From contig NZ_CP017479.1 of the NCBI RefSeq assembly GCF_001761465.1, positions 3,100,001 through 3,164,000 on the forward strand: a stretch of 64,000 nt of DNA, read 5' to 3'. The translations under genes were made by a program, and so were the position numbers. Positions 1 to 64,000 of this stretch are shown one piece after another. A model generated the notes under the pieces. It was not told where the DNA came from, made no database searches, and worked only from the letters and a program-made list of their open reading frames with translations. Position 1 is the first letter of the stretch. Every line of letters starts with the position of its first letter. Source of the DNA: Flavobacterium gilvum (GTDB lineage Bacteria > Bacteroidota > Bacteroidia > Flavobacteriales > Flavobacteriaceae).

Positions 1-1
1 A

Positions 2-169
2 CTAATGAAAATAAGAAATAAGAATTTAAAAGACATTCAGGTTGGTTTTATTGCCTTGAACAAAAAAGGTGATTATGGTTCCTATTGTGTACAAAGCGGT
101 TTCAATTATGCGGTTTATGACGAAACCGGAAACCGATTGATCGACCCAGATTTTTATTTGAAACCATAA
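2..169 (+). CDS. Glycosylasparaginase (N4-GlcNAc-asparaginase), C-terminal fragment
   Basis: The last 55 codons of a gene that begins before the window. The readable end contains GDYGSYCVQSGFNYAV followed by a short tail ending in YLKP, which resembles the C-terminal beta-subunit end of Ntn-hydrolase glycosylasparaginases (aspartylglucosaminidases). Members of this family cut the bond between GlcNAc and asparagine, the last step of N-glycan breakdown, and the flavobacterial enzyme is exported. The stop is 19 bases before cutC, so the two are probably co-transcribed. The position at the head of a fucosidase/hexosaminidase locus supports the assignment. The catalytic threonine and signal peptide lie outside the window, so the call rests on the tail and the context only. 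Confidence 0.7.
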   Translation, partial: LMKIRNKNLKDIQVGFIALNKKGDYGSYCVQSGFNYAVYDETGNRLIDPDFYLKP

Positions 170-188
170 AAAGCATTAACTCAGAACA

Positions 189-863
189 ATGAAAAAATAC
201 AATCTTGAAATTGCCTGTTTCAATCCGGAATCGGCAGTTATAGCACAAGAAAACGGTGCAAATCGAGTAGAACTTTGCGCTGAAATGAACGAAGGAGGAA
301 CAACTCCATCTTATGAAGATGTAATTGCTACACGAGAAAAATTGACCATCGACATGAATGTGATGATTCGTCCACGTGGCGGAAATTTCGTTTACAGTGA
401 TGCCGAGTTCGAACAAATGAAGCAAGAAATAAAAGCATACAAAGAGTTGAAAGTTGACGGATTTGTATTCGGAATTTTGAATAAAGACAATAGTATAAAC
501 GTAAGACAAAATAAAGAGTTAGTTACTCTCGCAAAGCCTTTGCCTTGTACTTTCCACCGTGCTTTTGATGTTGTTTCTGATGTGTACAATTCCCTAGAAA
601 CAGTAATAGAATGTGGCTTCAAAACCATTTTGACTTCGGGACAAGAACCCAATGTGGTCAAAGGAATTTCTGTTTTAGAACAATTGGCAAAAAAAGCTGG
701 AGACCGAATTGTAATCATGCCTGGCGGAGGTGTTCGCTCTTCGAATGTAGCCATGCTGAAAGAAAAAATGAACACGACTTTCTATCATTCATCAGCCATT
801 ACTGATGGAACAGAAACTGCTGATGGCAAAGAAGTAGAAAACTTAGTGGCTAATTTAAAATAA
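189..863 (+). CDS. cutC: CutC family protein
   Basis: A 224-residue TIM-barrel protein of the CutC family, close to the usual family length. Family hallmarks are visible: the N-terminal LEIACFNPESA strand, ANRVELCAEMNEGG, the MIRPRGGNFVYSD segment near residue 60, TFHRAFD near 120 and MPGGGVR near 178. It has no signal peptide and should be cytoplasmic. CutC was named for copper homeostasis in E. coli, but its biochemical role is not settled. Here it sits 19 bases after a glycosylasparaginase gene and 66 bases before a fucosidase gene, in the same direction. That context points to a role linked with glycan use rather than copper, which is inference. Family membership is secure; function is not. 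Confidence 0.9.
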   Translation: MKKYNLEIACFNPESAVIAQENGANRVELCAEMNEGGTTPSYEDVIATREKLTIDMNVMIRPRGGNFVYSDAEFEQMKQEIKAYKELKVDGFVFGILNKDNSINVRQNKELVTLAKPLPCTFHRAFDVVSDVYNSLETVIECGFKTILTSGQEPNVVKGISVLEQLAKKAGDRIVIMPGGGVRSSNVAMLKEKMNTTFYHSSAITDGTETADGKEVENLVANLK

Positions 864-929
864 AAAATAACAAGCATTTTATTTGTGTGGTTTCCATCGT
901 TTTCAAGTACTTAATAAAAAAGACAAAAA

Positions 930-2378
930 ATGAAAAACAGATTTAAATTATTATTTGCGGCATTTGTATTTTCTAATACGATTTCCCTTCATGCACAAGG
1001 CGAATTCAGTATGAAAGCTGACAAATCAGAAGAGGAAGGCTACGTTTGGACAAAAGATCCATTGGTAAAAGCGAACCTTGACAAATGGCAGGGTTATAAA
1101 TTTGGAGTATTAATCCACATGGGACTTTACACCCAGTTGGGAACTGTAGAATCTTGGGGATTGGCACCAGAAGATTGGGTAACCAGAGACGGCTATGACA
1201 GTTATTACAAATACGCAACCGACTACCGAAATACCAAATACAAATTAAACCCCACTAATCTAAATTCAGAGAAATGGGCAAAAATGTTCAAAGGTGCGGG
1301 AGCAAAATATATGATTTTCACTTCCAAACACCACGACGGGTTTTGTATGTATGATTCAAAATACACTGATTTTAAAATCACAAACCCAGAATTACCTTAT
1401 GCTAAAAATCCAAAAGCTGATGTGTTAAAAGACGTTTTGGATGCATCAAGAAAAGAAGGATTGGCTGTTGGAGTATATTTTTCAAAACCCGACTGGACAA
1501 CTGAAAACTTTTGGTGGTCCTATTATCCGCCAAAAGACAGAAACCCCACTTATGACATCAAGAAATTTCCTGAAAGATGGGATAGTTATGTAAAATACAC
1601 CCAAAACCAGTTGAACGAGTTGACAACAAACTACGGAAAAGTTGATATTCTTTGGCTTGACGGATGCTGGGTTCGACCTTTATCAACCATTAACAAAAAG
1701 GTGGAAGAATTCTGCAAATATCCGTATGATATGGACATTAACATGAAACTGATTGCAGAAACAGCCCGTAAAAAACAACCAGGAATGTTGGTAGTAGATC
1801 GTTGGGTTCCTAGCGAATATGAAAACTACTTAACACCCGAACAAAAAACACCTGAAAAACCTTTGTCTGTGCCATGGGAAAGTTGTATTACTCTGGGTGG
1901 AGCTTGGGGATGGGTACCAAATGACCATTATAAATCTTCTAAAGAAGTAATTCAATTACTAACGAATATCGTAGTAAAAGGTGGAAATCTTTTACTTGGA
2001 GTTGGACCTGATGCAAAAGGGGAATTTGATCCAAAAATCGAAAAAACTTTGGCTAGCGTTGGAAAATGGCTGTCGGCAAATGGTGAAGCTATTTACGATA
2101 CAAAACCTGTAGCACCCTACTTGGACGGAAAAGTGGGTTATACGCAAAAAGGAAATGCAATTTACGCTATTTATATGCCAGCAAAAGACGAAAAGGAATT
2201 GCCTGCTCAAATAACCATCAAAACAGACATGAAAGGCAGTTTGAAAGCTACTTTATTGAGCAACAAACAAAAATTGACTTCTAAGAAAGTGGATGGTGGA
2301 ATTCAAATCACAATTCCTCAAGAACTCAGAAATTCATTGGCTGGTCAAGAAGCTGTTGCCATTAAAGTGAGTAAATAA
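930..2378 (+). CDS. GH29 alpha-L-fucosidase
   Basis: A 482-residue secreted enzyme with an N-terminal signal peptide ending near SLHAQ (residue 22). The catalytic domain shows GH29 marks: FGVLIHMGLYT near residue 58, TSKHHDGFCMYD near 130, and VDILWLDGCW near 240, where the Asp is the expected nucleophile. The C-terminal ~100 residues fit a small beta domain. GH29 enzymes release alpha-linked L-fucose with retention of configuration. It is followed by a strong terminator and then a second, only distantly similar GH29 gene, so the two may attack different fucose linkages. No lipobox is evident, so the protein is likely periplasmic or secreted. Confidence 0.92.
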   Translation: MKNRFKLLFAAFVFSNTISLHAQGEFSMKADKSEEEGYVWTKDPLVKANLDKWQGYKFGVLIHMGLYTQLGTVESWGLAPEDWVTRDGYDSYYKYATDYRNTKYKLNPTNLNSEKWAKMFKGAGAKYMIFTSKHHDGFCMYDSKYTDFKITNPELPYAKNPKADVLKDVLDASRKEGLAVGVYFSKPDWTTENFWWSYYPPKDRNPTYDIKKFPERWDSYVKYTQNQLNELTTNYGKVDILWLDGCWVRPLSTINKKVEEFCKYPYDMDINMKLIAETARKKQPGMLVVDRWVPSEYENYLTPEQKTPEKPLSVPWESCITLGGAWGWVPNDHYKSSKEVIQLLTNIVVKGGNLLLGVGPDAKGEFDPKIEKTLASVGKWLSANGEAIYDTKPVAPYLDGKVGYTQKGNAIYAIYMPAKDEKELPAQITIKTDMKGSLKATLLSNKQKLTSKKVDGGIQITIPQELRNSLAGQEAVAIKVSK

Positions 2379-2396
2379 TTTTTTGAAAAAACAAAC

Positions 2397-2435
2397 AATC
2401 AGCCAATAATTTTCTTTATTGGCTGATTATTTTTT
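2397..2435 (+). terminator. Rho-independent terminator after the first fucosidase gene
   Basis: A 12-bp stem (AATCAGCCAATA pairing with TATTGGCTGATT) with an 8-base loop is followed by a T-rich run. It lies 18 bases after the stop at 2378 and before the next GH29 gene, so it should at least partly separate the two transcription units. Confidence 0.85.
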
Positions 2436-2456
2436 ATAACTATTTAAATACAAAAA

Positions 2457-4574
2457 ATGAAAAAACAGTTACTAACCATTTTTGGATGTTTGGCATTTTT
2501 GTCTATGGCTGCTCAAAAAGCCAATGCTCCTGCCCCTTATGGCGTTTTGCCAACAGAACCACATTTGCAATGGCATGAAATGGAACAATATGTTTTGGTA
2601 CATTTTACACCAACAACTTTTCAAAATAAAGAATGGGGATATGGAGACGCCGACCCAAAAATTTTCAATCCGGCAAAATTTGACGCAAGCCAAATTGTAA
2701 ACGCTGCCAAAGCGGGAGGTTTCAAAGGAGTAATTCTCGTAGCGAAACATCACGACGGATTCTGTTTGTGGCCAACCAAAACAACCGATTATAATATCAG
2801 CAAAAGCCCTTTCCGTAATGGTAAAGGTGATATGGTCAAAGAATTTGAAGTTGCAGCGCGCAATGCGGGAATAAAATTTGGACTTTACTGTTCGCCTTGG
2901 GACAGAAATAATGAAAATTATGGTAAACCACAATATGTAGACATTTACCGTGAACAGTTAAAAGAATTGTATTCGAATTACGGAAAATTATTCATTACCT
3001 GGTTTGATGGTGCCAATGGTGGCGATGGTTATTATGGAGGGAAAAATGAAAAAAGAAATATTGATCGTTCCACCTATTATGGCTGGGATACTACTTGGGG
3101 AATTTCCCGAAATCTGCAGCCCGGAGCGGTTATTTTTGCTGATAACGGTGATGTTCGTTGGGTAGGAAATGAACACGGTTTTGCCGCCGAGACTTCTTGG
3201 GCAACATTTACTCCTGAACCAACAGACGGTAAAAAGGTAGCTGCACCAGGAGAAACCAAATCTGAGAAAGCTCCTGAAGGAACACGAAACGGTAAATACT
3301 GGAAACCCGCTGAATGTGATGTACCTCTTAGAAATGGTTGGTTTTATCACACCACCGACGACAATCACGTAAAATCGGTTTCAGAATTATTTGAGATTTA
3401 TTCTAAATCAGTTGGCAGAGGTGGTTGTTTGGATTTAGGAATATCTCCAGATACTGACGGTTTGCTGCATCAAAATGACGTAAAAGCATTAAAAGATTTT
3501 GGTGATTACTTAAAACAACTGTTTGCAAACAATCTTGCAAAATCGGCTGTAATTAAGGCTTCTGATGTTAGAGGAGGTGATTCTAAATCATTTGGAACAA
3601 AAAATTTAGTCGATGAAGACCGTTACTCTTATTGGGCTACTAATGACGATGTTAAAAAACCATCTTTGACACTGGATTGGAAAAACGAACAAACATTTAA
3701 TATTATTCGTTTAAGAGAAAACATTAAACTTGGACAACGCATCGAGAAAGTTGAAGTTGATGCTTTTGTTAATGGAAATTGGAAAAAAATTGCCGAAGCT
3801 ACAAGCATTGGTGCAAACCGATTAATACGCTTGCAAAATTATGTTACGACCTCAAAATTGAGAATTCGCATCGAGGAGTCTCCTGTTTGTATCGCACTAA
3901 GTGATGTTGGCGTTTTTAAAGAACCGGAGCAATTGCCTTTACCAAAAATTAAAAGAGACAAGACTGGAATCGTTTCAATAACTACCGAAATGCCAGTAAA
4001 AGAAATCCGCTATACTGTTGACGGCAAGGAACCAACATCTCAATCGCTGCTTTATCAAAATGGTTTTTCGTTTACGAATTCGGGCATAATTAAAGCCAAA
4101 TCATTTAATACAAATATGAAATCCGGCGAAACAGTAATTCAATCTTTTAATGTGAGTAAAAAAGACTGGAAAGTGGTTTCGGCTATTTTTGAAAATCAAG
4201 AAAGAGGAAAATCACAAAACGCCATTGATGAAAACATCGGAACACTTTGGAATACTAATGATAATACGACTTTACCTCAATCAATCACTATTGATATGGG
4301 CAAAGAAATCACGATTAATTCCTTTTCGTATTTACCTCGACAAAATGGAACTGGTGGAATTGTTAAAAACTACGAATGGCAAACAAGCACAGACAATGTA
4401 ACTTGGACAACTGTTTCCGAAGGTGAATTTTCAAATATCAAAAGTAATCCTGTAGAACAAAATATAGTTTTAAAAACAGCTGTAAAAGCCCGATATTTTA
4501 AATTCATAGGAAAAAGTAGTGTGGATGGAAATTATATTAGCGTTGCTGAATTGGGAGTGAAAACAGTAAATTAA
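2457..4574 (+). CDS. GH29 alpha-L-fucosidase with F5/8C and chitobiase-C-like domains
   Basis: A 705-residue secreted multidomain enzyme. After a signal peptide (to about residue 20), the GH29 domain spans roughly 25-360 with VLVHFTPTTF, VAKHHDGFCLW near 95 and FITWFDGANGG near 183 (Asp nucleophile candidate). Next come a galactose-binding-like F5/8 type C region around 365-480, a chitobiase/hexosaminidase C-terminal-like beta domain around 500-565 (EIRYTVDGKEPTSQS), and a second F5/8C-like region around 570-705. Such appendages usually bind glycans. It starts 78 bases after the first fucosidase gene. The length, about 220 residues more than its neighbour, is due to the added binding domains. 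Confidence 0.92.
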   Translation: MKKQLLTIFGCLAFLSMAAQKANAPAPYGVLPTEPHLQWHEMEQYVLVHFTPTTFQNKEWGYGDADPKIFNPAKFDASQIVNAAKAGGFKGVILVAKHHDGFCLWPTKTTDYNISKSPFRNGKGDMVKEFEVAARNAGIKFGLYCSPWDRNNENYGKPQYVDIYREQLKELYSNYGKLFITWFDGANGGDGYYGGKNEKRNIDRSTYYGWDTTWGISRNLQPGAVIFADNGDVRWVGNEHGFAAETSWATFTPEPTDGKKVAAPGETKSEKAPEGTRNGKYWKPAECDVPLRNGWFYHTTDDNHVKSVSELFEIYSKSVGRGGCLDLGISPDTDGLLHQNDVKALKDFGDYLKQLFANNLAKSAVIKASDVRGGDSKSFGTKNLVDEDRYSYWATNDDVKKPSLTLDWKNEQTFNIIRLRENIKLGQRIEKVEVDAFVNGNWKKIAEATSIGANRLIRLQNYVTTSKLRIRIEESPVCIALSDVGVFKEPEQLPLPKIKRDKTGIVSITTEMPVKEIRYTVDGKEPTSQSLLYQNGFSFTNSGIIKAKSFNTNMKSGETVIQSFNVSKKDWKVVSAIFENQERGKSQNAIDENIGTLWNTNDNTTLPQSITIDMGKEITINSFSYLPRQNGTGGIVKNYEWQTSTDNVTWTTVSEGEFSNIKSNPVEQNIVLKTAVKARYFKFIGKSSVDGNYISVAELGVKTVN

Positions 4575-4592
4575 TTTTTGGTTTTCTATAAT

Positions 4593-4647
4593 AAAGCAGC
4601 TTAAAAGTTATTCCAAATAATCGGAGTGCTTTTAAGCTGTTTTTTTC
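4593..4647 (+). terminator. Rho-independent terminator after the second fucosidase gene
   Basis: AGCTTAAAAG pairs with CTTTTAAGCT across a 21-base loop and is followed by a run of T. It lies 20-70 bases after the GH29 stop. Confidence 0.75.
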
Positions 4648-4703
4648 TTCCAAAAGTTTAAATTTATAACATATTGATTTCATAAAAAATCTAAAATTAT
4701 AAC

Positions 4704-5750
4704 ATGAATATTGTAAAACAAAATAGTTTCATGCTACTGTTCATTTTATCAATAGCAGTTGTGAATGCACAAAATTTATCAAAAGTAAAACTAATTACTC
4801 AATCAACTATTTTTCCCGAAAACACTTTCAAAAGCTGTCATGCCTCGACTTTGGTCGAATTAAGCAATCATCGGATTATGGCGTCTTGGTTTGCAGGCGA
4901 TCATGAAGGGGCAAAAGACGTTGCAATTTGGACTTCAATTTTAGAAAATGGAAAATGGAGTCAACCTAAATCTATTGGAAACGGAATTCAGAATGATTCG
5001 CTTCGTTTTGCGTGTTGGAATCCAGTTTTATTCAAAAACAAAAAAGGAAAATTGTTTTTATTTTATAAAGTAGGACCAAATCCTCGCGAATGGTGGGGAG
5101 AAATGAAAGTTTCCAACAACGACGGAAAAACGTGGGGAAAAGCCAAAAAGTTGCCAAATGGAATTTTGGGGCCAATTAAAAACAAACCAATTCAACTCCA
5201 ATCAGGCAAAATTATTCATCCTTCCAGTACTGAAAGTGTAAAGGATGATATTTGGAAAATTCATCTCGAAATTAGTGACAATAATGCTTCCAAATGGAAC
5301 AAAATAACTATTGACAATGGTGAGTTTGGACTAATTCAGCCCACAATTATGAAATACCCTGATGGAAGTCTCCAAATGCTGTGCCGAAGCAGACAAAATG
5401 TAATCGTAGAAACTTGGTCAAAAGATGAAGGATTGACTTGGTCGAAACCTTCGGCTATTTCGCTCCCAAATCCCAATTCTGGAATTGATGCTGCTATGCT
5501 AAAAAGCGGCAGTCAAATTTTGGCATACAACCCAATGGTTTCTGGAAAAGACTGGTGGTTGGGACGCTCAGAACTGAGATTAGCCATTTCTAAAGACGGA
5601 AAAAACTGGACTGATATTTACTCTTTGGAAAACCACGAAAAAGGAGAATATAGTTATCCAGCGGTAATTCAAAGCGAGGATGGAAACATTCATATTTCCT
5701 ATACCGACAACAGAAAAAACATTCATTATGTTTCTGTGAAAATTGATTAA
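4704..5750 (+). CDS. Sialidase-like BNR-repeat protein
   Basis: A 348-residue secreted protein with a signal peptide ending near VVNAQ (residue 23). At least three Asp-box motifs of sialidase-type beta-propellers are readable: SNNDGKTW near 140, SKDEGLTW near 245 and SKDGKNW near 297. The N-terminal SCHASTLVEL and SWFAGDHEG segments and the central LQSGKIIHPSS match the BNR_2 group often found in Bacteroidota glycan loci. Members act as exo-sialidases or on other glycan termini, so the substrate cannot be fixed from sequence. The locus context (fucosidases, hexosaminidase) favours terminal trimming of complex glycans. It is the last plus-strand gene before two convergent hydrolase genes. Confidence 0.75.
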   Translation: MNIVKQNSFMLLFILSIAVVNAQNLSKVKLITQSTIFPENTFKSCHASTLVELSNHRIMASWFAGDHEGAKDVAIWTSILENGKWSQPKSIGNGIQNDSLRFACWNPVLFKNKKGKLFLFYKVGPNPREWWGEMKVSNNDGKTWGKAKKLPNGILGPIKNKPIQLQSGKIIHPSSTESVKDDIWKIHLEISDNNASKWNKITIDNGEFGLIQPTIMKYPDGSLQMLCRSRQNVIVETWSKDEGLTWSKPSAISLPNPNSGIDAAMLKSGSQILAYNPMVSGKDWWLGRSELRLAISKDGKNWTDIYSLENHEKGEYSYPAVIQSEDGNIHISYTDNRKNIHYVSVKID

Positions 5751-5767
5751 CTGTAAAGTCATACCAA

Positions 5768-5858
5768 TTAGAAATATAAAATAGTCTTTTTTGTTTAACC
5801 TCACCCCAACCCTCTCCAAAGGAGAGTGAGTAAAGATTGGATTATTTTATATTTCTAA
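5768..5858. repeat. Nested inverted repeat between convergent genes
   Basis: A 16-bp perfect inverted repeat (TTAGAAATATAAAATA at 5768-5783 and its complement at 5843-5858) encloses a C-rich palindromic block at about 5799-5832 (CTCAC...CTCTCCAAAGGAGAG...GTGAG). The arrangement resembles the dispersed intergenic palindromes of flavobacteria. No coding function is seen. Confidence 0.6.
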
Positions 5859-5892
5859 ATGTTATCATTTAGAATTTTCAATAAATTTTAGG

Positions 5893-5938
5893 AAAAAAAA
5901 TAGCTGTGATTTAAACTAAAATCACAGCTATTAACTTT
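5893..5938. terminator. Bidirectional terminator between sialidase-like and GH20 genes
   Basis: TAGCTGTGAT pairs with ATCACAGCTA, with A-rich sequence on the left and T-rich sequence on the right. It can therefore terminate the plus-strand sialidase-like gene and the minus-strand hexosaminidase gene. Confidence 0.8.
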
Positions 5939-5955
5939 TGATAAAAAAAAATTTA

Positions 5956-8265
5956 CTATTCCACCGTAATTTCATCCACAAACAACCAAGCCGATTGATT
6001 TTCTCCAGGATGACCTTGAGGACAAAGTCCTAAATTTTTGGCAGTAACACGAACAACTTTTGCTTTTTCTTCAGTAAATTTTACGGCAAAATCTTTGATA
6101 ACCATTTCTTTTTCTGAAGCCGAAACCGAATTGTTTACGGTTTTTATTTCCTTAAAATTAATTCCGTCATTTGACACTTCAAACTTTACCCATTGTGGCA
6201 AGAACACCCATTGTCCCCAATTTTGGATACAGCCCAACGTAATACTGCTAACATTGGTCGTAGCACCCAAATCGATTGTAGCCACCAAATCCTTTCCATT
6301 AAATGCGTGCCATTGTTTACCGATGTTTTTTGTTCCTTTAATACCATCTGTTAATGTGTTGGCACCATTGGCTGGATAATATTTACTATTAGGATTTGTA
6401 TAGGCAACCGTTTTTCCTGTAGCTTTATTGAAAGTAAAAGATTGTTCTGCCGGTTTTGTATTCATCACCTTGTTATTCAATACCATAATTGCTTTTACCG
6501 TCATAAACGAATTAACATCAAAAGGTTTTTCATATTTGATGCTTCCGGTTGTGGGTGTACTTCCATCAGTTGTATAATAAATAACACCATCGCTATTTTC
6601 TGTTTCCAAAGCAATAGAAAGTTTGCCATTTTCTACAATCGGTTTAATATCTACTTTGAAATTTCCCTTAGAATAGTGAAGCCCTTTTTGATCAAAACCA
6701 ACCAAATGAGGCTGTAATCGTTTGTTGAAATCTTCCCAATTGCGTTGTTCTTTAGTAGACCATAATACTTCAGCCAAAGCGGGCATACGAGGAAGAATCA
6801 TATATTCAGCTTGTTCTGCAGTTGGAATATATTCTGTCCACAAATTGGCCTGCGAGCCCATTACTCTCTTGCCTTCTTCTTGAGTTAATTCTGTTGGAAT
6901 AGGTTCATAATTGTAAACTTTTTTCAATGTATTAAAACCGCCAATTGCAGCAGGTTCTGTTTCCGGATCACCCTGATAATGGTCAAAATAACAAGGAGAA
7001 CCCGGTGTCATGATCACATCGTGTCCCATCTTGGCGGCTTCAATTCCGCCGGCTTCACCTTGCCAGCTCATAACTGTGGCTTCGGGAGCTAGACCCCCTT
7101 CCAGAATTTCGTCCCAACCAATCATTTTTCGGTTTTTAGAAACAACAAATTTTTCAATTCTGCGAATGAAATAACTCTGCAATTCCTTTTCATCTTTCAA
7201 TTGCTCTGCTTTCATTCTAGCCTGACATTTGGCACAATTTTTCCAACTTGTTTTATCTACTTCATCACCTCCAATATGAATATATTTAGAAGGAAAAATA
7301 GCCATGACCTCAGTAAGTATATCCTCCAAAAAGGCAAAAGCCTGATCATTTCCCGCGCAGTAATTACTTTCGCCTTTACTGGCAAAGAAATTTCCAGATA
7401 CCCCAAAATTAACTTTAGAATTACAAGAAAGTTCGGGATAGGCTGCCATCGCCGCTTCTGAATGACCCGGCATTTCAATTTCGGGAACAACTGTAATGTT
7501 TCTTTCTTTTGCGTAAGCCACAATATCTTTGGCCTGTTCCTGAGTGTAATAGCCTCCGTAAGTAGATTTACTTCTGTCTGAATTAAACTCTATCCCCGCC
7601 CAATTCCAAGGTTTTGCAGTATCATCAATACGCCAAGCAGCTTGCTGAGTCAGTTTTGGATATTTTTTGATTTCTAGACGCCATCCAGCTCCATCAACCA
7701 AATGCCAATGAAAAACATTCATTTTGTAAGCTGCAAGCAAATCAATGAATTCTTTCACCAATTCGGGGGCGAAAAAATGACGGCTTACATCGAGCATCAT
7801 TCCTCTCCATTGAAAACGCGGATAATCTTTTATTTCCATACTTGGAATCTGAACCAAATCGTTGGTTCTTGAAAAAGGTAAAGTCTGCAATAATGACTGC
7901 ATTCCGTAAAACAATCCTTTGGAAGTATTGGCTTTTACCAAAATTTCATTTGGATTCACAGAAATCAGATAGCCTTCCTCTCCTATTCCTTCGATTTTTT
8001 CGATACCAAAAACGATTTTATTTCCTTTGCTATTCGCTTTCAAATCAAAGCCTGTTACTTTTTTTACATATTCAGTAAAAAAGTGCACAACTCTTTCTGT
8101 TTCTTTGTCTTTTTTGGAAATTTTTATAGACGTTTTATCATCGACGATAAAATTTCCCGATTTCATTTCTAAATTAACCGGTTGCGGAATAATATGCACA
8201 GAAGTTTGTGCACCTGATAACCCAGAAACGATTAAGCATAATAACAGTACTACATTTCTTTTCAT
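5956..8265 (-). CDS. GH20 beta-N-acetylhexosaminidase
   Basis: A 769-residue secreted enzyme with a signal peptide (to about residue 19). A GH20b-type N-terminal domain (IIPQPVNLEMKSGNF onward) precedes the catalytic barrel at about 143-495. Visible motifs are GMMLDVSRHFF, NVFHWHLVDGAGWR, EIEMPGHSEAA and HIGGDEVDK near residue 330, where the Asp-Glu pair performs substrate-assisted catalysis, plus VMSWQGEAGG. A chitobiase-C-like region (VIYYTTDGSTPT) near 570 and an F5/8C-like domain from about 630 to the end follow. It removes terminal beta-linked GlcNAc or GalNAc. It lies 16 bases downstream of the GH95-like gene on the same strand, so the two form an operon. Confidence 0.94.
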   Translation of the reverse strand: MKRNVVLLLCLIVSGLSGAQTSVHIIPQPVNLEMKSGNFIVDDKTSIKISKKDKETERVVHFFTEYVKKVTGFDLKANSKGNKIVFGIEKIEGIGEEGYLISVNPNEILVKANTSKGLFYGMQSLLQTLPFSRTNDLVQIPSMEIKDYPRFQWRGMMLDVSRHFFAPELVKEFIDLLAAYKMNVFHWHLVDGAGWRLEIKKYPKLTQQAAWRIDDTAKPWNWAGIEFNSDRSKSTYGGYYTQEQAKDIVAYAKERNITVVPEIEMPGHSEAAMAAYPELSCNSKVNFGVSGNFFASKGESNYCAGNDQAFAFLEDILTEVMAIFPSKYIHIGGDEVDKTSWKNCAKCQARMKAEQLKDEKELQSYFIRRIEKFVVSKNRKMIGWDEILEGGLAPEATVMSWQGEAGGIEAAKMGHDVIMTPGSPCYFDHYQGDPETEPAAIGGFNTLKKVYNYEPIPTELTQEEGKRVMGSQANLWTEYIPTAEQAEYMILPRMPALAEVLWSTKEQRNWEDFNKRLQPHLVGFDQKGLHYSKGNFKVDIKPIVENGKLSIALETENSDGVIYYTTDGSTPTTGSIKYEKPFDVNSFMTVKAIMVLNNKVMNTKPAEQSFTFNKATGKTVAYTNPNSKYYPANGANTLTDGIKGTKNIGKQWHAFNGKDLVATIDLGATTNVSSITLGCIQNWGQWVFLPQWVKFEVSNDGINFKEIKTVNNSVSASEKEMVIKDFAVKFTEEKAKVVRVTAKNLGLCPQGHPGENQSAWLFVDEITVE

Positions 8266-8281
8266 AATTTATATTTAACTT

Positions 8282-10477
8282 TTAATTTAAAGGTGTAATG
8301 ACCAATTCTTCACCTTCTACCGTCGGGATGGTTACTCTATCTCCTTTTTTAGTAACATCAGCTTTTTTATTACTTTTTATCAATAATTCTTGTCCTGGCC
8401 AAGGGTTTTGTAAAACACATTCACGACCTTTATCACTATGAATTTTGATATAAACAACTACTTTATTTTTCAACTCTGAAGAAACCAAAAAAGCGCCTTC
8501 ACTTCTAATGTTGGCAAAAAGTGCCTCTTTTTCCTTTGGCCAAACTGGGAAAACTCGCAACACATTTTGGTTAGACATACACAACATTTCATTAATTGTA
8601 TTAGGAACCGTGCTGCAGTTTTCTATTCCATGTGGATTATTCAATTGGAAACCGTTGCTATAAGTATGCAAACTGTATTCGCGCAAGTTTTTCAAAATAG
8701 TTTCGGAATCGTAACCTATGCGGACAGCCGCAGGAAAAAAGCTATTCGATCCGTTAAAATCTTTCCAACGATGCATTTCGTCAATAGTATTATGAGCAAT
8801 TTCTAAGAGTTTTGGATCACTATCCAACCCTATTTGACCTGCCGGATAAATTTGCTGAATACCAAGCGTATTATCATTCCACCAATCCGTTCCTTTCTCA
8901 CTATATCTAAATACGGTTTTACCGTTACGAACTTGTGTAGTGTATTTTGAAATATGATCTGCTTTGTCCTTCCAATCGCTTCGCAAATCTCCATCAACTC
9001 CAAGCAAGACACTCATATCAATCGCAGTTTTCAACACCATTGGCACCAATCCCAAAGAAAGAATAGGATTTACTGTACCATAAGTTCCTTCATGTATGGC
9101 ATCGTTTTCGATAATATAACGATTCCCGTCTTTCTTTAAATAATGCTGCCAAAAAATGGCCGTTGCCTTTACAAATGGATACACTCTTTTGGCATATTCT
9201 TTATCATAAGTTCTATAAAACATAGCCGCCAAATTTGTTGCACAATAAGCCGTATTGCTTTTTTGTCCAAGAAACAGCGCATCATCAGGTTTGGTTCGAA
9301 CGGTTTCTATTCCGAGAGGTCCAATACCAACAGGATATAGTATTCCGTTGGGTATCGAAGTAAGCTTTTCGGAATATACTTTTCCCCTTGGGATAAAATC
9401 AAGCAAAGGAGCTTCATAAGGCTTTGCCTGCAAAAGATGATTCGAGGAATACAACGCATAAAACGGCGCACTGTAATTGTAATTAAGGTGATAGTCTCCA
9501 TTCCACGCTGGTATATCTTTGGTCACCCAACCAAAAATTCCCGGTGGAAATTTCGGGTCTCGACTGCAGGAAGCGATATTGTATTGCGATTTATAATACT
9601 GACTTTCGATAATCGAATCCCCAATTGTCACATAACTTTCATTCCAAAAATGATCCCACCATGCTTCGTGTTCCTGACGAATTTTTGAAATGACTTTTTC
9701 TGAAATCTTTTTCACTTCTTGTTGAACCGTTTTTAAACCATCGTTAGATTTAAAATTGCTTGAAAAAGCACATACCAAAGTTACTTTTTGTCCCGGCAAA
9801 ACAGTAAAAGTTCCGGTAGGATTTCCCAATATTTTAACAGCGGCAACAGCTATGGTTTTGATATCGACATCTTTTACAAAACCTCTTTGTATCCATTGCA
9901 AGCCATCACGGGAACCTTCAGCCAAAGTATCTGGAAATTGATGCGTTTTTGTTTTACAAACTTCCAACAATACCTTTCCCTCTATATTTGATTTCCCTTT
10001 ATTTATAATATCAATAATCATACAATCATTCTTTTCAGCAACAATTGACTGAATTTCAACAAATAAATCATCTTTACTTAATTGAGTAATTGTAGTTGCA
10101 TTGTATAGATTTTGTGTTACTTTATAAGCTGCACCTTCTAATTTTGGAATATTAATTTTGAGATTACCCAATACTGTCGGGAAAGCGTTATCGTAACCCG
10201 ATTTCAATCGCCAAAAATCATTTCTTGCCAAATAATAATTTTGCAATTCGGGTGTGCCTGCAATAGCCACAGTAGTAAAACCATTTCCAAGCAAAGGAGC
10301 GTCAACAGAAACATTACTTGGTATTCTTGAAGGTGGTTTTGTAAATACGTTTTGATATTTACCAACAATTTCTTTTGCCGATTTCGACTGGGCAAACAAG
10401 GCACTATTCATTAATGTAATCCCTGATAAAAAAACAAAACATAATCCTTTTTTTATACAAATGGCAAATCTTTTCAT
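8282..10477 (-). CDS. GH95-like (alpha/alpha)6-barrel glycoside hydrolase
   Basis: A 731-residue secreted protein with a signal peptide (to about residue 30, ALFAQ). It shows an N-terminal beta region (VSVDAPLLGNGFTTVAIAG) and a helical barrel with EAWWDHFWNESYVTIGD, PAWNGDYHLNYNYSAPFY near 345-360 and TNLAAMFYRTYD, the architecture of GH95 and related six-hairpin hydrolases. GH95 members are inverting alpha-L-fucosidases or galactosidases. The classical GH95 'NLQG.W' signature is replaced here by a diverged IFGWVTKD, so the exact family is uncertain. The gene is first in a two-gene minus-strand operon with GH20 and diverges from the AraC gene. A fucose-linked substrate is inferred from context. 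Confidence 0.6.
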   Translation of the reverse strand: MKRFAICIKKGLCFVFLSGITLMNSALFAQSKSAKEIVGKYQNVFTKPPSRIPSNVSVDAPLLGNGFTTVAIAGTPELQNYYLARNDFWRLKSGYDNAFPTVLGNLKINIPKLEGAAYKVTQNLYNATTITQLSKDDLFVEIQSIVAEKNDCMIIDIINKGKSNIEGKVLLEVCKTKTHQFPDTLAEGSRDGLQWIQRGFVKDVDIKTIAVAAVKILGNPTGTFTVLPGQKVTLVCAFSSNFKSNDGLKTVQQEVKKISEKVISKIRQEHEAWWDHFWNESYVTIGDSIIESQYYKSQYNIASCSRDPKFPPGIFGWVTKDIPAWNGDYHLNYNYSAPFYALYSSNHLLQAKPYEAPLLDFIPRGKVYSEKLTSIPNGILYPVGIGPLGIETVRTKPDDALFLGQKSNTAYCATNLAAMFYRTYDKEYAKRVYPFVKATAIFWQHYLKKDGNRYIIENDAIHEGTYGTVNPILSLGLVPMVLKTAIDMSVLLGVDGDLRSDWKDKADHISKYTTQVRNGKTVFRYSEKGTDWWNDNTLGIQQIYPAGQIGLDSDPKLLEIAHNTIDEMHRWKDFNGSNSFFPAAVRIGYDSETILKNLREYSLHTYSNGFQLNNPHGIENCSTVPNTINEMLCMSNQNVLRVFPVWPKEKEALFANIRSEGAFLVSSELKNKVVVYIKIHSDKGRECVLQNPWPGQELLIKSNKKADVTKKGDRVTIPTVEGEELVITPLN

Positions 10478-10699
10478 AAGTTATATCTAAATCGTTTTAT
10501 AATATCTTTTCTATTATTTACGGCAACAAATAAATTTTTCTAAAAAAGTTTATTTCTTTCGAAAGATAGAATGACAAAACAACATTTATTACCTTTATTT
10601 TATCAAAGATTAATCAGTAATTACCAATTGTATAAAAATTACATAATCTTTCTAAACATAAAGTAAAAACAAGCAGGAATTACTACATTAAAATCAAAA

Positions 10700-10712
10700 T
10701 TGTACAGTACAA
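10700..10712. promoter_or_regulatory. Perfect 13-bp palindrome, putative operator
   Basis: TTGTACAGTACAA is a perfect dyad around one central base. It lies about 20 bases upstream of the -7 element (TATATTTG, 10731-10738) of the AraC gene and inside the divergent intergenic region with the GH95-like gene. It could serve regulation of either direction. Which protein binds is unknown. Confidence 0.5.
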
Positions 10713-10730
10713 CTCGTTTTAATTATTAGT

Positions 10731-10738
10731 TATATTTG
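10731..10738 (+). promoter_or_regulatory. -7 promoter element for the AraC-type regulator gene
   Basis: TATATTTG fits the Bacteroidota -7 consensus TAnnTTTG and lies 13 bases before the start codon at 10752. No clear TTG -33 element is found at 17-19 bases, as expected if the promoter needs an activator. Confidence 0.6.
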
Positions 10739-10751
10739 TAAAAAAAAAATA

Positions 10752-11618
10752 ATGAAAATTGAAAAAACAAAAATCACATCTTACCTAAATAGCTATATTT
10801 CTGTTATTTCGCGTGAAGAGCCTTTTTTTCAATCCCCATTTCATTCGCATCCAGAACTAGAATTAGTTTATATAAAAGAAAGCTACGGAAAGAGAATTGT
10901 GGGAAATTCTGTAGAACCATTTGTATCGGGAGATATGGTATTTCTTGGTTCTGATATTCCCCACGTATGGTTGAACGATGAAATATATTATAAAGGCATT
11001 AATACATTAAAAGCCGAGGCGATAGTTGTTTATTTTAACAAAGATATTTTTGGCCCTATTTTTTATGAATTAAAAGAGACACAAAAAATAAGCAGTCTTT
11101 TTAATCAAGCCACGAGAGGTCTTTCCATTACAGGAAAAACCAACGAAATAATTGCAAAAAAATTAGAAAAGCTTGTTCATAAAAAAAACTTCGAAATCAT
11201 TATTGGCCTTTTCGAAATTTTATCAATTCTCTCAGAGAGTGACGATATTTCATTTGTAAATAATGAAGCCTATATTCCAGCCAATAACCAAACTAAAAAC
11301 GATCGTCTTTCGGATGTTTTCGAATATGTAAAAGTCAATTTCAAACAAGATATCTCACTTGATGAAATTGCTAAAATTGCAAATTTGACCCCAACATCAT
11401 TTTGTCGAATGTTCAAAGCAAAAACCCAAAAACATTTTGTTGAATATCTCAACGAAATAAGGGTTTCTAACGCCTGTAAATTCCTTATTGAAACTGACAT
11501 GGGAATGTCTGAAATAGCTTATGAATGTGGTTATAAAACAGCATCGAATTTCAATAAACTTTTCAAAAAACTAACGGGAACCACACCAAAAGAATACCGA
11601 AAAAAAACCGAAAATTAA
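10752..11618 (+). CDS. AraC family transcriptional regulator
   Basis: A 288-residue regulator. The N-terminal half has a cupin-like sensing domain (FHSHPELELVYIKES near residue 28, FVSGDMVFLGSDIPHVW near 57). The C-terminal ~100 residues are an AraC-type double helix-turn-helix (DISLDEIAKIANLTPTSFCRMFKAKTQ at about 200 and MSEIAYECGYKTASNFNKLFKKLTGTTPKEYRK at the end). It lies between the divergent GH95/GH20 operon and the fucP-SDR pair. The simplest reading is a sugar-responsive activator of these genes, probably sensing fucose or a breakdown product. The ligand is inference. Confidence 0.9.
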   Translation: MKIEKTKITSYLNSYISVISREEPFFQSPFHSHPELELVYIKESYGKRIVGNSVEPFVSGDMVFLGSDIPHVWLNDEIYYKGINTLKAEAIVVYFNKDIFGPIFYELKETQKISSLFNQATRGLSITGKTNEIIAKKLEKLVHKKNFEIIIGLFEILSILSESDDISFVNNEAYIPANNQTKNDRLSDVFEYVKVNFKQDISLDEIAKIANLTPTSFCRMFKAKTQKHFVEYLNEIRVSNACKFLIETDMGMSEIAYECGYKTASNFNKLFKKLTGTTPKEYRKKTEN

Positions 11619-11813
11619 TTTTCGACATTTAATTGATAGATTCTTTTGGCAGCTAAATAACTGTTAAAAAAAATAACGATTATTCACTAATTTTTGGTTT
11701 GCCCTTTGAAAGGATAATTAACGACTAAACTAGGATAATTTTTGATTAGCATACCTGCCTGAGGTATTATATCTTTCGAAATCTAAAATAATATTAATTT
11801 TAACAATTTTTGC

Positions 11814-13130
11814 ATGGCAATAGCACCACAATCAGTTAAGCAGAACAGCAATGGATCAAACGATAATAAAAAATGGTTATTCCCTTTTATATTAGTAACC
11901 AGTTTGTTTTTTTTCTGGGGATTTGTACACAATCTAGATCCAATACTTATTCCGCATTTAAGAAAAGCATTTAATCTTAGCGATCTACAATCTTCTTTAA
12001 TTGATTCTTCGGTCTTTATTGCCTATTTTGTTATGGCACTTCCGGCGGGTTACATCATGAGAAAATACGGATACAAGTCGGGAATTATTTTAGGATTATT
12101 ACTTTTTGGAATAGGTTGTCTACTTTTTGTTCCGGCAGCTAATTCATTACAATATATTTTCTTCCTGGGAGCTTTGTTTGTAATTGCTTGCGGACTTACC
12201 TTTTTGGAAACAGCCGCCAATCCTTACGTTACAATATTAGGACCTTCAGAAACAGCAACCAAAAGATTAAACTTTTCACAATCCTTCAACGGATTGGCTG
12301 CTTATGTTGCTCCTGCTTATATCGGTCCAATGATTTTATCAGGGAAAAGCATAAGTAAAGAACAATTGGACGCCATGAATCCTACAGAAATGCATGCCCA
12401 TATTCTGGAAGAAGCTGCCAGTGTAAAAATGCCTTATTTGATTTTGGGGCTAATAATTTTGGCTGTTGCAGTGATATTTTATTTCACTAATATGCCTGAT
12501 GTAAAAGACGAAGATCATGAAGATGCAGAAGGAAATGCTGGTGGAAGTTTTGCTGGTGCTTTAAAATCTATGCGATTAAGATGGGGAATTTTGGCACAAT
12601 TCTTTTATGTGGGAGCACAAGTTTGTGTGGCTAGTTTTTTTATAAAAATGGCTACTACTTCAGCTGGTCTTGATGAAGATACTGCTGCCAAATTCTTAGG
12701 TGCTTTTGGTTTGACATTCATGTTGGGAAGATTTGCAGGAACCTTCTTCATGCAATACATTCAACCACGAAAATTATTGATTATATACGCAATAATCAGC
12801 ATTTTATTATCAATTTTAGCAATCGTAGGAACGGGAATGGTTGTGGTTTACACGCTTATTGCAATAGCCTTTTTCATGAGTATTATGTTCCCTACAATTT
12901 TCTCGATGGGAATAGACGGACTTGGTCACAATACCAAAATTGGTTCATCATTAATTGTAATGTCAATTGTAGGAGGTGCATTGTTGCCACCGGTTTTAGG
13001 ATTAATTTCTGATGCCACTGGAAACATTCAAAATGGTTATGTTGTACCATTGGTTTGCTTTTCGGTTATACTGTTATTTGCTTTCAATGGGCATAAAACC
13101 AATCAAGCAGAAATCCCTTTAAATATTTAA
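11814..13130 (+). CDS. fucP: L-fucose:H+ symporter (FucP-type MFS transporter)
   Basis: A 438-residue inner-membrane transporter of the FHS family of MFS, with twelve predicted hydrophobic segments. Characteristic features are FLVTSLFFFWGFVHNLDPILIPHLRKAF at the N-terminus (first helix and following loop), ETAANPYVTILGP near residue 140 and the FPTIFSMGIDGLG segment near 360. FucP homologues import L-fucose with protons; relatives import glucose, galactose or GlcNAc, so specificity is not certain from sequence alone. The fucosidases and SDR gene in the same locus favour fucose. The SDR gene starts 11 bases after the stop. Confidence 0.82.
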   Translation: MAIAPQSVKQNSNGSNDNKKWLFPFILVTSLFFFWGFVHNLDPILIPHLRKAFNLSDLQSSLIDSSVFIAYFVMALPAGYIMRKYGYKSGIILGLLLFGIGCLLFVPAANSLQYIFFLGALFVIACGLTFLETAANPYVTILGPSETATKRLNFSQSFNGLAAYVAPAYIGPMILSGKSISKEQLDAMNPTEMHAHILEEAASVKMPYLILGLIILAVAVIFYFTNMPDVKDEDHEDAEGNAGGSFAGALKSMRLRWGILAQFFYVGAQVCVASFFIKMATTSAGLDEDTAAKFLGAFGLTFMLGRFAGTFFMQYIQPRKLLIIYAIISILLSILAIVGTGMVVVYTLIAIAFFMSIMFPTIFSMGIDGLGHNTKIGSSLIVMSIVGGALLPPVLGLISDATGNIQNGYVVPLVCFSVILLFAFNGHKTNQAEIPLNI

Positions 13131-13141
13131 AAAATAAAATC

Positions 13142-13906
13142 ATGTTTTCATTAAAAAATAAAAAAGCTGTAATTACTGGAGGTGGTAGCGGAATAGGAAA
13201 AGCTATTTCTCTTTTATTCGCCAAGCAAGGAGCCGAAGTACATATTGTTGAACTAACGCAGGAAAGCGCACAATCTGCTGTGGATGAAATAAATGCTTTG
13301 GGCGGAAAAGTAGTGTCGCACGCCTGCAATGTATCCAATCAGCAAGAAGTAACCGCTACATTCGAGAAGATTGGTGCCTTTAATATTTTGGTTAATAATG
13401 CCGGTATTGCACACGTGGGCAAAGTAGACACCACTCCCGAAGCTGATTTTGACCGTATTATGAGTGTAAATGTTAAAGGTGTTTACAATTGTCTGTTTGC
13501 TGCAGTGCCACAACTTAGAAATGCTGGTAGTGGAGTTATCCTAAACATGGCTTCGATAGCTTCATGGGTAGGAATTCCAGACCGTTTTGCTTATTCTACT
13601 GCGAAAGGTGCCGTAATGTCTATGACATTGTCTGTAGCCAAGGACTATATAAACGAAAACATTCGTTGCAATTCTATTTCTCCAGCAAGGGTACACACTC
13701 CTTTCGTAGACGGTTTTATTTCAAAAAACTATCCTGACAATCAAGCAGAAATGTTTGAAAAACTTTCAAAATCTCAACCTATCGGACGTATGGCTAAACC
13801 TGAAGAAGTAGCAGCTTTGGCATTATTCCTGTGCAGTGATGAAGCCGGATTTATTACCGGTTGTGATTATCCAATTGATGGTGGATTTATAAAATTAAAC
13901 AACTAG
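13142..13906 (+). CDS. SDR family dehydrogenase, probable L-fucose pathway enzyme
   Basis: A 254-residue classical short-chain dehydrogenase. TGGGSGIGKA near residue 11 is the NAD(P)-binding motif, LVNNAGIAH follows near 84, Ser in MASIAS near 142, and YSTAKGAV provides the YxxxK catalytic pair near 155. The C-terminal CDYPIDGG is typical. It is 11 bases downstream of fucP and ends at a terminator. In bacteria with the non-phosphorylating L-fucose route, SDR enzymes act as L-fucose dehydrogenase or 2-keto-3-deoxy-L-fuconate dehydrogenase. Which step this one performs cannot be decided. The remaining enzymes of that route are not in the window. Confidence 0.75.
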   Translation: MFSLKNKKAVITGGGSGIGKAISLLFAKQGAEVHIVELTQESAQSAVDEINALGGKVVSHACNVSNQQEVTATFEKIGAFNILVNNAGIAHVGKVDTTPEADFDRIMSVNVKGVYNCLFAAVPQLRNAGSGVILNMASIASWVGIPDRFAYSTAKGAVMSMTLSVAKDYINENIRCNSISPARVHTPFVDGFISKNYPDNQAEMFEKLSKSQPIGRMAKPEEVAALALFLCSDEAGFITGCDYPIDGGFIKLNN

Positions 13907-13962
13907 AAAATATTTTTAATTGGAGTTCAAACAATAAAAATACCATTTACGAGTTAGATATT

Positions 13963-14002
13963 AAACTCAAACAGTCTTTTGGGATTGTTTGAGTTTTTTT
14001 TT
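13963..14002 (+). terminator. Rho-independent terminator after fucP-SDR
   Basis: AACTCAAACAGTC pairs with GATTGTTTGAGTT and is followed by a run of nine T, about 60 bases after the SDR stop. Confidence 0.9.
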
Positions 14003-14073
14003 ATGATTTCCCCTTATCTATTTAATTTCTCATAAGATATAAAAATACACTACCTACTTCTTATTTAATTAAT

Positions 14074-14081
14074 TATATTTG
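14074..14081 (+). promoter_or_regulatory. -7 promoter element for the DUF3943 gene
   Basis: TATATTTG matches TAnnTTTG. It lies about 115 bases upstream of the start codon, implying a long leader. Confidence 0.45.
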
Positions 14082-14195
14082 CGCCGTTTAAAAATGAGAC
14101 TTATCCCCGAAAAAAAATAACCGTTTAAAACAAAATACTATTCATATTTTAAGTCCTATCTATCCGAAAATCTTCTAACTGTATTAAATCTAAAA

Positions 14196-15047
14196 ATGAA
14201 CCCTCTCAAAACTATTTTATACACCATTTTAATTTCATTGTCCTGCAGCAGCGTTTTTGCACAATATACAGAGCCGACAATAAATTATCAAAGTTTACAT
14301 CAACCCTCTTTTTCAGAAAACACACTTGCCTATTCTGATACTCCAGAAAGCAGCAATCCTTATAACTTGCTTTCGTTAACAGATAGCACAACGGTACAGC
14401 AAAACACAATAACCTATCCTCCAAGCAAAAGAGATTTCAGAAGATTAGGCTACGATTCAGCAATGTATTTGGGAGCTGCTGTTATTTCATTTGGAATACT
14501 TTATGCCATGCCCGAAAGCGTAACCAATTGGGACAAAGAAGCAATGAAAGAAAACGGAATTGCATATAAATGGAAACAGAATGTAAAAGCGGGACCCGTT
14601 TGGGATAATGATGATTGGGTTTTAAACTGGATTACACATCCATATTCTGGAGGAGTTTATTATATGACAGCCCGTAGTAGTGGTTTTACTTGGTACGAAT
14701 CTTTTTTATATTCAGCATTAATGTCAACTTGTTTTTGGGAATACGGAATCGAAGCTTTTGCCGAAATTCCATCCAAACAAGATCTTATTATAACTCCTGT
14801 TCTTGGATCTGTTGTGGGCGAAGGATTTTTTTATGCTAAAAAAAGCATTCTAAAACACGACAAGAGAGTATTAAAATCTCGATTCCTGGGATACACCTCA
14901 TTATTTTTAATGGATCCTTTTAATACGCTGTTGGATAGTTTTGGGTACAAAGACAGAACTCAAACACAATTAGGACTGGCTCCTGTGGGCTTTGACAAAG
15001 TGGCTAACAAGGCTATTTGGGGAGTCAACCTTAATATTCAGTTTTAA
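14196..15047 (+). CDS. DUF3943 domain protein, probable outer membrane
   Basis: A 283-residue exported protein with a signal peptide ending near VFAQ (residue 23). After a low-complexity linker of about 70 residues comes the DUF3943 core: DFRRLGYDSAMYLGAAVISFG, NWDKE, VWDNDDWVLNWITHPYSGGVYYMTARSSG and FWEYGIEAFAEIPSKQDLIITP. The motif-rich core is shared by Bacteroidota and Proteobacteria proteins of unknown function predicted in the outer membrane. It is a monocistronic gene between terminators. No substrate or partner can be inferred. Confidence 0.85.
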   Translation: MNPLKTILYTILISLSCSSVFAQYTEPTINYQSLHQPSFSENTLAYSDTPESSNPYNLLSLTDSTTVQQNTITYPPSKRDFRRLGYDSAMYLGAAVISFGILYAMPESVTNWDKEAMKENGIAYKWKQNVKAGPVWDNDDWVLNWITHPYSGGVYYMTARSSGFTWYESFLYSALMSTCFWEYGIEAFAEIPSKQDLIITPVLGSVVGEGFFYAKKSILKHDKRVLKSRFLGYTSLFLMDPFNTLLDSFGYKDRTQTQLGLAPVGFDKVANKAIWGVNLNIQF

Positions 15048-15747
15048 GAAATAAGATTTTCAACACACTGACAATCATTTTATTACACAATTACTTTCAA
15101 TAAAAATTTTAATCTGATAAAAGCGTTAAAATTTGAAAAAAAAAAGTAATTTTAACATTCATGAGAAAAAATAATTATTAATTTTATCTCATGCTAATCG
15201 TTAATCTATAGTAAAAATCAACGTTAGTTATTAATTCAGATTAGCATAGAGTTGTTCACTGATTTACAAACTTAAAAAATGATTTTTTTGAGTGAATTTG
15301 AAATTATTGTCGTTTCTGTTTTCATGGTTTTAAATTGTATAATTTTTTCAAAAACCATATCGAAACAGAAGCAAATAAATGAAACATTTGCCAAGATATT
15401 AATTAATAAATTGTAGCACCTAAAGGTTAAGTAAAAGATTTACAATCCGAATAACTTCAATAGATAACAAGACGAATTGTTATAGAAGAGTAAGGAAAAT
15501 AAACTTTAAATGTATAGTCAACCAGTGGTTTTATTGCGAAATTTAGATTTTGGTATTAGAAGTAAAGGTTTTGATTTATAGACAATCCATTGAAGGAAGT
15601 AAGTTTTACGCTTGAAAATTAACAGTATAATAAAGAGCTTAAATATACTTTTGAAAATGCTAGACAAAATTTTATTTTTGTTTATATCTATAGGGTACAA
15701 ACAAAAATAAAAGAAAAAGGCTAATCAAAATGACTAGCCTTTTTTTT
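15048..15747. other. 700-bp gene-free region with two inverted repeats
   Basis: No convincing coding region is present. Two structures stand out: a 9-bp inverted repeat (ATGCTAATC at 15191-15199, GATTAGCAT at 15239-15247), and a longer hairpin with TTCTGTTT/AAACAGAA and ATGGTTTT/AAAACCAT arms at 15314-15331 and 15351-15370. Neither is followed by a T tract, so they are not simple terminators. The rest is AT-rich filler with many stops. Confidence 0.5.
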
Positions 15748-15748
15748 T
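15714..15748 (-). terminator. Terminator of the cvfB-like gene
   Basis: A GGCTAGTCA / TGATTAGCC hairpin (read on the minus strand) is followed by a T-rich run. It immediately follows the minus-strand stop at 15748. Confidence 0.75.
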
Positions 15749-16602
15749 TATTCCTTAACCAAATAAATTCCGTCTTCCTTAATCTCAATCAATTTTTCCT
15801 TATACAAAGCTCCGATGGCTTTCTTGAAGGTTTTCTTGCTCATTTTCAAAACCGTTTTAATGTCTTCGGGATGTGAATTATCATTTAGGCGCAAAAACCC
15901 TCTGCTGGCTCTTAATTCGTCCAAAATTTTCTCAGCATTTGGTTCAATACTTTGATATCCCTGAACCTGCAACGCAACATCAATCTTATTATCAGGCCTA
16001 ATGTTTTTGATATACCCTCTCAAACGGTCACCTGTACGAATCGAATCATCATAAACTTCATCTTTATACAGCAATCCTTTATGTTGTTCATTAATGATTA
16101 CATTAATACCCAATTCAGTAATATGGGAAACTATAAGATCAACTTCTTCTCCATTTTCTATGGTAAGATGGTCATTTTTCAAAAATTGATTCAATTTACT
16201 GGAGGCAACCAATCTATTGGTTTTATTATCCATATAAAGATAAACCAAATAACGTTTGCCTTTTTCCATTGGGCGCGCCTGCTCTTTGAACGGAACCAAA
16301 ATATCCTTCTCCATGCCCCAGTCCATGAAAGCGCCAATTTGATTAATATAATTCACTCGCAACAGAGCGAATTCATTCAATAAAATATATGGTTCCAAAG
16401 TTGTTGCTATCGGGCGTTCTTCGTGATCCAGATACACAAAAACCACCAACTCCTCTCCTATTTCAAATTCATTTGGTACATATTTATTTGGCAACAATAT
16501 ATCGTGTTTTCCTTCTGGGTCATTTTCTGGGTCTCCCAAAAACAAACCCACTTTGGTATCACGCAATATAGTCAGCGTATTGTATTTTCCTATTTCAATC
16601 AT
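15748..16602 (-). CDS. CvfB-type S1 RNA-binding protein
   Basis: A 284-residue cytoplasmic protein of the CvfB family, near the family's usual length. The N-terminal MIEIGKYNTLTILRDTKVGLFL and ILLPNKYVP segments form the first S1-like domain. Further S1 repeats carry YINQIGAFMDWGMEKDILVPFKEQ near residue 85-110 and ELGINVIINEQHKGLLYKDEVYDD near 165-190, and the C-terminal 60 residues form a winged helix (NDNSHPEDIKTVLKMSKKTFKKAIGALYKEKLI). CvfB in Staphylococcus affects virulence gene expression through RNA binding; the role in flavobacteria is unknown. A -7 box precedes it and a terminator follows, so it is monocistronic. Confidence 0.9.
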   Translation of the reverse strand: MIEIGKYNTLTILRDTKVGLFLGDPENDPEGKHDILLPNKYVPNEFEIGEELVVFVYLDHEERPIATTLEPYILLNEFALLRVNYINQIGAFMDWGMEKDILVPFKEQARPMEKGKRYLVYLYMDNKTNRLVASSKLNQFLKNDHLTIENGEEVDLIVSHITELGINVIINEQHKGLLYKDEVYDDSIRTGDRLRGYIKNIRPDNKIDVALQVQGYQSIEPNAEKILDELRASRGFLRLNDNSHPEDIKTVLKMSKKTFKKAIGALYKEKLIEIKEDGIYLVKE

Positions 16603-16646
16603 TTTAATTCAGATTCTAAGTTGAAATTCCAACTAAGTTTAAGGCG

Positions 16647-16654
16647 CAAAGGTA
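16647..16654 (-). promoter_or_regulatory. -7 promoter element for the cvfB-like gene
   Basis: On the minus strand TACCTTTG fits TAnnTTTG and lies 45 bases before the start codon at 16602. Confidence 0.6.
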
Positions 16655-16691
16655 CAAACTTTGAAAATGGGATTTATAAAACATTTCCAAT

Positions 16692-16720
16692 AAAAAAAGC
16701 GCCTGAAAAAGGCGCTTCCA
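16692..16720 (-). terminator. Terminator of the DUF2853 gene
   Basis: AAGCGCC TTTTTC AGGCGCTT followed by T residues on the minus strand, about 20 bases after the stop at 16739. Confidence 0.85.
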
Positions 16721-16738
16721 AAATGACTTAAAATTAAC

Positions 16739-17080
16739 TTAACCGAAAACACTTTCCCTTCCAAAATGTAGCGCCAGTAAATAATAAACCACCGCTCTGT
16801 ACTTGTTTTTATTTGATTGTCCGTATTTTTCCAAAACAGCTTCGATTCCTTTTAACAGCTCTGGTCCGTCTTTTAAACCTAATTTTTTTATCAAAAAATT
16901 ATTTTTCACCGTTGCTATTTCAGACTGCTGAGTTCCTGCTATGATCGAAGAATCCGGATTATATATTGATGGCCCGCATCCAATGGTCACTTTTGTCAAT
17001 AAATCCATATCAGCAGTAATACCGCATTTTTCTTTCAAATCGGCTGCGTATTTCACTATTAATACATCTTTTGCACTCAT
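16739..17080 (-). CDS. DUF2853 family protein
   Basis: A 113-residue cytoplasmic protein. The full length matches the DUF2853 family: MSAKDVLIVKYAADLKEKCGI at the start, LLTKVTIGCGPSIYNPDSSIIAGTQQSEIATVKNNFLIKKLGL in the middle and KNKYRAVVYYLLALHFGRESVF at the end. The family is helical and of unknown function. It is a single gene with its own terminator. Confidence 0.88.
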   Translation of the reverse strand: MSAKDVLIVKYAADLKEKCGITADMDLLTKVTIGCGPSIYNPDSSIIAGTQQSEIATVKNNFLIKKLGLKDGPELLKGIEAVLEKYGQSNKNKYRAVVYYLLALHFGRESVFG

Positions 17081-17720
17081 AAAAATATATTTTAAGTTTA
17101 CATATTTAATTTCGTAACTACTTCAAATTTAGTAATTTATTATCAACATGTGCGATTTTTATACATTAATTTTTAATGATTTTTTTTTAATACAAATTGA
17201 CCTTTTTTTATTTATAAAAACTTGTAATAGCCTTTACCTCGAAGTCATATTAACATCATGCCATTAAGTTAAATTCTGTTTTCGTTACTAAGACTCCAAG
17301 TAAATGGTTCAAAATTTTGCTTCTTGGAGTCTAAAATAACATTGGAAAATCTTTTCTAGAAAAATTAAATTTTATAAGTTTCCAATAATAGTTTACACAA
17401 AAAAACATCTAAAAACTAAAAAATGCATTACGAATAATAATATAATCCATCATAATAATAAAATAGTCCATTTTTTTAGATAGTTGGATAAAGAATTTTT
17501 GCCCGAATGACATTGTTAAATCATTTGTCCCAAAAAACTTTTTTTTTAGATGAAATTTTATTTTATTGTTCTAAAATTTTACCAAAAAAATCAATTTGAC
17601 AAAAGCCCCATAAAACACTGAAAATCAACAATTATTAACTTTTAAAAAACACTCTTAATTTACCATTGATTAAAATGTATTAAATAATACAAGCATTATT
17701 AACCCCCTCAACCTACAAAA
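17081..17720. other. 640-bp gene-free region with one strong hairpin
   Basis: Very AT-rich and without a supportable ORF. The only clear structure is a perfect 10-bp stem (AGACTCCAAG at 17291-17300, CTTGGAGTCT at 17323-17332) with a 22-base loop. The segment is the intergenic space between divergent genes, so promoters for both must lie here, but no TAnnTTTG box with a good -33 element was found for the MFS gene. Confidence 0.4.
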
Positions 17721-18962
17721 ATGATAAAAAACTACTCAGACAACTTTAAAGGCTTTAGCAAAGAAATATGGATTATAACTTTTATTACTTTTCTAAACCG
17801 CGCCGGAACAATGGTAATTCCATTCCTTTCCAAATACATGAAAGAAAATTTATCTTTTTCATATAATCAAATCGGATGGATAATGTTTTTCTTTGGAGTT
17901 GGCTCCATAATAGGATCCTGGCTAAGCGGCAAACTTTCAGACAAAATAGGATTTTATAAAGTAATGGTTTTCAGTTTATTTACAAGTGGAGTAATTTTTA
18001 TCATCCTACAATATTTAACTTCATTCGAAAGCCTATGTGTCGGAATCTTAATTTTGACATCGGTTGCTGATATGTATCGACCAGCGATGTTATTAGCATT
18101 AGACACCTATGGAAACAAAGAAACAAGAACCCGAGCATTAACATTAACCAGAATGGCTATAAACATGGGATTTTTAATTGGCCCTGTTTTGGGGGGATTG
18201 ATTATTATGAACATTGGCTATAACGGCTTATTTTGGATTGATGGCTCAACCTGTATTCTTGCTATTTTAATTTTTATTCTACTAATAAAAGAAAAGAAAT
18301 TACCTTTTAAAGTCAAAAAAGTAAAAAGCGAAACCAAAGCAAATAAAGTCATTTTTGGAGACAGGCCTTTTATACTGCATTTAATCATTACAATGATAAC
18401 AGGAATACTGTTTTTTCAAATGTTCACAACATTGCCTTTATACTACAAGCAACAATTTAATTTCACAGAATTTGAAACAGGTTTAATACTGAGTTTTAGC
18501 GGTTTGATAACAATACTTTTTGAACTTCCAATCGTGAGATTTGTAGAAGAAAGAAATATAGACAGGATCAAAGTAATTTCTTTGGGAATCCTTTCTATGT
18601 CAATAAGCCTATTATTATTACTTATTGACAATTGGAGTGGTGTTATAATCCTTATGATATGTTTCATGTCAATTGGAATTATGCTTACTTTACCTTTTGC
18701 AAATTCGTTTGCCATGAGCAGAGTACACATGAATCTCAAAGGGAGATACATAGCTATATTCACAATGAGCTACAGTTTTGCCCATATTCTAAGTGCAAAA
18801 ACAAGTATGGCAATTATCGAAACTTTCTCTTATCGAGCAAACTGGTTGTTTATGGGAACACTCGGTACAATAGCATTAATACTATGTTATTGCTTATCAA
18901 TAATCCTAAAGAAAGAAAGACAAAACATTGAACTCAAAATTAAAGAGTCACTTTTTTCATAA
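17721..18962 (+). CDS. MFS transporter
   Basis: A 413-residue membrane protein with about twelve hydrophobic segments. The typical MFS loop motif is visible after helix 2 (GSWLSGKLSDKIGFYKVM, near residue 70-85), and TRMAINMGFLIGPVLGGLI near 143-160 resembles the antiporter motif C region of DHA1-type drug exporters. A charged central loop (EKKLPFKVKKVKSETKANK) separates the halves. The substrate is unknown. It stands alone between two long AT-rich gaps. An export role is inferred from the motif C resemblance only. Confidence 0.85.
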   Translation: MIKNYSDNFKGFSKEIWIITFITFLNRAGTMVIPFLSKYMKENLSFSYNQIGWIMFFFGVGSIIGSWLSGKLSDKIGFYKVMVFSLFTSGVIFIILQYLTSFESLCVGILILTSVADMYRPAMLLALDTYGNKETRTRALTLTRMAINMGFLIGPVLGGLIIMNIGYNGLFWIDGSTCILAILIFILLIKEKKLPFKVKKVKSETKANKVIFGDRPFILHLIITMITGILFFQMFTTLPLYYKQQFNFTEFETGLILSFSGLITILFELPIVRFVEERNIDRIKVISLGILSMSISLLLLLIDNWSGVIILMICFMSIGIMLTLPFANSFAMSRVHMNLKGRYIAIFTMSYSFAHILSAKTSMAIIETFSYRANWLFMGTLGTIALILCYCLSIILKKERQNIELKIKESLFS

Positions 18963-19581
18963 AAAAGATTCCATACCCAATCAAATTACTTCATAATAAA
19001 TAAATTTGATGATAAATATTATAAAGGATAGCAAAAACTATCCTTTTTTTATTGTCCTAATTAAACCAATTCTGAATCATATAAATTGTCCAATTTTATC
19101 AAAATATTACCATTTCGAAAAGCAATCAATTATCCTAATGAGAAGTTCATTTTTTCAAATAAATTATCTTAACTCCTTTGTAATTCTATTTAAATAAAAA
19201 ATGAACCACACATATATTTTATAGCTAATCTGCAAAAAAACAAATAGAAATAGCTCTATATTTCTCATAGACTACTATATATGTCTCTATGAGGTAAAAA
19301 AAAAAAAAAAAAAAATTACACCCAACTCGTTATCTTAATTCAAAAATGGCTTTTCCAGATCACAATTTTTAAAATAGCTTACTTTCCCATACCGCAAATT
19401 ATTTGACAAAAAAGCACAAAAAAAGCCTTAAAACATAAATGCTTAAGGCCTTTTCTTAATAGAGAATTTAAAATTCTCTGAATTAAAACATCTAATTACC
19501 AAATAATGATAAAAAGAAAATGGGGTAATTTGTTTTTAATAAAATTCTTTTACAAATGTAATTGTGCTACATAAAAAAAAA
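18963..19581. other. Gene-free region with a 20-base A tract beside a hairpin
   Basis: No coding region is supported. A hairpin (CTCATAGAC at about 19264 pairing with GTCTCTATGAG at about 19283-19293) is followed on the plus strand by an uninterrupted run of 20 A at 19296-19315. The right end holds the terminator of the roadblock genes. Such a homopolymer is prone to length change and to sequencing error. Confidence 0.5.
19417..19452 (-). terminator. Terminator of the roadblock gene pair
   Basis: On the minus strand GCCTTA and TAAGGC pair and a run of seven T follows. It lies about 130 bases after the stop at 19582. Confidence 0.65.
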
Positions 19582-19956
19582 TTAAATTTTAGACTCGATG
19601 TCTTTTTTGTAACGGCTAAGCATAGCTTTAGTCATACCAATATTTCCTTTTGTAGAATCTACAGCTAGATAAATCAAGTATTCTCCGTTATCAGAAACAT
19701 CAACAATGTGAATTTGATTAGTAAGCGTAAAAATAACGTCATCTATTTTCTCTTTTAATCCCAAAGAGGCAATAACGTTCATTTTTTGTTTAACTACTTC
19801 TAAATTAAACGCAGAAGCCAATTCGGGATCAAAAGAATCCACAACTGATAACGAATAATAAGAAATTCCGCTTTTAATTTCTGCAACGGCAACTGCAATG
19901 AAACCTGGTAGGTTAGTTTTTAAGTTCTCTCCGAACTCTTTTAAAAAATCTGACAT
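19582..19956 (-). CDS. Roadblock/LC7-like protein
   Basis: A 124-residue cytoplasmic protein with a pattern compatible with a roadblock fold: FIAVAVAEIKSGISYYSLSVVDSF, a central helix (LASAFNLEVVKQKMNVIASL), and the strand set IDDVIFTLTNQIHIVDVSDNGEYLIYLAVDSTKGNIG followed by a final helix. Roadblock proteins act as partners or regulators of small Ras-like GTPases such as MglA. It starts 18 bases after a second roadblock-type gene, and the two probably form a heterodimer. No GTPase gene is nearby. The fold call rests on pattern, not on a profile search. Confidence 0.6.
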   Translation of the reverse strand: MSDFLKEFGENLKTNLPGFIAVAVAEIKSGISYYSLSVVDSFDPELASAFNLEVVKQKMNVIASLGLKEKIDDVIFTLTNQIHIVDVSDNGEYLIYLAVDSTKGNIGMTKAMLSRYKKDIESKI

Positions 19957-19974
19957 AGTATATATAATTATTGG

Positions 19975-20292
19975 TTAAGATTTGGGGGCCAAATTATCTA
20001 TTACTTTAAGAAGTAAGCCTAATTTAGAAATATCATTTGTGGTTGTAATCAAAAACAAATTATCTTCAAATTTATTTCCGATTACTAATCCAGTATCTGT
20101 TTTTAATATTAATTGTTTTAAATCGTTAAATTTCATATCCTCCAACATTTCTTTACACATGGTAAAAATAACATTGGACATTGCGGCAATATTTATTGGG
20201 TATTCTATTTTTAGAGAATCAATAACTTCTCCATTTTTATCAAAAAGCAAAGCAGTTTCTAAACCTGTTTTTTCTAATTTTCCTAAATTCAT
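19975..20292 (-). CDS. Roadblock/LC7-like protein, first of pair
   Basis: A 105-residue protein that reads as a minimal roadblock domain: LEKTGLETALLFDKNGEVIDSLKIE, an amphipathic helix (IAAMSNVIFTMCKEMLEDM), then LKQLILKTDTGLVIGNKFEDNLFLITTTNDISKLGLLLKVI. The strand 'GLVIG..F.DNLFLIT' is the typical beta hairpin region of LC7 proteins. It is the promoter-proximal gene of a two-gene operon, with a TAnnTTTG box about 20 bases upstream on the minus strand, and it diverges from a small lysine-rich ORF. Confidence 0.68.
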   Translation of the reverse strand: MNLGKLEKTGLETALLFDKNGEVIDSLKIEYPINIAAMSNVIFTMCKEMLEDMKFNDLKQLILKTDTGLVIGNKFEDNLFLITTTNDISKLGLLLKVIDNLAPKS

Positions 20293-20310
20293 TTAACTAT
20301 TTTTTTCCAG

Positions 20311-20349
20311 CAAAAATACATCTATCATTTACAAAAAAAAGTATTTTTG
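20311..20349. promoter_or_regulatory. Divergent -7 promoter elements
   Basis: On the minus strand TATTTTTG (20311-20318) precedes the roadblock operon. On the plus strand TATTTTTG (20342-20349) precedes the small ORF at 20387. Both fit TAnnTTTG. The two promoters face away from each other within 40 bases. Confidence 0.55.
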
Positions 20350-20386
20350 TCTTAAAATAAAAACTTTTTTTAAAAAATTTATACAT

Positions 20387-20551
20387 ATGAAAGACACAAG
20401 GAAGACGAAACTGTTAAAATCTACATTAAATAAAAAATTAGAAGACTTTAGAAAGCTTAGAATCTCAAATATTCAAAAAGAAGTAGTAATATCTGATAAT
20501 AATGAAAAAACAAAGTCAAAAGGTTTCTTTTCTAAACTTTTAAACAAGTAA
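20387..20551 (+). CDS. Small lysine-rich protein (54 aa)
   Basis: An ORF of 54 residues starting MKDTRKTKLLKSTLNKKLEDF and ending KGFFSKLLNK. It is rich in Lys and lacks a signal peptide. Support for a real gene comes from a TAnnTTTG box 38 bases upstream, a location between divergent and convergent genes, and a terminator just downstream. No family is recognised. It could be an adaptor or nucleic-acid-binding peptide, but that is only composition. It diverges from the roadblock pair. Confidence 0.5.
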   Translation: MKDTRKTKLLKSTLNKKLEDFRKLRISNIQKEVVISDNNEKTKSKGFFSKLLNK

Positions 20552-20574
20552 CTTTCTTACTACCAAATACTTAC

Positions 20575-20627
20575 AAAAAAAAACTAGATTTTTGTTTTAG
20601 AAATATAACAAAAACCTAGTTTTTTTA
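20575..20627. terminator. Bidirectional terminator between the small ORF and menD
   Basis: AAACTAGATTTTTGTT pairs almost fully with AACAAAAACCTAGTTT, with A runs on the left and T runs on the right, so it can serve both the plus-strand small gene and minus-strand menD. Confidence 0.8.
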
Positions 20628-20636
20628 AGAATTAAA

Positions 20637-22298
20637 TCAGATTAATTCCTTGAAATATTGTAGCAAGACCGTATTATTTTCTTCTGTTGGAGTAAAAATT
20701 TCCAGAATAGCAGGTTTTGTGTTTTGAGAATACAACAAATCCAATCCTTTGGACAAACTCAATTCATCATTGGCTGTAAAATAATCCAATCCAAACATTT
20801 TTGACAAATGTTCTGCTGTCAATTTATGAGATGTTTCAAAAAAAGTATTAAAAACTGGAGTTTCCGAATGTCCTGGCAAAATTCTAAATATCCCACCTCC
20901 ACCGTTATTAATCAAAATAATTTTGAAATTTTTCGGGATATAATTATTCCAAAGCGCATTACTGTCATACAAAAAACCTATATCTCCGGTTATAAAAACT
21001 GTCGGTTTAAAATTGGCAACAGCCGCACCAATAGCTGTTGATGTACTGCCATCAATCCCGCTGGTTCCTCTGTTACAATACACTTCAATAGATGAATCTA
21101 TTGGAATTAATTGCGCATAACGAATAGCCGAACTGTTGCTTATCTGCAATTGACTATTTTTTGGAATGCTTCCAATCACTTTTTCAAAAACTTTAAAATC
21201 TGTAAAAGGTATTTTAGCCAAATAGTTATTGTGCTTTTCTTTACGTAATTCTTTAATAGCGTTCAGTTGAGAAAAATAATCACTTTCTACTTTTGAAGTA
21301 AGTGGCAAAAATTCCTCAAAAAAAGTATTTGGTTCAACTTCAAAATGTTCTGACAAACAACCAAAAGTATCATAGGCTCTTATGGTATCGATATGCCAAT
21401 GATGATCCGGTTTGTATTTTCTGAAATAAGCTTTAATACGTTTGGAAACTACCATTCCGCCAAAAGTAACGAGAATTTCGGGACGAAATTTCTTAAAATC
21501 TTCATCCGTAAAAGGTGTAATAATGGTGTCAATATTGCTGATAAAACTTTCGTGACACACATTCGAAGTGTTTTCGGTCATCACCACAACCGATTCGTCT
21601 TTGGCGAAAGCCTTAATAACTTCTTCTGTAATCGAATTAGGTTCGTTTACTCCAATTAATATCAGCTTTCGGTCAGCTTTGTTCCAAATAGACGCTGAAT
21701 CCTGTAAATCTTTGTTATCTACCGTTCGGTTTACTTTTGCGGAAGCGATAATAGTACTATTAACACTCAACTCTGAGACCGTTTCATACAAAGGCTCTTC
21801 AAATGGAGCGTTGATATGCACTGGACCTTTTTTGGCAATTGCTGTGTTGATGGCCTCGTTTATTTTACGGTCATTTTCTTCGGAGGCAGCTTCTAGTAAA
21901 TTGGCATTGTACAAGGAGTGATTGGCAAACACATTTACCTGACGAATGGTTTGTCCGTCTCCAATATCAATCTTGTTTTGCGGTCTGTCTGCAGAAACCA
22001 CAATCAGCGGAATCTGACTATAAAAAGCTTCGGAAAAAGCAGGATAATAATTCAATAAAGCTGAACCCGAAGTACAAACCACAACTGTCGGTTTACGAGT
22101 TTGCTGAGCAATTCCCAAAGCAAAAAAAGCAGCGGAACGTTCATCTGCAATACTGTAACACTGGAAAGCGGGATTACTGGCAAAACCAATTGTAAGTGGA
22201 GCGTTTCTTGAACCAGGTGATATAATAATGTTTGTTATTCCTTTGGCTAAAAAAATCTGAAGCAGGCTTTGTGCTAAAGGTATTTTTGGATAAATCAT
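20637..22298 (-). CDS. menD: SEPHCHC synthase (MenD)
   Basis: A 553-residue ThDP-dependent enzyme of menaquinone biosynthesis. It adds succinic semialdehyde from 2-oxoglutarate to isochorismate. Visible features are the N-terminal ITNIIISPGSRNAPLTIGF, DERSAAFFALGIAQQTRKP near residue 52 with the ThDP-activating Glu region, TSGSALLNYYPAFSEA near 75, and the C-terminal RGTSGIDGSTSTAIGAA and FITGDIGFLYDSNALWNN segment for diphosphate/metal binding near 425. Length fits the family. Menaquinone is the usual respiratory quinone of flavobacteria. The gene diverges from a GNAT gene, and a terminator follows. Confidence 0.95.
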   Translation of the reverse strand: MIYPKIPLAQSLLQIFLAKGITNIIISPGSRNAPLTIGFASNPAFQCYSIADERSAAFFALGIAQQTRKPTVVVCTSGSALLNYYPAFSEAFYSQIPLIVVSADRPQNKIDIGDGQTIRQVNVFANHSLYNANLLEAASEENDRKINEAINTAIAKKGPVHINAPFEEPLYETVSELSVNSTIIASAKVNRTVDNKDLQDSASIWNKADRKLILIGVNEPNSITEEVIKAFAKDESVVVMTENTSNVCHESFISNIDTIITPFTDEDFKKFRPEILVTFGGMVVSKRIKAYFRKYKPDHHWHIDTIRAYDTFGCLSEHFEVEPNTFFEEFLPLTSKVESDYFSQLNAIKELRKEKHNNYLAKIPFTDFKVFEKVIGSIPKNSQLQISNSSAIRYAQLIPIDSSIEVYCNRGTSGIDGSTSTAIGAAVANFKPTVFITGDIGFLYDSNALWNNYIPKNFKIILINNGGGGIFRILPGHSETPVFNTFFETSHKLTAEHLSKMFGLDYFTANDELSLSKGLDLLYSQNTKPAILEIFTPTEENNTVLLQYFKELI

Positions 22299-22368
22299 TT
22301 AGAATATTTAAATAGTTGAAAAAAGAGAGGCAAATTTTATGCCAAAAAAACTCCTAAAAGCAGTTATG

Positions 22369-22427
22369 CAAATGTACGAAGTTGGCAATCCATTTTCGCC
22401 TATTTTAGTCTATTTTTCATACTTTTG
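22369..22427. promoter_or_regulatory. Divergent promoters for menD and the GNAT gene
   Basis: On the minus strand TACATTTG (22369-22376) lies about 70 bases before menD. On the plus strand TACTTTTG (22420-22427) lies 19 bases before the ATG at 22447. The plus box supports 22447 as the GNAT start rather than the upstream in-frame ATG at 22339. Confidence 0.55.
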
Positions 22428-22446
22428 GACTACAAATAAATCAAAC

Positions 22447-22944
22447 ATGGAAATTAGTTTAAGACCATACCAAACTCAGGATACGCAAGCGATATTGAAT
22501 ATTATTAATTATAACATTCTAAATTCCACAGCCATATACGATTACAACATTCGGAGTTACGAACAGCAAAAAGCTTTATTGGAAGATAAAATCAAAAAGA
22601 ATTTTCCTGTAATAGTTGCCGAAACAAATGGCAAAGTTGTTGGTTTTGGGATGTATGGCGAATTCCGGTTTAGGGAAGCCTATAAATATACTGTAGAACA
22701 TTCCGTATATGTAGCTAATGAATACCACGGAAATGGAATCGGGAAATTGTTGCTGGAAGAATTAATTCAACTAGCAAAAAAACAAAATCTCCACACCATG
22801 ATTGCTGTAATCGATCAAGAAAATCAAAGCAGTATTGATTTTCATGAAAAATTTGGATTCAAAACCGTTGGAATCATCAAGGATTCAGCCTATAAATTTG
22901 ACCGTTGGCTGCATTCGGTTTTTATGCAATTAATTTTGGAATAA
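22447..22944 (+). CDS. GNAT N-acetyltransferase (phosphinothricin acetyltransferase-like)
   Basis: A 165-residue GNAT enzyme starting MEISLRPYQ. An in-frame ATG at 22339 would add 36 residues that match no domain and would lie upstream of the -7 box, so the shorter form is chosen. Motif A is seen as VYVANEYHGNGIGKLLLEELI around residue 88-108 (acetyl-CoA-binding GNGIGK), followed by NQSSIDFHEKFGFKTVG. The pattern 'ILNSTAIYDYNIRS' near residue 25 is typical of the PAT/YwnH-like group that acetylates amino-group compounds. The true substrate is unknown. Confidence 0.85.
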   Translation: MEISLRPYQTQDTQAILNIINYNILNSTAIYDYNIRSYEQQKALLEDKIKKNFPVIVAETNGKVVGFGMYGEFRFREAYKYTVEHSVYVANEYHGNGIGKLLLEELIQLAKKQNLHTMIAVIDQENQSSIDFHEKFGFKTVGIIKDSAYKFDRWLHSVFMQLILE

Positions 22945-23017
22945 AATTTGCTACAGATTTCTTAGAAACCTATTTGGTCTTTTATTAAAAAAAATATAAA
23001 CTAAAATTTAAATAATT

Positions 23018-23194
23018 ATGGATGCTAAAGAACAAGTTTTGGATGCTATGAAAAAGGACGGTACTCCTTTGAATGCCGGTAAAATTGTAGAATTAACAGG
23101 TCTTGAACGCAAAGTGGTAGACAAAGCAATGGATCAATTAAAAAAGGAAGAATCTATTTTTTCGCCAAAACGTTGCTACTGGCAAGCAAAGTAA
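23018..23194 (+). CDS. Small winged-helix-like protein (58 aa)
   Basis: An ORF of 58 residues: MDAKEQVLDAMKKDG, then PLNAGKIVELTGLERKVVDKAM and KKEESIFSPKRCYWQAK. The helix-turn-helix-helix-strand pattern resembles a stripped winged-helix DNA-binding domain that senses nothing itself, as in small MarR/DtxR-like proteins. It lies between the GNAT gene and the tRNA-dihydrouridine synthase gene, 73 bases after the former. The start has an A-rich upstream region. Coding potential is strong by amino-acid pattern; the function is not known. Confidence 0.7.
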   Translation: MDAKEQVLDAMKKDGTPLNAGKIVELTGLERKVVDKAMDQLKKEESIFSPKRCYWQAK

Positions 23195-23267
23195 TAAAAA
23201 AGGAATCCCTAAAAATGTTTATCCTATAATAAAACTTAGACTGAAAGCACAACCGAATAAAGAATAG

Positions 23268-23275
23268 TATCTTTG
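23268..23275 (+). promoter_or_regulatory. -7 promoter element for the dihydrouridine synthase gene
   Basis: TATCTTTG matches TAnnTTTG and lies 16 bases before the ATG at 23292, giving a very short leader. Confidence 0.6.
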
Positions 23276-23291
23276 CGTCTTTATAATTATT

Positions 23292-24239
23292 ATGGATTTT
23301 ACATTGCTCTCATCTCCTTTACAAGGATTTACCGATTTTCGTTTTCGAAATGCTCAAAATAGAATTTTCGGAGGAATCGACACTTTCTATTCTCCTTATA
23401 TTCGTTTGAACGGAAAATTAGTTATAAAATCATCTTACGAGAGGGATTTGTTGCCTGAGAACAATAACACTTTAGAAGTAATTCCGCAAGTTATCACCAA
23501 TGATGCCGATGAGTTTTTATTTGTAGCAAAATATGTCCGTGAACTGGGTTACAAAGAACTGAACTGGAATTTGGGCTGTCCCTATCCTATGGTTACGAAA
23601 TCTGGCATGGGCTCAGGACTTATCAGTAATACAGAAAAAATCAATCATATTCTTGACCGAGCACACTCGGAAACTGATATTATTGTGTCCATGAAAATGC
23701 GTTTGGGATACGACACTACCGAAGAAATTCTTGATGTACTGCCTATTTTGGACACTTATCCCATAAAAAACATAGCAATTCATGCCCGTATTGGAAAACA
23801 ACTTTACAAAGGTGGCGTTCATCTCGATGCTTTTCAGCAATGCATTGATAATACAAAACACAAATTATATTACAATGGCGACATTACTTCGGTTGCAAAA
23901 TTCAAGGAAATGCAGGAGCGATTTCCCTCTATTGACCATTGGATGATTGGCCGGGGATTGATTGCCGATCCTTTTTTGCCGAGCATGATAAAAAACAATT
24001 CTTTGGAATATCCTAAAAACAAAATGGAATTGTTCAGTGCTTTTCATGATACACTTTACGCGGGTTATACCGAATCATTATCCGGACAAGCTCATATTCT
24101 TTTAAAAATGCATCATTTATGGGAATACTTTTCGGTTATTTTCTCAAATCCGCACAAAGTCTATAAAAACATTAAAAAATCCAAAAGTATTCGAAATTAC
24201 GAAGCAACCGTTAAGGAAGTAATAGCTAAAGAATTATGA
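23292..24239 (+). CDS. tRNA-dihydrouridine synthase
   Basis: A 315-residue flavoenzyme that reduces uridine to dihydrouridine in tRNA D-loops. Marks are SSPLQGFTDFRFRNA at the N-terminus (FMN-binding barrel start), ELNWNLGCPYPMVTKSGMGSGLI near residue 92-115 with the catalytic Cys in GCP, VSMKMRLGY near 137, IAIHARIGKQLYKG near 162 and HWMIGRGLIADP near 215. It has a DusC-like length. It is transcribed from its own promoter and is followed by convergent glutathione peroxidase. Confidence 0.92.
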   Translation: MDFTLLSSPLQGFTDFRFRNAQNRIFGGIDTFYSPYIRLNGKLVIKSSYERDLLPENNNTLEVIPQVITNDADEFLFVAKYVRELGYKELNWNLGCPYPMVTKSGMGSGLISNTEKINHILDRAHSETDIIVSMKMRLGYDTTEEILDVLPILDTYPIKNIAIHARIGKQLYKGGVHLDAFQQCIDNTKHKLYYNGDITSVAKFKEMQERFPSIDHWMIGRGLIADPFLPSMIKNNSLEYPKNKMELFSAFHDTLYAGYTESLSGQAHILLKMHHLWEYFSVIFSNPHKVYKNIKKSKSIRNYEATVKEVIAKEL

Positions 24240-24330
24240 GTTATGAATTATGAATTGAGATACATAAGGTTTTGAGTTTTTTCTCTCTTTACGACTTTTG
24301 ACTCTTACCTTTTGCCTAAAAATACAACGC

Positions 24331-24362
24331 ATAAAAAAAGAGCTTGACTAACAAACTCTTTT
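24331..24362 (-). terminator. Terminator of the glutathione peroxidase gene
   Basis: On the minus strand AGAGTTTG pairs with CAAGCTCT and seven T follow, about 45 bases after the stop at 24407. Confidence 0.7.
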
Positions 24363-24406
24363 CTAATGACTGATTACAAAAAATCGGACTACTGTATACT
24401 GTAAAA

Positions 24407-24952
24407 TTATCCCTTAATCCAATTCACTACTTCAGGGTCTGTTGGTAATGTTTTTGGGGCAATTACTTTTACCAATTCTCCTTTTTCATTAATAAGGTAT
24501 TTTTGAAAATTCCATTTAACTTCAGAATCTTCTAATCCATTTTTAGATTTTTGTGTCAAAAACTGATAAACAGCGCACATATCATCACCTTTTACCGAAA
24601 CCTTGTCCATCATCGGGAAGGTAACACCATAATTCAACTGACAAAAAGTTGCAATTTCTTCTTTGGTTCCCGGTTCTTGCGAAGCAAAATTATTGGCAGG
24701 AAAACCAACAATCACAAACCCTTTGGATGAATATTCTTTATACAAAGCTTCCAAATCCTTATACTGAGGAGTTAATCCGCATTTTGAAGCGGTATTTACA
24801 ATCATAACTTTTTTGCCTTTAAGCGTTGCAAAGTCAAAAGTCTTACCGTATAAATCTTCAACCTTAAATTGATATATTGTCTGTTTCACTTGTGCTTGAA
24901 TTTGGATACTAAAAAGGAACATAGCGAATATCGCTACAACTAGTTTTTTCAT
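24407..24952 (-). CDS. Exported glutathione peroxidase-like (thiol peroxidase) protein
   Basis: A 181-residue protein with a signal peptide ending near IQIQAQ (residue 21). The family pattern is complete: KGKKVMIVNTASKCGLTPQYKDLEALY with the peroxidatic Cys near residue 58, GFPANNFASQEPGTKEEIATFC with the catalytic Gln and possible resolving Cys near 86-103, and VKWNFQKYLINEKGE with the catalytic Trp-Asn near 144. Bacterial members usually take electrons from thioredoxin. Export suggests a periplasmic role, which needs a thiol donor there. The terminator downstream and the RNA array upstream show it is monocistronic. Confidence 0.92.
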   Translation of the reverse strand: MKKLVVAIFAMFLFSIQIQAQVKQTIYQFKVEDLYGKTFDFATLKGKKVMIVNTASKCGLTPQYKDLEALYKEYSSKGFVIVGFPANNFASQEPGTKEEIATFCQLNYGVTFPMMDKVSVKGDDMCAVYQFLTQKSKNGLEDSEVKWNFQKYLINEKGELVKVIAPKTLPTDPEVVNWIKG

Positions 24953-25070
24953 AGGTTTAATTTTTTTATAAAATTAAAACAAATAGTGTTCGCTTTAAAA
25001 TATATTTGAGAAAAAAGAGATTCTAATACAAAAGAAAGAATTCAAACCAAAGTGCAAAAGGTAAAGAACA

Positions 25071-25194
25071 AAAAAAGCCTCAAAAAGAGGCTTTCCACTT
25101 ACTAACTAAATAATAATTAACTCAATTTAGATTCCCCCCTTGTAAACTATTTTATAAATCTATTAAAATTTACAAAATCTAAATAAACCAATCA
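25071..25194 (-). ncRNA. Candidate sigma-54-driven small RNA, unit A
   Basis: One of five related minus-strand units. A -24/-12 element TTGGCATGGTGTTTGG spans 25221-25206. The predicted transcript of ~124 nt has a closing stem ATTTAGATT/AATCTAAAT (25176-25184 with 25125-25133), an inner TTGTAAA/TTTACAA stem and a run of six G just before the closing strand. It ends in the hairpin GCCTC-AAAAA-GAGGC with seven T (25070-25091). The start is set 12 bases after the -12 element. No ORF is present. The terminator stem differs from the GATG...CATC stems of units B-E, so unit A is the most diverged. Confidence 0.6.
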
Positions 25195-25205
25195 TATAAA
25201 AGCAA

Positions 25206-25221
25206 CCAAACACCATGCCAA
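25206..25221 (-). promoter_or_regulatory. Sigma-54-like -24/-12 promoter of unit A
   Basis: TTGGCATGGTGTTTGG, with GG and GG ten bases apart, close to the TGGCAC-N5-TTGC consensus of RpoN. Confidence 0.6.
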
Positions 25222-25549
25222 AAACAGATTAAAAGTAAATTACATAGATAAAATACATTATTTAACAATATAAACAGGTTTTAATCTACAAATAAACCAT
25301 AGTATTACACAATTCAATCTTAACTAAACCACTATGCACTTCAAGTCCATAGGTTTGGTTGGCAGACTTAAAGTACGCAAGGATGGAAGACATAATTTAA
25401 ACCACAAATTTCCACAAAATAATCCGTAAAAATTTGTGCAATTTGTGACATAAAAACTTTTTAGAAGCTGAAAGCGGAATGCACTAAAGTACATAGTTTT
25501 AAACTATTTTTGAAACCAATAAATTGAAACTTAAACTTGGTTTTGGACA

Positions 25550-25687
25550 AAAAAAAGATGCCCCTAAAAAGGGACATCCCAATAACTAACTGTAATCGAT
25601 AATTTTTTTTGGCACTCTGTATATGCAAACCTATTATTAACCTAACTTTAAAACCTTAGAGTAACCAAACCTAGCCAAATTATCTAT
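25550..25687 (-). ncRNA. Candidate sigma-54-driven small RNA, unit B
   Basis: The promoter element TTGGCATGGAGTTTGA occupies 25714-25699. The ~138-nt transcript has a closing stem of GATAATTT with AAATTATC (25677-25684 and 25598-25605), extended by GGC/GCC and an ACTCT/AGAGT pairing inside. It then has the linker GATTACAGTTAGTTATT and a terminator GATGTCCC/GGGGCATC with eight T (25549-25578). The loop carries TAGGTTTGGTT, shared with unit D. It lies between units A and C, and no ORF is seen. Confidence 0.6.
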
Positions 25688-25698
25688 TTATATACTTT

Positions 25699-25714
25699 TC
25701 AAACTCCATGCCAA
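25699..25714 (-). promoter_or_regulatory. Sigma-54-like -24/-12 promoter of unit B
   Basis: TTGGCATGGAGTTTGA on the minus strand. The -12 dinucleotide is GA rather than GC, the weakest match of the five. Confidence 0.5.
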
Positions 25715-25867
25715 AAAACGTCCGAATGTAAAATATGACGTTAAATTATACTTAATAAACAAAATAATAACCCTATTTAGCATTAAAAAAATCAATTTAA
25801 TTACAAAACAACTAAAAAACAAAACCTAAGGGGATTTAAAAAAATTCAATTACCCCACTTCAATTAC

Positions 25868-25991
25868 AAAAAAAAGATGCACCAAAAGGAGCATCTTTAA
25901 ATCGATAATCTCTTGTAGATACGCCGCTTTTACTAACTTAATAGTCTAACCTACAAAACTTAGATTAAAAACAACCCAATTAAATTATCTG
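25868..25991 (-). ncRNA. Candidate sigma-54-driven small RNA, unit C
   Basis: The promoter element TTGGCACAGTGTTTGT occupies 26018-26003; it is the only copy with the full TGGCAC -24 box. The ~124-nt transcript closes with GATAATTT and AGATTATC (25982-25989 and 25904-25911; one G-U pair), has an inner TTGTAG/CTACAA stem, and ends at GATGCTCC-TTTT-GGTGCATC followed by eight T (25868-25895). Its promoter begins only about 20 bases from the terminator of unit D, so the array is tightly packed here. Confidence 0.6.
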
Positions 25992-26002
25992 GTACCGTAT
26001 TT

Positions 26003-26018
26003 ACAAACACTGTGCCAA
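26003..26018 (-). promoter_or_regulatory. Sigma-54-like -24/-12 promoter of unit C
   Basis: TTGGCACAGTGTTTGT on the minus strand, a perfect TGGCAC-N5-TTG core. Confidence 0.6.
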
Positions 26019-26039
26019 AATTCTGAACTACATTTTTAC

Positions 26040-26176
26040 AAAAAAAAGATGCCTCATTTGAGACATCTTCTTAACTAAATAATAACTGATAATTATTAGG
26101 CCCCCCTATGCAAACAAATTTTATAAACCAAACCTACTATAACTATTTATGATGCTTGCATAACCTAATAAAACCT
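26040..26176 (-). ncRNA. Candidate sigma-54-driven small RNA, unit D
   Basis: The promoter element TTGGCATCGTCTTTGC occupies 26203-26188 and has the canonical GG-N10-GC spacing. The ~137-nt transcript closes with TATTAGG and CCTAATA (26164-26170 and 26094-26100), has an inner TATGCAA/TTGCATA stem and a six-G run before the closing strand as in unit A. The linker TTATTATTTAGTTA is shared with unit A. The terminator is GATGTCTC/GAGGCATC with eight T (26040-26067). Confidence 0.6.
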
Positions 26177-26187
26177 AATACATATTA

Positions 26188-26203
26188 GCAAAGACGATGC
26201 CAA
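26188..26203 (-). promoter_or_regulatory. Sigma-54-like -24/-12 promoter of unit D
   Basis: TTGGCATCGTCTTTGC: exact GG-N10-GC, the best overall match to the RpoN consensus in the array. Confidence 0.6.
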
Positions 26204-26482
26204 AACGCATCTAGGTTTAGTAAAAATAAATACTCCCTACATACCTACACAACCAATACTCTTATTTACAACTAATTACATTTTAAAAATATTTTGTTTT
26301 TTTTTCAAACAATAACCTTCCATATATTTTTTTTGAAAAAAATCTTGAAAAAACCACGAGTTTGAGACAATAATTTTGAATCAGTCATCGTGAAAACGTG
26401 TCAAAAACATTAAACAACGAAGACTTATATTAATTTGAAAAGTGTATTTTTGATTTTTAATAAAAAATATCCCCTCCTAACT
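26204..26482. other. Region between unit D and the SGNH gene
   Basis: An AT-rich segment with no ORF. It contains TAGGTTTAG just upstream of the unit D promoter and a TATTTTTG box at 26444-26451, which fits the -7 consensus for the plus-strand SGNH gene. If unit D is RpoN-dependent, its activator would be expected to bind in this segment. Confidence 0.4.
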
Positions 26483-27571
26483 ATGCATTTTTTTTTCAAG
26501 TACGGTCTTATTCTAGTTTTATCATTAAGCAGCTTAACCAGTTTCTGTCAGCTACAAATTAAACCCAACAATAAAAAAATCTCCTATATGGGAAGGGTAG
26601 CAATAAACGAAAACTCTGCGACTTTTTACTGGCCAGGAACTTCTGCAACAATTAATTTTACAGGAAAAAACGTAAAAGTTACGATGAAATCGTTCCGAGA
26701 AAAAGGATATTTTTATGCTATTGTAGATAACGATGCAGCAAAGGCTTTTAAATTTGAAACAGACAGCGTAAAAAAAGAAATCAACCTGGTAGAAAACCTT
26801 TCTGAAGGCAAACACACATTACAATTGTATAAACTTTCTAACAACACCTCTGCCAACGTTTTATATGGTTTCGAAATTGGTGGAAAAGCAAAACTGCAAA
26901 AACCATCTCAGCTGCCTAAACGAAAAATAGAATTTTACGGAAACTCTATTACTGCAGGTCATGGCGTTGATGTTCAGCCGGGAATGAAGGATGCTGGACA
27001 ACCCGAACTTTTCAACAACTATTACAGCTATACAGCCATAACGGCTAGACACTTTAATGCACAATCATCTATCATTGCCAGAAGTGGTATCGGAATCATG
27101 TTAAGTTGGTTTCCTGAGATTATGCCTGAAGTTTATGATCGTCTGGATCCTTTTGATTCTTCAAAAAAATGGGATTTCGCGAAATATACTCCTGATGTGG
27201 TTGTGATAAATCTGTTTCAAAATGATTCCTGGCTAATTAACAGACCCGAACATCAGGAATTTAAACACCGGTTTGGCACAACAAAGCCTTCAGAAGATTT
27301 TATAATAAAATCGTATCGCGATTTCGTTACCAGCATTCGGGCTAAATACCCAAAAGCGTATATCATTTGCGCATTAGGAAACATGGACGCTACAGAAGCG
27401 GGCTCAAAATGGCCGGGATATATAGAACAAGCTGTAGCAGGTTTGAAAGACGGAAAAATTCATACTGTTTTCTTTCCTTACAAAGGAAGACCTAATCATC
27501 CAAACAGAAAAGAACAACAAATGATGGCTGATGAATTAATTCGCTTTATTGATAAAACAGTAAAGTGGTAA
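26483..27571 (+). CDS. Exported SGNH/GDSL-type carbohydrate esterase
   Basis: A 362-residue protein with a signal peptide ending near TSFCQ. The ATG at 26483 is preferred over 26435 because a TAnnTTTG box (26444-26451) lies between them and because it begins directly with the signal sequence. The N-terminal ~120 residues fit the jelly-roll domain of CE2-type acetylxylan esterases (ATFYWPGTSATINFTGKNVKV). The SGNH part begins IEFYGNSITAGHG, where FYGNSIT carries the catalytic Ser, with VVVINLFQNDSW giving the Asn block and NHPNRK near the end the catalytic His. It probably removes acetyl groups from polysaccharide. It sits inside the small-RNA array, in the opposite direction. Confidence 0.85.
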   Translation: MHFFFKYGLILVLSLSSLTSFCQLQIKPNNKKISYMGRVAINENSATFYWPGTSATINFTGKNVKVTMKSFREKGYFYAIVDNDAAKAFKFETDSVKKEINLVENLSEGKHTLQLYKLSNNTSANVLYGFEIGGKAKLQKPSQLPKRKIEFYGNSITAGHGVDVQPGMKDAGQPELFNNYYSYTAITARHFNAQSSIIARSGIGIMLSWFPEIMPEVYDRLDPFDSSKKWDFAKYTPDVVVINLFQNDSWLINRPEHQEFKHRFGTTKPSEDFIIKSYRDFVTSIRAKYPKAYIICALGNMDATEAGSKWPGYIEQAVAGLKDGKIHTVFFPYKGRPNHPNRKEQQMMADELIRFIDKTVKW

Positions 27572-27621
27572 AACCAAGAGAAGCTTCAAATACTTCAAAA
27601 TTATTCATTAGAAAATGAAAT

Positions 27622-27745
27622 AAAAAAAGATGCTCCGATAAGGGAGCATCTTCCTAACTAACTGTAATCGATAATTTTATGAATATGTGTATAAACCAAC
27701 CTACCAACCTAATCTACAATATATTTGGAGTAATAAAATTATCTA
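27622..27745 (-). ncRNA. Candidate sigma-54-driven small RNA, unit E
   Basis: The fifth unit, separated from D by the SGNH gene. The promoter element TTGGCATGGTGTTTGG (27772-27757) is identical to that of unit A. The ~124-nt transcript has the longest closing stem, an 11-bp perfect pairing of GATAATTTTAT (27733-27743) with ATAAAATTATC (27670-27680). It shares the linker TTATCGATTACAGTTAGTTA with unit B, and ends at GATGCTCC/GGAGCATC with seven T (27622-27650). The terminator also lies 50 bases past the SGNH stop and may act on that gene from the other side. Confidence 0.62.
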
Positions 27746-27756
27746 TTATCAACTTT

Positions 27757-27772
27757 CCAAACACCATGCCAA
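27757..27772 (-). promoter_or_regulatory. Sigma-54-like -24/-12 promoter of unit E
   Basis: TTGGCATGGTGTTTGG, identical over 16 bases to the unit A element. Confidence 0.6.
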
Positions 27773-27862
27773 TAGTTGATCACAAGCATACTACAAGACA
27801 AAATTACATTTTATTTAACTAAAAATCAGCTTTTTATTAAAAAAAATCAAAATATTTCAAAC

Positions 27863-27899
27863 TAAAAAGTGAGCTTCAACTTTACTGTCAAAACTCACT
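27863..27899 (-). terminator. Terminator of the ccsBA gene
   Basis: AGTGAG and CTCACT pair across a 20-base loop and are followed by TTTTT on the minus strand, about 25 bases after the stop at 27922. Confidence 0.65.
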
Positions 27900-27921
27900 C
27901 AAATAGTATTATTATAAAAAT

Positions 27922-30900
27922 TTATTTCTTATAAAACTTTCTGTACTTAGGATACGTTATAGCTCCGATTAACGAGATTGTACCCAAAGAATACCAAATC
28001 CAGCTTAACGAATGTGCCTCACCGCTGGCGTATGAATGTAATCCTACCAAGTGGAAATTTACTCCATAATAGGTAAATAAAATGGAGATAAAAGCAAACA
28101 TACTCATCAGGTTAAACACCCATTTACCTCTTAATGAAGGCACAAATCTAGCGTGAATAACAAATGCATATACCATAATACTGATCAATGCCCAAGTTTC
28201 TTTTGGATCCCATCCCCAGTAACGCCCCCAACTTTCATTTGCCCATTGTCCTCCAAGAAAGTTCCCGATGGTTAACATAATCAAACCAATGGTCAATGCC
28301 ATTTCGTTGATATAAGTGATTTCTTTGATGTTCAAATCCATTTTAGTTTTATTCTTTTCGTTGGTAAAAAAGATTAAAACAAGCGACACAAAACCTAATA
28401 TCATTCCCAAAGCAAAAGGTCCATAACTAGCCACAATTACTGCCACGTGAATCATTAACCAATAGGAATTAAGAACAGGTTGCAAATTGGCTATTTCCGG
28501 ATCAATCCAATTGGCATATGCAGCCGTTAATATCATTGCCGTCACAAAAGCGGCCGAAGCAACCGTCAATTTTGATTTAATATCAAACACCAAACCAAAA
28601 AACATGGTCGCCCACGCCACATATACAATAGCTTCATAAGCATTACTCCAAGGTGCATGACCAGAAATATACCAACGGGCACATAAAGTAATAGTATGCA
28701 ACACAAAAAGAATGGCTATGAGAATATGCATTGAATTAACCAAAACATTTAAAACTTTGGACTCTTTGAATATTTTAACAATAGTAAATATCAACATTAA
28801 TATTGCTGCTAATAAATAGGCATAAGGCAGTTTTTGCAGTAAATCATACTTATTGTAAGCTATTTCAAGATTGATTTTTTCTTCGCTTGGTCTCACTCTG
28901 CTACCAAACTTCTTCTGAAAACCGTTAATGCTTTCCAATAACTCATTGGCAGTTTTATAATTTTTCGATTCAATAGCATGTCCTAATGTTCCAAAATAAA
29001 GCGGCAAAATGCTTTTGGTATAAGTAGAATCCATTCCTTTTAAGCCAGCGTGTTCCAGTTCTAAATAGGAAATCCATTTATTATTTGGTTCATTTGGAAT
29101 TGGAAAAATTCGCAAAATACTTCCGCTTAAAGCAGATTCCATCAAGTTTACCTTTTTATCGGTTTCGACAAAATCTTTCTCAAACTGATTTGGATTTCCG
29201 GCTTTATAAGCATCATCAAGATATGGAGATAATTTATAATTCCCCTTTTCGTCAAAAAAAGCAATAAAAGGAGCAAATTTATCTTTTGGGTCAATTCCGA
29301 TAATCTTACGAATACTGTCATTTCCAGGTTTGATATAGATAATCGGAATTTCAATCCACAATTGTGCGCTTTGCGTCATGGACAAAAATACCTGATCCGA
29401 ATTCATTCCGTTATACGTATCCGAATGGCTTACTTTTCGCAACAATTCAGATGAAAAAGTATTGATTGGTTTCATCCTTCCTCCCGCATCCTGAATAATC
29501 AATCGTCCAAATTTGGCTGCGTGTTCTGGCGTAACTGTATAAGCCGTCAACACCGAATCTAATTGTGCCTGAGTAGGTTTTACCCTTACATGACCTGTAC
29601 TTTCAGTATGTGATTCTCCAGCTTTTTCAGCCGAATGGTCGTGATTATGTTCCTGCGCAAAACCAGTCAAACTGAATAATAAAATTAAAATCGTCAGCAG
29701 TTTTGCTTTCTTTTCTTTCACCACATCCAATTTTCTTTTCAAATCAGCAAAACGGGAATGTTTGGTAAATAGAATAGAAATCATACTAAAAAACAGTAAA
29801 AAATATCCCAAATAAGTAATATTCGTTCCCCAATAATCATGATTTACAGACAATACAGTTCCTTTTTCGTCTGGGTCAAATGAAGATTGGAAAAAACGGT
29901 AGCCTCCGTGATCCAAAACGTGATTCATATAAATTCGGGCATCAAATGGTTTTACAGAATCCTGAACGGTTACTTGGCTTTCAAATGAAGAATAACTTTT
30001 CTCTGTACCGGGATATTTTTGGGCAATAAAATCATTCAGCTTAATCTTAAATGGCAAGATATAAGCTTTGCTTCCGAAGAAAAAAGTATATTCATGTTCT
30101 CCAATTTTAACGGTTTTAGAATCCCCAACTTTCCCTTTGGAACCTATTAATGTTACAGATTCCTCTTTTCCATTTGCTGAAAGCGTAACCGTCAAAGCGT
30201 CTTCATGATTCTTTTCTTTGAAATTATTACTACTTTCATAATCGATTACACCAGTAACAGCAGGCTCCGGAAAAACAAAACGAATATCGCCAATGCTGTA
30301 CAAAGAGCGCATCATCAACGGCTGCACAATATCTTTCACCACTTTTCCCTGCAGTTTATCGGCCATTCGCATAAAGTTTCCTTCAAATGGCATTTGAACC
30401 GTATAACTACTTCCTGTTGTGTTGATATTAATGGCACCTTCGGTAAATTTATTCAATGCAAAAAGAACATTATGAATATTTTGCACCTCGCCAGATTTCA
30501 AAAAATGTTCTTCACGACCACCGGCACCAGCCTCAACCAATTTCAAGTACAAACTCCCTTTCGAATTAGGTTTTACATATTCTTTGGCACCCATAATAAA
30601 GTTTTTATAGTGTACCTCAAACGGATTTCCGGCAAAATCGCCAGTCATCTTAAAATCATTGTCAGTGACAGGTGACATCAAAAGCGGTTTCTCAAAAACC
30701 CTGCGTTTCATTTCCCCTTTATATTCTCCATCAACAAAAAGGGTCAGGAATGTTTTATCCGAATAAAATTGATTTTCGGTTGCGCCTTCGCGAATGGGCA
30801 TCATTCCCTCAAAACTAATGTAACGGGTAATGAATGCACCACCTATGATAAAAATAAAAGCCAAATGTAGCATCAACGAAGCCCATTTTTCTTTTCGAAG

Positions 30901-31113
30901 TAAATGATAACGCTTGATATTCCCTATGAAATTAATCATAAAAAATCCCATGATAGCTTCAAACCACCAAGTATTATACACTAAAATTCGTGCTGTATCA
31001 GTATTGTATTTACTTTCGATAAAAGTTCCTGTTCCCATTGCTATTGCAAAAGTCAGGAATAATAAGGCCATTAAACGGGTAGAAAATAGGACAGAGAATA
31101 ATTTTTTATCCAT
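27922..31113 (-). CDS. Cytochrome c biogenesis protein CcsBA (ResB-CcsA fusion)
   Basis: A 1063-residue polytopic membrane protein that exports heme and ligates it to apocytochromes c (System II). The open frame extends 52 codons upstream, but the ATG at 31113 begins MDKKLFSVLFSTRLMALLFLTFAIAMGTGTF, a normal first helix, and a TACTTTTG box (31145-31152) lies between the two starts. The N-terminal ~480 residues are ResB-like with a large periplasmic loop. A His-rich segment (EHNHDHSAEKAGESH) and a Bacteroidota-specific periplasmic domain follow. The C-terminal ~350 residues are CcsA with the heme motif WGRYWGWDPKETWAL near 964. Single-gene fusions are usual in Bacteroidota. Confidence 0.93.
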   Translation of the reverse strand: MDKKLFSVLFSTRLMALLFLTFAIAMGTGTFIESKYNTDTARILVYNTWWFEAIMGFFMINFIGNIKRYHLLRKEKWASLMLHLAFIFIIGGAFITRYISFEGMMPIREGATENQFYSDKTFLTLFVDGEYKGEMKRRVFEKPLLMSPVTDNDFKMTGDFAGNPFEVHYKNFIMGAKEYVKPNSKGSLYLKLVEAGAGGREEHFLKSGEVQNIHNVLFALNKFTEGAININTTGSSYTVQMPFEGNFMRMADKLQGKVVKDIVQPLMMRSLYSIGDIRFVFPEPAVTGVIDYESSNNFKEKNHEDALTVTLSANGKEESVTLIGSKGKVGDSKTVKIGEHEYTFFFGSKAYILPFKIKLNDFIAQKYPGTEKSYSSFESQVTVQDSVKPFDARIYMNHVLDHGGYRFFQSSFDPDEKGTVLSVNHDYWGTNITYLGYFLLFFSMISILFTKHSRFADLKRKLDVVKEKKAKLLTILILLFSLTGFAQEHNHDHSAEKAGESHTESTGHVRVKPTQAQLDSVLTAYTVTPEHAAKFGRLIIQDAGGRMKPINTFSSELLRKVSHSDTYNGMNSDQVFLSMTQSAQLWIEIPIIYIKPGNDSIRKIIGIDPKDKFAPFIAFFDEKGNYKLSPYLDDAYKAGNPNQFEKDFVETDKKVNLMESALSGSILRIFPIPNEPNNKWISYLELEHAGLKGMDSTYTKSILPLYFGTLGHAIESKNYKTANELLESINGFQKKFGSRVRPSEEKINLEIAYNKYDLLQKLPYAYLLAAILMLIFTIVKIFKESKVLNVLVNSMHILIAILFVLHTITLCARWYISGHAPWSNAYEAIVYVAWATMFFGLVFDIKSKLTVASAAFVTAMILTAAYANWIDPEIANLQPVLNSYWLMIHVAVIVASYGPFALGMILGFVSLVLIFFTNEKNKTKMDLNIKEITYINEMALTIGLIMLTIGNFLGGQWANESWGRYWGWDPKETWALISIMVYAFVIHARFVPSLRGKWVFNLMSMFAFISILFTYYGVNFHLVGLHSYASGEAHSLSWIWYSLGTISLIGAITYPKYRKFYKK

Positions 31114-31144
31114 TTGGAAGTAGATTTCGTTTTTATAAAGTGTC

Positions 31145-31152
31145 GCAAAAGT
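31145..31152 (-). promoter_or_regulatory. -7 promoter element for ccsBA
   Basis: On the minus strand TACTTTTG fits TAnnTTTG, 32 bases before the chosen start at 31113. Confidence 0.6.
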
Positions 31153-31275
31153 ACTCAAAATTGCACACTTTTTTAAGACCTTAATTGTTAATTTAATCAA
31201 AAAAAGAGCCTTTTTTTTGATTAAAACAAAAACCAAAAATCCCTTTTTACAAAAAAATTCTAACTGCAAAAAAAT

Positions 31276-31313
31276 AAAATGAGACCTCCTAAAAAAGGGA
31301 AAGTCTCATTTGA
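31276..31313 (-). terminator. Terminator of the arsenic operon
   Basis: AAATGAGAC pairs with GTCTCATTT on the minus strand with a T-rich tail, just after the acr3 stop at 31320. Confidence 0.75.
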
Positions 31314-31319
31314 TTTACT

Positions 31320-32390
31320 TTAAATTTCTTTTTCAAAATATTTCTTTCGGAACCAAAAAGCAACGTTTACCAATGCAATTAGCGCAGGTACTTCGACCAA
31401 AGGACCAATTACACCGGCAAATGCCTGTCCGCTATTAACACCAAAAACACCTATTGCTACAGCTATTGCTAATTCAAAATTATTACCGGTTGCCGTAAAT
31501 GCGATTGCAGTAGATTTCGAATAATCTGCTCCAAAATATTTTCCGACAAAAAAACTAAGAACAAACATAACCACAAAATATATGACCAAAGGAATCCCAA
31601 TACGAATCACATCCAAAGGGATTTGCACAATCAGCTCACCTTTTAGGCTAAACATTATCAGAATCGTAAACAATAATGCTACTAACGTTATTGGCGAAAT
31701 TATTGGAACATATTTTGTTTGAAACCATTCTTCGCCTTTCATTTTGATTAAAGTATACCGACTGATTATTCCTAATGCGAACGGAATCCCTAGATAAATA
31801 CCCACGCTTTCAGCAATTTGCCCGATGCTGATATTTACCTCAAAACCTTCATAACCAAAGTAAGGCGGTAAAATCGTTATAAAAAAATAAGCATAAACAC
31901 TGTAAAGCAATACTTGAAAAATACTATTTAAGGCGATTAATCCGGCTCCGTATTCTCTGTTTCCTTCGGCTAAATCGTTCCAAACCACGACCATCGCAAT
32001 GCAACGTGCCAAACCGATTAGGATTAGCCCAATCATGTATTCGGGATAGCCTTTTAGAAATAGTAATGCCAATAAAAACATTAGTATTGGCCCAACAATC
32101 CAATTCAAGAACAATGATGCGCCTAGAACTTTTACATTTTGGAACACTTTTCCCATTTGTTCGTATTTCACTTTTGCCAAAGGCGGATACATCATTAAAA
32201 TCAATCCAATTGCCAACGGAACATTGGTCGTTCCGCTCGAAAATGAGTTGATAAAATTGCTGCTCGACGGTATAAAATAACCAATTAAAACCCCTATTGC
32301 CATCGCCAGGAATATCCAAACTGTTAAATAGCTATCGAGAAAACTTAACTTTTTTCTTTCTACGATTGGTACGCAATTATTTGCCGACAT
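31320..32390 (-). CDS. acr3: Arsenite efflux transporter ACR3
   Basis: A 356-residue inner-membrane transporter with ten hydrophobic segments, the usual ACR3 length. It exports arsenite using the proton gradient. Family marks include [25 protein letters not shown] near the start, [15 protein letters not shown] near residue 65, [19 protein letters not shown] near 125-143 with the Cys that is essential in characterised ACR3 proteins, and [19 protein letters not shown] near 296. It is the last gene of the arsR operon, two bases after the arsC stop. Confidence 0.93.
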
Positions 32391-32392
32391 AA

Positions 32393-33025
32393 TTATTTTT
32401 TAATTTGAGAAAAAACATAAAACATTTCGGTTGCAATTTGCAGGCTTCGTTCTGTGTACTTCTCTGCCTGTTGCGGTGTGTTGTCATATGCTTTTGGATC
32501 TTCAAAAGTGATTGGAATACGCTTTGCTGCTCCGGCAATAAAAGGACAACCTTCATCGGCATGTGAACAAGTCATTATAGCTGCAAAACCGCTTTCAGGA
32601 TTAAAATCATCGTCATAGGTTTTGGAGAAACCTATAATTGGATGCTCAATTGATGAATATTTAATGCTGTAAATAGGATTATTCCCCTCGGAAATCGCTT
32701 TGATTTTGAACCCCTGCTCTATCAAAGTTTTTGCAACCATCGGAAACATTGCTGTAGCTTCGGTTCCACCAGAATAACAAAAAACATTTTTAATATCAAA
32801 ATAAGCCGCTGCCGTTTGCGCCCAAACTTGTGTCAAATGACTTCTTCTCGAATTGTGCGTGCAAATCATATTGAGCCTGATTTCTTGCTGATTTGTAACT
32901 TTGACTTGAATAAAATCAATCAGAGATTGCAGAATTTCTTTGCGTTCCGCTGTGATGTTTTCAATGTTTAAATTCTTAATTACTGCTACTATTTCTGGAA
33001 ATAGAATTGATTGGTTTGTAGTCAT
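32393..33025 (-). CDS. arsC: Arsenate reductase, thioredoxin-coupled LMW-phosphatase type
   Basis: A 210-residue protein that reduces arsenate to arsenite. [17 protein letters not shown] near residue 53 holds the CX5R phosphatase loop. The pair CSHADEGC near residue 136-143 has the C-x6-C spacing of the resolving cysteines in thioredoxin-coupled ArsC. An N-terminal ~45-residue helical extension precedes the catalytic fold, as in many Bacteroidota members. The stop is two bases before the acr3 start, giving tight coupling of reduction and export. Confidence 0.9.
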
Positions 33026-33085
33026 TTATTTTTTGAATTGATTATGATTAACAAAAATAAGAGTTGAAATAAATTTTACAAGTAA

Positions 33086-33116
33086 GACCTAACAGGTTTT
33101 GAAAACCTGTTAGGTC
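33086..33116. repeat. 31-bp perfect palindrome inside the arsenic operon
   Basis: GACCTAACAGGTTTT and its exact complement flank one central base, lying between the DUF6428 gene and arsC. The same type of sequence recurs between genes in Flavobacterium genomes (from general knowledge). It could fold in the polycistronic mRNA and attenuate or stabilise it. It lacks a T tract, so it is not a classical terminator. Confidence 0.8.
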
Positions 33117-33148
33117 AACTTCACGGTTTATGCTCTACTTTTGGCTTA

Positions 33149-33616
33149 TTAGCAACATTTTGATTCGGGAGAACAACAAGCTTCATTATTAATATCCGAC
33201 ATTCTCACTTTCTGTTTTTCGGCTGGAATTCCGCATTGTTCTTTTGCCAAACAGGCTGTATGTTTATTCACTAACTCAAAATTTTCTCCATTGAATTCTA
33301 ATTCATATTTGCCAATAGTCGTATTTTGATATTCGACTTCTATTTCGAAATCTCCAATACCTAAAACTTTTTCAGATAATTGAATGATATCCAAAAGCTT
33401 TTTGGGCTTTAGTCGGTGTTCAAAATCGTTTGCATCCCAAAGTTGGAAATTCACAACCGTTTCCTCGCGAACAGTTCCGCCACAATCGATAAAATTTTTG
33501 GTTACCAAACCAACCTCTGTGACATGAAAATGCTCAGGAACAAATGTCCCGTCAGGCAATTGAAAATCTACAGTTTCAACTGTGCCCAACAACTTTTTAA
33601 TTTGTGATAGTTTCAT
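33149..33616 (-). CDS. DUF6428 family protein of arsenic operons
   Basis: A 155-residue cytoplasmic protein. The body shows VDFQLPDGTFVPEHFHVTEVGLV, FIDCGGTVREE and VNFQLWDANDFEHRLKPKKLLDII, the conserved core of a family regularly encoded in Bacteroidota ars operons. The tail is Cys-rich (CLAKEQCGIP and EACCSPESKCC), suggesting binding of arsenite or another soft metal. It starts 18 bases after arsR. A role as arsenic chaperone or sensor is inference from the Cys tail and the operon. Confidence 0.8.
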   Translation of the reverse strand: MKLSQIKKLLGTVETVDFQLPDGTFVPEHFHVTEVGLVTKNFIDCGGTVREETVVNFQLWDANDFEHRLKPKKLLDIIQLSEKVLGIGDFEIEVEYQNTTIGKYELEFNGENFELVNKHTACLAKEQCGIPAEKQKVRMSDINNEACCSPESKCC

Positions 33617-33634
33617 AGTTTAATTCCTTTATAT

Positions 33635-33967
33635 TCAACAACAATTCGTTTTCTTTTTTTCAACGTGCTCATTTACATTTTGAAAAAAACTTTTTATTTT
33701 TTCAAATCCTTTTTCGTCAATACAATAGCAAATTGCATTTCCCTCGATACTTCCTTTGATTAATCCTGCATTTTTAAGCTCTTTTAAATGTTGCGAAATT
33801 GTAGGCTGTGCCAAAGACAATTCATTTACAATATCACCACAAATACAAGAATCAACTTTTATGAGATATTCGATTATGGCAATCCGGGCAGGATGCCCCA
33901 ATGCTTTTATCAAAACCGCCAATTCGTTTTGATTGTCTGTGTAAAAATCTGTTTTAGTTGCTCCCAT
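33635..33967 (-). CDS. arsR: ArsR family metalloregulator
   Basis: A 110-residue winged-helix repressor. IKALGHPARIAIIEYLIKVDSCICGDIVNELSLAQPTISQHLKELKNAGLI covers the recognition helices, with the Cys pair of CICGD on helix alpha-3 in place of the classical CVC motif. The C-terminal KKKTNCC adds two more cysteines. The chemical logic is release from DNA on As(III) binding. It is the first gene of the operon and is preceded by a palindrome that fits an ArsR operator. Confidence 0.92.
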   Translation of the reverse strand: MGATKTDFYTDNQNELAVLIKALGHPARIAIIEYLIKVDSCICGDIVNELSLAQPTISQHLKELKNAGLIKGSIEGNAICYCIDEKGFEKIKSFFQNVNEHVEKKKTNCC

Positions 33968-33980
33968 AAGTAATATTTCT

Positions 33981-33992
33981 ATATTGCAATAT
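33981..33992. promoter_or_regulatory. Putative ArsR operator
   Basis: ATATTGCAATAT is a perfect 12-bp palindrome 14-25 bases upstream of the arsR start, with a further partial copy (ATTACGATATTA) beside it. Position and symmetry suit autorepression. Confidence 0.55.
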
Positions 33993-34224
33993 TACGATAT
34001 TATTTTTTAAAAACAACCGCAAATTCGCAAATTATTTTTATGACCCTTCAAGCTTTTAAAAAACTACTTCCAATGAAATTAATGCAAATTTGTTACTCGA
34101 AAAACACTAAATTATTAAAAAAAATTTGCGACACGAACGATAGTGAATAGGCGAAGTAATTTGCGGTTAATTACAAAAAGAGGTTGGTAGAAAAAATTGA
34201 AAACTAACTCTTCATTTTTTTTTC

Positions 34225-34232
34225 TAATTTTG
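34225..34232 (+). promoter_or_regulatory. -7 element immediately before the DUF2520 gene
   Basis: TAATTTTG matches TAnnTTTG and ends four bases before the ATG at 34237. A start site 5-7 bases after the box would fall on or next to the ATG. Confidence 0.5.
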
Positions 34233-34236
34233 TCAA

Positions 34237-34998
34237 ATGATTAAAATAACGATTATAGGTTCTGGAAATGTAGCACAACATCTGATTGACGCTTTCGCAA
34301 AAAGCAATGCGACAGAAATCATTCAGGTCTTTTCGAGAACCAAAAAAGAGATTTCTCCCCTACTCGATTCTAGCAAAATTATCCACGATTTGAAAGATTT
34401 GGTGGAATCGGATTTATATATCATCGCCGTTTCCGACGACGCTATTGCAAGCGTTTCGTCTCAATTTCCTTTTGAAAATCGATTGGTAGTTCACACATCA
34501 GGAAGTGCTCCTTTGTCTTTTTTGAGCGACAAAAACCGAAAAGGCGTTTTCTATCCTTTGCAGACTTTTACAAAAGGCAAAGCAATAGATTTCAAAACCA
34601 TTCCATTCTGTTTGGAAACACAATTTGAAAGTGATTACACAATTTTGGAAAAAGTAGCCCGTTCCATTTCCGACAATGTTCAGCCAATAGATTCCCATCA
34701 AAGAAAAGCACTGCATGTTGCCGCCGTTTTTGTGAATAATTTCACCAATTATCTGTATCAATTAGGGAACGATATTTGTCAGGAAAACAACGTTTCCTTC
34801 GATATTTTAAAACCTTTGATTCTGGAAACTGCCGAGAAATTATTGATGCTTTCGCCAAAAGATGCACAGACCGGCCCTGCAAAACGCAATGATATAACAA
34901 CCATTCAAGCGCATGAATCTTTTTTGTCGAATGAAAATCAATCCACTATTTATAAAATATTAACCCAATCTATACAAAATCATGGCAAAAAGCTATAA
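34237..34998 (+). CDS. Rossmann-fold / DUF2520 protein
   Basis: A 253-residue protein. The N-terminal IKITIIGSGNVAQHLIDAF is a dinucleotide-binding motif (GxGxxA-like). The central VVHTSGSAPLSFL and GVFYPLQTFTKGKAIDF and the C-terminal helical part (QRKALHVAAVFVNNFTNYLYQLG, TGPAKRNDITTIQAH) are characteristic of Rossmann plus DUF2520 proteins, related to NADP-dependent oxidoreductases. The reaction is unknown. It overlaps the next gene (KdsC-like) by 17 bases, and this gene order is common in flavobacteria. The leader may be absent. Confidence 0.85.
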   Translation: MIKITIIGSGNVAQHLIDAFAKSNATEIIQVFSRTKKEISPLLDSSKIIHDLKDLVESDLYIIAVSDDAIASVSSQFPFENRLVVHTSGSAPLSFLSDKNRKGVFYPLQTFTKGKAIDFKTIPFCLETQFESDYTILEKVARSISDNVQPIDSHQRKALHVAAVFVNNFTNYLYQLGNDICQENNVSFDILKPLILETAEKLLMLSPKDAQTGPAKRNDITTIQAHESFLSNENQSTIYKILTQSIQNHGKKL

Positions 34999-35509
34999 AG
35001 AAATAATGAATGATATTACTACGTTTGTTTTTGACGTAGACGGCGTACTTACTGACGGGTCTGTTTTTGTTACCAATGAAGGGGAAATGCTTAGAACCAT
35101 GAGTATCCGCGATGGTTATGCAATGAAAGCAGCCGTGGAAAGCGGCTACAAAGTATGCATCATTTCGGGCGGGAGCAACGAAGGCGTGCGAGTGAGATTG
35201 CGCAATCTTGGAATAACCGATATTCATTTGGGCACTCCTGATAAAGTTAAAACCTTCAAAGAATACATCGATGTTTACAACATTAAGCCAGAACAGGTTT
35301 TGTATATGGGCGACGATATTCCCGATTATCACGTGATGCAATTAGTGGGATTACCAACTTGTCCACAAGACGCAAGTCCCGAAATCAAAGGGATTTCAAA
35401 ATACATTTCGCATATAAACGGCGGTAAAGGCGCTGCACGTGATGTAATCGAACAAGTAATGAAAGTACAAGGAAAATGGATGACTTATTTTGACGGGAAA
35501 CTAGATTAA
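34982..35509 (+). CDS. kdsC: KdsC-type HAD phosphatase (KDO 8-phosphate phosphatase)
   Basis: A 175-residue HAD phosphatase of the capless KdsC type. VFDVDGVLTDGSV near residue 14-24 holds the DxD nucleophile motif, ISGGSNEGVRVRL near 61 supplies the second motif, and VLYMGDDIPDYHVMQLVGLPTCPQDA near 104 gives the acidic third motif. KdsC makes KDO for LPS inner core. The start overlaps the DUF2520 gene by 17 bases, so translation is probably coupled. Confidence 0.88.
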   Translation: MAKSYKEIMNDITTFVFDVDGVLTDGSVFVTNEGEMLRTMSIRDGYAMKAAVESGYKVCIISGGSNEGVRVRLRNLGITDIHLGTPDKVKTFKEYIDVYNIKPEQVLYMGDDIPDYHVMQLVGLPTCPQDASPEIKGISKYISHINGGKGAARDVIEQVMKVQGKWMTYFDGKLD

Positions 35510-35517
35510 ATAGTATC

Positions 35518-35625
35518 CAGTGTTCAGTTTTTTTTAGTGATCAGTTAATTTGAATACTAAAAAAACAGACCACTAAACACTGAATATTAAATTCAACATT
35601 CTGAACACTAAAAAACTGAACACTG
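35518..35625. repeat. Long inverted repeat between kdsC and the UbiA gene
   Basis: A 15-bp perfect inverted repeat (CAGTGTTCAGTTTTT at 35518-35532, complement at 35611-35625) encloses further partial copies of the same ACTGAACACT-like word. It resembles a dispersed palindromic intergenic element and would form a long hairpin in mRNA between two genes on one strand. Confidence 0.65.
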
Positions 35626-35635
35626 ATTACTTAAT

Positions 35636-36562
35636 ATGAAATACCTCAAATTAATTCGATACCAAAATCTGTTGATGCTCGCTTTGATGCAATTGATTTT
35701 CAGATATGGTTTTTTGAATTATCAAAATATTCCTCTGGCTCTAAAAGACTGGCAATATTTTTTATTGGTTTTTGCAACAATAATGATAGCCGCCGGTGGA
35801 TACATCATTAATAATATAATGGATCAGGCTACCGATAATGACAACAAACCCAATAAAGTAGTTGTAGGCAAAGGCATTTCCGAAACCAATGCCTATAATT
35901 TATATTTCGCCTGTACTGTTTTGGGGGTTGGTACAGGATTTTATTTATCTAATCTGATTGAAAAGCCTGGTTTTGCTTCGATTTTTATAATCATTTCGGC
36001 GACTTTGTATCTTTACGCCACAAGCCTGAAACAAATGTTGCTTATCGGAAATATTGTTGTGGCATTCTTATTGGGCTTCAGCGTACTTATTATTGGAATC
36101 TTTGACCTTTTGCCGGTTATCAATCCCGGAAATAAAGTCGTTATGGCCGAATTGTTTTCGATTCTTTTGGATTACGCTCTATTCGCTTTTGTGATTAATT
36201 TCATTAGAGAAATAGTTAAAGATTTAGAAGATGTAAATGGCGATTATAATCAAGGAATGAACACTTTACCTATTGCTTTTGGAATAAGCAGAACATCAAA
36301 ATTAGTACTGATTTTGAGTTTGATTCCGCTCGTTATGGTAATATTATATATCAAAAATTATTTCTTTGAATTCAATTTATATATAGCAACCCTTTATGCA
36401 TTAATTTGCATCGTTGCTCCTTTAATTTATTTTGCAGTAAAAATGGCCGATGCCAAAAAAAGCAAAGATTTCAATCATCTGAGTACTGTTTTAAAACTTA
36501 TAATTTTATTTGGATTATTATCCATTTCGGTTGTTACCTATAATATTCTTCATCATGCTTAA
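35636..36562 (+). CDS. UbiA family prenyltransferase (GGGP geranylgeranyltransferase-like)
   Basis: A 308-residue membrane enzyme with about eight hydrophobic segments. Two Asp-rich prenyl-diphosphate-binding motifs are visible: NNIMDQATDNDNKPNK near residue 60-75 and IREIVKDLEDVNGDYNQGMNTLP near 190-212. The overall pattern matches Bacteroidota proteins annotated as geranylgeranylglycerol-phosphate geranylgeranyltransferase, an archaeal-type lipid enzyme; the biological product in flavobacteria is not settled. Its last eight bases overlap the Maf start. Confidence 0.82.
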   Translation: MKYLKLIRYQNLLMLALMQLIFRYGFLNYQNIPLALKDWQYFLLVFATIMIAAGGYIINNIMDQATDNDNKPNKVVVGKGISETNAYNLYFACTVLGVGTGFYLSNLIEKPGFASIFIIISATLYLYATSLKQMLLIGNIVVAFLLGFSVLIIGIFDLLPVINPGNKVVMAELFSILLDYALFAFVINFIREIVKDLEDVNGDYNQGMNTLPIAFGISRTSKLVLILSLIPLVMVILYIKNYFFEFNLYIATLYALICIVAPLIYFAVKMADAKKSKDFNHLSTVLKLIILFGLLSISVVTYNILHHA

Positions 36563-37136
36563 AGAAAAACTAAAAAACTACAAGCTCATATTGGCTTCGG
36601 GTTCTCCCAGGAGACATCAATTTTTCAAAGATCTAGATCTTGAATTTGAAATACGACTGAAAGAAATTGAAGAAATTTTTCCTCCAGAATTGAAAGCTGA
36701 AGAAATTACCAACTACCTTGCTCAATTGAAAGCCGATGCTTTTGATGGAGAGTTGAACGAAAACGATATATTAATCACCAGCGACACTATAGTTTGGCAC
36801 AATAATTGTGCTTTAGGTAAACCAAGAGATCATCAAAATGCTTTTGAAATATTGAAATCATTGTCAAATGCAACGCATGAAGTCATAACTTCAGTTTGTT
36901 TTAAGACAAATTTGTCCTCAAATTTAATACATGAGACAACAAAAGTTACCTTTACTGCGTTAAGTGATGAAGCTATTCTTTATTATCTGGAAAAATACAA
37001 GCCATATGATAAAGCTGGAGCCTACGGAATCCAAGAATGGATTGGTTTTATAGGAGTTTCAAAAATAGAAGGTTCTTATGCCAATGTCATGGGAATGCCG
37101 ACAGACAAAGTGTATAACTATTTAAATAATTTATAA
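36555..37136 (+). CDS. Maf-like nucleotide pyrophosphatase
   Basis: A 193-residue Maf/Ham1-superfamily protein. Starting at ATG 36555 (MLKEKLKNYKLILASGSPRRHQFF) rather than 36510 gives the normal family N-terminus with the SxSPRR substrate-binding loop. ITSDTIVWHNNCALGKPRD near residue 73 and KAGAYGIQEWIGF near 158 are the other Maf signatures. Maf proteins hydrolyse non-canonical or modified NTPs to NMPs. The gene overlaps the preceding UbiA gene by eight bases. Confidence 0.9.
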   Translation: MLKEKLKNYKLILASGSPRRHQFFKDLDLEFEIRLKEIEEIFPPELKAEEITNYLAQLKADAFDGELNENDILITSDTIVWHNNCALGKPRDHQNAFEILKSLSNATHEVITSVCFKTNLSSNLIHETTKVTFTALSDEAILYYLEKYKPYDKAGAYGIQEWIGFIGVSKIEGSYANVMGMPTDKVYNYLNNL

Positions 37137-37142
37137 AAAAAT

Positions 37143-37676
37143 ATGGAAATTTTGGAATACTACCTCCTACAGGAAATCAGTACAGTAATGCTGTTGTTGA
37201 TTGTCTTTTTGGTTCGGAGAGTAGTTTCAAAATTAGTAAAGCGATACGCCACTGCCAGTCATATTATAGAAAAAAGAACCAATTTGGTTATCAAATACAT
37301 CAATATTCTGATTACGATTTTGGCCTCGATTACCATAATCTTGATTTGGGGAGTACAAACAAAAGATATTTTCGTAACACTTTCATCAATTGCTACGGTC
37401 ATTGGAGTTGCAATGTTTGCTCAATGGTCAATTTTAAGCAATATCACATCAGGTATTCTTTTGTTTTTTTCGTTTCCGTTTAAAATCGGAGATTGCATAC
37501 AGATACATGACAAAGATTTTCCCGTAGAAGGTGAAATTGAAGATATAGGCGCTTTGCACGTAACCTTAAAATCTAAAACAGGTGAACTGGTTATTTATCC
37601 CAATAATTTGTTTTTCCAAAAAGGAATTTCAATTATAAAAAAACTGACTAACAACAATAATGAATTTACCGACTGA
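37143..37676 (+). CDS. Small MscS-like mechanosensitive channel
   Basis: A 177-residue protein with three hydrophobic segments and an MscS pore-helix-like region (SSIATVIGVAMFAQWSILSNITSGILLFFSFPFKIGDCIQI near residues 78-120), followed by a beta domain (VEGEIEDIGALHVTLKSKTGELVIYPNNLFFQKG). It lacks the large C-terminal cytoplasmic domain of E. coli MscS and so is a short variant. It starts six bases after the Maf gene and is the last of the co-directional cluster. Confidence 0.82.
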   Translation: MEILEYYLLQEISTVMLLLIVFLVRRVVSKLVKRYATASHIIEKRTNLVIKYINILITILASITIILIWGVQTKDIFVTLSSIATVIGVAMFAQWSILSNITSGILLFFSFPFKIGDCIQIHDKDFPVEGEIEDIGALHVTLKSKTGELVIYPNNLFFQKGISIIKKLTNNNNEFTD

Positions 37677-37764
37677 AGGTAAAATTAATTATCACTAACG
37701 ATAAATCAATTAACTCTAACACTTTAAACCCTAATTTTTTTTAAAAAACCTAAATTTAAACACC

Positions 37765-38298
37765 ATGAAAACTATTAATTCAATTATTATCGGACTCCTG
37801 TTTTTTACAGCGAGCACAACTCAAGCACAAGTTGCAGTAGATGTAAACATTGGAACTCCAAATGTAAATATACATGTGGGAACTCCACCAGTTTGGGGAC
37901 CTGTAGGCTATGACGATGTTGATTATTACTATTTACCAGATATCCAAGTCTATTATGACATTAGAGCTTCACAATACATCTATTTTGGAAACGGCAGATG
38001 GATTCGTTCCAGATATTTACCTTCTCGTTGCAGAGACTATGACTTATATCATGGATACAAAGTAGTATTGGCTGATTATCATGGTCATACACCTTATGCA
38101 TATTACGACAAGCATAAAGTAAAATACTATAAAGGATATAAAGGTGAGCCTCAAAGAATGAGAGGACCGTACCAAGTACGTTACGAAGATCGCGACAACG
38201 ACCACTACGACAAAGGAAATCATGGCAAAGAACACCATGACAATGGTAATCATAATGGCCACGGAAAAAAAGGACATAAAGGTGGAGATAACGACTAA
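37765..38298 (+). CDS. Secreted Tyr/His/Gly-rich protein of unknown function
   Basis: A 177-residue protein with a signal peptide (to TTQAQ, residue 22). The body has VDVNIGTPNVNIHVGTPPVWGP and many Tyr residues (VDYYYLPDIQVYYDIRASQYIYFGNGRWI). The last 45 residues are a low-complexity His/Asp/Gly/Lys tail (DNDHYDKGNHGKEHHDNGN) that could bind metal ions. The pattern is shared by a group of flavobacterial hypothetical proteins. No enzymatic motif is seen. It has its own terminator. Confidence 0.8.
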   Translation: MKTINSIIIGLLFFTASTTQAQVAVDVNIGTPNVNIHVGTPPVWGPVGYDDVDYYYLPDIQVYYDIRASQYIYFGNGRWIRSRYLPSRCRDYDLYHGYKVVLADYHGHTPYAYYDKHKVKYYKGYKGEPQRMRGPYQVRYEDRDNDHYDKGNHGKEHHDNGNHNGHGKKGHKGGDND

Positions 38299-38320
38299 TG
38301 ACCTATTTCTTTTCAATTAC

Positions 38321-38353
38321 AAAAAGAGCATTCAAATGAATGCTCTTTTTTTG
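38321..38353 (+). terminator. Terminator after the His-rich protein gene
   Basis: AGAGCATTC AAAT GAATGCTCT followed by seven T; the left arm is preceded by A residues, so it can also act on the convergent hydrolase gene. Confidence 0.9.
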
Positions 38354-38383
38354 TAATATAAAATCAAAACAAGCTTCAGTAAA

Positions 38384-39376
38384 TCAAAGTGTTACAGCTT
38401 TTTTTGTTTCTTTTTTTTCGAAAAAATTATTCTCAATTTTGTCCAACCATTCAAAAATGGATTCAAATACCATGTCCCTCACCGGTTTTCTGGACAAAAC
38501 CAAATCGTGCATTCCGCCCTTAAAGCCAATAATCTTTTGGTTCGGAGAATTAATGCATTTAGCTTTTTCGACAATATCATTTACATTCAAAATAGCATCG
38601 CCTTCAAACATTTCTTCACTCCATTTTGAAGGATAAACCGAAATAGAAGAGTGTAATATTAATATCGGTTTATTGATTGAAACACCATGTGAAATCTTTG
38701 AATGTCCTTTATGAATAGCATGTATCCAGCCCGCATTAATTGAAGGAGCTACATGGGGTTTCCACTGCAAATTATAATCCCATTCACCAAAACCACTCTT
38801 GTGGAGACTTTTTCCGTAAAATTTTGAAAAACTTACCGGTAAACTGATATTTGGATTAATACTGCCTAAAAAAGAAAGCAAAGAAATACCCACTTTCTTT
38901 TGAATCCAAGACACATTAAAATCAAAAAAAGGACTGTTGCAAACCAAGGCGTCAAAATATTCATTTCCTTTTCTTTCTGAAGCATATAAAGTAATCAGAA
39001 GACCACCTGTAGAATGTCCGAACAAAACTATTTCTCGACATTCTTCCTCATTGATTATTGCCAATGCACTGTCAATATCTTCGTAGTATTCAGTCAAATC
39101 GCGGACATTGTTCTGTTTATGGTTTTTCAAAATTGAACGGCCATATTTTCGTAAATCCAAGGCATAAAAATGGAATCCTTTCTTGAGAAACTCATCGGCA
39201 ATAATTTCCTGAAAAAAATAATCATTAAAACCATGAATACATAAAACAGCCTTTGCAGAAGAAACTGTATTTCTTTTCCGAATCAATGTAGATGTAACTT
39301 TACCCTCATAATCATCTGGCTGAAAAATGGTAGTTTGTTCAAAACCATTCTTCAAAATATCTTCAACATATTGCAT
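38384..39376 (-). CDS. Alpha/beta hydrolase (serine aminopeptidase/lysophospholipase-like)
   Basis: A 330-residue cytoplasmic alpha/beta hydrolase. AVLCIHGFNDYFFQE near residue 40 is the oxyanion-hole HG motif, GFHFYALDLRKYGRS near 70 is typical of monoacylglycerol lipase-like proteins, IVLFGHSTGGLL near 115 carries the nucleophile Ser, and GFKGGMHDLVLS near 298 supplies the catalytic His. The substrate is unknown and is likely a lipid ester or peptide. It is monocistronic and convergent with the previous gene. Confidence 0.88.
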   Translation of the reverse strand: MQYVEDILKNGFEQTTIFQPDDYEGKVTSTLIRKRNTVSSAKAVLCIHGFNDYFFQEIIADEFLKKGFHFYALDLRKYGRSILKNHKQNNVRDLTEYYEDIDSALAIINEEECREIVLFGHSTGGLLITLYASERKGNEYFDALVCNSPFFDFNVSWIQKKVGISLLSFLGSINPNISLPVSFSKFYGKSLHKSGFGEWDYNLQWKPHVAPSINAGWIHAIHKGHSKISHGVSINKPILILHSSISVYPSKWSEEMFEGDAILNVNDIVEKAKCINSPNQKIIGFKGGMHDLVLSRKPVRDMVFESIFEWLDKIENNFFEKKETKKAVTL

Positions 39377-39707
39377 ATCGATTTTGGTTAGGTTAGTTAA
39401 AAAATAAAATTATAAACAAAGCTAATTCTGAAATAGTCAGGCTATTTATTTTATCCAAATAATATAAAACTACGATTCATGCCTTTCTCAAATTTAACAT
39501 TCTAATTTTAAATAATTGACATTGAATTCTGTTATTTTATCACTCCTGCAAATTTTTGGAGAATTTATCTTCAAAAAAAATCCGATGAGCATCTAAACAT
39601 TAACATATTTTTTTTGAGATATTCATAAATATACCTGCTTTTAATTAGTATTTTTGAACCAGGATTAGTCTCTAAAATCCTTTTTCAAGAATAAAAACCC
39701 CCAATTT
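39377..39707. other. Divergent promoter region, hydrolase and PIG-L genes
   Basis: A 331-bp AT-rich gap without ORFs. A -7 box TATTTTTG at 39649-39656 lies 51 bases before the PIG-L start. No clear box was found for the hydrolase. Confidence 0.4.
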
Positions 39708-42239
39708 ATGCGAAAGCTTTTTTTTAAACTCTTTCTTCTCTTATTTATTTCGGCACATACCGTAAATGCCCAAAAGCCTCTAAAACCTAGTTCTGCCGAA
39801 ATCTACAATCAAATCCAGAAACTAAATTTTCTTGGAACTGTACTTTATATTGCTGCACATCCCGATGATGAAAACACCCGATTAATATCTTATATGGCTA
39901 ATGAAGTTCATGCCGAAACTGGTTATTTATCGCTGACCCGAGGAGATGGCGGACAAAATTTAATTGGCCCACAATTAAGAGAATTACTCGGAGTTATAAG
40001 AACCCAAGAACTCCTTGAAGCCCGAAAAATTGATGGTGGTGAACAATTTTTTTCTAGAGCAAATGACTTTGGTTTTTCCAAAAATCCGGAAGAAACATTG
40101 CATATCTGGGACAAAGAAAAAGTGCTTGCAGACTTGGTCTGGACTATCCGAAAATTCCAACCCGATGTCATTATCAACCGTTTTGACCATCGTTCACCCG
40201 GGACAACACACGGGCATCACACTTCCTCTGCAATGCTGAGTGTAGAAGGATTTGAATTGGCTAACAATCCTGCTTCTTTTCCAGAGCAATTACCATTTGT
40301 ACAGACTTGGCAGCCCAAACGTATATTTTTTAATCCTTCGTGGTGGTATTACGGAAGCAAAGAAAAATTTGACGCTGCCGATAAAACCAATATGCTGTCC
40401 ATTCAAACTGGAGTGTATTACCCAACTTTAGGGAAATCAAATCAGGAAATTGCTGCATTGAGCCGAAGTAGTCATAAATCGCAAGGGTTTGGCAGTACAG
40501 GATCCCGAGGAGAAGAAACGGAATATCTGGAATTTTTGAAAGGAGTTCCATTTAAAGATAAATCATCTGTTTTTGAAGGAATCGACACTAGCTGGAACCG
40601 TGTAAAAGGTGGCAAACCAATAGGAGAACTGATCACTGATATTACCAATGATTATGATTTTAAAAAACCATCGGCGAGTATTCCGAATTTGGTTAAAGCT
40701 TACACGATGATTCAAGCATTGGATGAAAATCATTGGAAAACAATAAAATCAGAGGAAATAAAAAAAATCATTGCAGCCTGTTCCGGTTTGTACCTCGAAG
40801 CAGTTTCCAACACACAAGAAGCAACTCCTGGAAGTGTGGTAAAACTTAATTTGGAAACTATAAACCGAAGTGCAACAGCTATGGAATTGGTTAGCGTTAC
40901 AACACTTCCCGATCAAAAAACAACAACGTTCAACATCAACTTAAAAAATAATATTACACAAAACAACGCTCTTGATTTACAATTACCCCAATCAATCGAT
41001 TACACAGAGCCTTATTGGCTTAAAGAAAAAGGAACCATTGGATTGTACACCGTAAAAGAACAACAAAACATTGGTATTCCTGATATTATCCGTGAAGCCA
41101 AAGTAATTTTTAATATAAAAATAAATGGTGTCGAAATTCCATTTGAAAAAACAGTAGTTTACAAATATAATGATGATGTAAAAGGAGAAATGTATAATTT
41201 TCTTGATATTGTTCCAGTTGTGACCACTACTATTCAGGACAAAGTTTTGCTTTTCACCAATACAAAATCCAAATACGTGGGAGTAACCGTAAAAGCAGGA
41301 AAAAACAACATTAAAGGAAACCTAAAACTGGACTTGCCTAATAACTGGAAAATTTCTCCATCAGCTATTCCGTTTCAGTTGGAAAAAAAAGGAGCAGAAC
41401 AAACTTTCTATTTTGAAGTTACGCCACCTGCTCAACTCAGTGAAACAACAGGGAAAAGCATTGCAACTGTAGATGGTATCGACTATGATAAGGAACAAAT
41501 AAACATTAATTACGATCATATCACCAAACAACAAGTTCTTATAACATCTGAAGTAAAATGCATCCGATTTGATTTGAAAACCAACGAAGAAAAAATCGCC
41601 TATATTATGGGAGCCGGCGATGAAGTCCCAAAATGTTTGGCACAAATGGGCTACAAAGTAACACTTGTAAAACCCGAAGAAATAACGCCTGAGAAACTCG
41701 ATTCTTTTGATGTGGTCATGACTGGAATTCGTGCTTACAATACCGTTAAAGCATTGGCAAATAAACAAAATATTTTGTTTGATTTTGTAAAAAACGGAAA
41801 AACAATGATTGTTCAGTATAATACAAATAGTGATTTGGTCACCTCAAAAATAGCGCCTTATCCTTTAAAAATTTCCAATGATAGAGTAACCGAAGAAGAT
41901 GCTGAAGTACGCTTTCTAGCTCCGAATCATCCTGCTTTGAATTACCCAAACACAATTTCCCAAAATGATTTTAAAGGATGGAAACAGGAACAAGGTTTGT
42001 ATTACCCAAAAGATTTTGACAAAGCCTTTACCCCTATTTTATCTTCAAATGATAAAGGAGAAAATGCCAAAGAAGGTGCGCTCTTAATTGCTCCTTACGG
42101 AAAAGGAAATTATATTTACACAGGACTTAGTCTTTTCAGGGAATTGCCTGAAGGTGTTCCGGGAGCTTACAAATTATTGTCGAACCTGATTTCGATTAAA
42201 TCTTCGGAAACCATTCCGAATCAAAAAATGAAACCATAA
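39708..42239 (+). CDS. PIG-L family N-acetylglucosaminyl deacetylase-like protein, large form
   Basis: An 843-residue exported protein with a signal peptide (to TVNAQ, residue 22). The N-terminal ~330 residues form the PIG-L/LmbE domain: YIAAHPDDENTRLISYMANE near 46 carries the AHPDD zinc motif, LSLTRGDGGQN follows near 76, and FDHRSPGTTHGHHTSSAM near 161-178 supplies the second zinc-binding histidines. The remaining ~500 residues are Ig-like and ThuA/DUF4350-like segments (FVKNGKTMIVQYNTNSDL, LLIAPYGKGNYIYTGLSLFRELPEGVPGA). The substrate is unknown. It is followed by a small membrane protein and an SSS symporter, an arrangement that suggests uptake and deacetylation of the same solute. Confidence 0.88.
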   Translation: MRKLFFKLFLLLFISAHTVNAQKPLKPSSAEIYNQIQKLNFLGTVLYIAAHPDDENTRLISYMANEVHAETGYLSLTRGDGGQNLIGPQLRELLGVIRTQELLEARKIDGGEQFFSRANDFGFSKNPEETLHIWDKEKVLADLVWTIRKFQPDVIINRFDHRSPGTTHGHHTSSAMLSVEGFELANNPASFPEQLPFVQTWQPKRIFFNPSWWYYGSKEKFDAADKTNMLSIQTGVYYPTLGKSNQEIAALSRSSHKSQGFGSTGSRGEETEYLEFLKGVPFKDKSSVFEGIDTSWNRVKGGKPIGELITDITNDYDFKKPSASIPNLVKAYTMIQALDENHWKTIKSEEIKKIIAACSGLYLEAVSNTQEATPGSVVKLNLETINRSATAMELVSVTTLPDQKTTTFNINLKNNITQNNALDLQLPQSIDYTEPYWLKEKGTIGLYTVKEQQNIGIPDIIREAKVIFNIKINGVEIPFEKTVVYKYNDDVKGEMYNFLDIVPVVTTTIQDKVLLFTNTKSKYVGVTVKAGKNNIKGNLKLDLPNNWKISPSAIPFQLEKKGAEQTFYFEVTPPAQLSETTGKSIATVDGIDYDKEQININYDHITKQQVLITSEVKCIRFDLKTNEEKIAYIMGAGDEVPKCLAQMGYKVTLVKPEEITPEKLDSFDVVMTGIRAYNTVKALANKQNILFDFVKNGKTMIVQYNTNSDLVTSKIAPYPLKISNDRVTEEDAEVRFLAPNHPALNYPNTISQNDFKGWKQEQGLYYPKDFDKAFTPILSSNDKGENAKEGALLIAPYGKGNYIYTGLSLFRELPEGVPGAYKLLSNLISIKSSETIPNQKMKP

Positions 42240-42252
42240 AACAAAAATAAAC

Positions 42253-42360
42253 ATGGATCAAAAAAATCAAAAAATGTGGTCAAAAAACTATACCTTGGTT
42301 TTGCTTGCTAATGCCTTTTTTATAATTGTTTTTTATTTAATTATGAAATTATATTCTTAA
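42253..42360 (+). CDS. Small single-pass membrane protein (35 aa)
   Basis: A 35-residue ORF, MDQKNQKMWSKNYTLVLLAN then AFFIIVFYLIMKLYS, with a charged N-terminus and one hydrophobic helix of about 20 residues. It starts 13 bases after the PIG-L stop and ends three bases before the symporter start, so it is embedded in the operon with no spare space. The tight spacing argues for a real gene. It could be a small subunit or regulator of the symporter. Reported small SSS partner subunits are larger, so no family is claimed. Confidence 0.6.
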   Translation: MDQKNQKMWSKNYTLVLLANAFFIIVFYLIMKLYS

Positions 42361-42363
42361 CCT

Positions 42364-44109
42364 ATGCAATTATTTGACTGGATTGTACTCATTGCAACAC
42401 TACTATTCATTGTAATTTACGGTGCCTGGAAAACTAGAGGTAGCAAGAATGTTGATGATTATATACTTGACAATAACACTACTCCTTGGTTTACGGTAGG
42501 ACTTTCTGTAATGGCTACGCAAGCCAGTGCCATTACCTTTTTGTCGACACCGGGTCAGGCTTTTCATGACGGAATGGGGTTTGTGCAATTCTATTTTGGT
42601 TTACCAATAGCCATGGTTGTCATCTGCCTTACCTTTATTCCTATTTACCACAAATACAAAGTTTACACCGCTTATGAGTATCTGGAAAAAAGATTTGATT
42701 TAAAAACCCGTTCTCTCGCAGCTATTTTGTTTTTGGTACAAAGAGGTTTAGGAACAGGAATTACTATTTATGCACCTTCCATTATTTTATCAGCTTTATT
42801 GGGATGGAATCTTACCTACACGAATATTATTATTGGTATTTTGGTAATTATTTACACTTTTTCCGGTGGAACCAAAGCGGTGAATGTGACGCAAAAACAA
42901 CAAATGTTTGTCATATTGACCGGTATGATGATCACTTTTTTTCTGATTTTTGATTATTTACCCAATGACATGACCTTTGATAACGCCCTGCATATCGCCG
43001 GAGCCAATCAAAAAATGAACATCGTAAATTTTTCTTTTGATTTAGATGAAAAATATACTTTCTGGAGCGGTATCACGGGCGGGTTCTTCCTTGCCTTAGC
43101 CTATTTTGGAACAGACCAATCGCAGGTAGGACGTTATTTATCAGGTAAATCAGTAAAGGAAAGTCAGATGGGATTAATTATGAACGGATTTTTAAAAGTT
43201 CCCATGCAATTCCTTATTTTACTGACCGGAGTGATGGTTTTTGTCTTTTTTCAATTCAATGTAACACCTTTGAATTTTAACCCAAATAATAAAATAATCG
43301 TAGAAAATTCTAAATACAAAACCGAATACCAGAATCTACAGAAAGAACTGGATCAGTTATCCGAAAACGAAAAAGTCATTAATCTACTGTACATTGACCA
43401 ACTCAATCAGGATTACGACAATCCTACCCTTCGAAAAGGATTAGTAGATTTGGCTATCAAAGAAAAAGAATTAAGAGCCAAGGCCAAAGAAATAATAACC
43501 AAAGCAGACAGCAAAGCAGAAACAAACGATAAAGATTATGTGTTTTTCTATTTCATACTTCATTACCTACCCAAAGGTTTAATCGGTTTATTACTTGCTG
43601 TAATCATTTCTGCGGCGATGTCTTCTACGGCTTCGGGGCTAACGGCTTTGGCATCGACAACAGCAATTGATATTTATAAACGTAACATAAAAGAAGAAAA
43701 AGACGAAAAACATTATCTGAATGCTTCCAAACTTTTCACTCTTATGTGGGGAATTATCGCTATTGCTTTTGCTTGTATTGCAACACTTTTTGAAAATTTA
43801 ATTCAATTGGTAAACATCATCGGATCTATATTTTACGGAACCGTTCTTGGTATTTTCCTTGTTGGTTTTTATACCAAAAAAATACAGGGAAAATCAATTT
43901 ACTACAGTGCCATCATCAGCCAAATTGCAATTTTTATCATTTATTATTTCACGAATTTCATTTACCCTAGCGGAGCCGAAAAATTGGGGTATTTATGGCT
44001 TAATTTTATTGGGGCATTGCTCACAATAATTTTATCCTATTTACTCCAAATATCAGTCTTCAAAAGCGAGGAAGAACTAACAACATTAGTAGACAATAGT
44101 ATTACATAA
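42364..44109 (+). CDS. Sodium:solute symporter (SSS family)
   Basis: A 581-residue inner-membrane transporter with 13 or more hydrophobic segments. The SSS core is visible: WFTVGLSVMATQASAITFLSTPGQAF near residue 40-65, YTFSGGTKAVNVTQKQQMFVI near 160-180, GTDQSQVGRYLSGKS near 245-260 and SAAMSSTASGLTALASTTAIDIYKR near 418-440 (sodium-site serines). A charged insert of about 90 residues (KTEYQNLQKELDQLSENEK to AETNDKD, around 315-390) interrupts it between helices and looks like a coiled coil; such inserts are found in Bacteroidota members. The substrate is unknown. It is downstream of PIG-L. Confidence 0.9.
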   Translation: MQLFDWIVLIATLLFIVIYGAWKTRGSKNVDDYILDNNTTPWFTVGLSVMATQASAITFLSTPGQAFHDGMGFVQFYFGLPIAMVVICLTFIPIYHKYKVYTAYEYLEKRFDLKTRSLAAILFLVQRGLGTGITIYAPSIILSALLGWNLTYTNIIIGILVIIYTFSGGTKAVNVTQKQQMFVILTGMMITFFLIFDYLPNDMTFDNALHIAGANQKMNIVNFSFDLDEKYTFWSGITGGFFLALAYFGTDQSQVGRYLSGKSVKESQMGLIMNGFLKVPMQFLILLTGVMVFVFFQFNVTPLNFNPNNKIIVENSKYKTEYQNLQKELDQLSENEKVINLLYIDQLNQDYDNPTLRKGLVDLAIKEKELRAKAKEIITKADSKAETNDKDYVFFYFILHYLPKGLIGLLLAVIISAAMSSTASGLTALASTTAIDIYKRNIKEEKDEKHYLNASKLFTLMWGIIAIAFACIATLFENLIQLVNIIGSIFYGTVLGIFLVGFYTKKIQGKSIYYSAIISQIAIFIIYYFTNFIYPSGAEKLGYLWLNFIGALLTIILSYLLQISVFKSEEELTTLVDNSIT

Positions 44110-44110
44110 A

Positions 44111-44154
44111 AAAAATCCCGATTCAAATTTTTTCATGAATCGGGATTTTTTTTT
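44111..44154. terminator. Terminator between the SSS and DUF2911 genes
   Basis: AATCCCGATTCA pairs with TGAATCGGGATT across an ~11-base loop, flanked by A and T runs, so it serves both convergent genes. Confidence 0.9.
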
Positions 44155-44181
44155 AATTCTGTCGTAAAGATGGCTATAGAT

Positions 44182-45033
44182 TTATTGTTCTTTTTTACTC
44201 CATTCAGCAATACTTTCTTTATTCATTTTTACGTAATCCTGGTTTTTGGCAGCTTCAGCCGCTGCAAGAGAAATTTTTGCTGTTTCGATAGCATTTTTAT
44301 AATCGCTTGATCTTGCCTGAATCTGTGATTTCAAACGAGTGTACCAATACGGTTTTTCTGTACTCATATCCATTGCTTTGTCAATGTAGTTCAAAGCTTT
44401 TGCGTTATCTCCATTTGATTGAAAAACATATTGTGCTGCCGTAAAGTAATCCGCCGATGTAGGACCCGCCAGAACTTTTTCTATACTTTCCATTGTATTC
44501 TTTTGAGTAGGCACTTCAAATTTCATCGAAACAGAAGAATTTTCCCAAGCGATATCCAAATAAGCAAAATTAGCATCCAAACTACTGATTCCTATCGTAA
44601 GTGATTCAACCGGTTTTACGAGGGCCTCCTCTTTTACTGTCGTTCTCAATACGACATTTGCCTCATTCCATACTTCTGGAGTTCCCCAATTGTTGGTCGT
44701 TGAGTAAAAAATCACTTCCCAACTTTCTATTTTAGGAATTGTGTACAATGCATATTTTCCCTTAGGCAAAACTTTACCGTCAATTGTTACATCATCACTA
44801 AAAGAAATAGTTGTATTTTCATTGGCTCCCGTTCTCCATACTTTCCCAAAAGGAACCAAATTTCCAAAAACAGCTCTTCCTCTCGCTGCCGGTCTGCAAT
44901 AAACAATTTCTATATCTGTCAATCCTACGGTTTGAAACACAGTAGACTTAGGGCTGGCTAAAGGAACTTTTACTTGCGCCTCTGCAATGAAAGGAGCAAT
45001 TATTAAAGTTAAAATTAAAAAAATCTTTTTCAT
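44182..45033 (-). CDS. DUF2911 domain protein with TPR-like tail
   Basis: A 283-residue exported protein with a signal peptide (to AEAQ, residue 19). The DUF2911 domain occupies about 22-165: KVPLASPKSTVFQTVGLTDIEIVYCRPAARGRAVFG, VPFGKVWRTGANENTTISFSDDVTIDGK and KGKYALYTIPKIESWEVIFY. The C-terminal ~100 residues are helical with a TPR-like repeat (ADYFTAAQYVFQSNGDNAKALNYIDKAMDMS). Function is unknown; the family is abundant in Bacteroidota. Confidence 0.88.
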   Translation of the reverse strand: MKKIFLILTLIIAPFIAEAQVKVPLASPKSTVFQTVGLTDIEIVYCRPAARGRAVFGNLVPFGKVWRTGANENTTISFSDDVTIDGKVLPKGKYALYTIPKIESWEVIFYSTTNNWGTPEVWNEANVVLRTTVKEEALVKPVESLTIGISSLDANFAYLDIAWENSSVSMKFEVPTQKNTMESIEKVLAGPTSADYFTAAQYVFQSNGDNAKALNYIDKAMDMSTEKPYWYTRLKSQIQARSSDYKNAIETAKISLAAAEAAKNQDYVKMNKESIAEWSKKEQ

Positions 45034-45113
45034 ACTATTATATTGATTTCGAGGGTTTCTTCAAATTTACAAATTCAAAAAACTTAAAATGTTAATTTTT
45101 ATATAATTCAAAA

Positions 45114-45767
45114 TTAAAAACGTGATACTTTCTCGTAATTTAATTCATCAAAATGATTGATTACCAGATCAGCCAAAGACAAATCCTGATCTTTAGAATG
45201 TAAACTGTTGTAACCAACACAAAATATACTCGCGGCTTTCGCTGCTTTCACCCCATTGGTACTGTCTTCAATTACGATACAATTATTTTTTGGAGCAACA
45301 GACAAAGATGCTGCATGCTCAAAAATAGCAGGATTTGGTTTTGATTGCGGAAAATCTTCACCACTCACTATGTGTGAAAAATACTGGTGTAAATCAAAAC
45401 GACCGAAAACACGGTTTATTGTTTCTTTAGAAGCCGATGAAGCCACAATTAGCTGCATTCCGTTCTGATGAAAATCTTTTATTAAATTTTCTACTCCTTC
45501 TAGCAAAGCCAAATCTTCTTTGCTGTCGAATGCTTCATTAAAAATTGATCTTTTTCTCAAAATCAAATCTTCAACTTCGTGTTGTAACTGAAAATGATCT
45601 TTCAATTTCTGAAACGTATTTCGGGTTGACAATCCTGTAAAAGAAGTGTACATTTCCTCAGGAACCTCAATAGCCAGTTCCCCAAATTGTTTGTAATAAG
45701 CATAACGGTGTACGAGTTCTGTATCTACAATTACACCATCCATGTCGAAAATTACGGTTTTTATCAT
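45114..45767 (-). CDS. HAD-superfamily hydrolase (beta-phosphoglucomutase-like)
   Basis: A 217-residue HAD protein with a C1 helical cap. VIFDMDGVIVDTE near residue 4 holds the nucleophile Asp pair, LIVASSASKETINRVF near 104 gives motif II, and SKPNPAIFEHAASLSVAPKNNCIVIEDSTNGVKAAKAA near 145-175 covers motifs III and IV. The group includes phosphoglucomutases and sugar-phosphate phosphatases; the substrate cannot be told. It is single, with a short repetitive tract upstream. Confidence 0.87.
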   Translation of the reverse strand: MIKTVIFDMDGVIVDTELVHRYAYYKQFGELAIEVPEEMYTSFTGLSTRNTFQKLKDHFQLQHEVEDLILRKRSIFNEAFDSKEDLALLEGVENLIKDFHQNGMQLIVASSASKETINRVFGRFDLHQYFSHIVSGEDFPQSKPNPAIFEHAASLSVAPKNNCIVIEDSTNGVKAAKAASIFCVGYNSLHSKDQDLSLADLVINHFDELNYEKVSRF

Positions 45768-45905
45768 TTTTTTTTCTTTGAGATTCTAAGATTCTGAGAT
45801 GCTAAGTTTCTAAGCTATTTAGACAACTTAATTATATTTTGGTTTAATTAAGTTTAATGTTGTTTAAACTTTTAAAACGATTAAACCTTTAAACGATTAA
45901 ACTTT

Positions 45906-46625
45906 CTATTCTTTTTTAAGCAAATATCTAATCACTGTTTCGGCGGCATGAAGACCAAACAATCCAGGCATATAACTATTGGTTCCGTAGAATGATTTTT
46001 TATAATTAGAACCATCAGTCGTTTTGACACTTCCTTCGTCTGGTTTTTCTAAAGAAAATACGGCTTTTACACCTCTGCTAACGCCCATTTTTTTAAGGCG
46101 TTTTCGAACCACTTTTGCAAGCGGACACACTGTTGTTTTAGAAATATCTTTTACAACCACTTTACTGGCAATCATTTTTCCGCCAGCACCCATATTCGAA
46201 ATGATTTTCACACCTTTTTTCTTAGCTCCAACAATCAAATTCAATTTTGGAGTAATACTGTCGATGCAATCTAAAACGTAATCAAAATCGGTACTCACAA
46301 TTTCAAAAGCACGCTCTGGCGAAAGAAATTCTTTTACTCTTATCAAATTCAATTCTGGATTAATATCCATCAATCTATCACCCACAATATCTACTTTTGG
46401 TTCTCCAACAGTAGAATGTAAGGCAGGCAACTGTCTGTTAATATTGGTAATATCCACCACATCTCCATCTACAATAGTCATGGTTCCCACTCCAGCTCTT
46501 GCCAGAAACTCGGCTGCAAACGACCCTACTCCACCAAGCCCAACGACCATTATATGGGAATCTTTTAATCTTTGTAATCCTTCTTTTCTAAATAATAGTT
46601 CGGCTCTTTCCGTCCATTCTGCCAT
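45906..46625 (-). CDS. tcdA: tRNA threonylcarbamoyladenosine dehydratase (TcdA)
   Basis: A 239-residue E1-like enzyme that forms the cyclic ct6A in tRNA. The ATP-binding motif HIMVVGLGGVGSFAAEFLARAGVGTMTIVDGD spans residues 24-56, with VDITNINRQLPALHST next, YVLDCIDSITPKLNLI near 117 and VKVRK-like VVRKRLKKMGVSRGVKAVFSLEKP near 172. The C-terminal GTNSYMPGLFGLHAAETVI is typical. It has family length and lacks the catalytic Cys of true ubiquitin E1 proteins. It is followed upstream by the TatD gene on the same strand. Confidence 0.92.
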   Translation of the reverse strand: MAEWTERAELLFRKEGLQRLKDSHIMVVGLGGVGSFAAEFLARAGVGTMTIVDGDVVDITNINRQLPALHSTVGEPKVDIVGDRLMDINPELNLIRVKEFLSPERAFEIVSTDFDYVLDCIDSITPKLNLIVGAKKKGVKIISNMGAGGKMIASKVVVKDISKTTVCPLAKVVRKRLKKMGVSRGVKAVFSLEKPDEGSVKTTDGSNYKKSFYGTNSYMPGLFGLHAAETVIRYLLKKE

Positions 46626-46669
46626 ACCTCTTTTTTGTTTTTTGTTTATTGTTTATTGTTTGCTGTGAA

Positions 46670-47323
46670 TTACAACCTATTTTTAAAAACGGTTGCAAAA
46701 TTACTCTTTATTTGTTGTTTCAGCTCATCCAAACTCCAATTTTTATATTGTGCTGCCAAGGCATACACTTCTTCGATTCCTACTTCTGCTGTATCCGTTT
46801 CCAGAAAAAAACGATCATTCGGAATACTCTCAAAAACAGTTTTCAATTCTGGATTTTGCAATAAATATTTTCCAAACGAAAGATAAAATCCGTTATCAAT
46901 GAGTCCTTTTGCCATTTGCTTATTTTTCGAAAAACCATGAATAATCATCGGAACCGTAATTTTTAATTTTTTCTTTATGGCAATTACTTCCTGAAAAGCA
47001 GCCACACAATGAATCACAACAGGTTTATTATGTTTTTGTGCCAAAAGCAATTGCCTTTCAAAAACGATTTCCTGCAAAGTAAAAGGAATTTCAATGCGCT
47101 TATCAAATCCACACTCACCAATAGACAAACAATTTATTTCCAGTATTTTATCATTTATTATCTGCAATTCTTCTTCAAGTGAATTTTCGGCAATACGCCA
47201 CGGATGAATCCCAATAGAATAATGCGGAATCGAGACGTCAAACTCACGAGGATACTGATTAACGAGTTCCAAAACTGTTTCCTGATTGGTGAATTTGTGA
47301 GTATGTAAATTAAAATATTCCAT
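46670..47323 (-). CDS. TatD family metal-dependent hydrolase
   Basis: A 217-residue TIM-barrel hydrolase. The start MEYFNLHTHKFTNQE has a HxH-like zinc-binding N-terminus, IGIHPWRI near 37 and IGECGFDKR near 67 supply further family sites, KPVVIHCVAAFQEVI near 95 and MIIHGFSKNKQM near 117 carry the metal-binding histidines, and FLETDTAEVG near 170 holds the catalytic Asp. It is shorter than E. coli TatD (260 aa), as is usual in Bacteroidota. Known relatives act as DNases or repair nucleases. It lies upstream of tcdA, 44 bases apart. Confidence 0.85.
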   Translation of the reverse strand: MEYFNLHTHKFTNQETVLELVNQYPREFDVSIPHYSIGIHPWRIAENSLEEELQIINDKILEINCLSIGECGFDKRIEIPFTLQEIVFERQLLLAQKHNKPVVIHCVAAFQEVIAIKKKLKITVPMIIHGFSKNKQMAKGLIDNGFYLSFGKYLLQNPELKTVFESIPNDRFFLETDTAEVGIEEVYALAAQYKNWSLDELKQQIKSNFATVFKNRL

Positions 47324-47439
47324 TAATCGTGAAGTTCCTTATGTCTGTTTTTATTTCGAAATAAAATTTTAGGCAAAAATAGTTTAAAGTTCCAAAGCCT
47401 CAAAGTTTATGTTTTTCACAGAACCATTAAAAATTATTT

Positions 47440-47560
47440 GGGCGTGCCCCCGTTGAGAAAAGGGGCTTACTCAGCAATGCGCTTATACAGCCCCTTTCCT
47501 CAACGGCGTCGGGCTATCCGCGCTACTTCGGTAGCTTGCTCCTATCCCTCACGCAAAAAA
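47440..47560. repeat. GC-rich REP-like element with a UUCG hairpin
   Basis: A GC-rich island in AT-rich surroundings. CCGTTGAG...AGGGGCT (from 47450) pairs with AGCCCC...CTCAACGG (47489-47506). It is followed by GGGCTATCC, the hairpin GCTAC-UUCG-GTAGC (47522-47535), then TCCTATCCC and CACGC. Elements with GGGCTATCCG...CTATCCCT words are widespread between genes in flavobacteria (from general knowledge). There is no coding content. Confidence 0.7.
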
Positions 47561-47593
47561 CATAACTACTTTTAAAAACATTAACATACTTGA

Positions 47594-47669
47594 GACGAGT
47601 AAAATAGCTACAAAACTAAAAAATTAGTTAATAAACTATAAAAATAGTTTGTGAACTAAAAATATAGTT
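47594..47669 (+). promoter_or_regulatory. Phased BlaI-type operator array
   Basis: Three 16-bp dyads, AACTAAAAAATTAGTT (47614-47629), AACTATAAAAATAGTT (47634-47649) and AACTAAAAATATAGTT (47654-47669), are separated by exactly 4 bases, giving a 20-bp period. A degenerate fourth half-copy lies at 47594-47609. They sit 47-122 bases before the blaI start and probably bind the BlaI-like repressor in tandem. Confidence 0.75.
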
Positions 47670-47715
47670 GTAAGTTTGATTTGAAATTTTATTCTAAATT
47701 TTAAAAACAAACAAA

Positions 47716-48075
47716 ATGCAAAAGTTAACAAACAAGGAAGAAGAAATCATGCAGATTTTATGGAAGCTCAAAAAAGCATTCGTAAAAGAAGTAATGGCCG
47801 AAATCACCGAAGACCAACCACATTACAACACCCTATCCACAATTATCCGGAATTTGGAGGAAAAAGGATATGTTTCGTATAATGCCTTTGGCAACACGCA
47901 CCAATACTACCCGCTGGTAAGTATCGAAGAATACCGAAAAAAATTCATGAGCAGGGCAATTGACAATTATTTCAATAGTTCCTATAAAAATATGGTTTCC
48001 TTCTTTGCCAAAGAAGAAGAAATAACCGCCGAGGAACTCAGGGAAATTCTAGCCATGATTGAACAAAAAAAATAA
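47716..48075 (+). CDS. BlaI/MecI/CopY-type repressor
   Basis: A 119-residue winged-helix repressor. LTNKEEEIMQILWKLKKAFVKEVMAEI, HYNTLSTIIRNLEEKGYVSYNAFGNTHQYYPLVS and the dimerisation helices to the end match BlaI. In the classical system BlaI represses a beta-lactamase gene until BlaR1 triggers its cleavage. No beta-lactamase is nearby; in Bacteroidota such pairs regulate other envelope genes. It is preceded by a phased operator array and is followed six bases later by the BlaR1-like gene. Confidence 0.9.
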   Translation: MQKLTNKEEEIMQILWKLKKAFVKEVMAEITEDQPHYNTLSTIIRNLEEKGYVSYNAFGNTHQYYPLVSIEEYRKKFMSRAIDNYFNSSYKNMVSFFAKEEEITAEELREILAMIEQKK

Positions 48076-48081
48076 CCTACT

Positions 48082-49827
48082 ATGGAAACACTATTCATAA
48101 ATATCATAAAATCCAGCGGATTGATTGCAATGTTCTATATTGCTTATTATTTGCTTTTGCGAAAAGAAACATTTTTTACAGCAAATCGTTGGTTTCTTTT
48201 GGCAGGTTTGATGACCTCCGTGATTTTACCATGGATAGTTTTCACTACAATCGTTTGGGTAGAACCCACACCAACCAACATAGATTGGTCAAAAATCCCA
48301 ATGACACCCGTGCAGGAAGAAAGCTTTGAGATTAATTGGTATTACATTTTAGCAATTGCTTACACAATTGGAAGCGTACTTTTAATAACACAATTTATCT
48401 ACGACTTTTATAATCTAAACCGTGTCATTAAAGGAAAGTCCATTCAGCACCAAGCCGATTATAAATTCATAGACACGACAGAAAACATTGCGCCTTTCTC
48501 CTATTTCAACACCATCGTTTACAATTCATCACTGTACAGCGAGTCGGAAATGGAAAGCATACTTGAACACGAAAAAGTGCACAGCGAGCAATACCACACA
48601 GTAGACGTCTTAATCACACGTTTCTTCTGTATCTTTTTTTGGTTCAATCCCTTTATTTGGCTGTACAAAAATGCCATTTTGCAAAATTTGGAATTCATCG
48701 CCGATAGCGAAGCAACCAAAAATTTATCCGACAAAAAAGCATATCAACTCACGCTTTTAAAAATAACAACACAAGAGAATTGTGTTGTGCTTACCAATCA
48801 TTTTTATCAATCATTAATCAAAAAACGAATCGTTATGTTAAACAAAAATCAATCAAAAAAATGGAATTTATGGAAGTATGCTTTAGTGCTTCCAGTATTA
48901 GTTGCCTTTATGGTCCTATTTCAAATAGAAGTAATTGCACAAGAGAAAACAAAACCAAAACAGACAATTGAAAAAAAGTTAGCAATAATAGATTTTATTA
49001 TTACCAAAAACACCAGCAACCAAGAAATCAAAGAGCAATGCGAAAAACTGAATAAAACATTTAATGTTAATTTGACTTTTTTTAATATCAAGAGAAATTC
49101 GAAAGGGGAAATTATAAATATTGACGGAAAATTTGAAGACCAAACAGGCAGTGCTAGTTGTAATCAATCTGAAAACCCAATTAAACCGTTTAGATTCTAT
49201 TATAATCCAACTAATAAAGAAATGGGCTTTGACATGGATATATCTAATTCAAAAAACAACAAAGGAAGACAATCTACTTCTAATACTATTTCATCACCAG
49301 CACTTCCACCAAAAGTTAAAACGATAAAAATTGCCCCATCAGTTTCACCAGCGGAAAGTACTGCTACTCCACCAGCACTACCACCAACTGTAAAAAGCAC
49401 TACTCCGCCTGCTCTCCCACCAAAGGTTTCGACAATAAAATTCACATACCCTACTGAAAAAAATCAAATAATAGCTTCAAATAGCAACAACAAAACTGTT
49501 TCAATCAACGAACCAATGATTATTATTGATGGAGTAAAAGCAGATTCAAAAACAACAGTCAATAGCTTAAATAAAGAAGAAAATAACAAAACATATTTTC
49601 AAATTAATGGACCAGTAACCTTACCTCCAGTTATCATAATGAATGGAGTCAAAATCAACAGTATTTCCAGTGTGAATGAAATTAATCCTGATGCCATAAA
49701 AAGCATGAATATTTTAAAAGGCAAAACTGCTGAAGATAAATATGGAAAAGATGGGAAAAATGGGGTAATTGAAATTACAACAAAAGAAAATGCTGTTATT
49801 TTAAAAGAATCTCCTAAAAAGGATTGA
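48082..49827 (+). CDS. BlaR1-like M56 metallopeptidase with TonB-plug-like tail
   Basis: A 581-residue membrane protein. Three hydrophobic helices precede SILEHEKVHSEQYHTVDVLITRFFCIFFWFNPF near residue 155-185, where HEKVH is the HEXXH zinc motif of M56 peptidases, and a fourth helix follows at about 265-285. The tail is extracytoplasmic. It holds repeated ALPPKV-type proline-rich units (about 405-455) and ends with MNILKGKTAEDKYGKDGKNGVIEITTK, a segment like the plug strand of TonB-dependent receptors. No penicillin-binding sensor domain is present, so the signal differs from BlaR1. It forms an operon with the repressor. Confidence 0.85.
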   Translation: METLFINIIKSSGLIAMFYIAYYLLLRKETFFTANRWFLLAGLMTSVILPWIVFTTIVWVEPTPTNIDWSKIPMTPVQEESFEINWYYILAIAYTIGSVLLITQFIYDFYNLNRVIKGKSIQHQADYKFIDTTENIAPFSYFNTIVYNSSLYSESEMESILEHEKVHSEQYHTVDVLITRFFCIFFWFNPFIWLYKNAILQNLEFIADSEATKNLSDKKAYQLTLLKITTQENCVVLTNHFYQSLIKKRIVMLNKNQSKKWNLWKYALVLPVLVAFMVLFQIEVIAQEKTKPKQTIEKKLAIIDFIITKNTSNQEIKEQCEKLNKTFNVNLTFFNIKRNSKGEIINIDGKFEDQTGSASCNQSENPIKPFRFYYNPTNKEMGFDMDISNSKNNKGRQSTSNTISSPALPPKVKTIKIAPSVSPAESTATPPALPPTVKSTTPPALPPKVSTIKFTYPTEKNQIIASNSNNKTVSINEPMIIIDGVKADSKTTVNSLNKEENNKTYFQINGPVTLPPVIIMNGVKINSISSVNEINPDAIKSMNILKGKTAEDKYGKDGKNGVIEITTKENAVILKESPKKD

Positions 49828-49841
49828 TAAAACACTAAATT

Positions 49842-49872
49842 AAAAAAGACGGTTCAAGACCGTCTTTTTTGT
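49842..49872 (+). terminator. Terminator after the BlaR1-like gene
   Basis: AAAGACGGT TCAAG ACCGTCTTTTTT, about 15-45 bases after the stop at 49827. Confidence 0.88.
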
Positions 49873-49893
49873 ATTTTTAAAAATAAAAACAAT

Positions 49894-50034
49894 ATGTTTA
49901 AAATAGTAGCAAAAATCAACAAGCTCATTTTACCAAGCTTTACCAAACAAAGATTAGATATTTCAAAAGCCAAAAAGTGGCAATTGGCAATTATTGGGTA
50001 TCGCTATTATGTGACTTCCAGAGCACTTGAGTAA
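49894..50034 (+). CDS. Small conserved-type protein (46 aa)
   Basis: A 46-residue ORF, MFKIVAKINKLILPSFTKQR then LDISKAKKWQLAIIGYRYYVTSRALE, between a terminator and convergent apt. The residue pattern (KINKLILPSFTK, WQLAIIGYRYYV) is not random, and I recall closely similar short proteins in other flavobacteria, some labelled 'SsrA-binding protein' although they are too short to be SmpB. The name should not be trusted. A positively charged, partly hydrophobic peptide is all that can be said. Confidence 0.65.
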   Translation: MFKIVAKINKLILPSFTKQRLDISKAKKWQLAIIGYRYYVTSRALE

Positions 50035-50100
50035 ATACAGTCTGAAGATCTCAGTTGGCAGCAATCAGTAATTTGCAAACTTAATTCTGCTATCTGAACA

Positions 50101-50613
50101 CTAATAGGTTATTGCCGCAAAAATCTCATTACCGGCAATTTTTTCTCTTCCGTTCAAGAAAGTGATTTCCATTAGGAAATTGCATTGTACAATTACACCA
50201 CCAAGTTTTTCGACCAATTCGCATACCGCTTTTGCAGTTCCGCCAGTGGCCAAAACATCATCGTGAATCAATATCCTATCTCCTTTTTGAATGGCATCCG
50301 TATGAATTTCAAGCGTATCAGTACCATATTCCAAATCATACGAAGCAGAAATGGTATCAAAAGGTAGTTTATTGGGTTTTCGAACAGGAACAAAACCTGC
50401 ATTCAATTCCTCGGCTAAAAGCATTCCAAAGAAAAAACCACGACTTTCTACTCCAATTACTTTATCAATTTTTTTATTTTTCAATTCTGAAACCAGGATT
50501 TCCAAACATTCTTTTCTTGCATTGGCATCAATTAGCAACGGAGTAATATCTTTAAATACGATTCCCTCTTTCGGAAACCCCTGAATATCACGTATATATT
50601 TTTTTAAGTCCAT
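50101..50613 (-). CDS. apt: Adenine phosphoribosyltransferase
   Basis: A 170-residue purine-salvage enzyme that makes AMP from adenine and PRPP. IRDIQGFPKEGIVFKDITPLL near residue 8, VIGVESRGFFFGMLLAEEL near 53, FVPVRKPNKLPF near 74 and DRILIHDDVLATGGTAKAV near 115-131 are the family motifs, the last being the PRPP-binding loop. Length is normal. It diverges from the tRNA-Arg gene, so it marks the conserved chromosome just outside the integrated element. Confidence 0.96.
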   Translation of the reverse strand: MDLKKYIRDIQGFPKEGIVFKDITPLLIDANARKECLEILVSELKNKKIDKVIGVESRGFFFGMLLAEELNAGFVPVRKPNKLPFDTISASYDLEYGTDTLEIHTDAIQKGDRILIHDDVLATGGTAKAVCELVEKLGGVIVQCNFLMEITFLNGREKIAGNEIFAAITY

Positions 50614-50641
50614 TTTTTTTAATTTTTATGTAAATTTCGGC

Positions 50642-50671
50642 TTGCAAGATACATATTTATTCCTATATTTG
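50642..50671 (+). promoter_or_regulatory. Promoter of tRNA-Arg
   Basis: TTG (50642-50644), 19 bases, then TATATTTG (50664-50671): a full Bacteroidota-type -33/-7 promoter 43 bases before the tRNA start. Confidence 0.8.
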
Positions 50672-50714
50672 CACCCGCAAACAGGTTTAGCGAACGTTAA
50701 ACAAGTTTCAAAAA

Positions 50715-50788
50715 GGCCTCGTGGCGCAACTGAATAGCGCATCTGATTACGGCTCAGAAGGTTACTGGTTTGAATCCAGTCGAGGTCA
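50715..50788 (+). tRNA. tRNA-Arg(ACG)
   Basis: A 74-base cloverleaf: acceptor GGCCTCG with CGAGGTC (one G-U), D-stem GCGC/GCGC, anticodon stem TCTGA/TCAGA with loop TTACGGC giving anticodon ACG, and T-stem ACTGG/CCAGT. CCA is not encoded (the sequence continues ACA...). Its last 13 bases form part of the integration site of the mobile element that follows. Confidence 0.95.
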
Positions 50789-50792
50789 CAAA
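50776..50792. repeat. attL direct repeat (tRNA-Arg 3' end)
   Basis: CCAGTCGAGGTCACAAA, identical to 63534-63550. It covers the 3' part of the T stem, the acceptor strand and four bases beyond, the usual core for tyrosine integrases that use tRNA genes. Confidence 0.9.
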
Positions 50793-50822
50793 CTTAAAGA
50801 ATGAATATTCTTAAACACCAAC

Positions 50823-50848
50823 AAAACCCGCTATTTGCGGGTTTTTTT
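50823..50848 (+). terminator. Terminator supplied by the element downstream of tRNA-Arg
   Basis: AACCCGC TATTT GCGGGTT followed by seven T. It lies inside the element, 35 bases after the tRNA, and would end the tRNA transcript after integration. Confidence 0.9.
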
Positions 50849-50932
50849 ATGGACTTTATTAGTCAATGTTGGTCAATATTCGCCATATCTATTCCCCCTC
50901 AGACTACCCCTCATCATTAAATTGGCGATTTC

Positions 50933-51166
50933 TTATAAATCTTTGAAAAATTCCCCTAATGTAATCTTATGAATTTCTAAGACCTTCATAAGGGTCTTCA
51001 ATGTAATATTTCTTCCGTTTTCTATTCTCCAATACTGAACTCTATTAATATCGTATTCGAAAGCAAATGTTTCATGACTTGTATAACCTTTTTCTTTGCG
51101 TAGATTCTTAATCTTATCAGCAATCTGAAATATCTTTTGCTCTATTTCTTTTTCTAAATTTTCCAT
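50933..51166 (-). CDS. XRE-type helix-turn-helix regulator
   Basis: A 77-residue protein starting MENLEKEIEQKIFQIADKI (ATG at 51166; an upstream in-frame ATG at 51193 would run into the operator repeats). It has IKNLRKEKGYTSHETFAFEYDINRVQYWRIENGRNITLKTLMKVLEIHKITLGEFF, a complete Cro/C1-type HTH. It diverges from the small exported protein genes across three direct repeats, and it is probably the repressor of the element. Confidence 0.85.
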   Translation of the reverse strand: MENLEKEIEQKIFQIADKIKNLRKEKGYTSHETFAFEYDINRVQYWRIENGRNITLKTLMKVLEIHKITLGEFFKDL

Positions 51167-51186
51167 TAAACGAAATTTGGAAAATA

Positions 51187-51228
51187 ACCGCATAAAATTT
51201 ACCGCATAAATTATACTGCATATATTAT
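51187..51228. promoter_or_regulatory. Three 14-bp direct repeats, putative operators of the XRE regulator
   Basis: ACCGCATAAAATTT (51187-51200), ACCGCATAAATTAT (51201-51214) and ACTGCATATATTAT (51215-51228) follow each other without gaps in the 90-bp divergent region. The arrangement fits a multi-site operator. Confidence 0.75.
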
Positions 51229-51255
51229 GTATTTTACTAATTTAGCCGAAAAATC

Positions 51256-51666
51256 ATGATTATGAAACAGATAGCACTTATCTTAATAACTATCCTAATT
51301 TTAACAGCAAAAGGAAATGCTCAAGTTAAAATACCGCAAAAAATAAACGATGAGTTTGCTTATTGGATAGTAGAAAATTATAAACACGGAGATATGAACA
51401 CACAAATATTTATTATTAATATCCTGAGTGAAAAAGGAATTGAAATGAATAAAATTGGTGGCATAATACAATCCATTGGGTATAACCAAAAAAATAGAAA
51501 TTTGCTTTTAGAAGCATTCCATGATAGACTAGGCAACGAACCAGAATACTTATACAAAAATCTTGTATCAATTGGTATTTCAGCTACTAGCTCAAAATAT
51601 CTTACAGATTATATTACTAAGGAAAAATACAAACCTCAAAAGGCTACAAATAAAATTCCAAAATAA
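51256..51666 (+). CDS. Small exported protein of unknown function
   Basis: A 136-residue protein with a signal peptide (MKQIALILITILILTAKGNAQ). The start is either ATG 51256 or the next ATG at 51262, which gives a cleaner signal sequence. The mature part (VKIPQKINDEFAYWIVENYKHGDMNTQIFIINILSEKG) is helical with no known motif. It is divergent from the XRE gene. The function is not recognised. Confidence 0.7.
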   Translation: MIMKQIALILITILILTAKGNAQVKIPQKINDEFAYWIVENYKHGDMNTQIFIINILSEKGIEMNKIGGIIQSIGYNQKNRNLLLEAFHDRLGNEPEYLYKNLVSIGISATSSKYLTDYITKEKYKPQKATNKIPK

Positions 51667-51714
51667 TTTTTTACACTATATGTTCCACGCAAATCTAAAA
51701 ATTACAAAACAACC

Positions 51715-52221
51715 ATGAATAGAATAATCTTTATAATCTCAATTATTCTTTTTCCTCTTGTAAAAGGGCATTCACAAATTAGCAACGCTACTGAACTTTC
51801 AAATTTTGCTAAATATAAATATGACATTAAGAATAAAAATCTAATCGAGAATAAATGGAGTTTAATCAAATCAGACAACAACATTGAAGATAATAGAGGG
51901 GTAATAATATCTAAATCGATGTATTCAAAAAACTATGATAATAAAAACGAATCTCGATTATTGATTGAAAAAAAAATCTATCCTGATAATAAAAGCGTAA
52001 TACTATTATGGACAACATTAATTATTTATAATGGTAGTCATTTTGACAAACTTATAGACGGTCTTGAAAAATTAGGTTATAAATTCAAACCTCTTACCAA
52101 AGGAAAATTGTTTGCTGGTTCTCTTGAAGAAAAATTTTTAATAACATCTGAAATCAAAAATATAGAAGACGATAGTTCTAAATGGTACTACGAAATCAAA
52201 TTTGTCTATAACCCGAATTAA
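51715..52221 (+). CDS. Exported protein of unknown function
   Basis: A 168-residue protein with a signal peptide (to KGHSQ, residue 20). The mature sequence is rich in Lys, Asn and Tyr, with a mixed alpha/beta pattern (VILLWTTLIIYNGSHFDKLIDGLEKLGYKF). It lies 48 bases after the previous exported protein gene and is followed by a terminator. The two may form an operon acting at the envelope, for example in exclusion, but no motif supports a specific role. Confidence 0.65.
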   Translation: MNRIIFIISIILFPLVKGHSQISNATELSNFAKYKYDIKNKNLIENKWSLIKSDNNIEDNRGVIISKSMYSKNYDNKNESRLLIEKKIYPDNKSVILLWTTLIIYNGSHFDKLIDGLEKLGYKFKPLTKGKLFAGSLEEKFLITSEIKNIEDDSSKWYYEIKFVYNPN

Positions 52222-52243
52222 AAATTAATTTATTTTGTACAGA

Positions 52244-52270
52244 AACGACCTCAAAAGGGTCGTTTTTTTT
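52244..52270 (+). terminator. Terminator after the exported protein pair
   Basis: AACGACC TCAAAAG GGTCGTT followed by T residues, 23 bases past the stop at 52221. Confidence 0.85.
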
Positions 52271-52461
52271 ATTGCTAAATTTTAATATGTAAGAAATTTC
52301 ACTTTATTTTACTATTGTGTTAATTAAATTTTTTTCCAATGTTAATTTAATGTTACCTAAACATTAAGTTTTTGTTAAATATTTCAAAAACACCCTGAAA
52401 ACCGACTAAAAAAAAATCTCCCGAGAGTTTATATAAGTATGAAATATTAAACATAAAATAA

Positions 52462-53622
52462 ATGAAAAATTATTACTCTGTTAAAACCATTATGAGAAAG
52501 GATAAAAAAAGAAATGATGGAACTTATCCTTTGAATTATTTGATAATTTTTAATTCTCAGAATTTGAAATTGTCCGCTAAACATTATTTACCCCTTAATG
52601 AATGGGATTTTGAAAAGAACTCCCCAAAAGGTATTGGTAATTCTATACTAAAGAAGAAACTCCAAAATGAAGAAAAAACAATTTATAACCATCTATTGGA
52701 ATTGGAACTTTCTGGAAAGCCCCTTACAAAAGAATTGATTAAAGAAAAATACTCAGGCGGTAATACCAAAAAAGATTTCTTTTATCACTTTGATGAATAT
52801 TGTAAAAAGAAATTTAGAATGATTGAAGAAGGAACCCAATATCACTATGAGTTATTCAGAAAACAATTGAAGGAATACAGAACAAATATTGACCTTGAAG
52901 AAATAGACTTAAAGTTTATTGAAGATTTTCTATACTACTTGGCTACTGAAAAAAAAGTAGGTGTAAGTGGAATTGCAACTCGAAGAAAAACCTTTTCTGC
53001 TGTTTTAAACAAATTCGTAATTGACAAACTGATAAAAGAGAATCCATGTAAGCATATCAAATTACAAAAAGAAAAGGAACGAAATGACTTTTTAACTTCA
53101 AAAGAAATTGAAAATATTAAGAATGCAGATTTAAAAATGGGGAACCTAACCAATGGTTTAAATCTAACTCGCAAATTATTCCTATTCAGTTGCTATACAG
53201 GGTTAAGATTTTCTGATGTAATGAATTTAAAAAAAGAAAACATTGTTGACAACAAAAAGTTGGTTCTAGTGATGAAAAAAACAAAACGAGTATTAGATGT
53301 TCCTTTAAATTCATGGGCAATTAAACTTTTAATCAGTTTAAATATAAAATCAAAAAAACCAAAAGAACTGATATTCGAAGGAAGAGAAAATGTATCAGTC
53401 AACAGAGACTTAAAGCTTATTGCAAGAATTGCGAAAATAAAAAAAAGATTGACTTTTCATGTTGCCAGACACTCTTTCGGCTCAATGTTAGCTAAAAACG
53501 GAATACAACCCTACTTAATGATGAAACTAATGGGACATACAGATATCAGGATGACTCAGCGATATGTAAACTCAGATGAAGAAATTTTAACCAATGCTAT
53601 AAAAACCGTAAACTTCAATTAA
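52462..53622 (+). CDS. int: Tyrosine-type site-specific integrase
   Basis: A 386-residue tyrosine recombinase. An N-terminal Arm-binding-like region (MRKDKKRNDGTYPLNYLIIF) is followed by a SAM-like core-binding domain (about 100-200, FFYHFDEYCKKKF) and the catalytic domain: CYTGLRFSDVMNL near 245 (Arg), HVARHSFGSMLAKNG near 333 (His-x-x-Arg) and MGHTDIRMTQRYVNSDEE near 356-372 (His and Tyr nucleophile). It is of the Bacteroidota transposon/island type. The attachment site is the tRNA-Arg 3' end 1.7 kb away. It is immediately followed by an excisionase-like gene. Confidence 0.93.
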   Translation: MKNYYSVKTIMRKDKKRNDGTYPLNYLIIFNSQNLKLSAKHYLPLNEWDFEKNSPKGIGNSILKKKLQNEEKTIYNHLLELELSGKPLTKELIKEKYSGGNTKKDFFYHFDEYCKKKFRMIEEGTQYHYELFRKQLKEYRTNIDLEEIDLKFIEDFLYYLATEKKVGVSGIATRRKTFSAVLNKFVIDKLIKENPCKHIKLQKEKERNDFLTSKEIENIKNADLKMGNLTNGLNLTRKLFLFSCYTGLRFSDVMNLKKENIVDNKKLVLVMKKTKRVLDVPLNSWAIKLLISLNIKSKKPKELIFEGRENVSVNRDLKLIARIAKIKKRLTFHVARHSFGSMLAKNGIQPYLMMKLMGHTDIRMTQRYVNSDEEILTNAIKTVNFN

Positions 53623-53624
53623 TC

Positions 53625-53942
53625 ATGAATAAAGAAATAAGTAATACAATAAATCCCAAACTATTTAAAAGAAAAATTCTTGAATTAGTTTACACCAAAA
53701 GAGAATTAGAAGCTGAAAAAAATAAGAGCCTAGAATACAAAAAAAATACCATCAAGCCTAAATTAGAAACAGACTTACTTAAAATTGATGATATTATTAG
53801 AGAATATGGTTTAAGTAGAAAAACTATTGATAGAATGAGAGAGAGAGGTTTAAAAACCTCTCAGTCCTCACCCAGAGGTACTGTATGGATTATTAGAAAA
53901 GATTTGGAAAATTTTATAAAAAAAGATAGATATGGTCGATAA
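53625..53942 (+). CDS. Excisionase-like helix-turn-helix protein
   Basis: A 105-residue basic protein. The C-terminal half, LLKIDDIIREYGLSRKTIDRMRERGLKTSQSSPRGTVWIIRKDLENFIKK, is an HTH_17/MerR-like domain typical of excisionases and plasmid control proteins. It starts two bases after the integrase stop and its last 11 bases overlap the next gene, showing one transcript. The N-terminal ~50 residues are a charged helix. It probably directs excision, which is inference. Confidence 0.75.
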   Translation: MNKEISNTINPKLFKRKILELVYTKRELEAEKNKSLEYKKNTIKPKLETDLLKIDDIIREYGLSRKTIDRMRERGLKTSQSSPRGTVWIIRKDLENFIKKDRYGR

Positions 53943-54951
53943 CGCAATTTACAATGCTAAAAATATAACTCTTACGTCAGAATTAAAAAATATGTGTTGG
54001 AAAGACGTAAGTGATGACGATGTACCCAATAAAATTTTAAAGAAAACAACATTATTTAACGATTTTACAGATAATAAAAAAAAATTCGGATTAAAACTCT
54101 TGCTTTCAGAAAACATTATTACGGGTTTATATTCGTTGTCTATAACAGGAAGCATTAGAAAATGGTATTTCAAGGAAAATTCAAGAAGTGATTTAACTTA
54201 TGACGAATTTATTGATTGTATAGAAAAGATTGAGTACAAATTAGGTCTAAAAAAAGGAAAAATCTGGAAATTATTCGAAATAACACAATTAGAAATTGGG
54301 ATTACATTGTTACTAAAATCATATTTCCATAATGTAATAAATTGTTTTGTAAGATATAGAAATTCCATAAGAGATAACCAATACGAAAGTACAGTTTATT
54401 TTAAGTTTCAGAATTATGAAATTCTTTTCTATGATAAATTTTTAGAAATGTATGATTTAAAAGTGGATGAAAAAAAGACATGGACTAAAAATCAACAAAA
54501 CGTATTTAATAAATTTCATTTTTTAAGATTCGAAATAAGCGCCACTACGGTATCTGGCACTAAGTTTAAAGATAAATATGACACCCTTGAATTATTAAGA
54601 GACAATTGGAATTCATTACCTACAATGCTTGAAAAATATTTGAACGATATAACTTTTGTAGATGTAATTTCTAAAGAAAAAAACAATAAAAAAAATACTC
54701 ATACAGGTCTTCTAAATTATACAGATTTTATAAATCGTTTGATTTTTGATGAAATCGAAAATAAAGGACTTCTTAACACTATAAATTTATTTGACAAATT
54801 AGTACACCCAAACAATAAAAGTAAAAATTTTAAAGATTTATTAAATAGGTATAAATCGAATATAACGAATGAGATAGATTTAATTGGCGAATTAAAAAAG
54901 GAATTAAGGAAGAAATTGGATAGATTATATAACAACAGTAAGATTCGATAG
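53932..54951 (+). CDS. Possible phage/plasmid replication initiator (Phage_CRI-like)
   Basis: A 339-residue protein. The pattern GLYSLSITGSIRKWYF..., a helical region, LEIGITLLLKSYFHNV, ...YFKFQNYEILFYDKFLEMY near residue 155-180, then HFLRFEISATTVSG is reminiscent of replication initiators of filamentous phages and related plasmids (gene II/Phage_CRI group): a conserved LEIG strand, a YDK motif and a LR.E strand. No HUH or Tyr active-site motif could be confirmed by eye, so the call is tentative. It overlaps the HTH gene, and 14 octamer repeats start 21 bases after its stop. Confidence 0.4.
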   Translation: MVDNAIYNAKNITLTSELKNMCWKDVSDDDVPNKILKKTTLFNDFTDNKKKFGLKLLLSENIITGLYSLSITGSIRKWYFKENSRSDLTYDEFIDCIEKIEYKLGLKKGKIWKLFEITQLEIGITLLLKSYFHNVINCFVRYRNSIRDNQYESTVYFKFQNYEILFYDKFLEMYDLKVDEKKTWTKNQQNVFNKFHFLRFEISATTVSGTKFKDKYDTLELLRDNWNSLPTMLEKYLNDITFVDVISKEKNNKKNTHTGLLNYTDFINRLIFDEIENKGLLNTINLFDKLVHPNNKSKNFKDLLNRYKSNITNEIDLIGELKKELRKKLDRLYNNSKIR

Positions 54952-54972
54952 TGTATTATCTAATATTTCTAT

Positions 54973-55084
54973 GAAAGTATGAGAGTATGAAAGTATGAAA
55001 GTATGAAAGTATGAAAGTATGAAAGTATGAGAGTATGAGAGTATGAGAGTATGAGAGTATGAGAGTATGAGAGTATGAGAGTAT
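54973..55084. repeat. Array of 14 octamers GARAGTAT
   Basis: Fourteen head-to-tail 8-base units. The order is GAAAGTAT, GAGAGTAT, five GAAAGTAT, then seven GAGAGTAT. The block structure of variants fits expansion by slippage. The array begins 21 bases after the replication-initiator-like gene and crosses no ORF. It could be an iteron-like site or a length-variable spacer. Confidence 0.9.
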
Positions 55085-55281
55085 GAAAAGCTGTAAAAGC
55101 AAAATCATCGTTCGGGCAAAAATTGATAAAAGACAAAAAGAGAAATAAAACGATGCTTTCAGAATACAAACAATTAATCAACTTTTTCCAAAGGATAATC
55201 AAACAAGAGTAAAAAAAAATCCAAAACAAAAAAAATCATGAAGTATTTGAGAACAAACTAAGTTTTAATCCTAAAAAACGA
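55085..55281. other. Gene-free segment between octamers and cassette repeat
   Basis: AT-rich; only very short open frames such as a 19-codon ORF near 55154-55211. Nothing supportable. Confidence 0.3.
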
Positions 55282-55616
55282 GATAAAGTAATTATCGAAA
55301 TCAAATCATTTCTTTAATCAAAAATAGAGGACTAAATCTGCCCTGTATTGACTTATTAATACAATTGAGCCACGAATATACCTAGATCAAAATTAAATGC
55401 TTAAAAAGCACCTTATTTTTCTGGATTAATTATACAACTGGAAAAACAGTTAAACGAGGCATTTTTAATGAAAAAAAAGACAATGGTCTGACTGAAACTC
55501 ATTTAATATTTTTTCTTACCCCTATTTACTGTGTAGCACAAAAACAGTTGGAATACACAATTTATTCGAAGCAGATTTATTGCATTAAATTCATATATTT
55601 GAGAAATGAAGAACAC
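55282..55616 (+). repeat. Cassette leader repeat, copy 1
   Basis: About 330 bp that aligns with 60104-60436 over its whole length, with an estimated 75-80% identity judged by eye. Shared words include ACTAAATCTG, TTATTAATACAATTGA, TGCTTAAAAAGCACCTT, CTGACTGAAACTC and ACCCCTATTTAC. It ends in TATATTTG (55594-55601), a -7 box, about 100 bases before the first gene of cassette 1. All frames have stops. Confidence 0.85.
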
Positions 55617-55699
55617 GAAACAAACATTCGTCAACAAACCCAATTAGACATATATCAGAATGTTTATTTCGTATCATCCATATTCTTAAAACCAGAAAT

Positions 55700-56317
55700 A
55701 TGCATTACAAATTAACAGAAGAAATTATTGCCCTTAGCGATTCCCAAGCGTGGAATTTTGCCAAACTGGAATGGGATTTTAATTTTGCATACTATTCTGA
55801 GGATTTACAGACGTGCTTATGTGGTCATTACCCAATTAGAAATATTTGTGTAATACGAAATAAGAAAAATTCAAACCAAACCGAAGTTGGAAATTGTTGC
55901 ATAAATAAATTTTTAGGAATTGAGGATGGAAATAAAATATTTACTTCGATAAAGAAACTTAAAGATGATAATTCTAAAAGTATGAGCGCTGAAGTAATTG
56001 ATTACATTTATAATAAAAATGGAATTTCAGATTTTGAGTATAAGTTCTACGTAGATATATATCGAAAAAGAAATTTAACACCGAAACAACTTGCAATAAA
56101 AGTAAGTATAAATGATAAATTTCTAGCATTTACAAGTTATGAAACTAACTCACATTTTAACCGAATAAATCTTGTTCTGAAATGGGCAGAAAATAATTCT
56201 TCGTTTGACAAAGATTTCATATTGTCTTTGAAAAAAAATTGCGAAAGGAATGGGAAGCTATCTGAAAAACAAAAAATGGCTTTGGAAAATATAATTACAA
56301 AATTTAAAATCGAATAA
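55700..56317 (+). CDS. Cys-rich protein of unknown function, first gene of cassette 1
   Basis: A 205-residue protein. A putative zinc-binding region sits at residues 39-75: TCLCGHYPIRNICVIRN, about 12 residues, then VGNCCINKFLG. Similar C-x-C-G-H...C...VGN.C modules occur in phage and mobile-element proteins (from general knowledge). The rest is helical with a basic C-terminus (SLKKNCERNGKLSEKQKMALENIITKFK) that may bind nucleic acid. It is about 100 bases after the repeat promoter and 85 bases before RNase H. The function is not recognised. Confidence 0.65.
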   Translation: MHYKLTEEIIALSDSQAWNFAKLEWDFNFAYYSEDLQTCLCGHYPIRNICVIRNKKNSNQTEVGNCCINKFLGIEDGNKIFTSIKKLKDDNSKSMSAEVIDYIYNKNGISDFEYKFYVDIYRKRNLTPKQLAIKVSINDKFLAFTSYETNSHFNRINLVLKWAENNSSFDKDFILSLKKNCERNGKLSEKQKMALENIITKFKIE

Positions 56318-56402
56318 AAATACGGTTGGTAACAGCTAGAACGGATTTGAGCAATTGACTTACATGCAAAGACAAAAGCACACAAACAAAGACAGAACAG
56401 AA

Positions 56403-57035
56403 ATGGCAAAGAAAAAATATTATGTAGTTTGGGTTGGACGACAAACAGGTATCTTTGAAACTTGGGACGAATGTAATGAACAAATATTTGGTTTTCCTAA
56501 AGCTGTCTTCAAATCTTTCATGACAAAAGAATTAGCTGAACAAGCTTTTAAGAGTTCAAGCAAGGACTTTATAGGAAAAGATATTTTTGAAACGGAATTG
56601 ACACCCGAACAAATTGCATTAATTGGCGAACCAATTAAAGATAGTATTTCTGTTGACGGAGCTTGGAATACCACCACAGGCATTGTGGAATATCAAGGCG
56701 TTTATACGAAAACAGGCAAAAACATTTTTAAAGTTGGTCCGCATGAGGACGGAACAAATAACATTGTTGAGTTCCTAGCAATTGTTCACGCATTGGCTTA
56801 TTGCAAACAGCATAATTTGAAATTACCAATTTATTCTGATAGTAAAACTGCTATTAGTTGGGTAAGAGATAAACAAGCACGAACCAACCACGACAAGAGC
56901 GATAAAAACAAAAAACTGTTTGAACTTATAGACAGAGCAATTAAATGGCTAATTGAAAACGAATATGACAATGAAATTCTGAAATGGGAAACACGGGCGT
57001 GGGGTGAAAATCCAGCTGACTTTGGAAGAAAATAA
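56403..57035 (+). CDS. RNase H type 1 with N-terminal viroplasmin domain
   Basis: A 210-residue enzyme beginning MAKKKYYVVWVGRQTGIFETWDECNEQI, the viroplasmin hybrid-binding domain, so ATG 56403 is preferred over 56355. The RNase H fold follows: SVDGAWN (Asp near residue 84), GTNNIVEFLAIVHAL (Glu), PIYSDSKTAISWV (Asp) and GENPADFGRK (Asp), giving the DEDD metal-binding set. It degrades RNA in RNA-DNA hybrids. Chromosomal homologues exist in Bacteroidota, so a copy inside a mobile element next to a helicase suggests R-loop or primer processing. It starts 86 bases after the Cys-rich gene. Confidence 0.9.
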   Translation: MAKKKYYVVWVGRQTGIFETWDECNEQIFGFPKAVFKSFMTKELAEQAFKSSSKDFIGKDIFETELTPEQIALIGEPIKDSISVDGAWNTTTGIVEYQGVYTKTGKNIFKVGPHEDGTNNIVEFLAIVHALAYCKQHNLKLPIYSDSKTAISWVRDKQARTNHDKSDKNKKLFELIDRAIKWLIENEYDNEILKWETRAWGENPADFGRK

Positions 57036-57068
57036 AAGATTTTTTTGCTATAAAATACTAATTGAATT

Positions 57069-59447
57069 TTGGAAACGAACACAAAAATAGATTTAAGCGC
57101 ATTAAACGATAAACAACTAGATGCTGTTATCAGCGAAGACAAACGCCTTTTGGTTCTTGCAGGTGCAGGCTCGGGCAAAACAAAAACTCTTTTGCAAAAA
57201 CTTATTTACCTCATTGAAGAAAAAGGTGTAAGTCCTTCAAGCATCCTTGCTATTACATTTACCAAAAATGCAACAAATGAAATGCTTGACCGACTTATCA
57301 TTTCGGCAGATGTAAGTGGCGAATATGAAAAACAACTTTTTGATAAACGTAAAAGTTTAGCAGACAAAGACAAGGAAAGATTTTTTCAACAAAAAAAACA
57401 CACTTGGATTGACGGGCTTACAGTTAAAACATTTCACAGCTTCTGTTACAGCGTTTTGCGTAATTATGGCGTAAACGAATTTGATAATAAATTTAAGATT
57501 ATTGGAGACGAAAAACGAAGTGAAGATGATGAACTATCAAAGCACATTGCCCCTGTAACTGCGTTTGAAGTAATGCACAAACTTTTGATAGAAGAATGCG
57601 ATAACACAGAATACCTTTTACATCTCAAACGATACATACTCGATTATATCATTGACAAAATTCATTTAAAACAAATTGACCCAAAATATTTACCAAAAGA
57701 TGGCAAGTATTTCACAACGCTTAACGGAACAAAAGTTCGTTCCAAATCGGAACAATTTATTGCAGATTGGTTTTATCGTCATAGTATCAAATTTGAGTAT
57801 GAGCCTTTGCTAAACGTAAAAGATTTTTCGTTTAGTCCTGATTTTTATATTCCTGAAGCAAATCTTTACATTGAACACATAAGCGATATAAGTTTTCCAA
57901 CTAAAGACAAAGAAGAACAGTTTAAAAAAGGAAATCTTTTGTTAGTGAAAACTTTTGAGAGTATGACAAAAGACTCTGCCTTGTTCAATCACACGCTTGA
58001 TAAAATTGTAAAAAATAGGCTACCAGCAGACTATCACAAAACAATTTCTATCAACTTCAAAGAAGAGTTTAACGGCTATCACGAGGACGTGAAAGATTTT
58101 GTTCAACAAATCATGCGTATTACGGATATGATTAAAGTTGAAAATATCAGCCTTGACATCGTTTTACAAAATGCAAGACAAGACCAACACGAACGAGTTC
58201 GTAATTTTTACGATTTGGCAATTCCAATTGTAAAAAAATATATTCACTATTGCACTGATAAATCCTATCTTGATTTTAACGATTTGATTTCAAGAAGTAC
58301 TTCTTTATTTCAAAATCACGAAGATATTGCAAACAAATACAAAGGAAAATTCCAATATATCCTAGTTGACGAGTTTCAAGACGTAAACAACTTACAGGTT
58401 GAACTCATTAAACTATTGCTAACCAACAACACACAGCTTTTTTGCGTTGGTGATGATTGGCAAAGTATTTATGGATTCAGAGGTTCAAACGTCAGCTATA
58501 TTGTTGAATTTGAAAAACACTTTACAAATGCAAAAACGATAAAACTCAACCTAAATTACCGTAGTACTCAAAACATAGTTGGTGCAAGCAACGAAGTTAT
58601 TAAACACAACAAATTCAAAGTTGATAAAGATGTTCAGGCATCAAAAAAATCTGAACATAAAATTGTTGTTTATTCAGGTAACACCGAAGATGAAAATTTA
58701 CAATTCTGTTTTGACAAAGTAAAAGAACTTTTGGAAGATGGAATAAGTAATGACGAAATTTTGTTTTTGTATAGGAGAAGTAAAATGTTTAGTCCATATT
58801 TCTACAAATTCAAAAATGAAAACATTCGTGTTCAAGGCAAGACAATACACGCTTCAAAAGGACTTGAAGCAAAAGTTGTTTTTATAATTGGTTTGACAGA
58901 AGGAAATGGTGGCTTTCCTGATATTTGGCTTGAGGACAGGATTTTTCAGATAATTAAAAAAGCAAATCACGACTTGCTAATGGAAGAAGAAAGACGCTTG
59001 TTTTACGTTGCTATCACTAGAGCAAAAGACAAACTTTTTTTAATCACTCAAAAAGGGAACGAATCAAGTTTCTTAAAAGAAATTCCATCAGCATTTACTG
59101 TTAGGACAACAAATGCAATTAAACAGGTAGTTGACAAAGTAATTATGTGTGACAGTTGTTTCAGTCAATTAGAAAAACTTCACGTTTATTGCCCATATTG
59201 CGGACAAAAAGTAATGGACAACATAGAAGAAAATATTAAAAATGAGAAAGCATACTCTGTTGACGAAATCAGAAAAACCCATACACAAGCATATCAACCT
59301 TGGACAAAGGAAGATGACGAAAAGCTTGAATTTCTTTTTTGTCAAGGGAAGAATCCAAATGAGCTTTCAGCAATATTCGGACGAAATTTAGGCGGTATTA
59401 ACGCAAGAATTGAAAAACTACAACTCAAAGAAAAATATGACAAATAA
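57069..59447 (+). CDS. UvrD-type helicase with nuclease-like insert, zinc ribbon and SANT-like tail
   Basis: A 792-residue SF1A helicase. The only possible start is TTG at 57069, since an in-frame TGA lies two codons upstream and no ATG precedes the Walker A motif. LVLAGAGSGKTKTLL near residue 30-42 is motif I, LVDEFQDVNNLQ near 432 motif II, FCVGDDWQSIYGFRGSN near 457 motif III, and EEERRLFYVAITRAKDKLF near 640 the C-terminal motif. Between the halves (about 220-290) is a PD-(D/E)XK-like insert: RSKSEQFIADWFYRHSIKFEYE, SPDFYIP and YIEH. CDSCF...CPYCGQK near 694-712 is a zinc ribbon, and PWTKEDDEKLEFLFCQGKNPNELSAIFG near the end resembles a SANT/Myb domain. This mix is unusual. It follows RNase H by 33 bases. 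Confidence 0.9.
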   Translation: METNTKIDLSALNDKQLDAVISEDKRLLVLAGAGSGKTKTLLQKLIYLIEEKGVSPSSILAITFTKNATNEMLDRLIISADVSGEYEKQLFDKRKSLADKDKERFFQQKKHTWIDGLTVKTFHSFCYSVLRNYGVNEFDNKFKIIGDEKRSEDDELSKHIAPVTAFEVMHKLLIEECDNTEYLLHLKRYILDYIIDKIHLKQIDPKYLPKDGKYFTTLNGTKVRSKSEQFIADWFYRHSIKFEYEPLLNVKDFSFSPDFYIPEANLYIEHISDISFPTKDKEEQFKKGNLLLVKTFESMTKDSALFNHTLDKIVKNRLPADYHKTISINFKEEFNGYHEDVKDFVQQIMRITDMIKVENISLDIVLQNARQDQHERVRNFYDLAIPIVKKYIHYCTDKSYLDFNDLISRSTSLFQNHEDIANKYKGKFQYILVDEFQDVNNLQVELIKLLLTNNTQLFCVGDDWQSIYGFRGSNVSYIVEFEKHFTNAKTIKLNLNYRSTQNIVGASNEVIKHNKFKVDKDVQASKKSEHKIVVYSGNTEDENLQFCFDKVKELLEDGISNDEILFLYRRSKMFSPYFYKFKNENIRVQGKTIHASKGLEAKVVFIIGLTEGNGGFPDIWLEDRIFQIIKKANHDLLMEEERRLFYVAITRAKDKLFLITQKGNESSFLKEIPSAFTVRTTNAIKQVVDKVIMCDSCFSQLEKLHVYCPYCGQKVMDNIEENIKNEKAYSVDEIRKTHTQAYQPWTKEDDEKLEFLFCQGKNPNELSAIFGRNLGGINARIEKLQLKEKYDK

Positions 59448-59471
59448 TGCCCAACCACCAAAATCTAAAAT

Positions 59472-60062
59472 ATGACAATTGTAAAACCGTGTCCATTTGA
59501 AATAGAAGCTAGTTTAAAAAAATGGGATAATTTAGAAAATTATGTTTTACAGGAAAGTAGTTTAAAAAAATTATTTACTCAAACATATCCTGAAAATATC
59601 GACATAGATGATGTGTTAATAAAAGTTTGCTCTCTTAATGATTTTTATAGCACAAATATTTTCTCGCCTTTCTCTGTTGCTAAACATATTGTCGAATTAA
59701 GGATAGATGACAAACTTAAAATGGAAGATTTAACAATCGTTAATAAGATTGCTAATGTAAAAATGCCTGGAGATAAAAAAAGAAATTTTTATTCCTTCGC
59801 ATCAAAATATTGTAGTCATCATAAACCAAATATTTATCCAATTTATGATTCTTTTGCGGAGAAAATGCTTTGCTATTTTCAAAAAATTGACAAATTCCAT
59901 AATTTCAAAAAATATGATTTGAAAGATTATGAAACCTATAAATATATTATCCAAAAATTCAGTAACTATTATGGTTTGGATGATTATGATTTAAAAAAGA
60001 TTGACAAATATTTATGGATAAAAGGGAAAGAACATTTTGCAAAAAATTATAAACCAAAGTAG
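59472..60062 (+). CDS. Protein of unknown function, last gene of cassette 1
   Basis: A 196-residue cytoplasmic protein. Segments such as FYSFASKYCSHHKPNIYPIYDSFAEKMLCYF near residue 118-148 give a recognisable patterned helical core seen in unannotated mobile-element proteins. There is no catalytic motif I can name. It begins 24 bases after the helicase stop, so it is co-transcribed. The Cys-His cluster (KYCSHHKP) might bind metal. No function is proposed. Confidence 0.6.
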   Translation: MTIVKPCPFEIEASLKKWDNLENYVLQESSLKKLFTQTYPENIDIDDVLIKVCSLNDFYSTNIFSPFSVAKHIVELRIDDKLKMEDLTIVNKIANVKMPGDKKRNFYSFASKYCSHHKPNIYPIYDSFAEKMLCYFQKIDKFHNFKKYDLKDYETYKYIIQKFSNYYGLDDYDLKKIDKYLWIKGKEHFAKNYKPK

Positions 60063-60103
60063 AACTAGTAGAACTACTTCGCACAACATAATCTAAAAAA
60101 AGA

Positions 60104-60436
60104 AAAAAGTAAATATAGAATCCAAATCATTCCTTTAAATAAAAAATTAAGTACTAAATCTGCTCTGTATTGGCTTATTAATACAATTGAACCCGAATAT
60201 ATCCAAATAAAAATTCGATGCTTAAAAAGCACCTTGTTTTTATGGTTTAATTATTAGGACAGGAAAAACAGATAAATGAGCCATTTTTAATGAAACAAAT
60301 AGATAATGTTCTGACTGAAACTCGTTTGTTTTTTTCACCCCTATTTACCTTTTACAGAAAAAAAGTCTGGAATAAGCAAATTTATTCCAAGCAGATTTCT
60401 TACTTTAAAATTCTTATATTTGAGAAACAAAGAGTA
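60104..60436 (+). repeat. Cassette leader repeat, copy 2
   Basis: Second copy of the ~330-bp repeat described at 55282-55616, including a -7 box TATATTTG at 60415-60422. It lies directly upstream of the HEPN-ATPase operon. The two copies flank cassette 1 in direct orientation 4.8 kb apart, so recombination between them could remove or swap that cassette. Confidence 0.85.
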
Positions 60437-60541
60437 CAAATAAGCAATCTTCAATCTACCTGAATTAGTATATCTAATAGAATAATTGTCGTGCTTATAT
60501 TCAAGTAGCAAACATTTTTTAACAATCTGCAATAAATTAAG

Positions 60542-61537
60542 ATGAGAGGTTTTGAGTCATACACAGTACTAAAAAATAATATTAGAGATTCTAAACAGAT
60601 ATACGACATTACTTTTCATCTTTATCAAGCTGAAGAGTTACGTTTAAAGCCTGAATTAGAAGAACTCGGCAATAGAAATATATCATTTAAAACTTCTGTA
60701 GGGCTAATTGAACATAGCCATAAAGCTTTACACGATAGATTAATTTCTCTATACCCTTTTAAGCTTAGACAATTGATATTAATCAATACTATAACTGCTT
60801 TAGAAGTTTTCTTGACTGATGTAATTCTTGAAATTTTTAAAAGAGATATTAGACCTTTCAAAATAAATGAACCGATTACCTTTCAAAGAAATTATCTTTT
60901 AAGCTTAAGTTCAATTGATAATTTAAAAGAGGAAATTATTGTAAAAGATTTCAGAAACTTGACAAGTGGAGGTTTAGCACAAATAGTTAAATATTATCTG
61001 AAAAACTTTGACATTGACATAAAGAATTTAGGAATTAATTTTAATGAAATAGAAGAAATACACACCCGAAGACACCTTTTTGTCCATAGAAACGGAATCA
61101 TTGACAATGATTATGTAAACAAATATCCAGAGTATAATTTAAAAGCTTCTCAGCAACTAAAACTTACTCATGAATACTTGTTATTCGCATTAGAAAAATT
61201 ATCTCAATTTGCGACATCAATTAATAAAGCATTGTTACTCAAATTTCCAGAAATAAATAGAAAACCAATTTATTATAATGGAACTAAGGAATTTAACAAA
61301 GAGCTTAAAAACATAATGCTTGACATAAGTGTTTTAAGCGATAGCTATGACGTTACTGATTACTTTAATAATTTAGAAACACCATATAGAAAATTTTCAG
61401 ATTACATTGTAAAGATTATAACTTATGACAACTCATGTTTATTATTCATTACTGGAAAACAAGGAGAAATATCCTCATTTTACAAACATATCAACGAAAA
61501 TAAATTTTTAAAACTTAATAAAACAATCCTAATATAA
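60542..61537 (+). CDS. HEPN-domain protein, first gene of cassette 2
   Basis: A 331-residue protein. The region ILINTITALEVFLTDVILEIFKR near residue 75-98 and EIHTRRHLFVHRNGIIDNDYV near 173-193 form an HEPN-like helical pair; the R-x4-H motif (RHLFVH) matches the RNase signature of HEPN toxins. The last ~100 residues (NGTKEFNKELKNIMLD and following) are a separate alpha/beta part. HEPN proteins often cut RNA in toxin-antitoxin and abortive-infection systems. The gene lies 20 bases before the ATPase-TOPRIM gene, so they form one operon. RNase activity is inferred from the motif only. Confidence 0.65.
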   Translation: MRGFESYTVLKNNIRDSKQIYDITFHLYQAEELRLKPELEELGNRNISFKTSVGLIEHSHKALHDRLISLYPFKLRQLILINTITALEVFLTDVILEIFKRDIRPFKINEPITFQRNYLLSLSSIDNLKEEIIVKDFRNLTSGGLAQIVKYYLKNFDIDIKNLGINFNEIEEIHTRRHLFVHRNGIIDNDYVNKYPEYNLKASQQLKLTHEYLLFALEKLSQFATSINKALLLKFPEINRKPIYYNGTKEFNKELKNIMLDISVLSDSYDVTDYFNNLETPYRKFSDYIVKIITYDNSCLLFITGKQGEISSFYKHINENKFLKLNKTILI

Positions 61538-61557
61538 AATAAAAAATATTTGCAATT

Positions 61558-63312
61558 ATGGAAATAAAATTTACTGGTAAGTATAAATCAATAACATCTT
61601 TTGATTGGTCTAACATACCGAAATTTGTAGTTATTACTGGACCAAATGGAACTGGAAAATCTCAATTGTTAGAATTAATTTTTAATACCATAATCGATAA
61701 GCAAGGAACGACAGAACGACTACATATAATTAATAAAGATATAAAACCAAATGAAGTAGTCTTTTTAAAAGGAGAATGGCAATTAGAAAACACTGCTTAT
61801 ACAGATTTATCAACTATACAATCTCAATTTTCTAATCATTTTCAACAGTTTCAACAAAATCATTATCAATATAACGGTAATCAAAATTCAGAACATAACT
61901 TAAAATTATTTTCAACGTTTAAGGAAATCCTTCAAAAAGTTGGAAAACATAATTCTAGTCAAGTAACAAAAGAAGAGTTTTTTGAACATTTTCCTGAAAT
62001 ATTGATTGAACGTGAAAGTCAAATAAGTCAAAAAATAAGTGAAATTTTCTATAATTATAGACTGTCAGAAATAGAACTTTTAGCAAAGCAAAAAAGTAAT
62101 GAAGAAATAATTTCTGAAATTGGAATCAAACCTTGGTGTGTATTAAGAGATATTATAAAAGAAGCGAAACTTCCTTTTGATATAAATGATCCATCAGAAA
62201 ATGGCTTTAGAGACGGTTTTCAATTAAAGTTATCACACAATTTCACTAATGAAAACGTTGATTTTAATGATTTGTCTTCTGGAGAAAAAGTTTTATTATC
62301 TTTAGTTTTCTATTTATACAATTCTCAAGAAAAAAACATTTTCCCAAAAATATTACTATTAGATGAACCAGATGCGCATTTACATCCTTCAATGTCTCAA
62401 CAATTTCTGAATGTAATTAAAAATGTTCTAGTAGATAGATTTGGAGTTCAAGTAATAATGACAACTCATTCTCCATCAACTGTTATTCTTGCTCCAATTG
62501 AATCAATTTTCGAAATGTCAAGAACGCAACCAAGAATAAAAAAATCTACATCAAAAAACAATTCAGTCTCCCTCTTAACTTCTGGATTAATTTATGTAGG
62601 AGAAGGAACAAAATATTTTTTAGTTGAAGATAATGATGATGTAATATTCTATTCTTTTATTTACAATCAATTGACAACAGAAAAACATATTGATGCAGAT
62701 GTTCCTTTGGTTTTCATTCCTGCATCAACAAAAGACAAATCTGGCGGTAAAGATGCAGTTCAGAATTGGGTTAAAAAATTACAAAGTTCAGGATTGGAAA
62801 ATATAGTCCAAGGATTGATAGATGCAGATTATGGAAATGAAATTTCTAATGGTGTTTATAAAATAAATAGATACAGTATTGAAAATTATTTAATTGACCC
62901 AATAATTGTTTATGGTGCATTATTAGATAAAGAAAAAAATGAAAAAATAGATGGAATAAAATTAGAATTAGGAGAAGAATACAAACTCAAACTGATGTCA
63001 AATATTGAATTACAAAAAATTGCTGATTCAATAATAAATTTAATAGAAACTGAATTACCAAAATATTTTACGGATTTTAATTCTGAAATTGAAAATGAAA
63101 GAATTGAAGTTAATTTCGTTAATGGAACAAAGCTATTATATCCGAAATGGTTATTAAATAGAAGAGGAAAAACAATATTACACGAAGTGTACAATGAAAA
63201 ATTCAAAAGTACAAATATCAATTTTAACACTTTATTTAAGGCATTAAAAAAAATAAATATGTTTCCGATAGATTTAGTAGAAAAACTTAATGAATTAAAA
63301 AACGTTAACTAA
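61558..63312 (+). CDS. ABC-type ATPase fused to TOPRIM/DUF4435-like domain (PARIS/OLD-like)
   Basis: A 584-residue protein. Residues 1-330 are an SMC/ABC-type ATPase: FVVITGPNGTGKSQLLELI near 22-40 (Walker A), LSSGEKVLLSLVFYLYN near 239 (signature), KILLLDEPDAHLHPSMSQQ near 264 (Walker B) and VIMTTHSPSTVIL near 299 (H-loop). Residues from about 345 are TOPRIM-like: YFLVEDNDDVIFYSFI, then GLIDADYG near 419 and RYSIENYLIDP near 438, the pattern of DUF4435 proteins such as AriB. The whole resembles fused AriA-AriB (PARIS) or OLD-family defence proteins. Its partner here is an HEPN gene, which is not part of standard PARIS. Confidence 0.78.
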   Translation: MEIKFTGKYKSITSFDWSNIPKFVVITGPNGTGKSQLLELIFNTIIDKQGTTERLHIINKDIKPNEVVFLKGEWQLENTAYTDLSTIQSQFSNHFQQFQQNHYQYNGNQNSEHNLKLFSTFKEILQKVGKHNSSQVTKEEFFEHFPEILIERESQISQKISEIFYNYRLSEIELLAKQKSNEEIISEIGIKPWCVLRDIIKEAKLPFDINDPSENGFRDGFQLKLSHNFTNENVDFNDLSSGEKVLLSLVFYLYNSQEKNIFPKILLLDEPDAHLHPSMSQQFLNVIKNVLVDRFGVQVIMTTHSPSTVILAPIESIFEMSRTQPRIKKSTSKNNSVSLLTSGLIYVGEGTKYFLVEDNDDVIFYSFIYNQLTTEKHIDADVPLVFIPASTKDKSGGKDAVQNWVKKLQSSGLENIVQGLIDADYGNEISNGVYKINRYSIENYLIDPIIVYGALLDKEKNEKIDGIKLELGEEYKLKLMSNIELQKIADSIINLIETELPKYFTDFNSEIENERIEVNFVNGTKLLYPKWLLNRRGKTILHEVYNEKFKSTNINFNTLFKALKKINMFPIDLVEKLNELKNVN

Positions 63313-63533
63313 CAGCTACAACTAATTTGAGTATTTGGCTTAATTTGAAAATGGTTTTATATTTGGGTAGATTTAGTAAATCCGAAGAGGTTGCTTATTA
63401 CAATCCTGCTAACCCAGAACGAGCATTTACTAAATCATAAATTTATTTATAGATTACCCCTCTCATTACCCCTAACAAAATAAGATAGCTATAAACCCAA
63501 GTAAATAAAGGGGTAAATTAATTAAGTTTCGAC
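63313..63533. other. Right end of the element, non-coding or tiny ORF
   Basis: The first bases (TAACAGCTACAAC...ATTTGAG, from 63310) resemble the sequence after the gene ending at 56317. An ORF of 29 codons (63351-63440) encodes MVLYLGRFSKSEEVAYYNPA and a short tail. I cannot tell whether it is translated. It is probably a fragment carried with the element end. Confidence 0.35.
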
Positions 63534-63550
63534 CCAGTCGAGGTCACAAA
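63534..63550. repeat. attR direct repeat
   Basis: CCAGTCGAGGTCACAAA, identical to attL at 50776-50792. The preceding bases (TTTCGAC) are only partly like the T loop (TTTGAAT), so this copy cannot form a tRNA. Confidence 0.9.
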
Positions 63551-63552
63551 AC

Positions 63553-63600
63553 AAATCCTTAAACATACTGTAAATCAGAAGTTTAAGGATTTCTTATTTT
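63553..63600 (+). terminator. Displaced original terminator of tRNA-Arg
   Basis: AAATCCTTAAAC pairs with GTTTAAGGATTT over 12 bases, followed by a T-rich stretch. It is just beyond attR, at the distance expected if it terminated the tRNA before integration. Confidence 0.75.
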
Positions 63601-63673
63601 ATTTTGACATTTCCTCCTCAGGTTTTGGGATTGATCGGACTTTTTCAGTGCCCTAGCATTAAACAAGGCCCTT

Positions 63674-64000
63674 TTAATCTAAATTACTGCCTTTTTGAGA
63701 TTCATCTTTAGCTCCAATATTTTTATCCGAAGTATTAAAAATAAAGTTCATTCCAGACATCGACTTTGCATCAAAAAGATAATTGAAAAACCGCACTTTA
63801 TTCGGTGTTTCTGTTCCTATTTTATCTAAATGATACGCCGGTAAACCAGGAAAGGAATGGTGTGATTCGTGTAAATTGAAATTAAGATAAAGAAATCGTG
63901 CCACTAAATTTGAAAAACCAACACTTCGGGTGTATTGTATCTGTTCTGAATATCGAATTGGTTTTACTTCATGTTCCCCAGCAATTGGAATTTTTATGTG
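63674..64000 (-). CDS. Fatty acid desaturase family protein, C-terminal fragment
   Basis: The open frame runs off the right edge, so the gene starts outside the window. The visible 108 residues contain VARFLYLNFNLHESHHSFPGLPAYHLDKIG. LHESHH is a HExxHH-like third histidine box of membrane desaturases/hydroxylases, and the FPGLP motif after it is typical. The first residue in frame on the window edge is not a start codon. Family assignment rests on this box only. Confidence 0.7.
   Translation of the reverse strand, partial: HIKIPIAGEHEVKPIRYSEQIQYTRSVGFSNLVARFLYLNFNLHESHHSFPGLPAYHLDKIGTETPNKVRFFNYLFDAKSMSGMNFIFNTSDKNIGAKDESQKGSNLD

Follow-up and report, generated by a model that had tools for sequence, protein, structure and literature searches.

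The five small units described here lie in tandem on the minus strand of Flavobacterium gilvum, at 25071-27772 of the window, by which we mean the whole 64,000-nucleotide stretch analyzed. Each consists of a promoter-like TTGGCAY-N4-TTTG element and a terminator approximately 150 nt further on. The array's 5' neighbor, here as well as in relatives, is a cytochrome c biogenesis gene that we name ccsA (27922..31269, minus strand), the best match of which is TIGR03144 (CcsB) at 182.3 bits, slightly below the 187.6 cut-off. At the other end, 115 bases past the last unit, is a minus-strand glutathione peroxidase-like gene (24407..24952), named gpx here on the basis of matches below curated cut-offs. 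An esterase-type gene on the plus strand (26435..27571; AxeC2 match below cut-off) separates u5 from u4 and was not detected in the 11 other stretches searched, 10 of them sRNA-bearing.

In the direction of transcription, u5 is the first unit past ccsA. It combines a sigma-54-type promoter at 27758..27772 (TTGGCATGGTGTTTG), a subfamily B RNA at 27622..27745 with its predicted start at 27745, and a terminator hairpin at 27624..27655; the arms of its closing stem P1 were placed by eye at 27733..27743 (5' arm) and 27670..27680 (3' arm). The u4 promoter (26189..26203) reads TTGGCATCGTCTTTG followed by C, which is the sole GC at -13/-12 in the array, and precedes a subfamily A RNA (26040..26176) with a G-rich bulge on its 3' arm and a terminator plus T-run at 26040..26072. 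Only 21 nt past that T-run is the u3 promoter (26004..26018; TTGGCACAGTGTTTG), serving a subfamily B RNA at 25868..25991 with a terminator near 25873-25898. For u2, the promoter is found at 25700..25714 (TTGGCATGGAGTTTG), the subfamily B RNA at 25550..25687, and the terminator hairpin at 25555..25580. Lastly, u1 has at 25207..25221 the same promoter sequence as u5, a subfamily A RNA with a G-rich bulge (25071..25194) and a terminator hairpin at 25072..25096. A scan tool listed the terminators of u1, u2 and u5, and a custom script recovered those of all five units. The preliminary description of this DNA had placed the five units exactly where we find them, and its predicted starts (25194, 25687, 25991, 26176 and 27745) agree arithmetically with the -12 position plus 12 nt. 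Its N5 spacer was in error, as the element contains N4. It stated that no unit holds an ORF; the longest in any unit has 17 codons with a TTG start.

This arrangement is unusual for the genome. The pattern TTGGCAYNGNGTTTG occurs four times in 4.4 Mb, each time inside the array, and its reversed control does not occur at all, whereas the looser TTGGCAYNNNNTTTG taken alone is fairly common, with 23 genome occurrences (five in the array) against 13 for the reversed control. Sigma-54-type sites followed by a T-run 110-170 nt on number five in the window, all of them u1-u5 at 143-158 nt, and a search of both strands over 400 kb sampled from this genome gave 0 further combinations of site and terminator T-run.

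Judging from their sequences, it is probable that the window units carry sigma-54 promoters. Among the 25 family members considered below, 18 have a sigma-54-type site, including 5/5 in the window, and the GG-N10-G spacing with G at -13 is kept in 18/18. Of the GG-N10-GC signature that the preliminary description gave for RpoN promoters, the spacing holds in 5/5, but the C at -12 exists only in u4, the base after the G in u1-u5 being G, A, T, C and G, respectively. Over the 18 members that base is A in 12, T in three, G in two and the textbook C in one. This scarcity of the textbook C would be expected if the promoter were instead of the housekeeping type, with TTTG as its -7 box and an activator bound at TTGGCAY, and in the relatives L153 and L155 a TAnnTTTG box does lie in register with the sigma-54-type TTTG, below the same upstream element. 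We nonetheless consider this explanation quite unlikely, since no TAnnTTTG lies within 25 bases in any of the 18 TTGGCAY-type members, the upstream element common to TAnnTTTG members is not evident at u2-u4, and promoters of the same genome share the layout: the -24/-12 site of grpE (TTTGGCAGTACTTTTGCA) reads GG-N10-GC, and that of groES (TATGGCACAATTTCTGAA) reads GG-N10-GA. Both genes, together with the sRNA Rfp36, are included among the sigma-54-type SM4 promoters of F. psychrophilum (PMC9723704). The earlier inference of a family under RpoN is matched by a sigma-54-type site in 18/25 members. The other seven have no such site, and four of them have a housekeeping-type TAnnTTTG box nearby; all seven could be served by housekeeping-type promoters. 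Because these seven lack it, the sigma-54-type promoter is not a family-defining feature.

The host genome encodes one rpoN and eight PF00158 matches above cut-off. Two of these are strong, one near grpE-dnaJ and the other adjoining lptE near groESL, and they provide two candidates for what had been termed an unknown activator; the two domains are located at genome positions 1714974 and 2012174. RpoN itself is present in 333/333 good genomes of the genus, so its presence is no evidence. A possible activator site is the region before u1 (25222..25265, minus strand, bounds by eye), which resembles the conserved ATGTATTTT-TCGAT-AAAT / TTTGCTTTTAAT of relatives; a weaker copy precedes u5 (27773..27820, minus strand, bounds by eye). 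The 21 nt between the u4 T-run and the u3 promoter leave scant room for a proximal site outside DNA transcribed with u4, which suits enhancer-type activation. Two other promoter readings were set aside: a perfect-looking -24/-12 site on the menD side (22331-22345) has no counterpart in six relatives and is treated as chance, and of all the units only u5 was given an E. coli-like -35/-10 promoter (TTGGCA-16-GATAAT) by the scan.

All five RNAs fold more stably than their shuffles (z -2.7 to -5.0), and a conserved long-range stem closes the RNA, as shown by covariation. In a structure-fitted alignment, the closing stem and terminator are paired in 92.8% of cells and two-sided changes occur in 14/20 pairs, with 0/500 shuffles reaching such values. 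The first 10 units, aligned without fitting to the structure, give 89.7% paired (1/500 shuffles) and 13 two-sided cells (0/500); the number of pairs with two-sided changes is matched by 11/500 shuffles, and further pair types do not exceed shuffles (302/500). The closing stem appears in 14/25 single-sequence minimum-energy folds and is missed by RNAalifold in subfamily A. AGGUU is present in 21/25 members and UUAGUUA in 15/25, the latter chiefly in the linker ahead of the terminator. We have little doubt that u1-u5 belong to a real gene family.

The 25 members come from 11 Flavobacterium lineages, 10 of them drawn from 398 genus genomes, at one to five copies per species. These counts follow the removal of matches above E 5e-6 (13/38), and weak matches are lost by the stricter filters applied in the searches across genomes; the E-values of the model are rough. 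Two removed matches were judged unrelated, namely G344/L157 (E 5.9e-4), with 0/3 searched motifs, and G679/L271 (E 2.3e-4), where the site falls within the last codons of an ORF; G522/L272 is also among the dropped rows, without being called unrelated. Nearly all members (24/25) are located within 3 kb downstream of ccsA. In a 46-row ccsA tree, the 11 sRNA-bearing lineages form one clade with full support relative to 35 named ccsA loci that lack an sRNA copy, other genus genomes having been left out along with L045 and L046, whose sequences are too short. The genome G056 gave no model match, yet its TonB leader resembles that of the carriers G156 and G287; G056 is absent from the tree and may represent a loss inside the clade. 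In another genus, a possible cousin of the family carries the canonical TTTGGCACGGAGATTGCA.

A gpx gene on the same strand follows the units in 9/11 contexts, and in six of them (the window, L150, L152, L044, L154 and L155) no more than 230 bases separate it from the last unit. In L155, a single copy lies 155 bases ahead of gpx and 4.7 kb from ccsA. Such proximity would be expected if the units were cis-acting gpx leader elements, or an intergenic repeat, instead of sRNA genes. We regard this as very improbable. The units are intact in L124, L153 and L156, where 2.4-6.6 kb separate the last unit from gpx, and also in L149 and L151, where no gpx was found within stretches covering 6.5 and 7.6 kb downstream. 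Furthermore, in the window a separate promoter-like site and terminator accompany every unit, the covariation backs an RNA, and a model search of the host genome at E <= 1e-3 gave no copies beyond these.

At gathering cut-offs, Rfam 15 detects only a tRNA in the whole window. With E relaxed to 10, the array region yields six matches, the best at E 2.1, all far below gathering scores and none to Qrr, whose families are presumably contained in the Rfam library. Scans of nine relatives' loci, which did not include the three-unit locus L124, returned only Flavo-1 (RF01705), outside the units. That match lies in L150 at 12732-12818, and its recovery by a like scan indicates that the method is able to detect Flavo-1. 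The preliminary description had asked that Rfam motifs such as Flavo-1 be excluded, and no scanned unit matches any of them; Flavo-1 is likewise a small structured flavobacterial RNA. We found no description of the u1-u5 family in the open-access literature. As far as sequence evidence can establish it, there is good support for regarding u1-u5 as a flavobacterial sRNA family whose promoters are sigma-54-type.

Several known systems offer parallels. The Qrr RNAs of Vibrio are multicopy sRNAs with sigma-54 promoters that act in LuxO- and Hfq-dependent quorum sensing; they belong to another phylum, and the array units have no Rfam match. The genus already offers one recorded sRNA whose promoter is sigma-54-type: Rfp36 of F. 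psychrophilum, likewise a putative regulatory RNA, has an SM4 promoter within a mapped set of transcription start sites (PMC9723704). The FopS sRNAs of Bacteroides thetaiotaomicron are likewise multicopy paralogs from the Bacteroidota with intrinsic terminators; they comprise 14 members in intergenic, antisense or 3'-UTR positions, with canonical sigma-ABfr promoters and a seed in a single-stranded 5' stretch (PMC11697453). Here, in contrast, the 5' stem is closed, 18/25 promoters are sigma-54-type and the arrangement is tandem. The proposed logic, in which sRNAs under the control of a stress sigma factor decrease envelope protein synthesis, is also that of the enteric sigma-E-dependent omp-repressing sRNAs (PMC1804206). 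The sigma factor and the RNA both differ in our case, and the target step here is a proposal.

Based upon these features, our best reading, to which we assign a probability of roughly 60%, is that the array encodes trans-acting sRNAs of a sigma-54-dependent proteostasis/envelope-stress response. The locus would comprise five small-RNA genes of one clade-specific family, arranged in tandem and independent of one another. Presumably RpoN-RNA polymerase, with one of the two strong activators, transcribes each gene from a separate -24/-12 promoter as far as that gene's own terminator. Since chaperones, Lon and envelope genes are what sigma-54-type promoters serve in this genus, the array RNAs should rise under protein-folding or envelope stress. 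Their exposed G/U-rich stretches (AGGUU, UUAGUUA) may then pair with A/C-rich mRNA leaders, which would lower envelope protein translation during stress; the target tests described below backed no specific target, and to regulation by base pairing in trans we give slightly less than even odds. A broader scenario, which we consider rather unlikely, is that sigma-54 runs an RNA arm of this clade's stress response, in which a duplicating sRNA array is induced together with GroEL, GrpE and DnaJ and stops envelope protein synthesis, with promoters swapping between housekeeping-type and sigma-54 forms while TTTG is kept. If true, this would be a counterpart of the enteric sigma-E circuit with its sRNAs MicA and RybB, evolved in another phylum with another sigma factor. 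To our knowledge, few Bacteroidota sRNAs are understood outside Bacteroides, and the family supplies a candidate, open to testing, for stress control by RNA in a phylum with few known examples. The array is compact and easily deleted, with a predicted sigma factor and starts, two candidate activators and promoter variants in sister species, thus allowing a direct test of whether flavobacterial sigma-54 stress control has a post-transcriptional arm.

Candidate targets were sought by three pairing tests. Duplex energies of the five RNAs were computed against a sample of 278 gene starts, against 238 coding interiors and against 29 SusC/TonB leaders, with a weak and unspecific excess; the SusC leaders scored 0.6-3.8 sd better (ten shuffles per RNA), while coding interiors also reached approximately 3 sd. 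Exact complements in start regions, pooled over the five RNAs, did not exceed 200 dinucleotide shuffles. For single RNAs, counts as high were obtained in 15/200 (u4) and 20/200 (u5) shuffles against SusC leaders (both k = 8), in 17/200 (u3, k = 8) and 20/200 (u5, k = 7) against starts, and equally in 16/200 for u4 against coding interiors (k = 7). The lack of a convincing target from these tests is also what one would expect of a protein-binding decoy, in which repeated GGUU, UUAG and GUUAG titrate an RNA-binding protein such as an RRM protein like Bacteroides RbpB, much as CsrB titrates CsrA. With promoter and terminator removed from the 25 RNAs, GGTT occurs 69 times versus 27.4 expected from dinucleotide shuffles, TTAG 76 versus 39.6 and GTTAG 34 versus 7.5, with GGTT and TTAG in 25/25 RNAs, mostly in several copies. 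These RNAs are homologous, however, and a single ancestral sequence is thereby counted over and over in the excess; we know of no binding motif for any flavobacterial protein. RbpB does bind the multicopy FopS sRNAs (PMC11697453), but it works with base-pairing sRNAs too. A decoy function is, in our view, unlikely.

The third test concerned CTAACCTAC, the complement of the u3 loop, which has eight genome occurrences, one being u3 itself, against 50 for its reversed control. Allowing one mismatch, AAACCTAACCTA gave 25 occurrences, fewer than the 164 of its reversed control and mostly away from starts, and was rejected. The other seven CTAACCTAC sites comprise one that begins 36 nt before the start of a secreted-protein gene, one 40 nt inside a start, four elsewhere and one that spans -22 to -14 relative to the start of a TonB-receptor gene. 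The last of these was the best single target and was likewise rejected, being exact in 0/9 other sRNA-bearing genomes and 0/17 others; in G150, the site differs by one base and a G-U pair is still possible.

The five small-RNA units (u1 to u5) lie on the minus strand of the window between ccsA, a cytochrome c biogenesis gene (27922-31269, minus strand), and gpx, a glutathione-peroxidase-like gene (24407-24952, minus strand), and the coordinates assigned to them in the preliminary description (25071-25194, 25550-25687, 25868-25991, 26040-26176 and 27622-27745) are correct for all five. Every unit carries a TTGGCAY-N4-TTTG element, its spacer being N4 instead of the N5 originally reported, followed by an RNA of 124-138 nt, whose predicted start was placed 12 nt from the -12 position, and then by a hairpin and T-run. 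The sequence TTGGCAYNGNGTTTG has four copies in the 4.4-Mb genome, every one within the array. A sigma-54-type site followed 110-170 nt on by a terminator T-run occurs five times in the window, these being the five units, and not once on either strand of a 400-kb sample of the same genome. The loose promoter motif alone is mildly enriched in the genome (23 vs 13), and folding beats shuffles in all five units (z -2.7 to -5.0). Judged from sequence, the array is a real, clade-specific family of predicted sRNAs, most of which have promoters that the sequence supports well as sigma-54-type. A perfect GG-N10-GC site also stands directly before menD (22331-22345, minus strand), with no counterpart in the six relatives examined.

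The comparison with Rfam proposed in the preliminary description was run, and none of the units scanned matched Flavo-1 or any other family; the sole Rfam match at gathering in the window is a tRNA (50715-50788, plus strand). A Flavo-1 RNA (68.3 bits) is present on the ccsA side of a relative's locus (L150:12732-12818, plus strand). Our literature searches found no description of this Flavobacterium sRNA family. The Qrr RNAs are alike in forming a multicopy set of sigma-54-type sRNAs, and no sequence link between them and the units was found. The FopS family (PMC11697453) is set apart by promoter and 5' structure. Rfp36, a putative RNA with a sigma-54-type promoter in the same genus, shows that sRNAs with such promoters exist in Flavobacterium (PMC9723704).

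At E <= 1e-3, a first covariance model, built on ten units, gave matches in 11 of the 398 genus genomes searched, of which ten were kept and one (G344) was rejected as a member. Eighty named loci were also fetched via their ccsA and searched; Flavobacterium aquicola (L044) encodes two RNAs (E <= 8e-12), and the best match among the other 79 loci was at E 0.063. The family totals 25 members in 11 lineages: five in the window, three each in G094, G167, G150 and G112, two each in G397 and F. aquicola, and one each in G259, G287, G156 and G030. All 25 are located downstream of ccsA and on its strand, 24 of them at a distance of 150-2701 bases, and the L155 member 4.7 kb from ccsA and 155 bases before gpx. 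On a 46-row ccsA protein tree, the 11 carriers form one clade (support 100/100), and a single change of the carrier label suffices. RpoN is found in 333/333 good genus genomes (384/398 of all), so it is the distribution of the RNAs, not that of RpoN, which is the special feature. G056 has a TonB-receptor leader like those of carriers G156 and G287, yet lacks a model match, a possible case of array loss. Within the array, an esterase-type gene (26435-27571, plus strand) sits between u5 and u4; tblastn found none in 11 further stretches, of which ten carry the sRNAs, and the gene is therefore probably a recent insertion in the F. gilvum lineage. Across 397 genomes of the family Flavobacteriaceae (237 genera), a refined model yielded two weak matches beyond the window's genome, in one genome each (E 2.3e-4 and 2.8e-4, a level at which about 0.1 chance matches are expected, the E-values being rough). 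One (L271) falls within the final codons of an ORF. The other, L272 from another genus (G522; L273:9436-9453, minus strand), has a textbook promoter TTTGGCACGGAGATTGCA, then a GGTTGGTTAGTTAG stretch and a terminator hairpin, and is possibly a distant cousin.

The terminator is common to all members and the long-range closing stem, P1, to most. In a 25-row alignment that was fitted to the structure, and hence favours the pairing figures, 92.8% of cells are paired and 14 of 20 pairs show two-sided changes, neither value being reached by any of 500 shuffles; sliding the pairing partners lowers paired cells to 45-65%. An unfitted ten-row alignment also exceeds shuffles in paired cells (1/500 as high) and two-sided cells (0/500), less clearly in pairs with two-sided changes (11/500), and not in the number of pair types (302/500). 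P1 appears in single-sequence folds of 14/25 members, and RNAalifold finds it unaided in subfamily B (12 rows, including u2, u3 and u5), where the arms resemble AGATAATTT/AAATTATCGATTA. For subfamily A (13 rows, including u1 and u4), which has a G run on the 3' arm and the loop AGTAGGTTAGGTTTA (exact in 6/13), it predicted the terminator alone. AGGTT is present in 21/25 members and TTAGTTA in 15/25, the latter mostly in the linker preceding the terminator.

GGUU and UUAG are abundant in the RNAs, a composition of the kind that could pair with the A/C-rich leaders observed at SusC genes. Duplex energies with SusC leaders lie 0.6 to 3.8 standard deviations beyond shuffles (coding interiors reach about 3), and, with the five RNAs pooled, start regions hold no more exact complements of them than of their shuffled versions. 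The most striking single site, CTAACCTAC at -22 to -14 of a TonB-receptor start (L187; G000:C1:1175881-1175889, plus strand), is complementary to the u3 loop; neither the nine other carriers read nor any other relative read has an exact copy, G150 being one base off. Because pairing with A/C-rich leaders was not confirmed, it is a serious rival explanation that the RNAs act as a decoy for an RNA-binding protein. Nevertheless, base-pairing is the usual mode of action of such RNAs, and for this reason we consider it more likely than the decoy.

As for the promoters, a sigma-54-type site, in which ten bases separate GG from G, is present in 18 of the 25 members. Among the remaining seven, a TAnnTTTG box is located near the same place in four and 25 bases upstream in one, two have neither, and no member of the 25 combines both types within 25 bases. 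The GG-N10-GC consensus of the preliminary description holds as far as GG-N10-G, but the -12 C is absent in 4/5 window units; over the 18 sites, the G is followed by A in 12, T in three, G in two and C in one, which departs from the textbook GC. For calibration, we examined the window-genome sites of two genes having sigma-54-type (SM4) promoters in F. psychrophilum (PMC9723704): grpE has TTTGGCAGTACTTTTGCA, and groES has TATGGCACAATTTCTGAA, which likewise shows GA; GroES and GroEL were identified by Pfam. The TAnnTTTG boxes of L153 and L155 have their TTTG in register with that of sigma-54-type sites, which suggests that one promoter type turned into the other in situ. Many members are preceded by a conserved stretch, AAACTTA ... 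ATGTATTTTRTCGATAAAATTTGCTTTTAAT, whose centre is near-palindromic; AAACTTA and the near-palindrome around ATTTTATCGATAAAAT precede many units in L044 and L149-L156, and in the window the stretch stands out at u1, is weak at u5 and is not apparent at u2-u4. It precedes both promoter types and may therefore bind a separate activator. The u3 promoter starts 21 nt beyond the u4 T-run, so any proximal activator site for u3 must fall within the transcribed DNA of u4.

The window's genome encodes one copy of rpoN and eight PF00158 matches above the cut-off, six of them at 22-34 bits and two strong (235 and 229 bits). The SM4 genes of F. psychrophilum have roles in protein quality control, the envelope stress response and gliding, and the putative regulatory RNA Rfp36 is among them (PMC9723704). 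One strong candidate activator (L274:5755-6918, plus strand), lies 2.6 kb beyond the dnaJ of grpE-dnaJ and combines receiver and AAA+ domains, with no DNA-binding domain recognised; the other, with AAA+ and Fis-type HTH domains, adjoins lptE some 2 kb from groESL.
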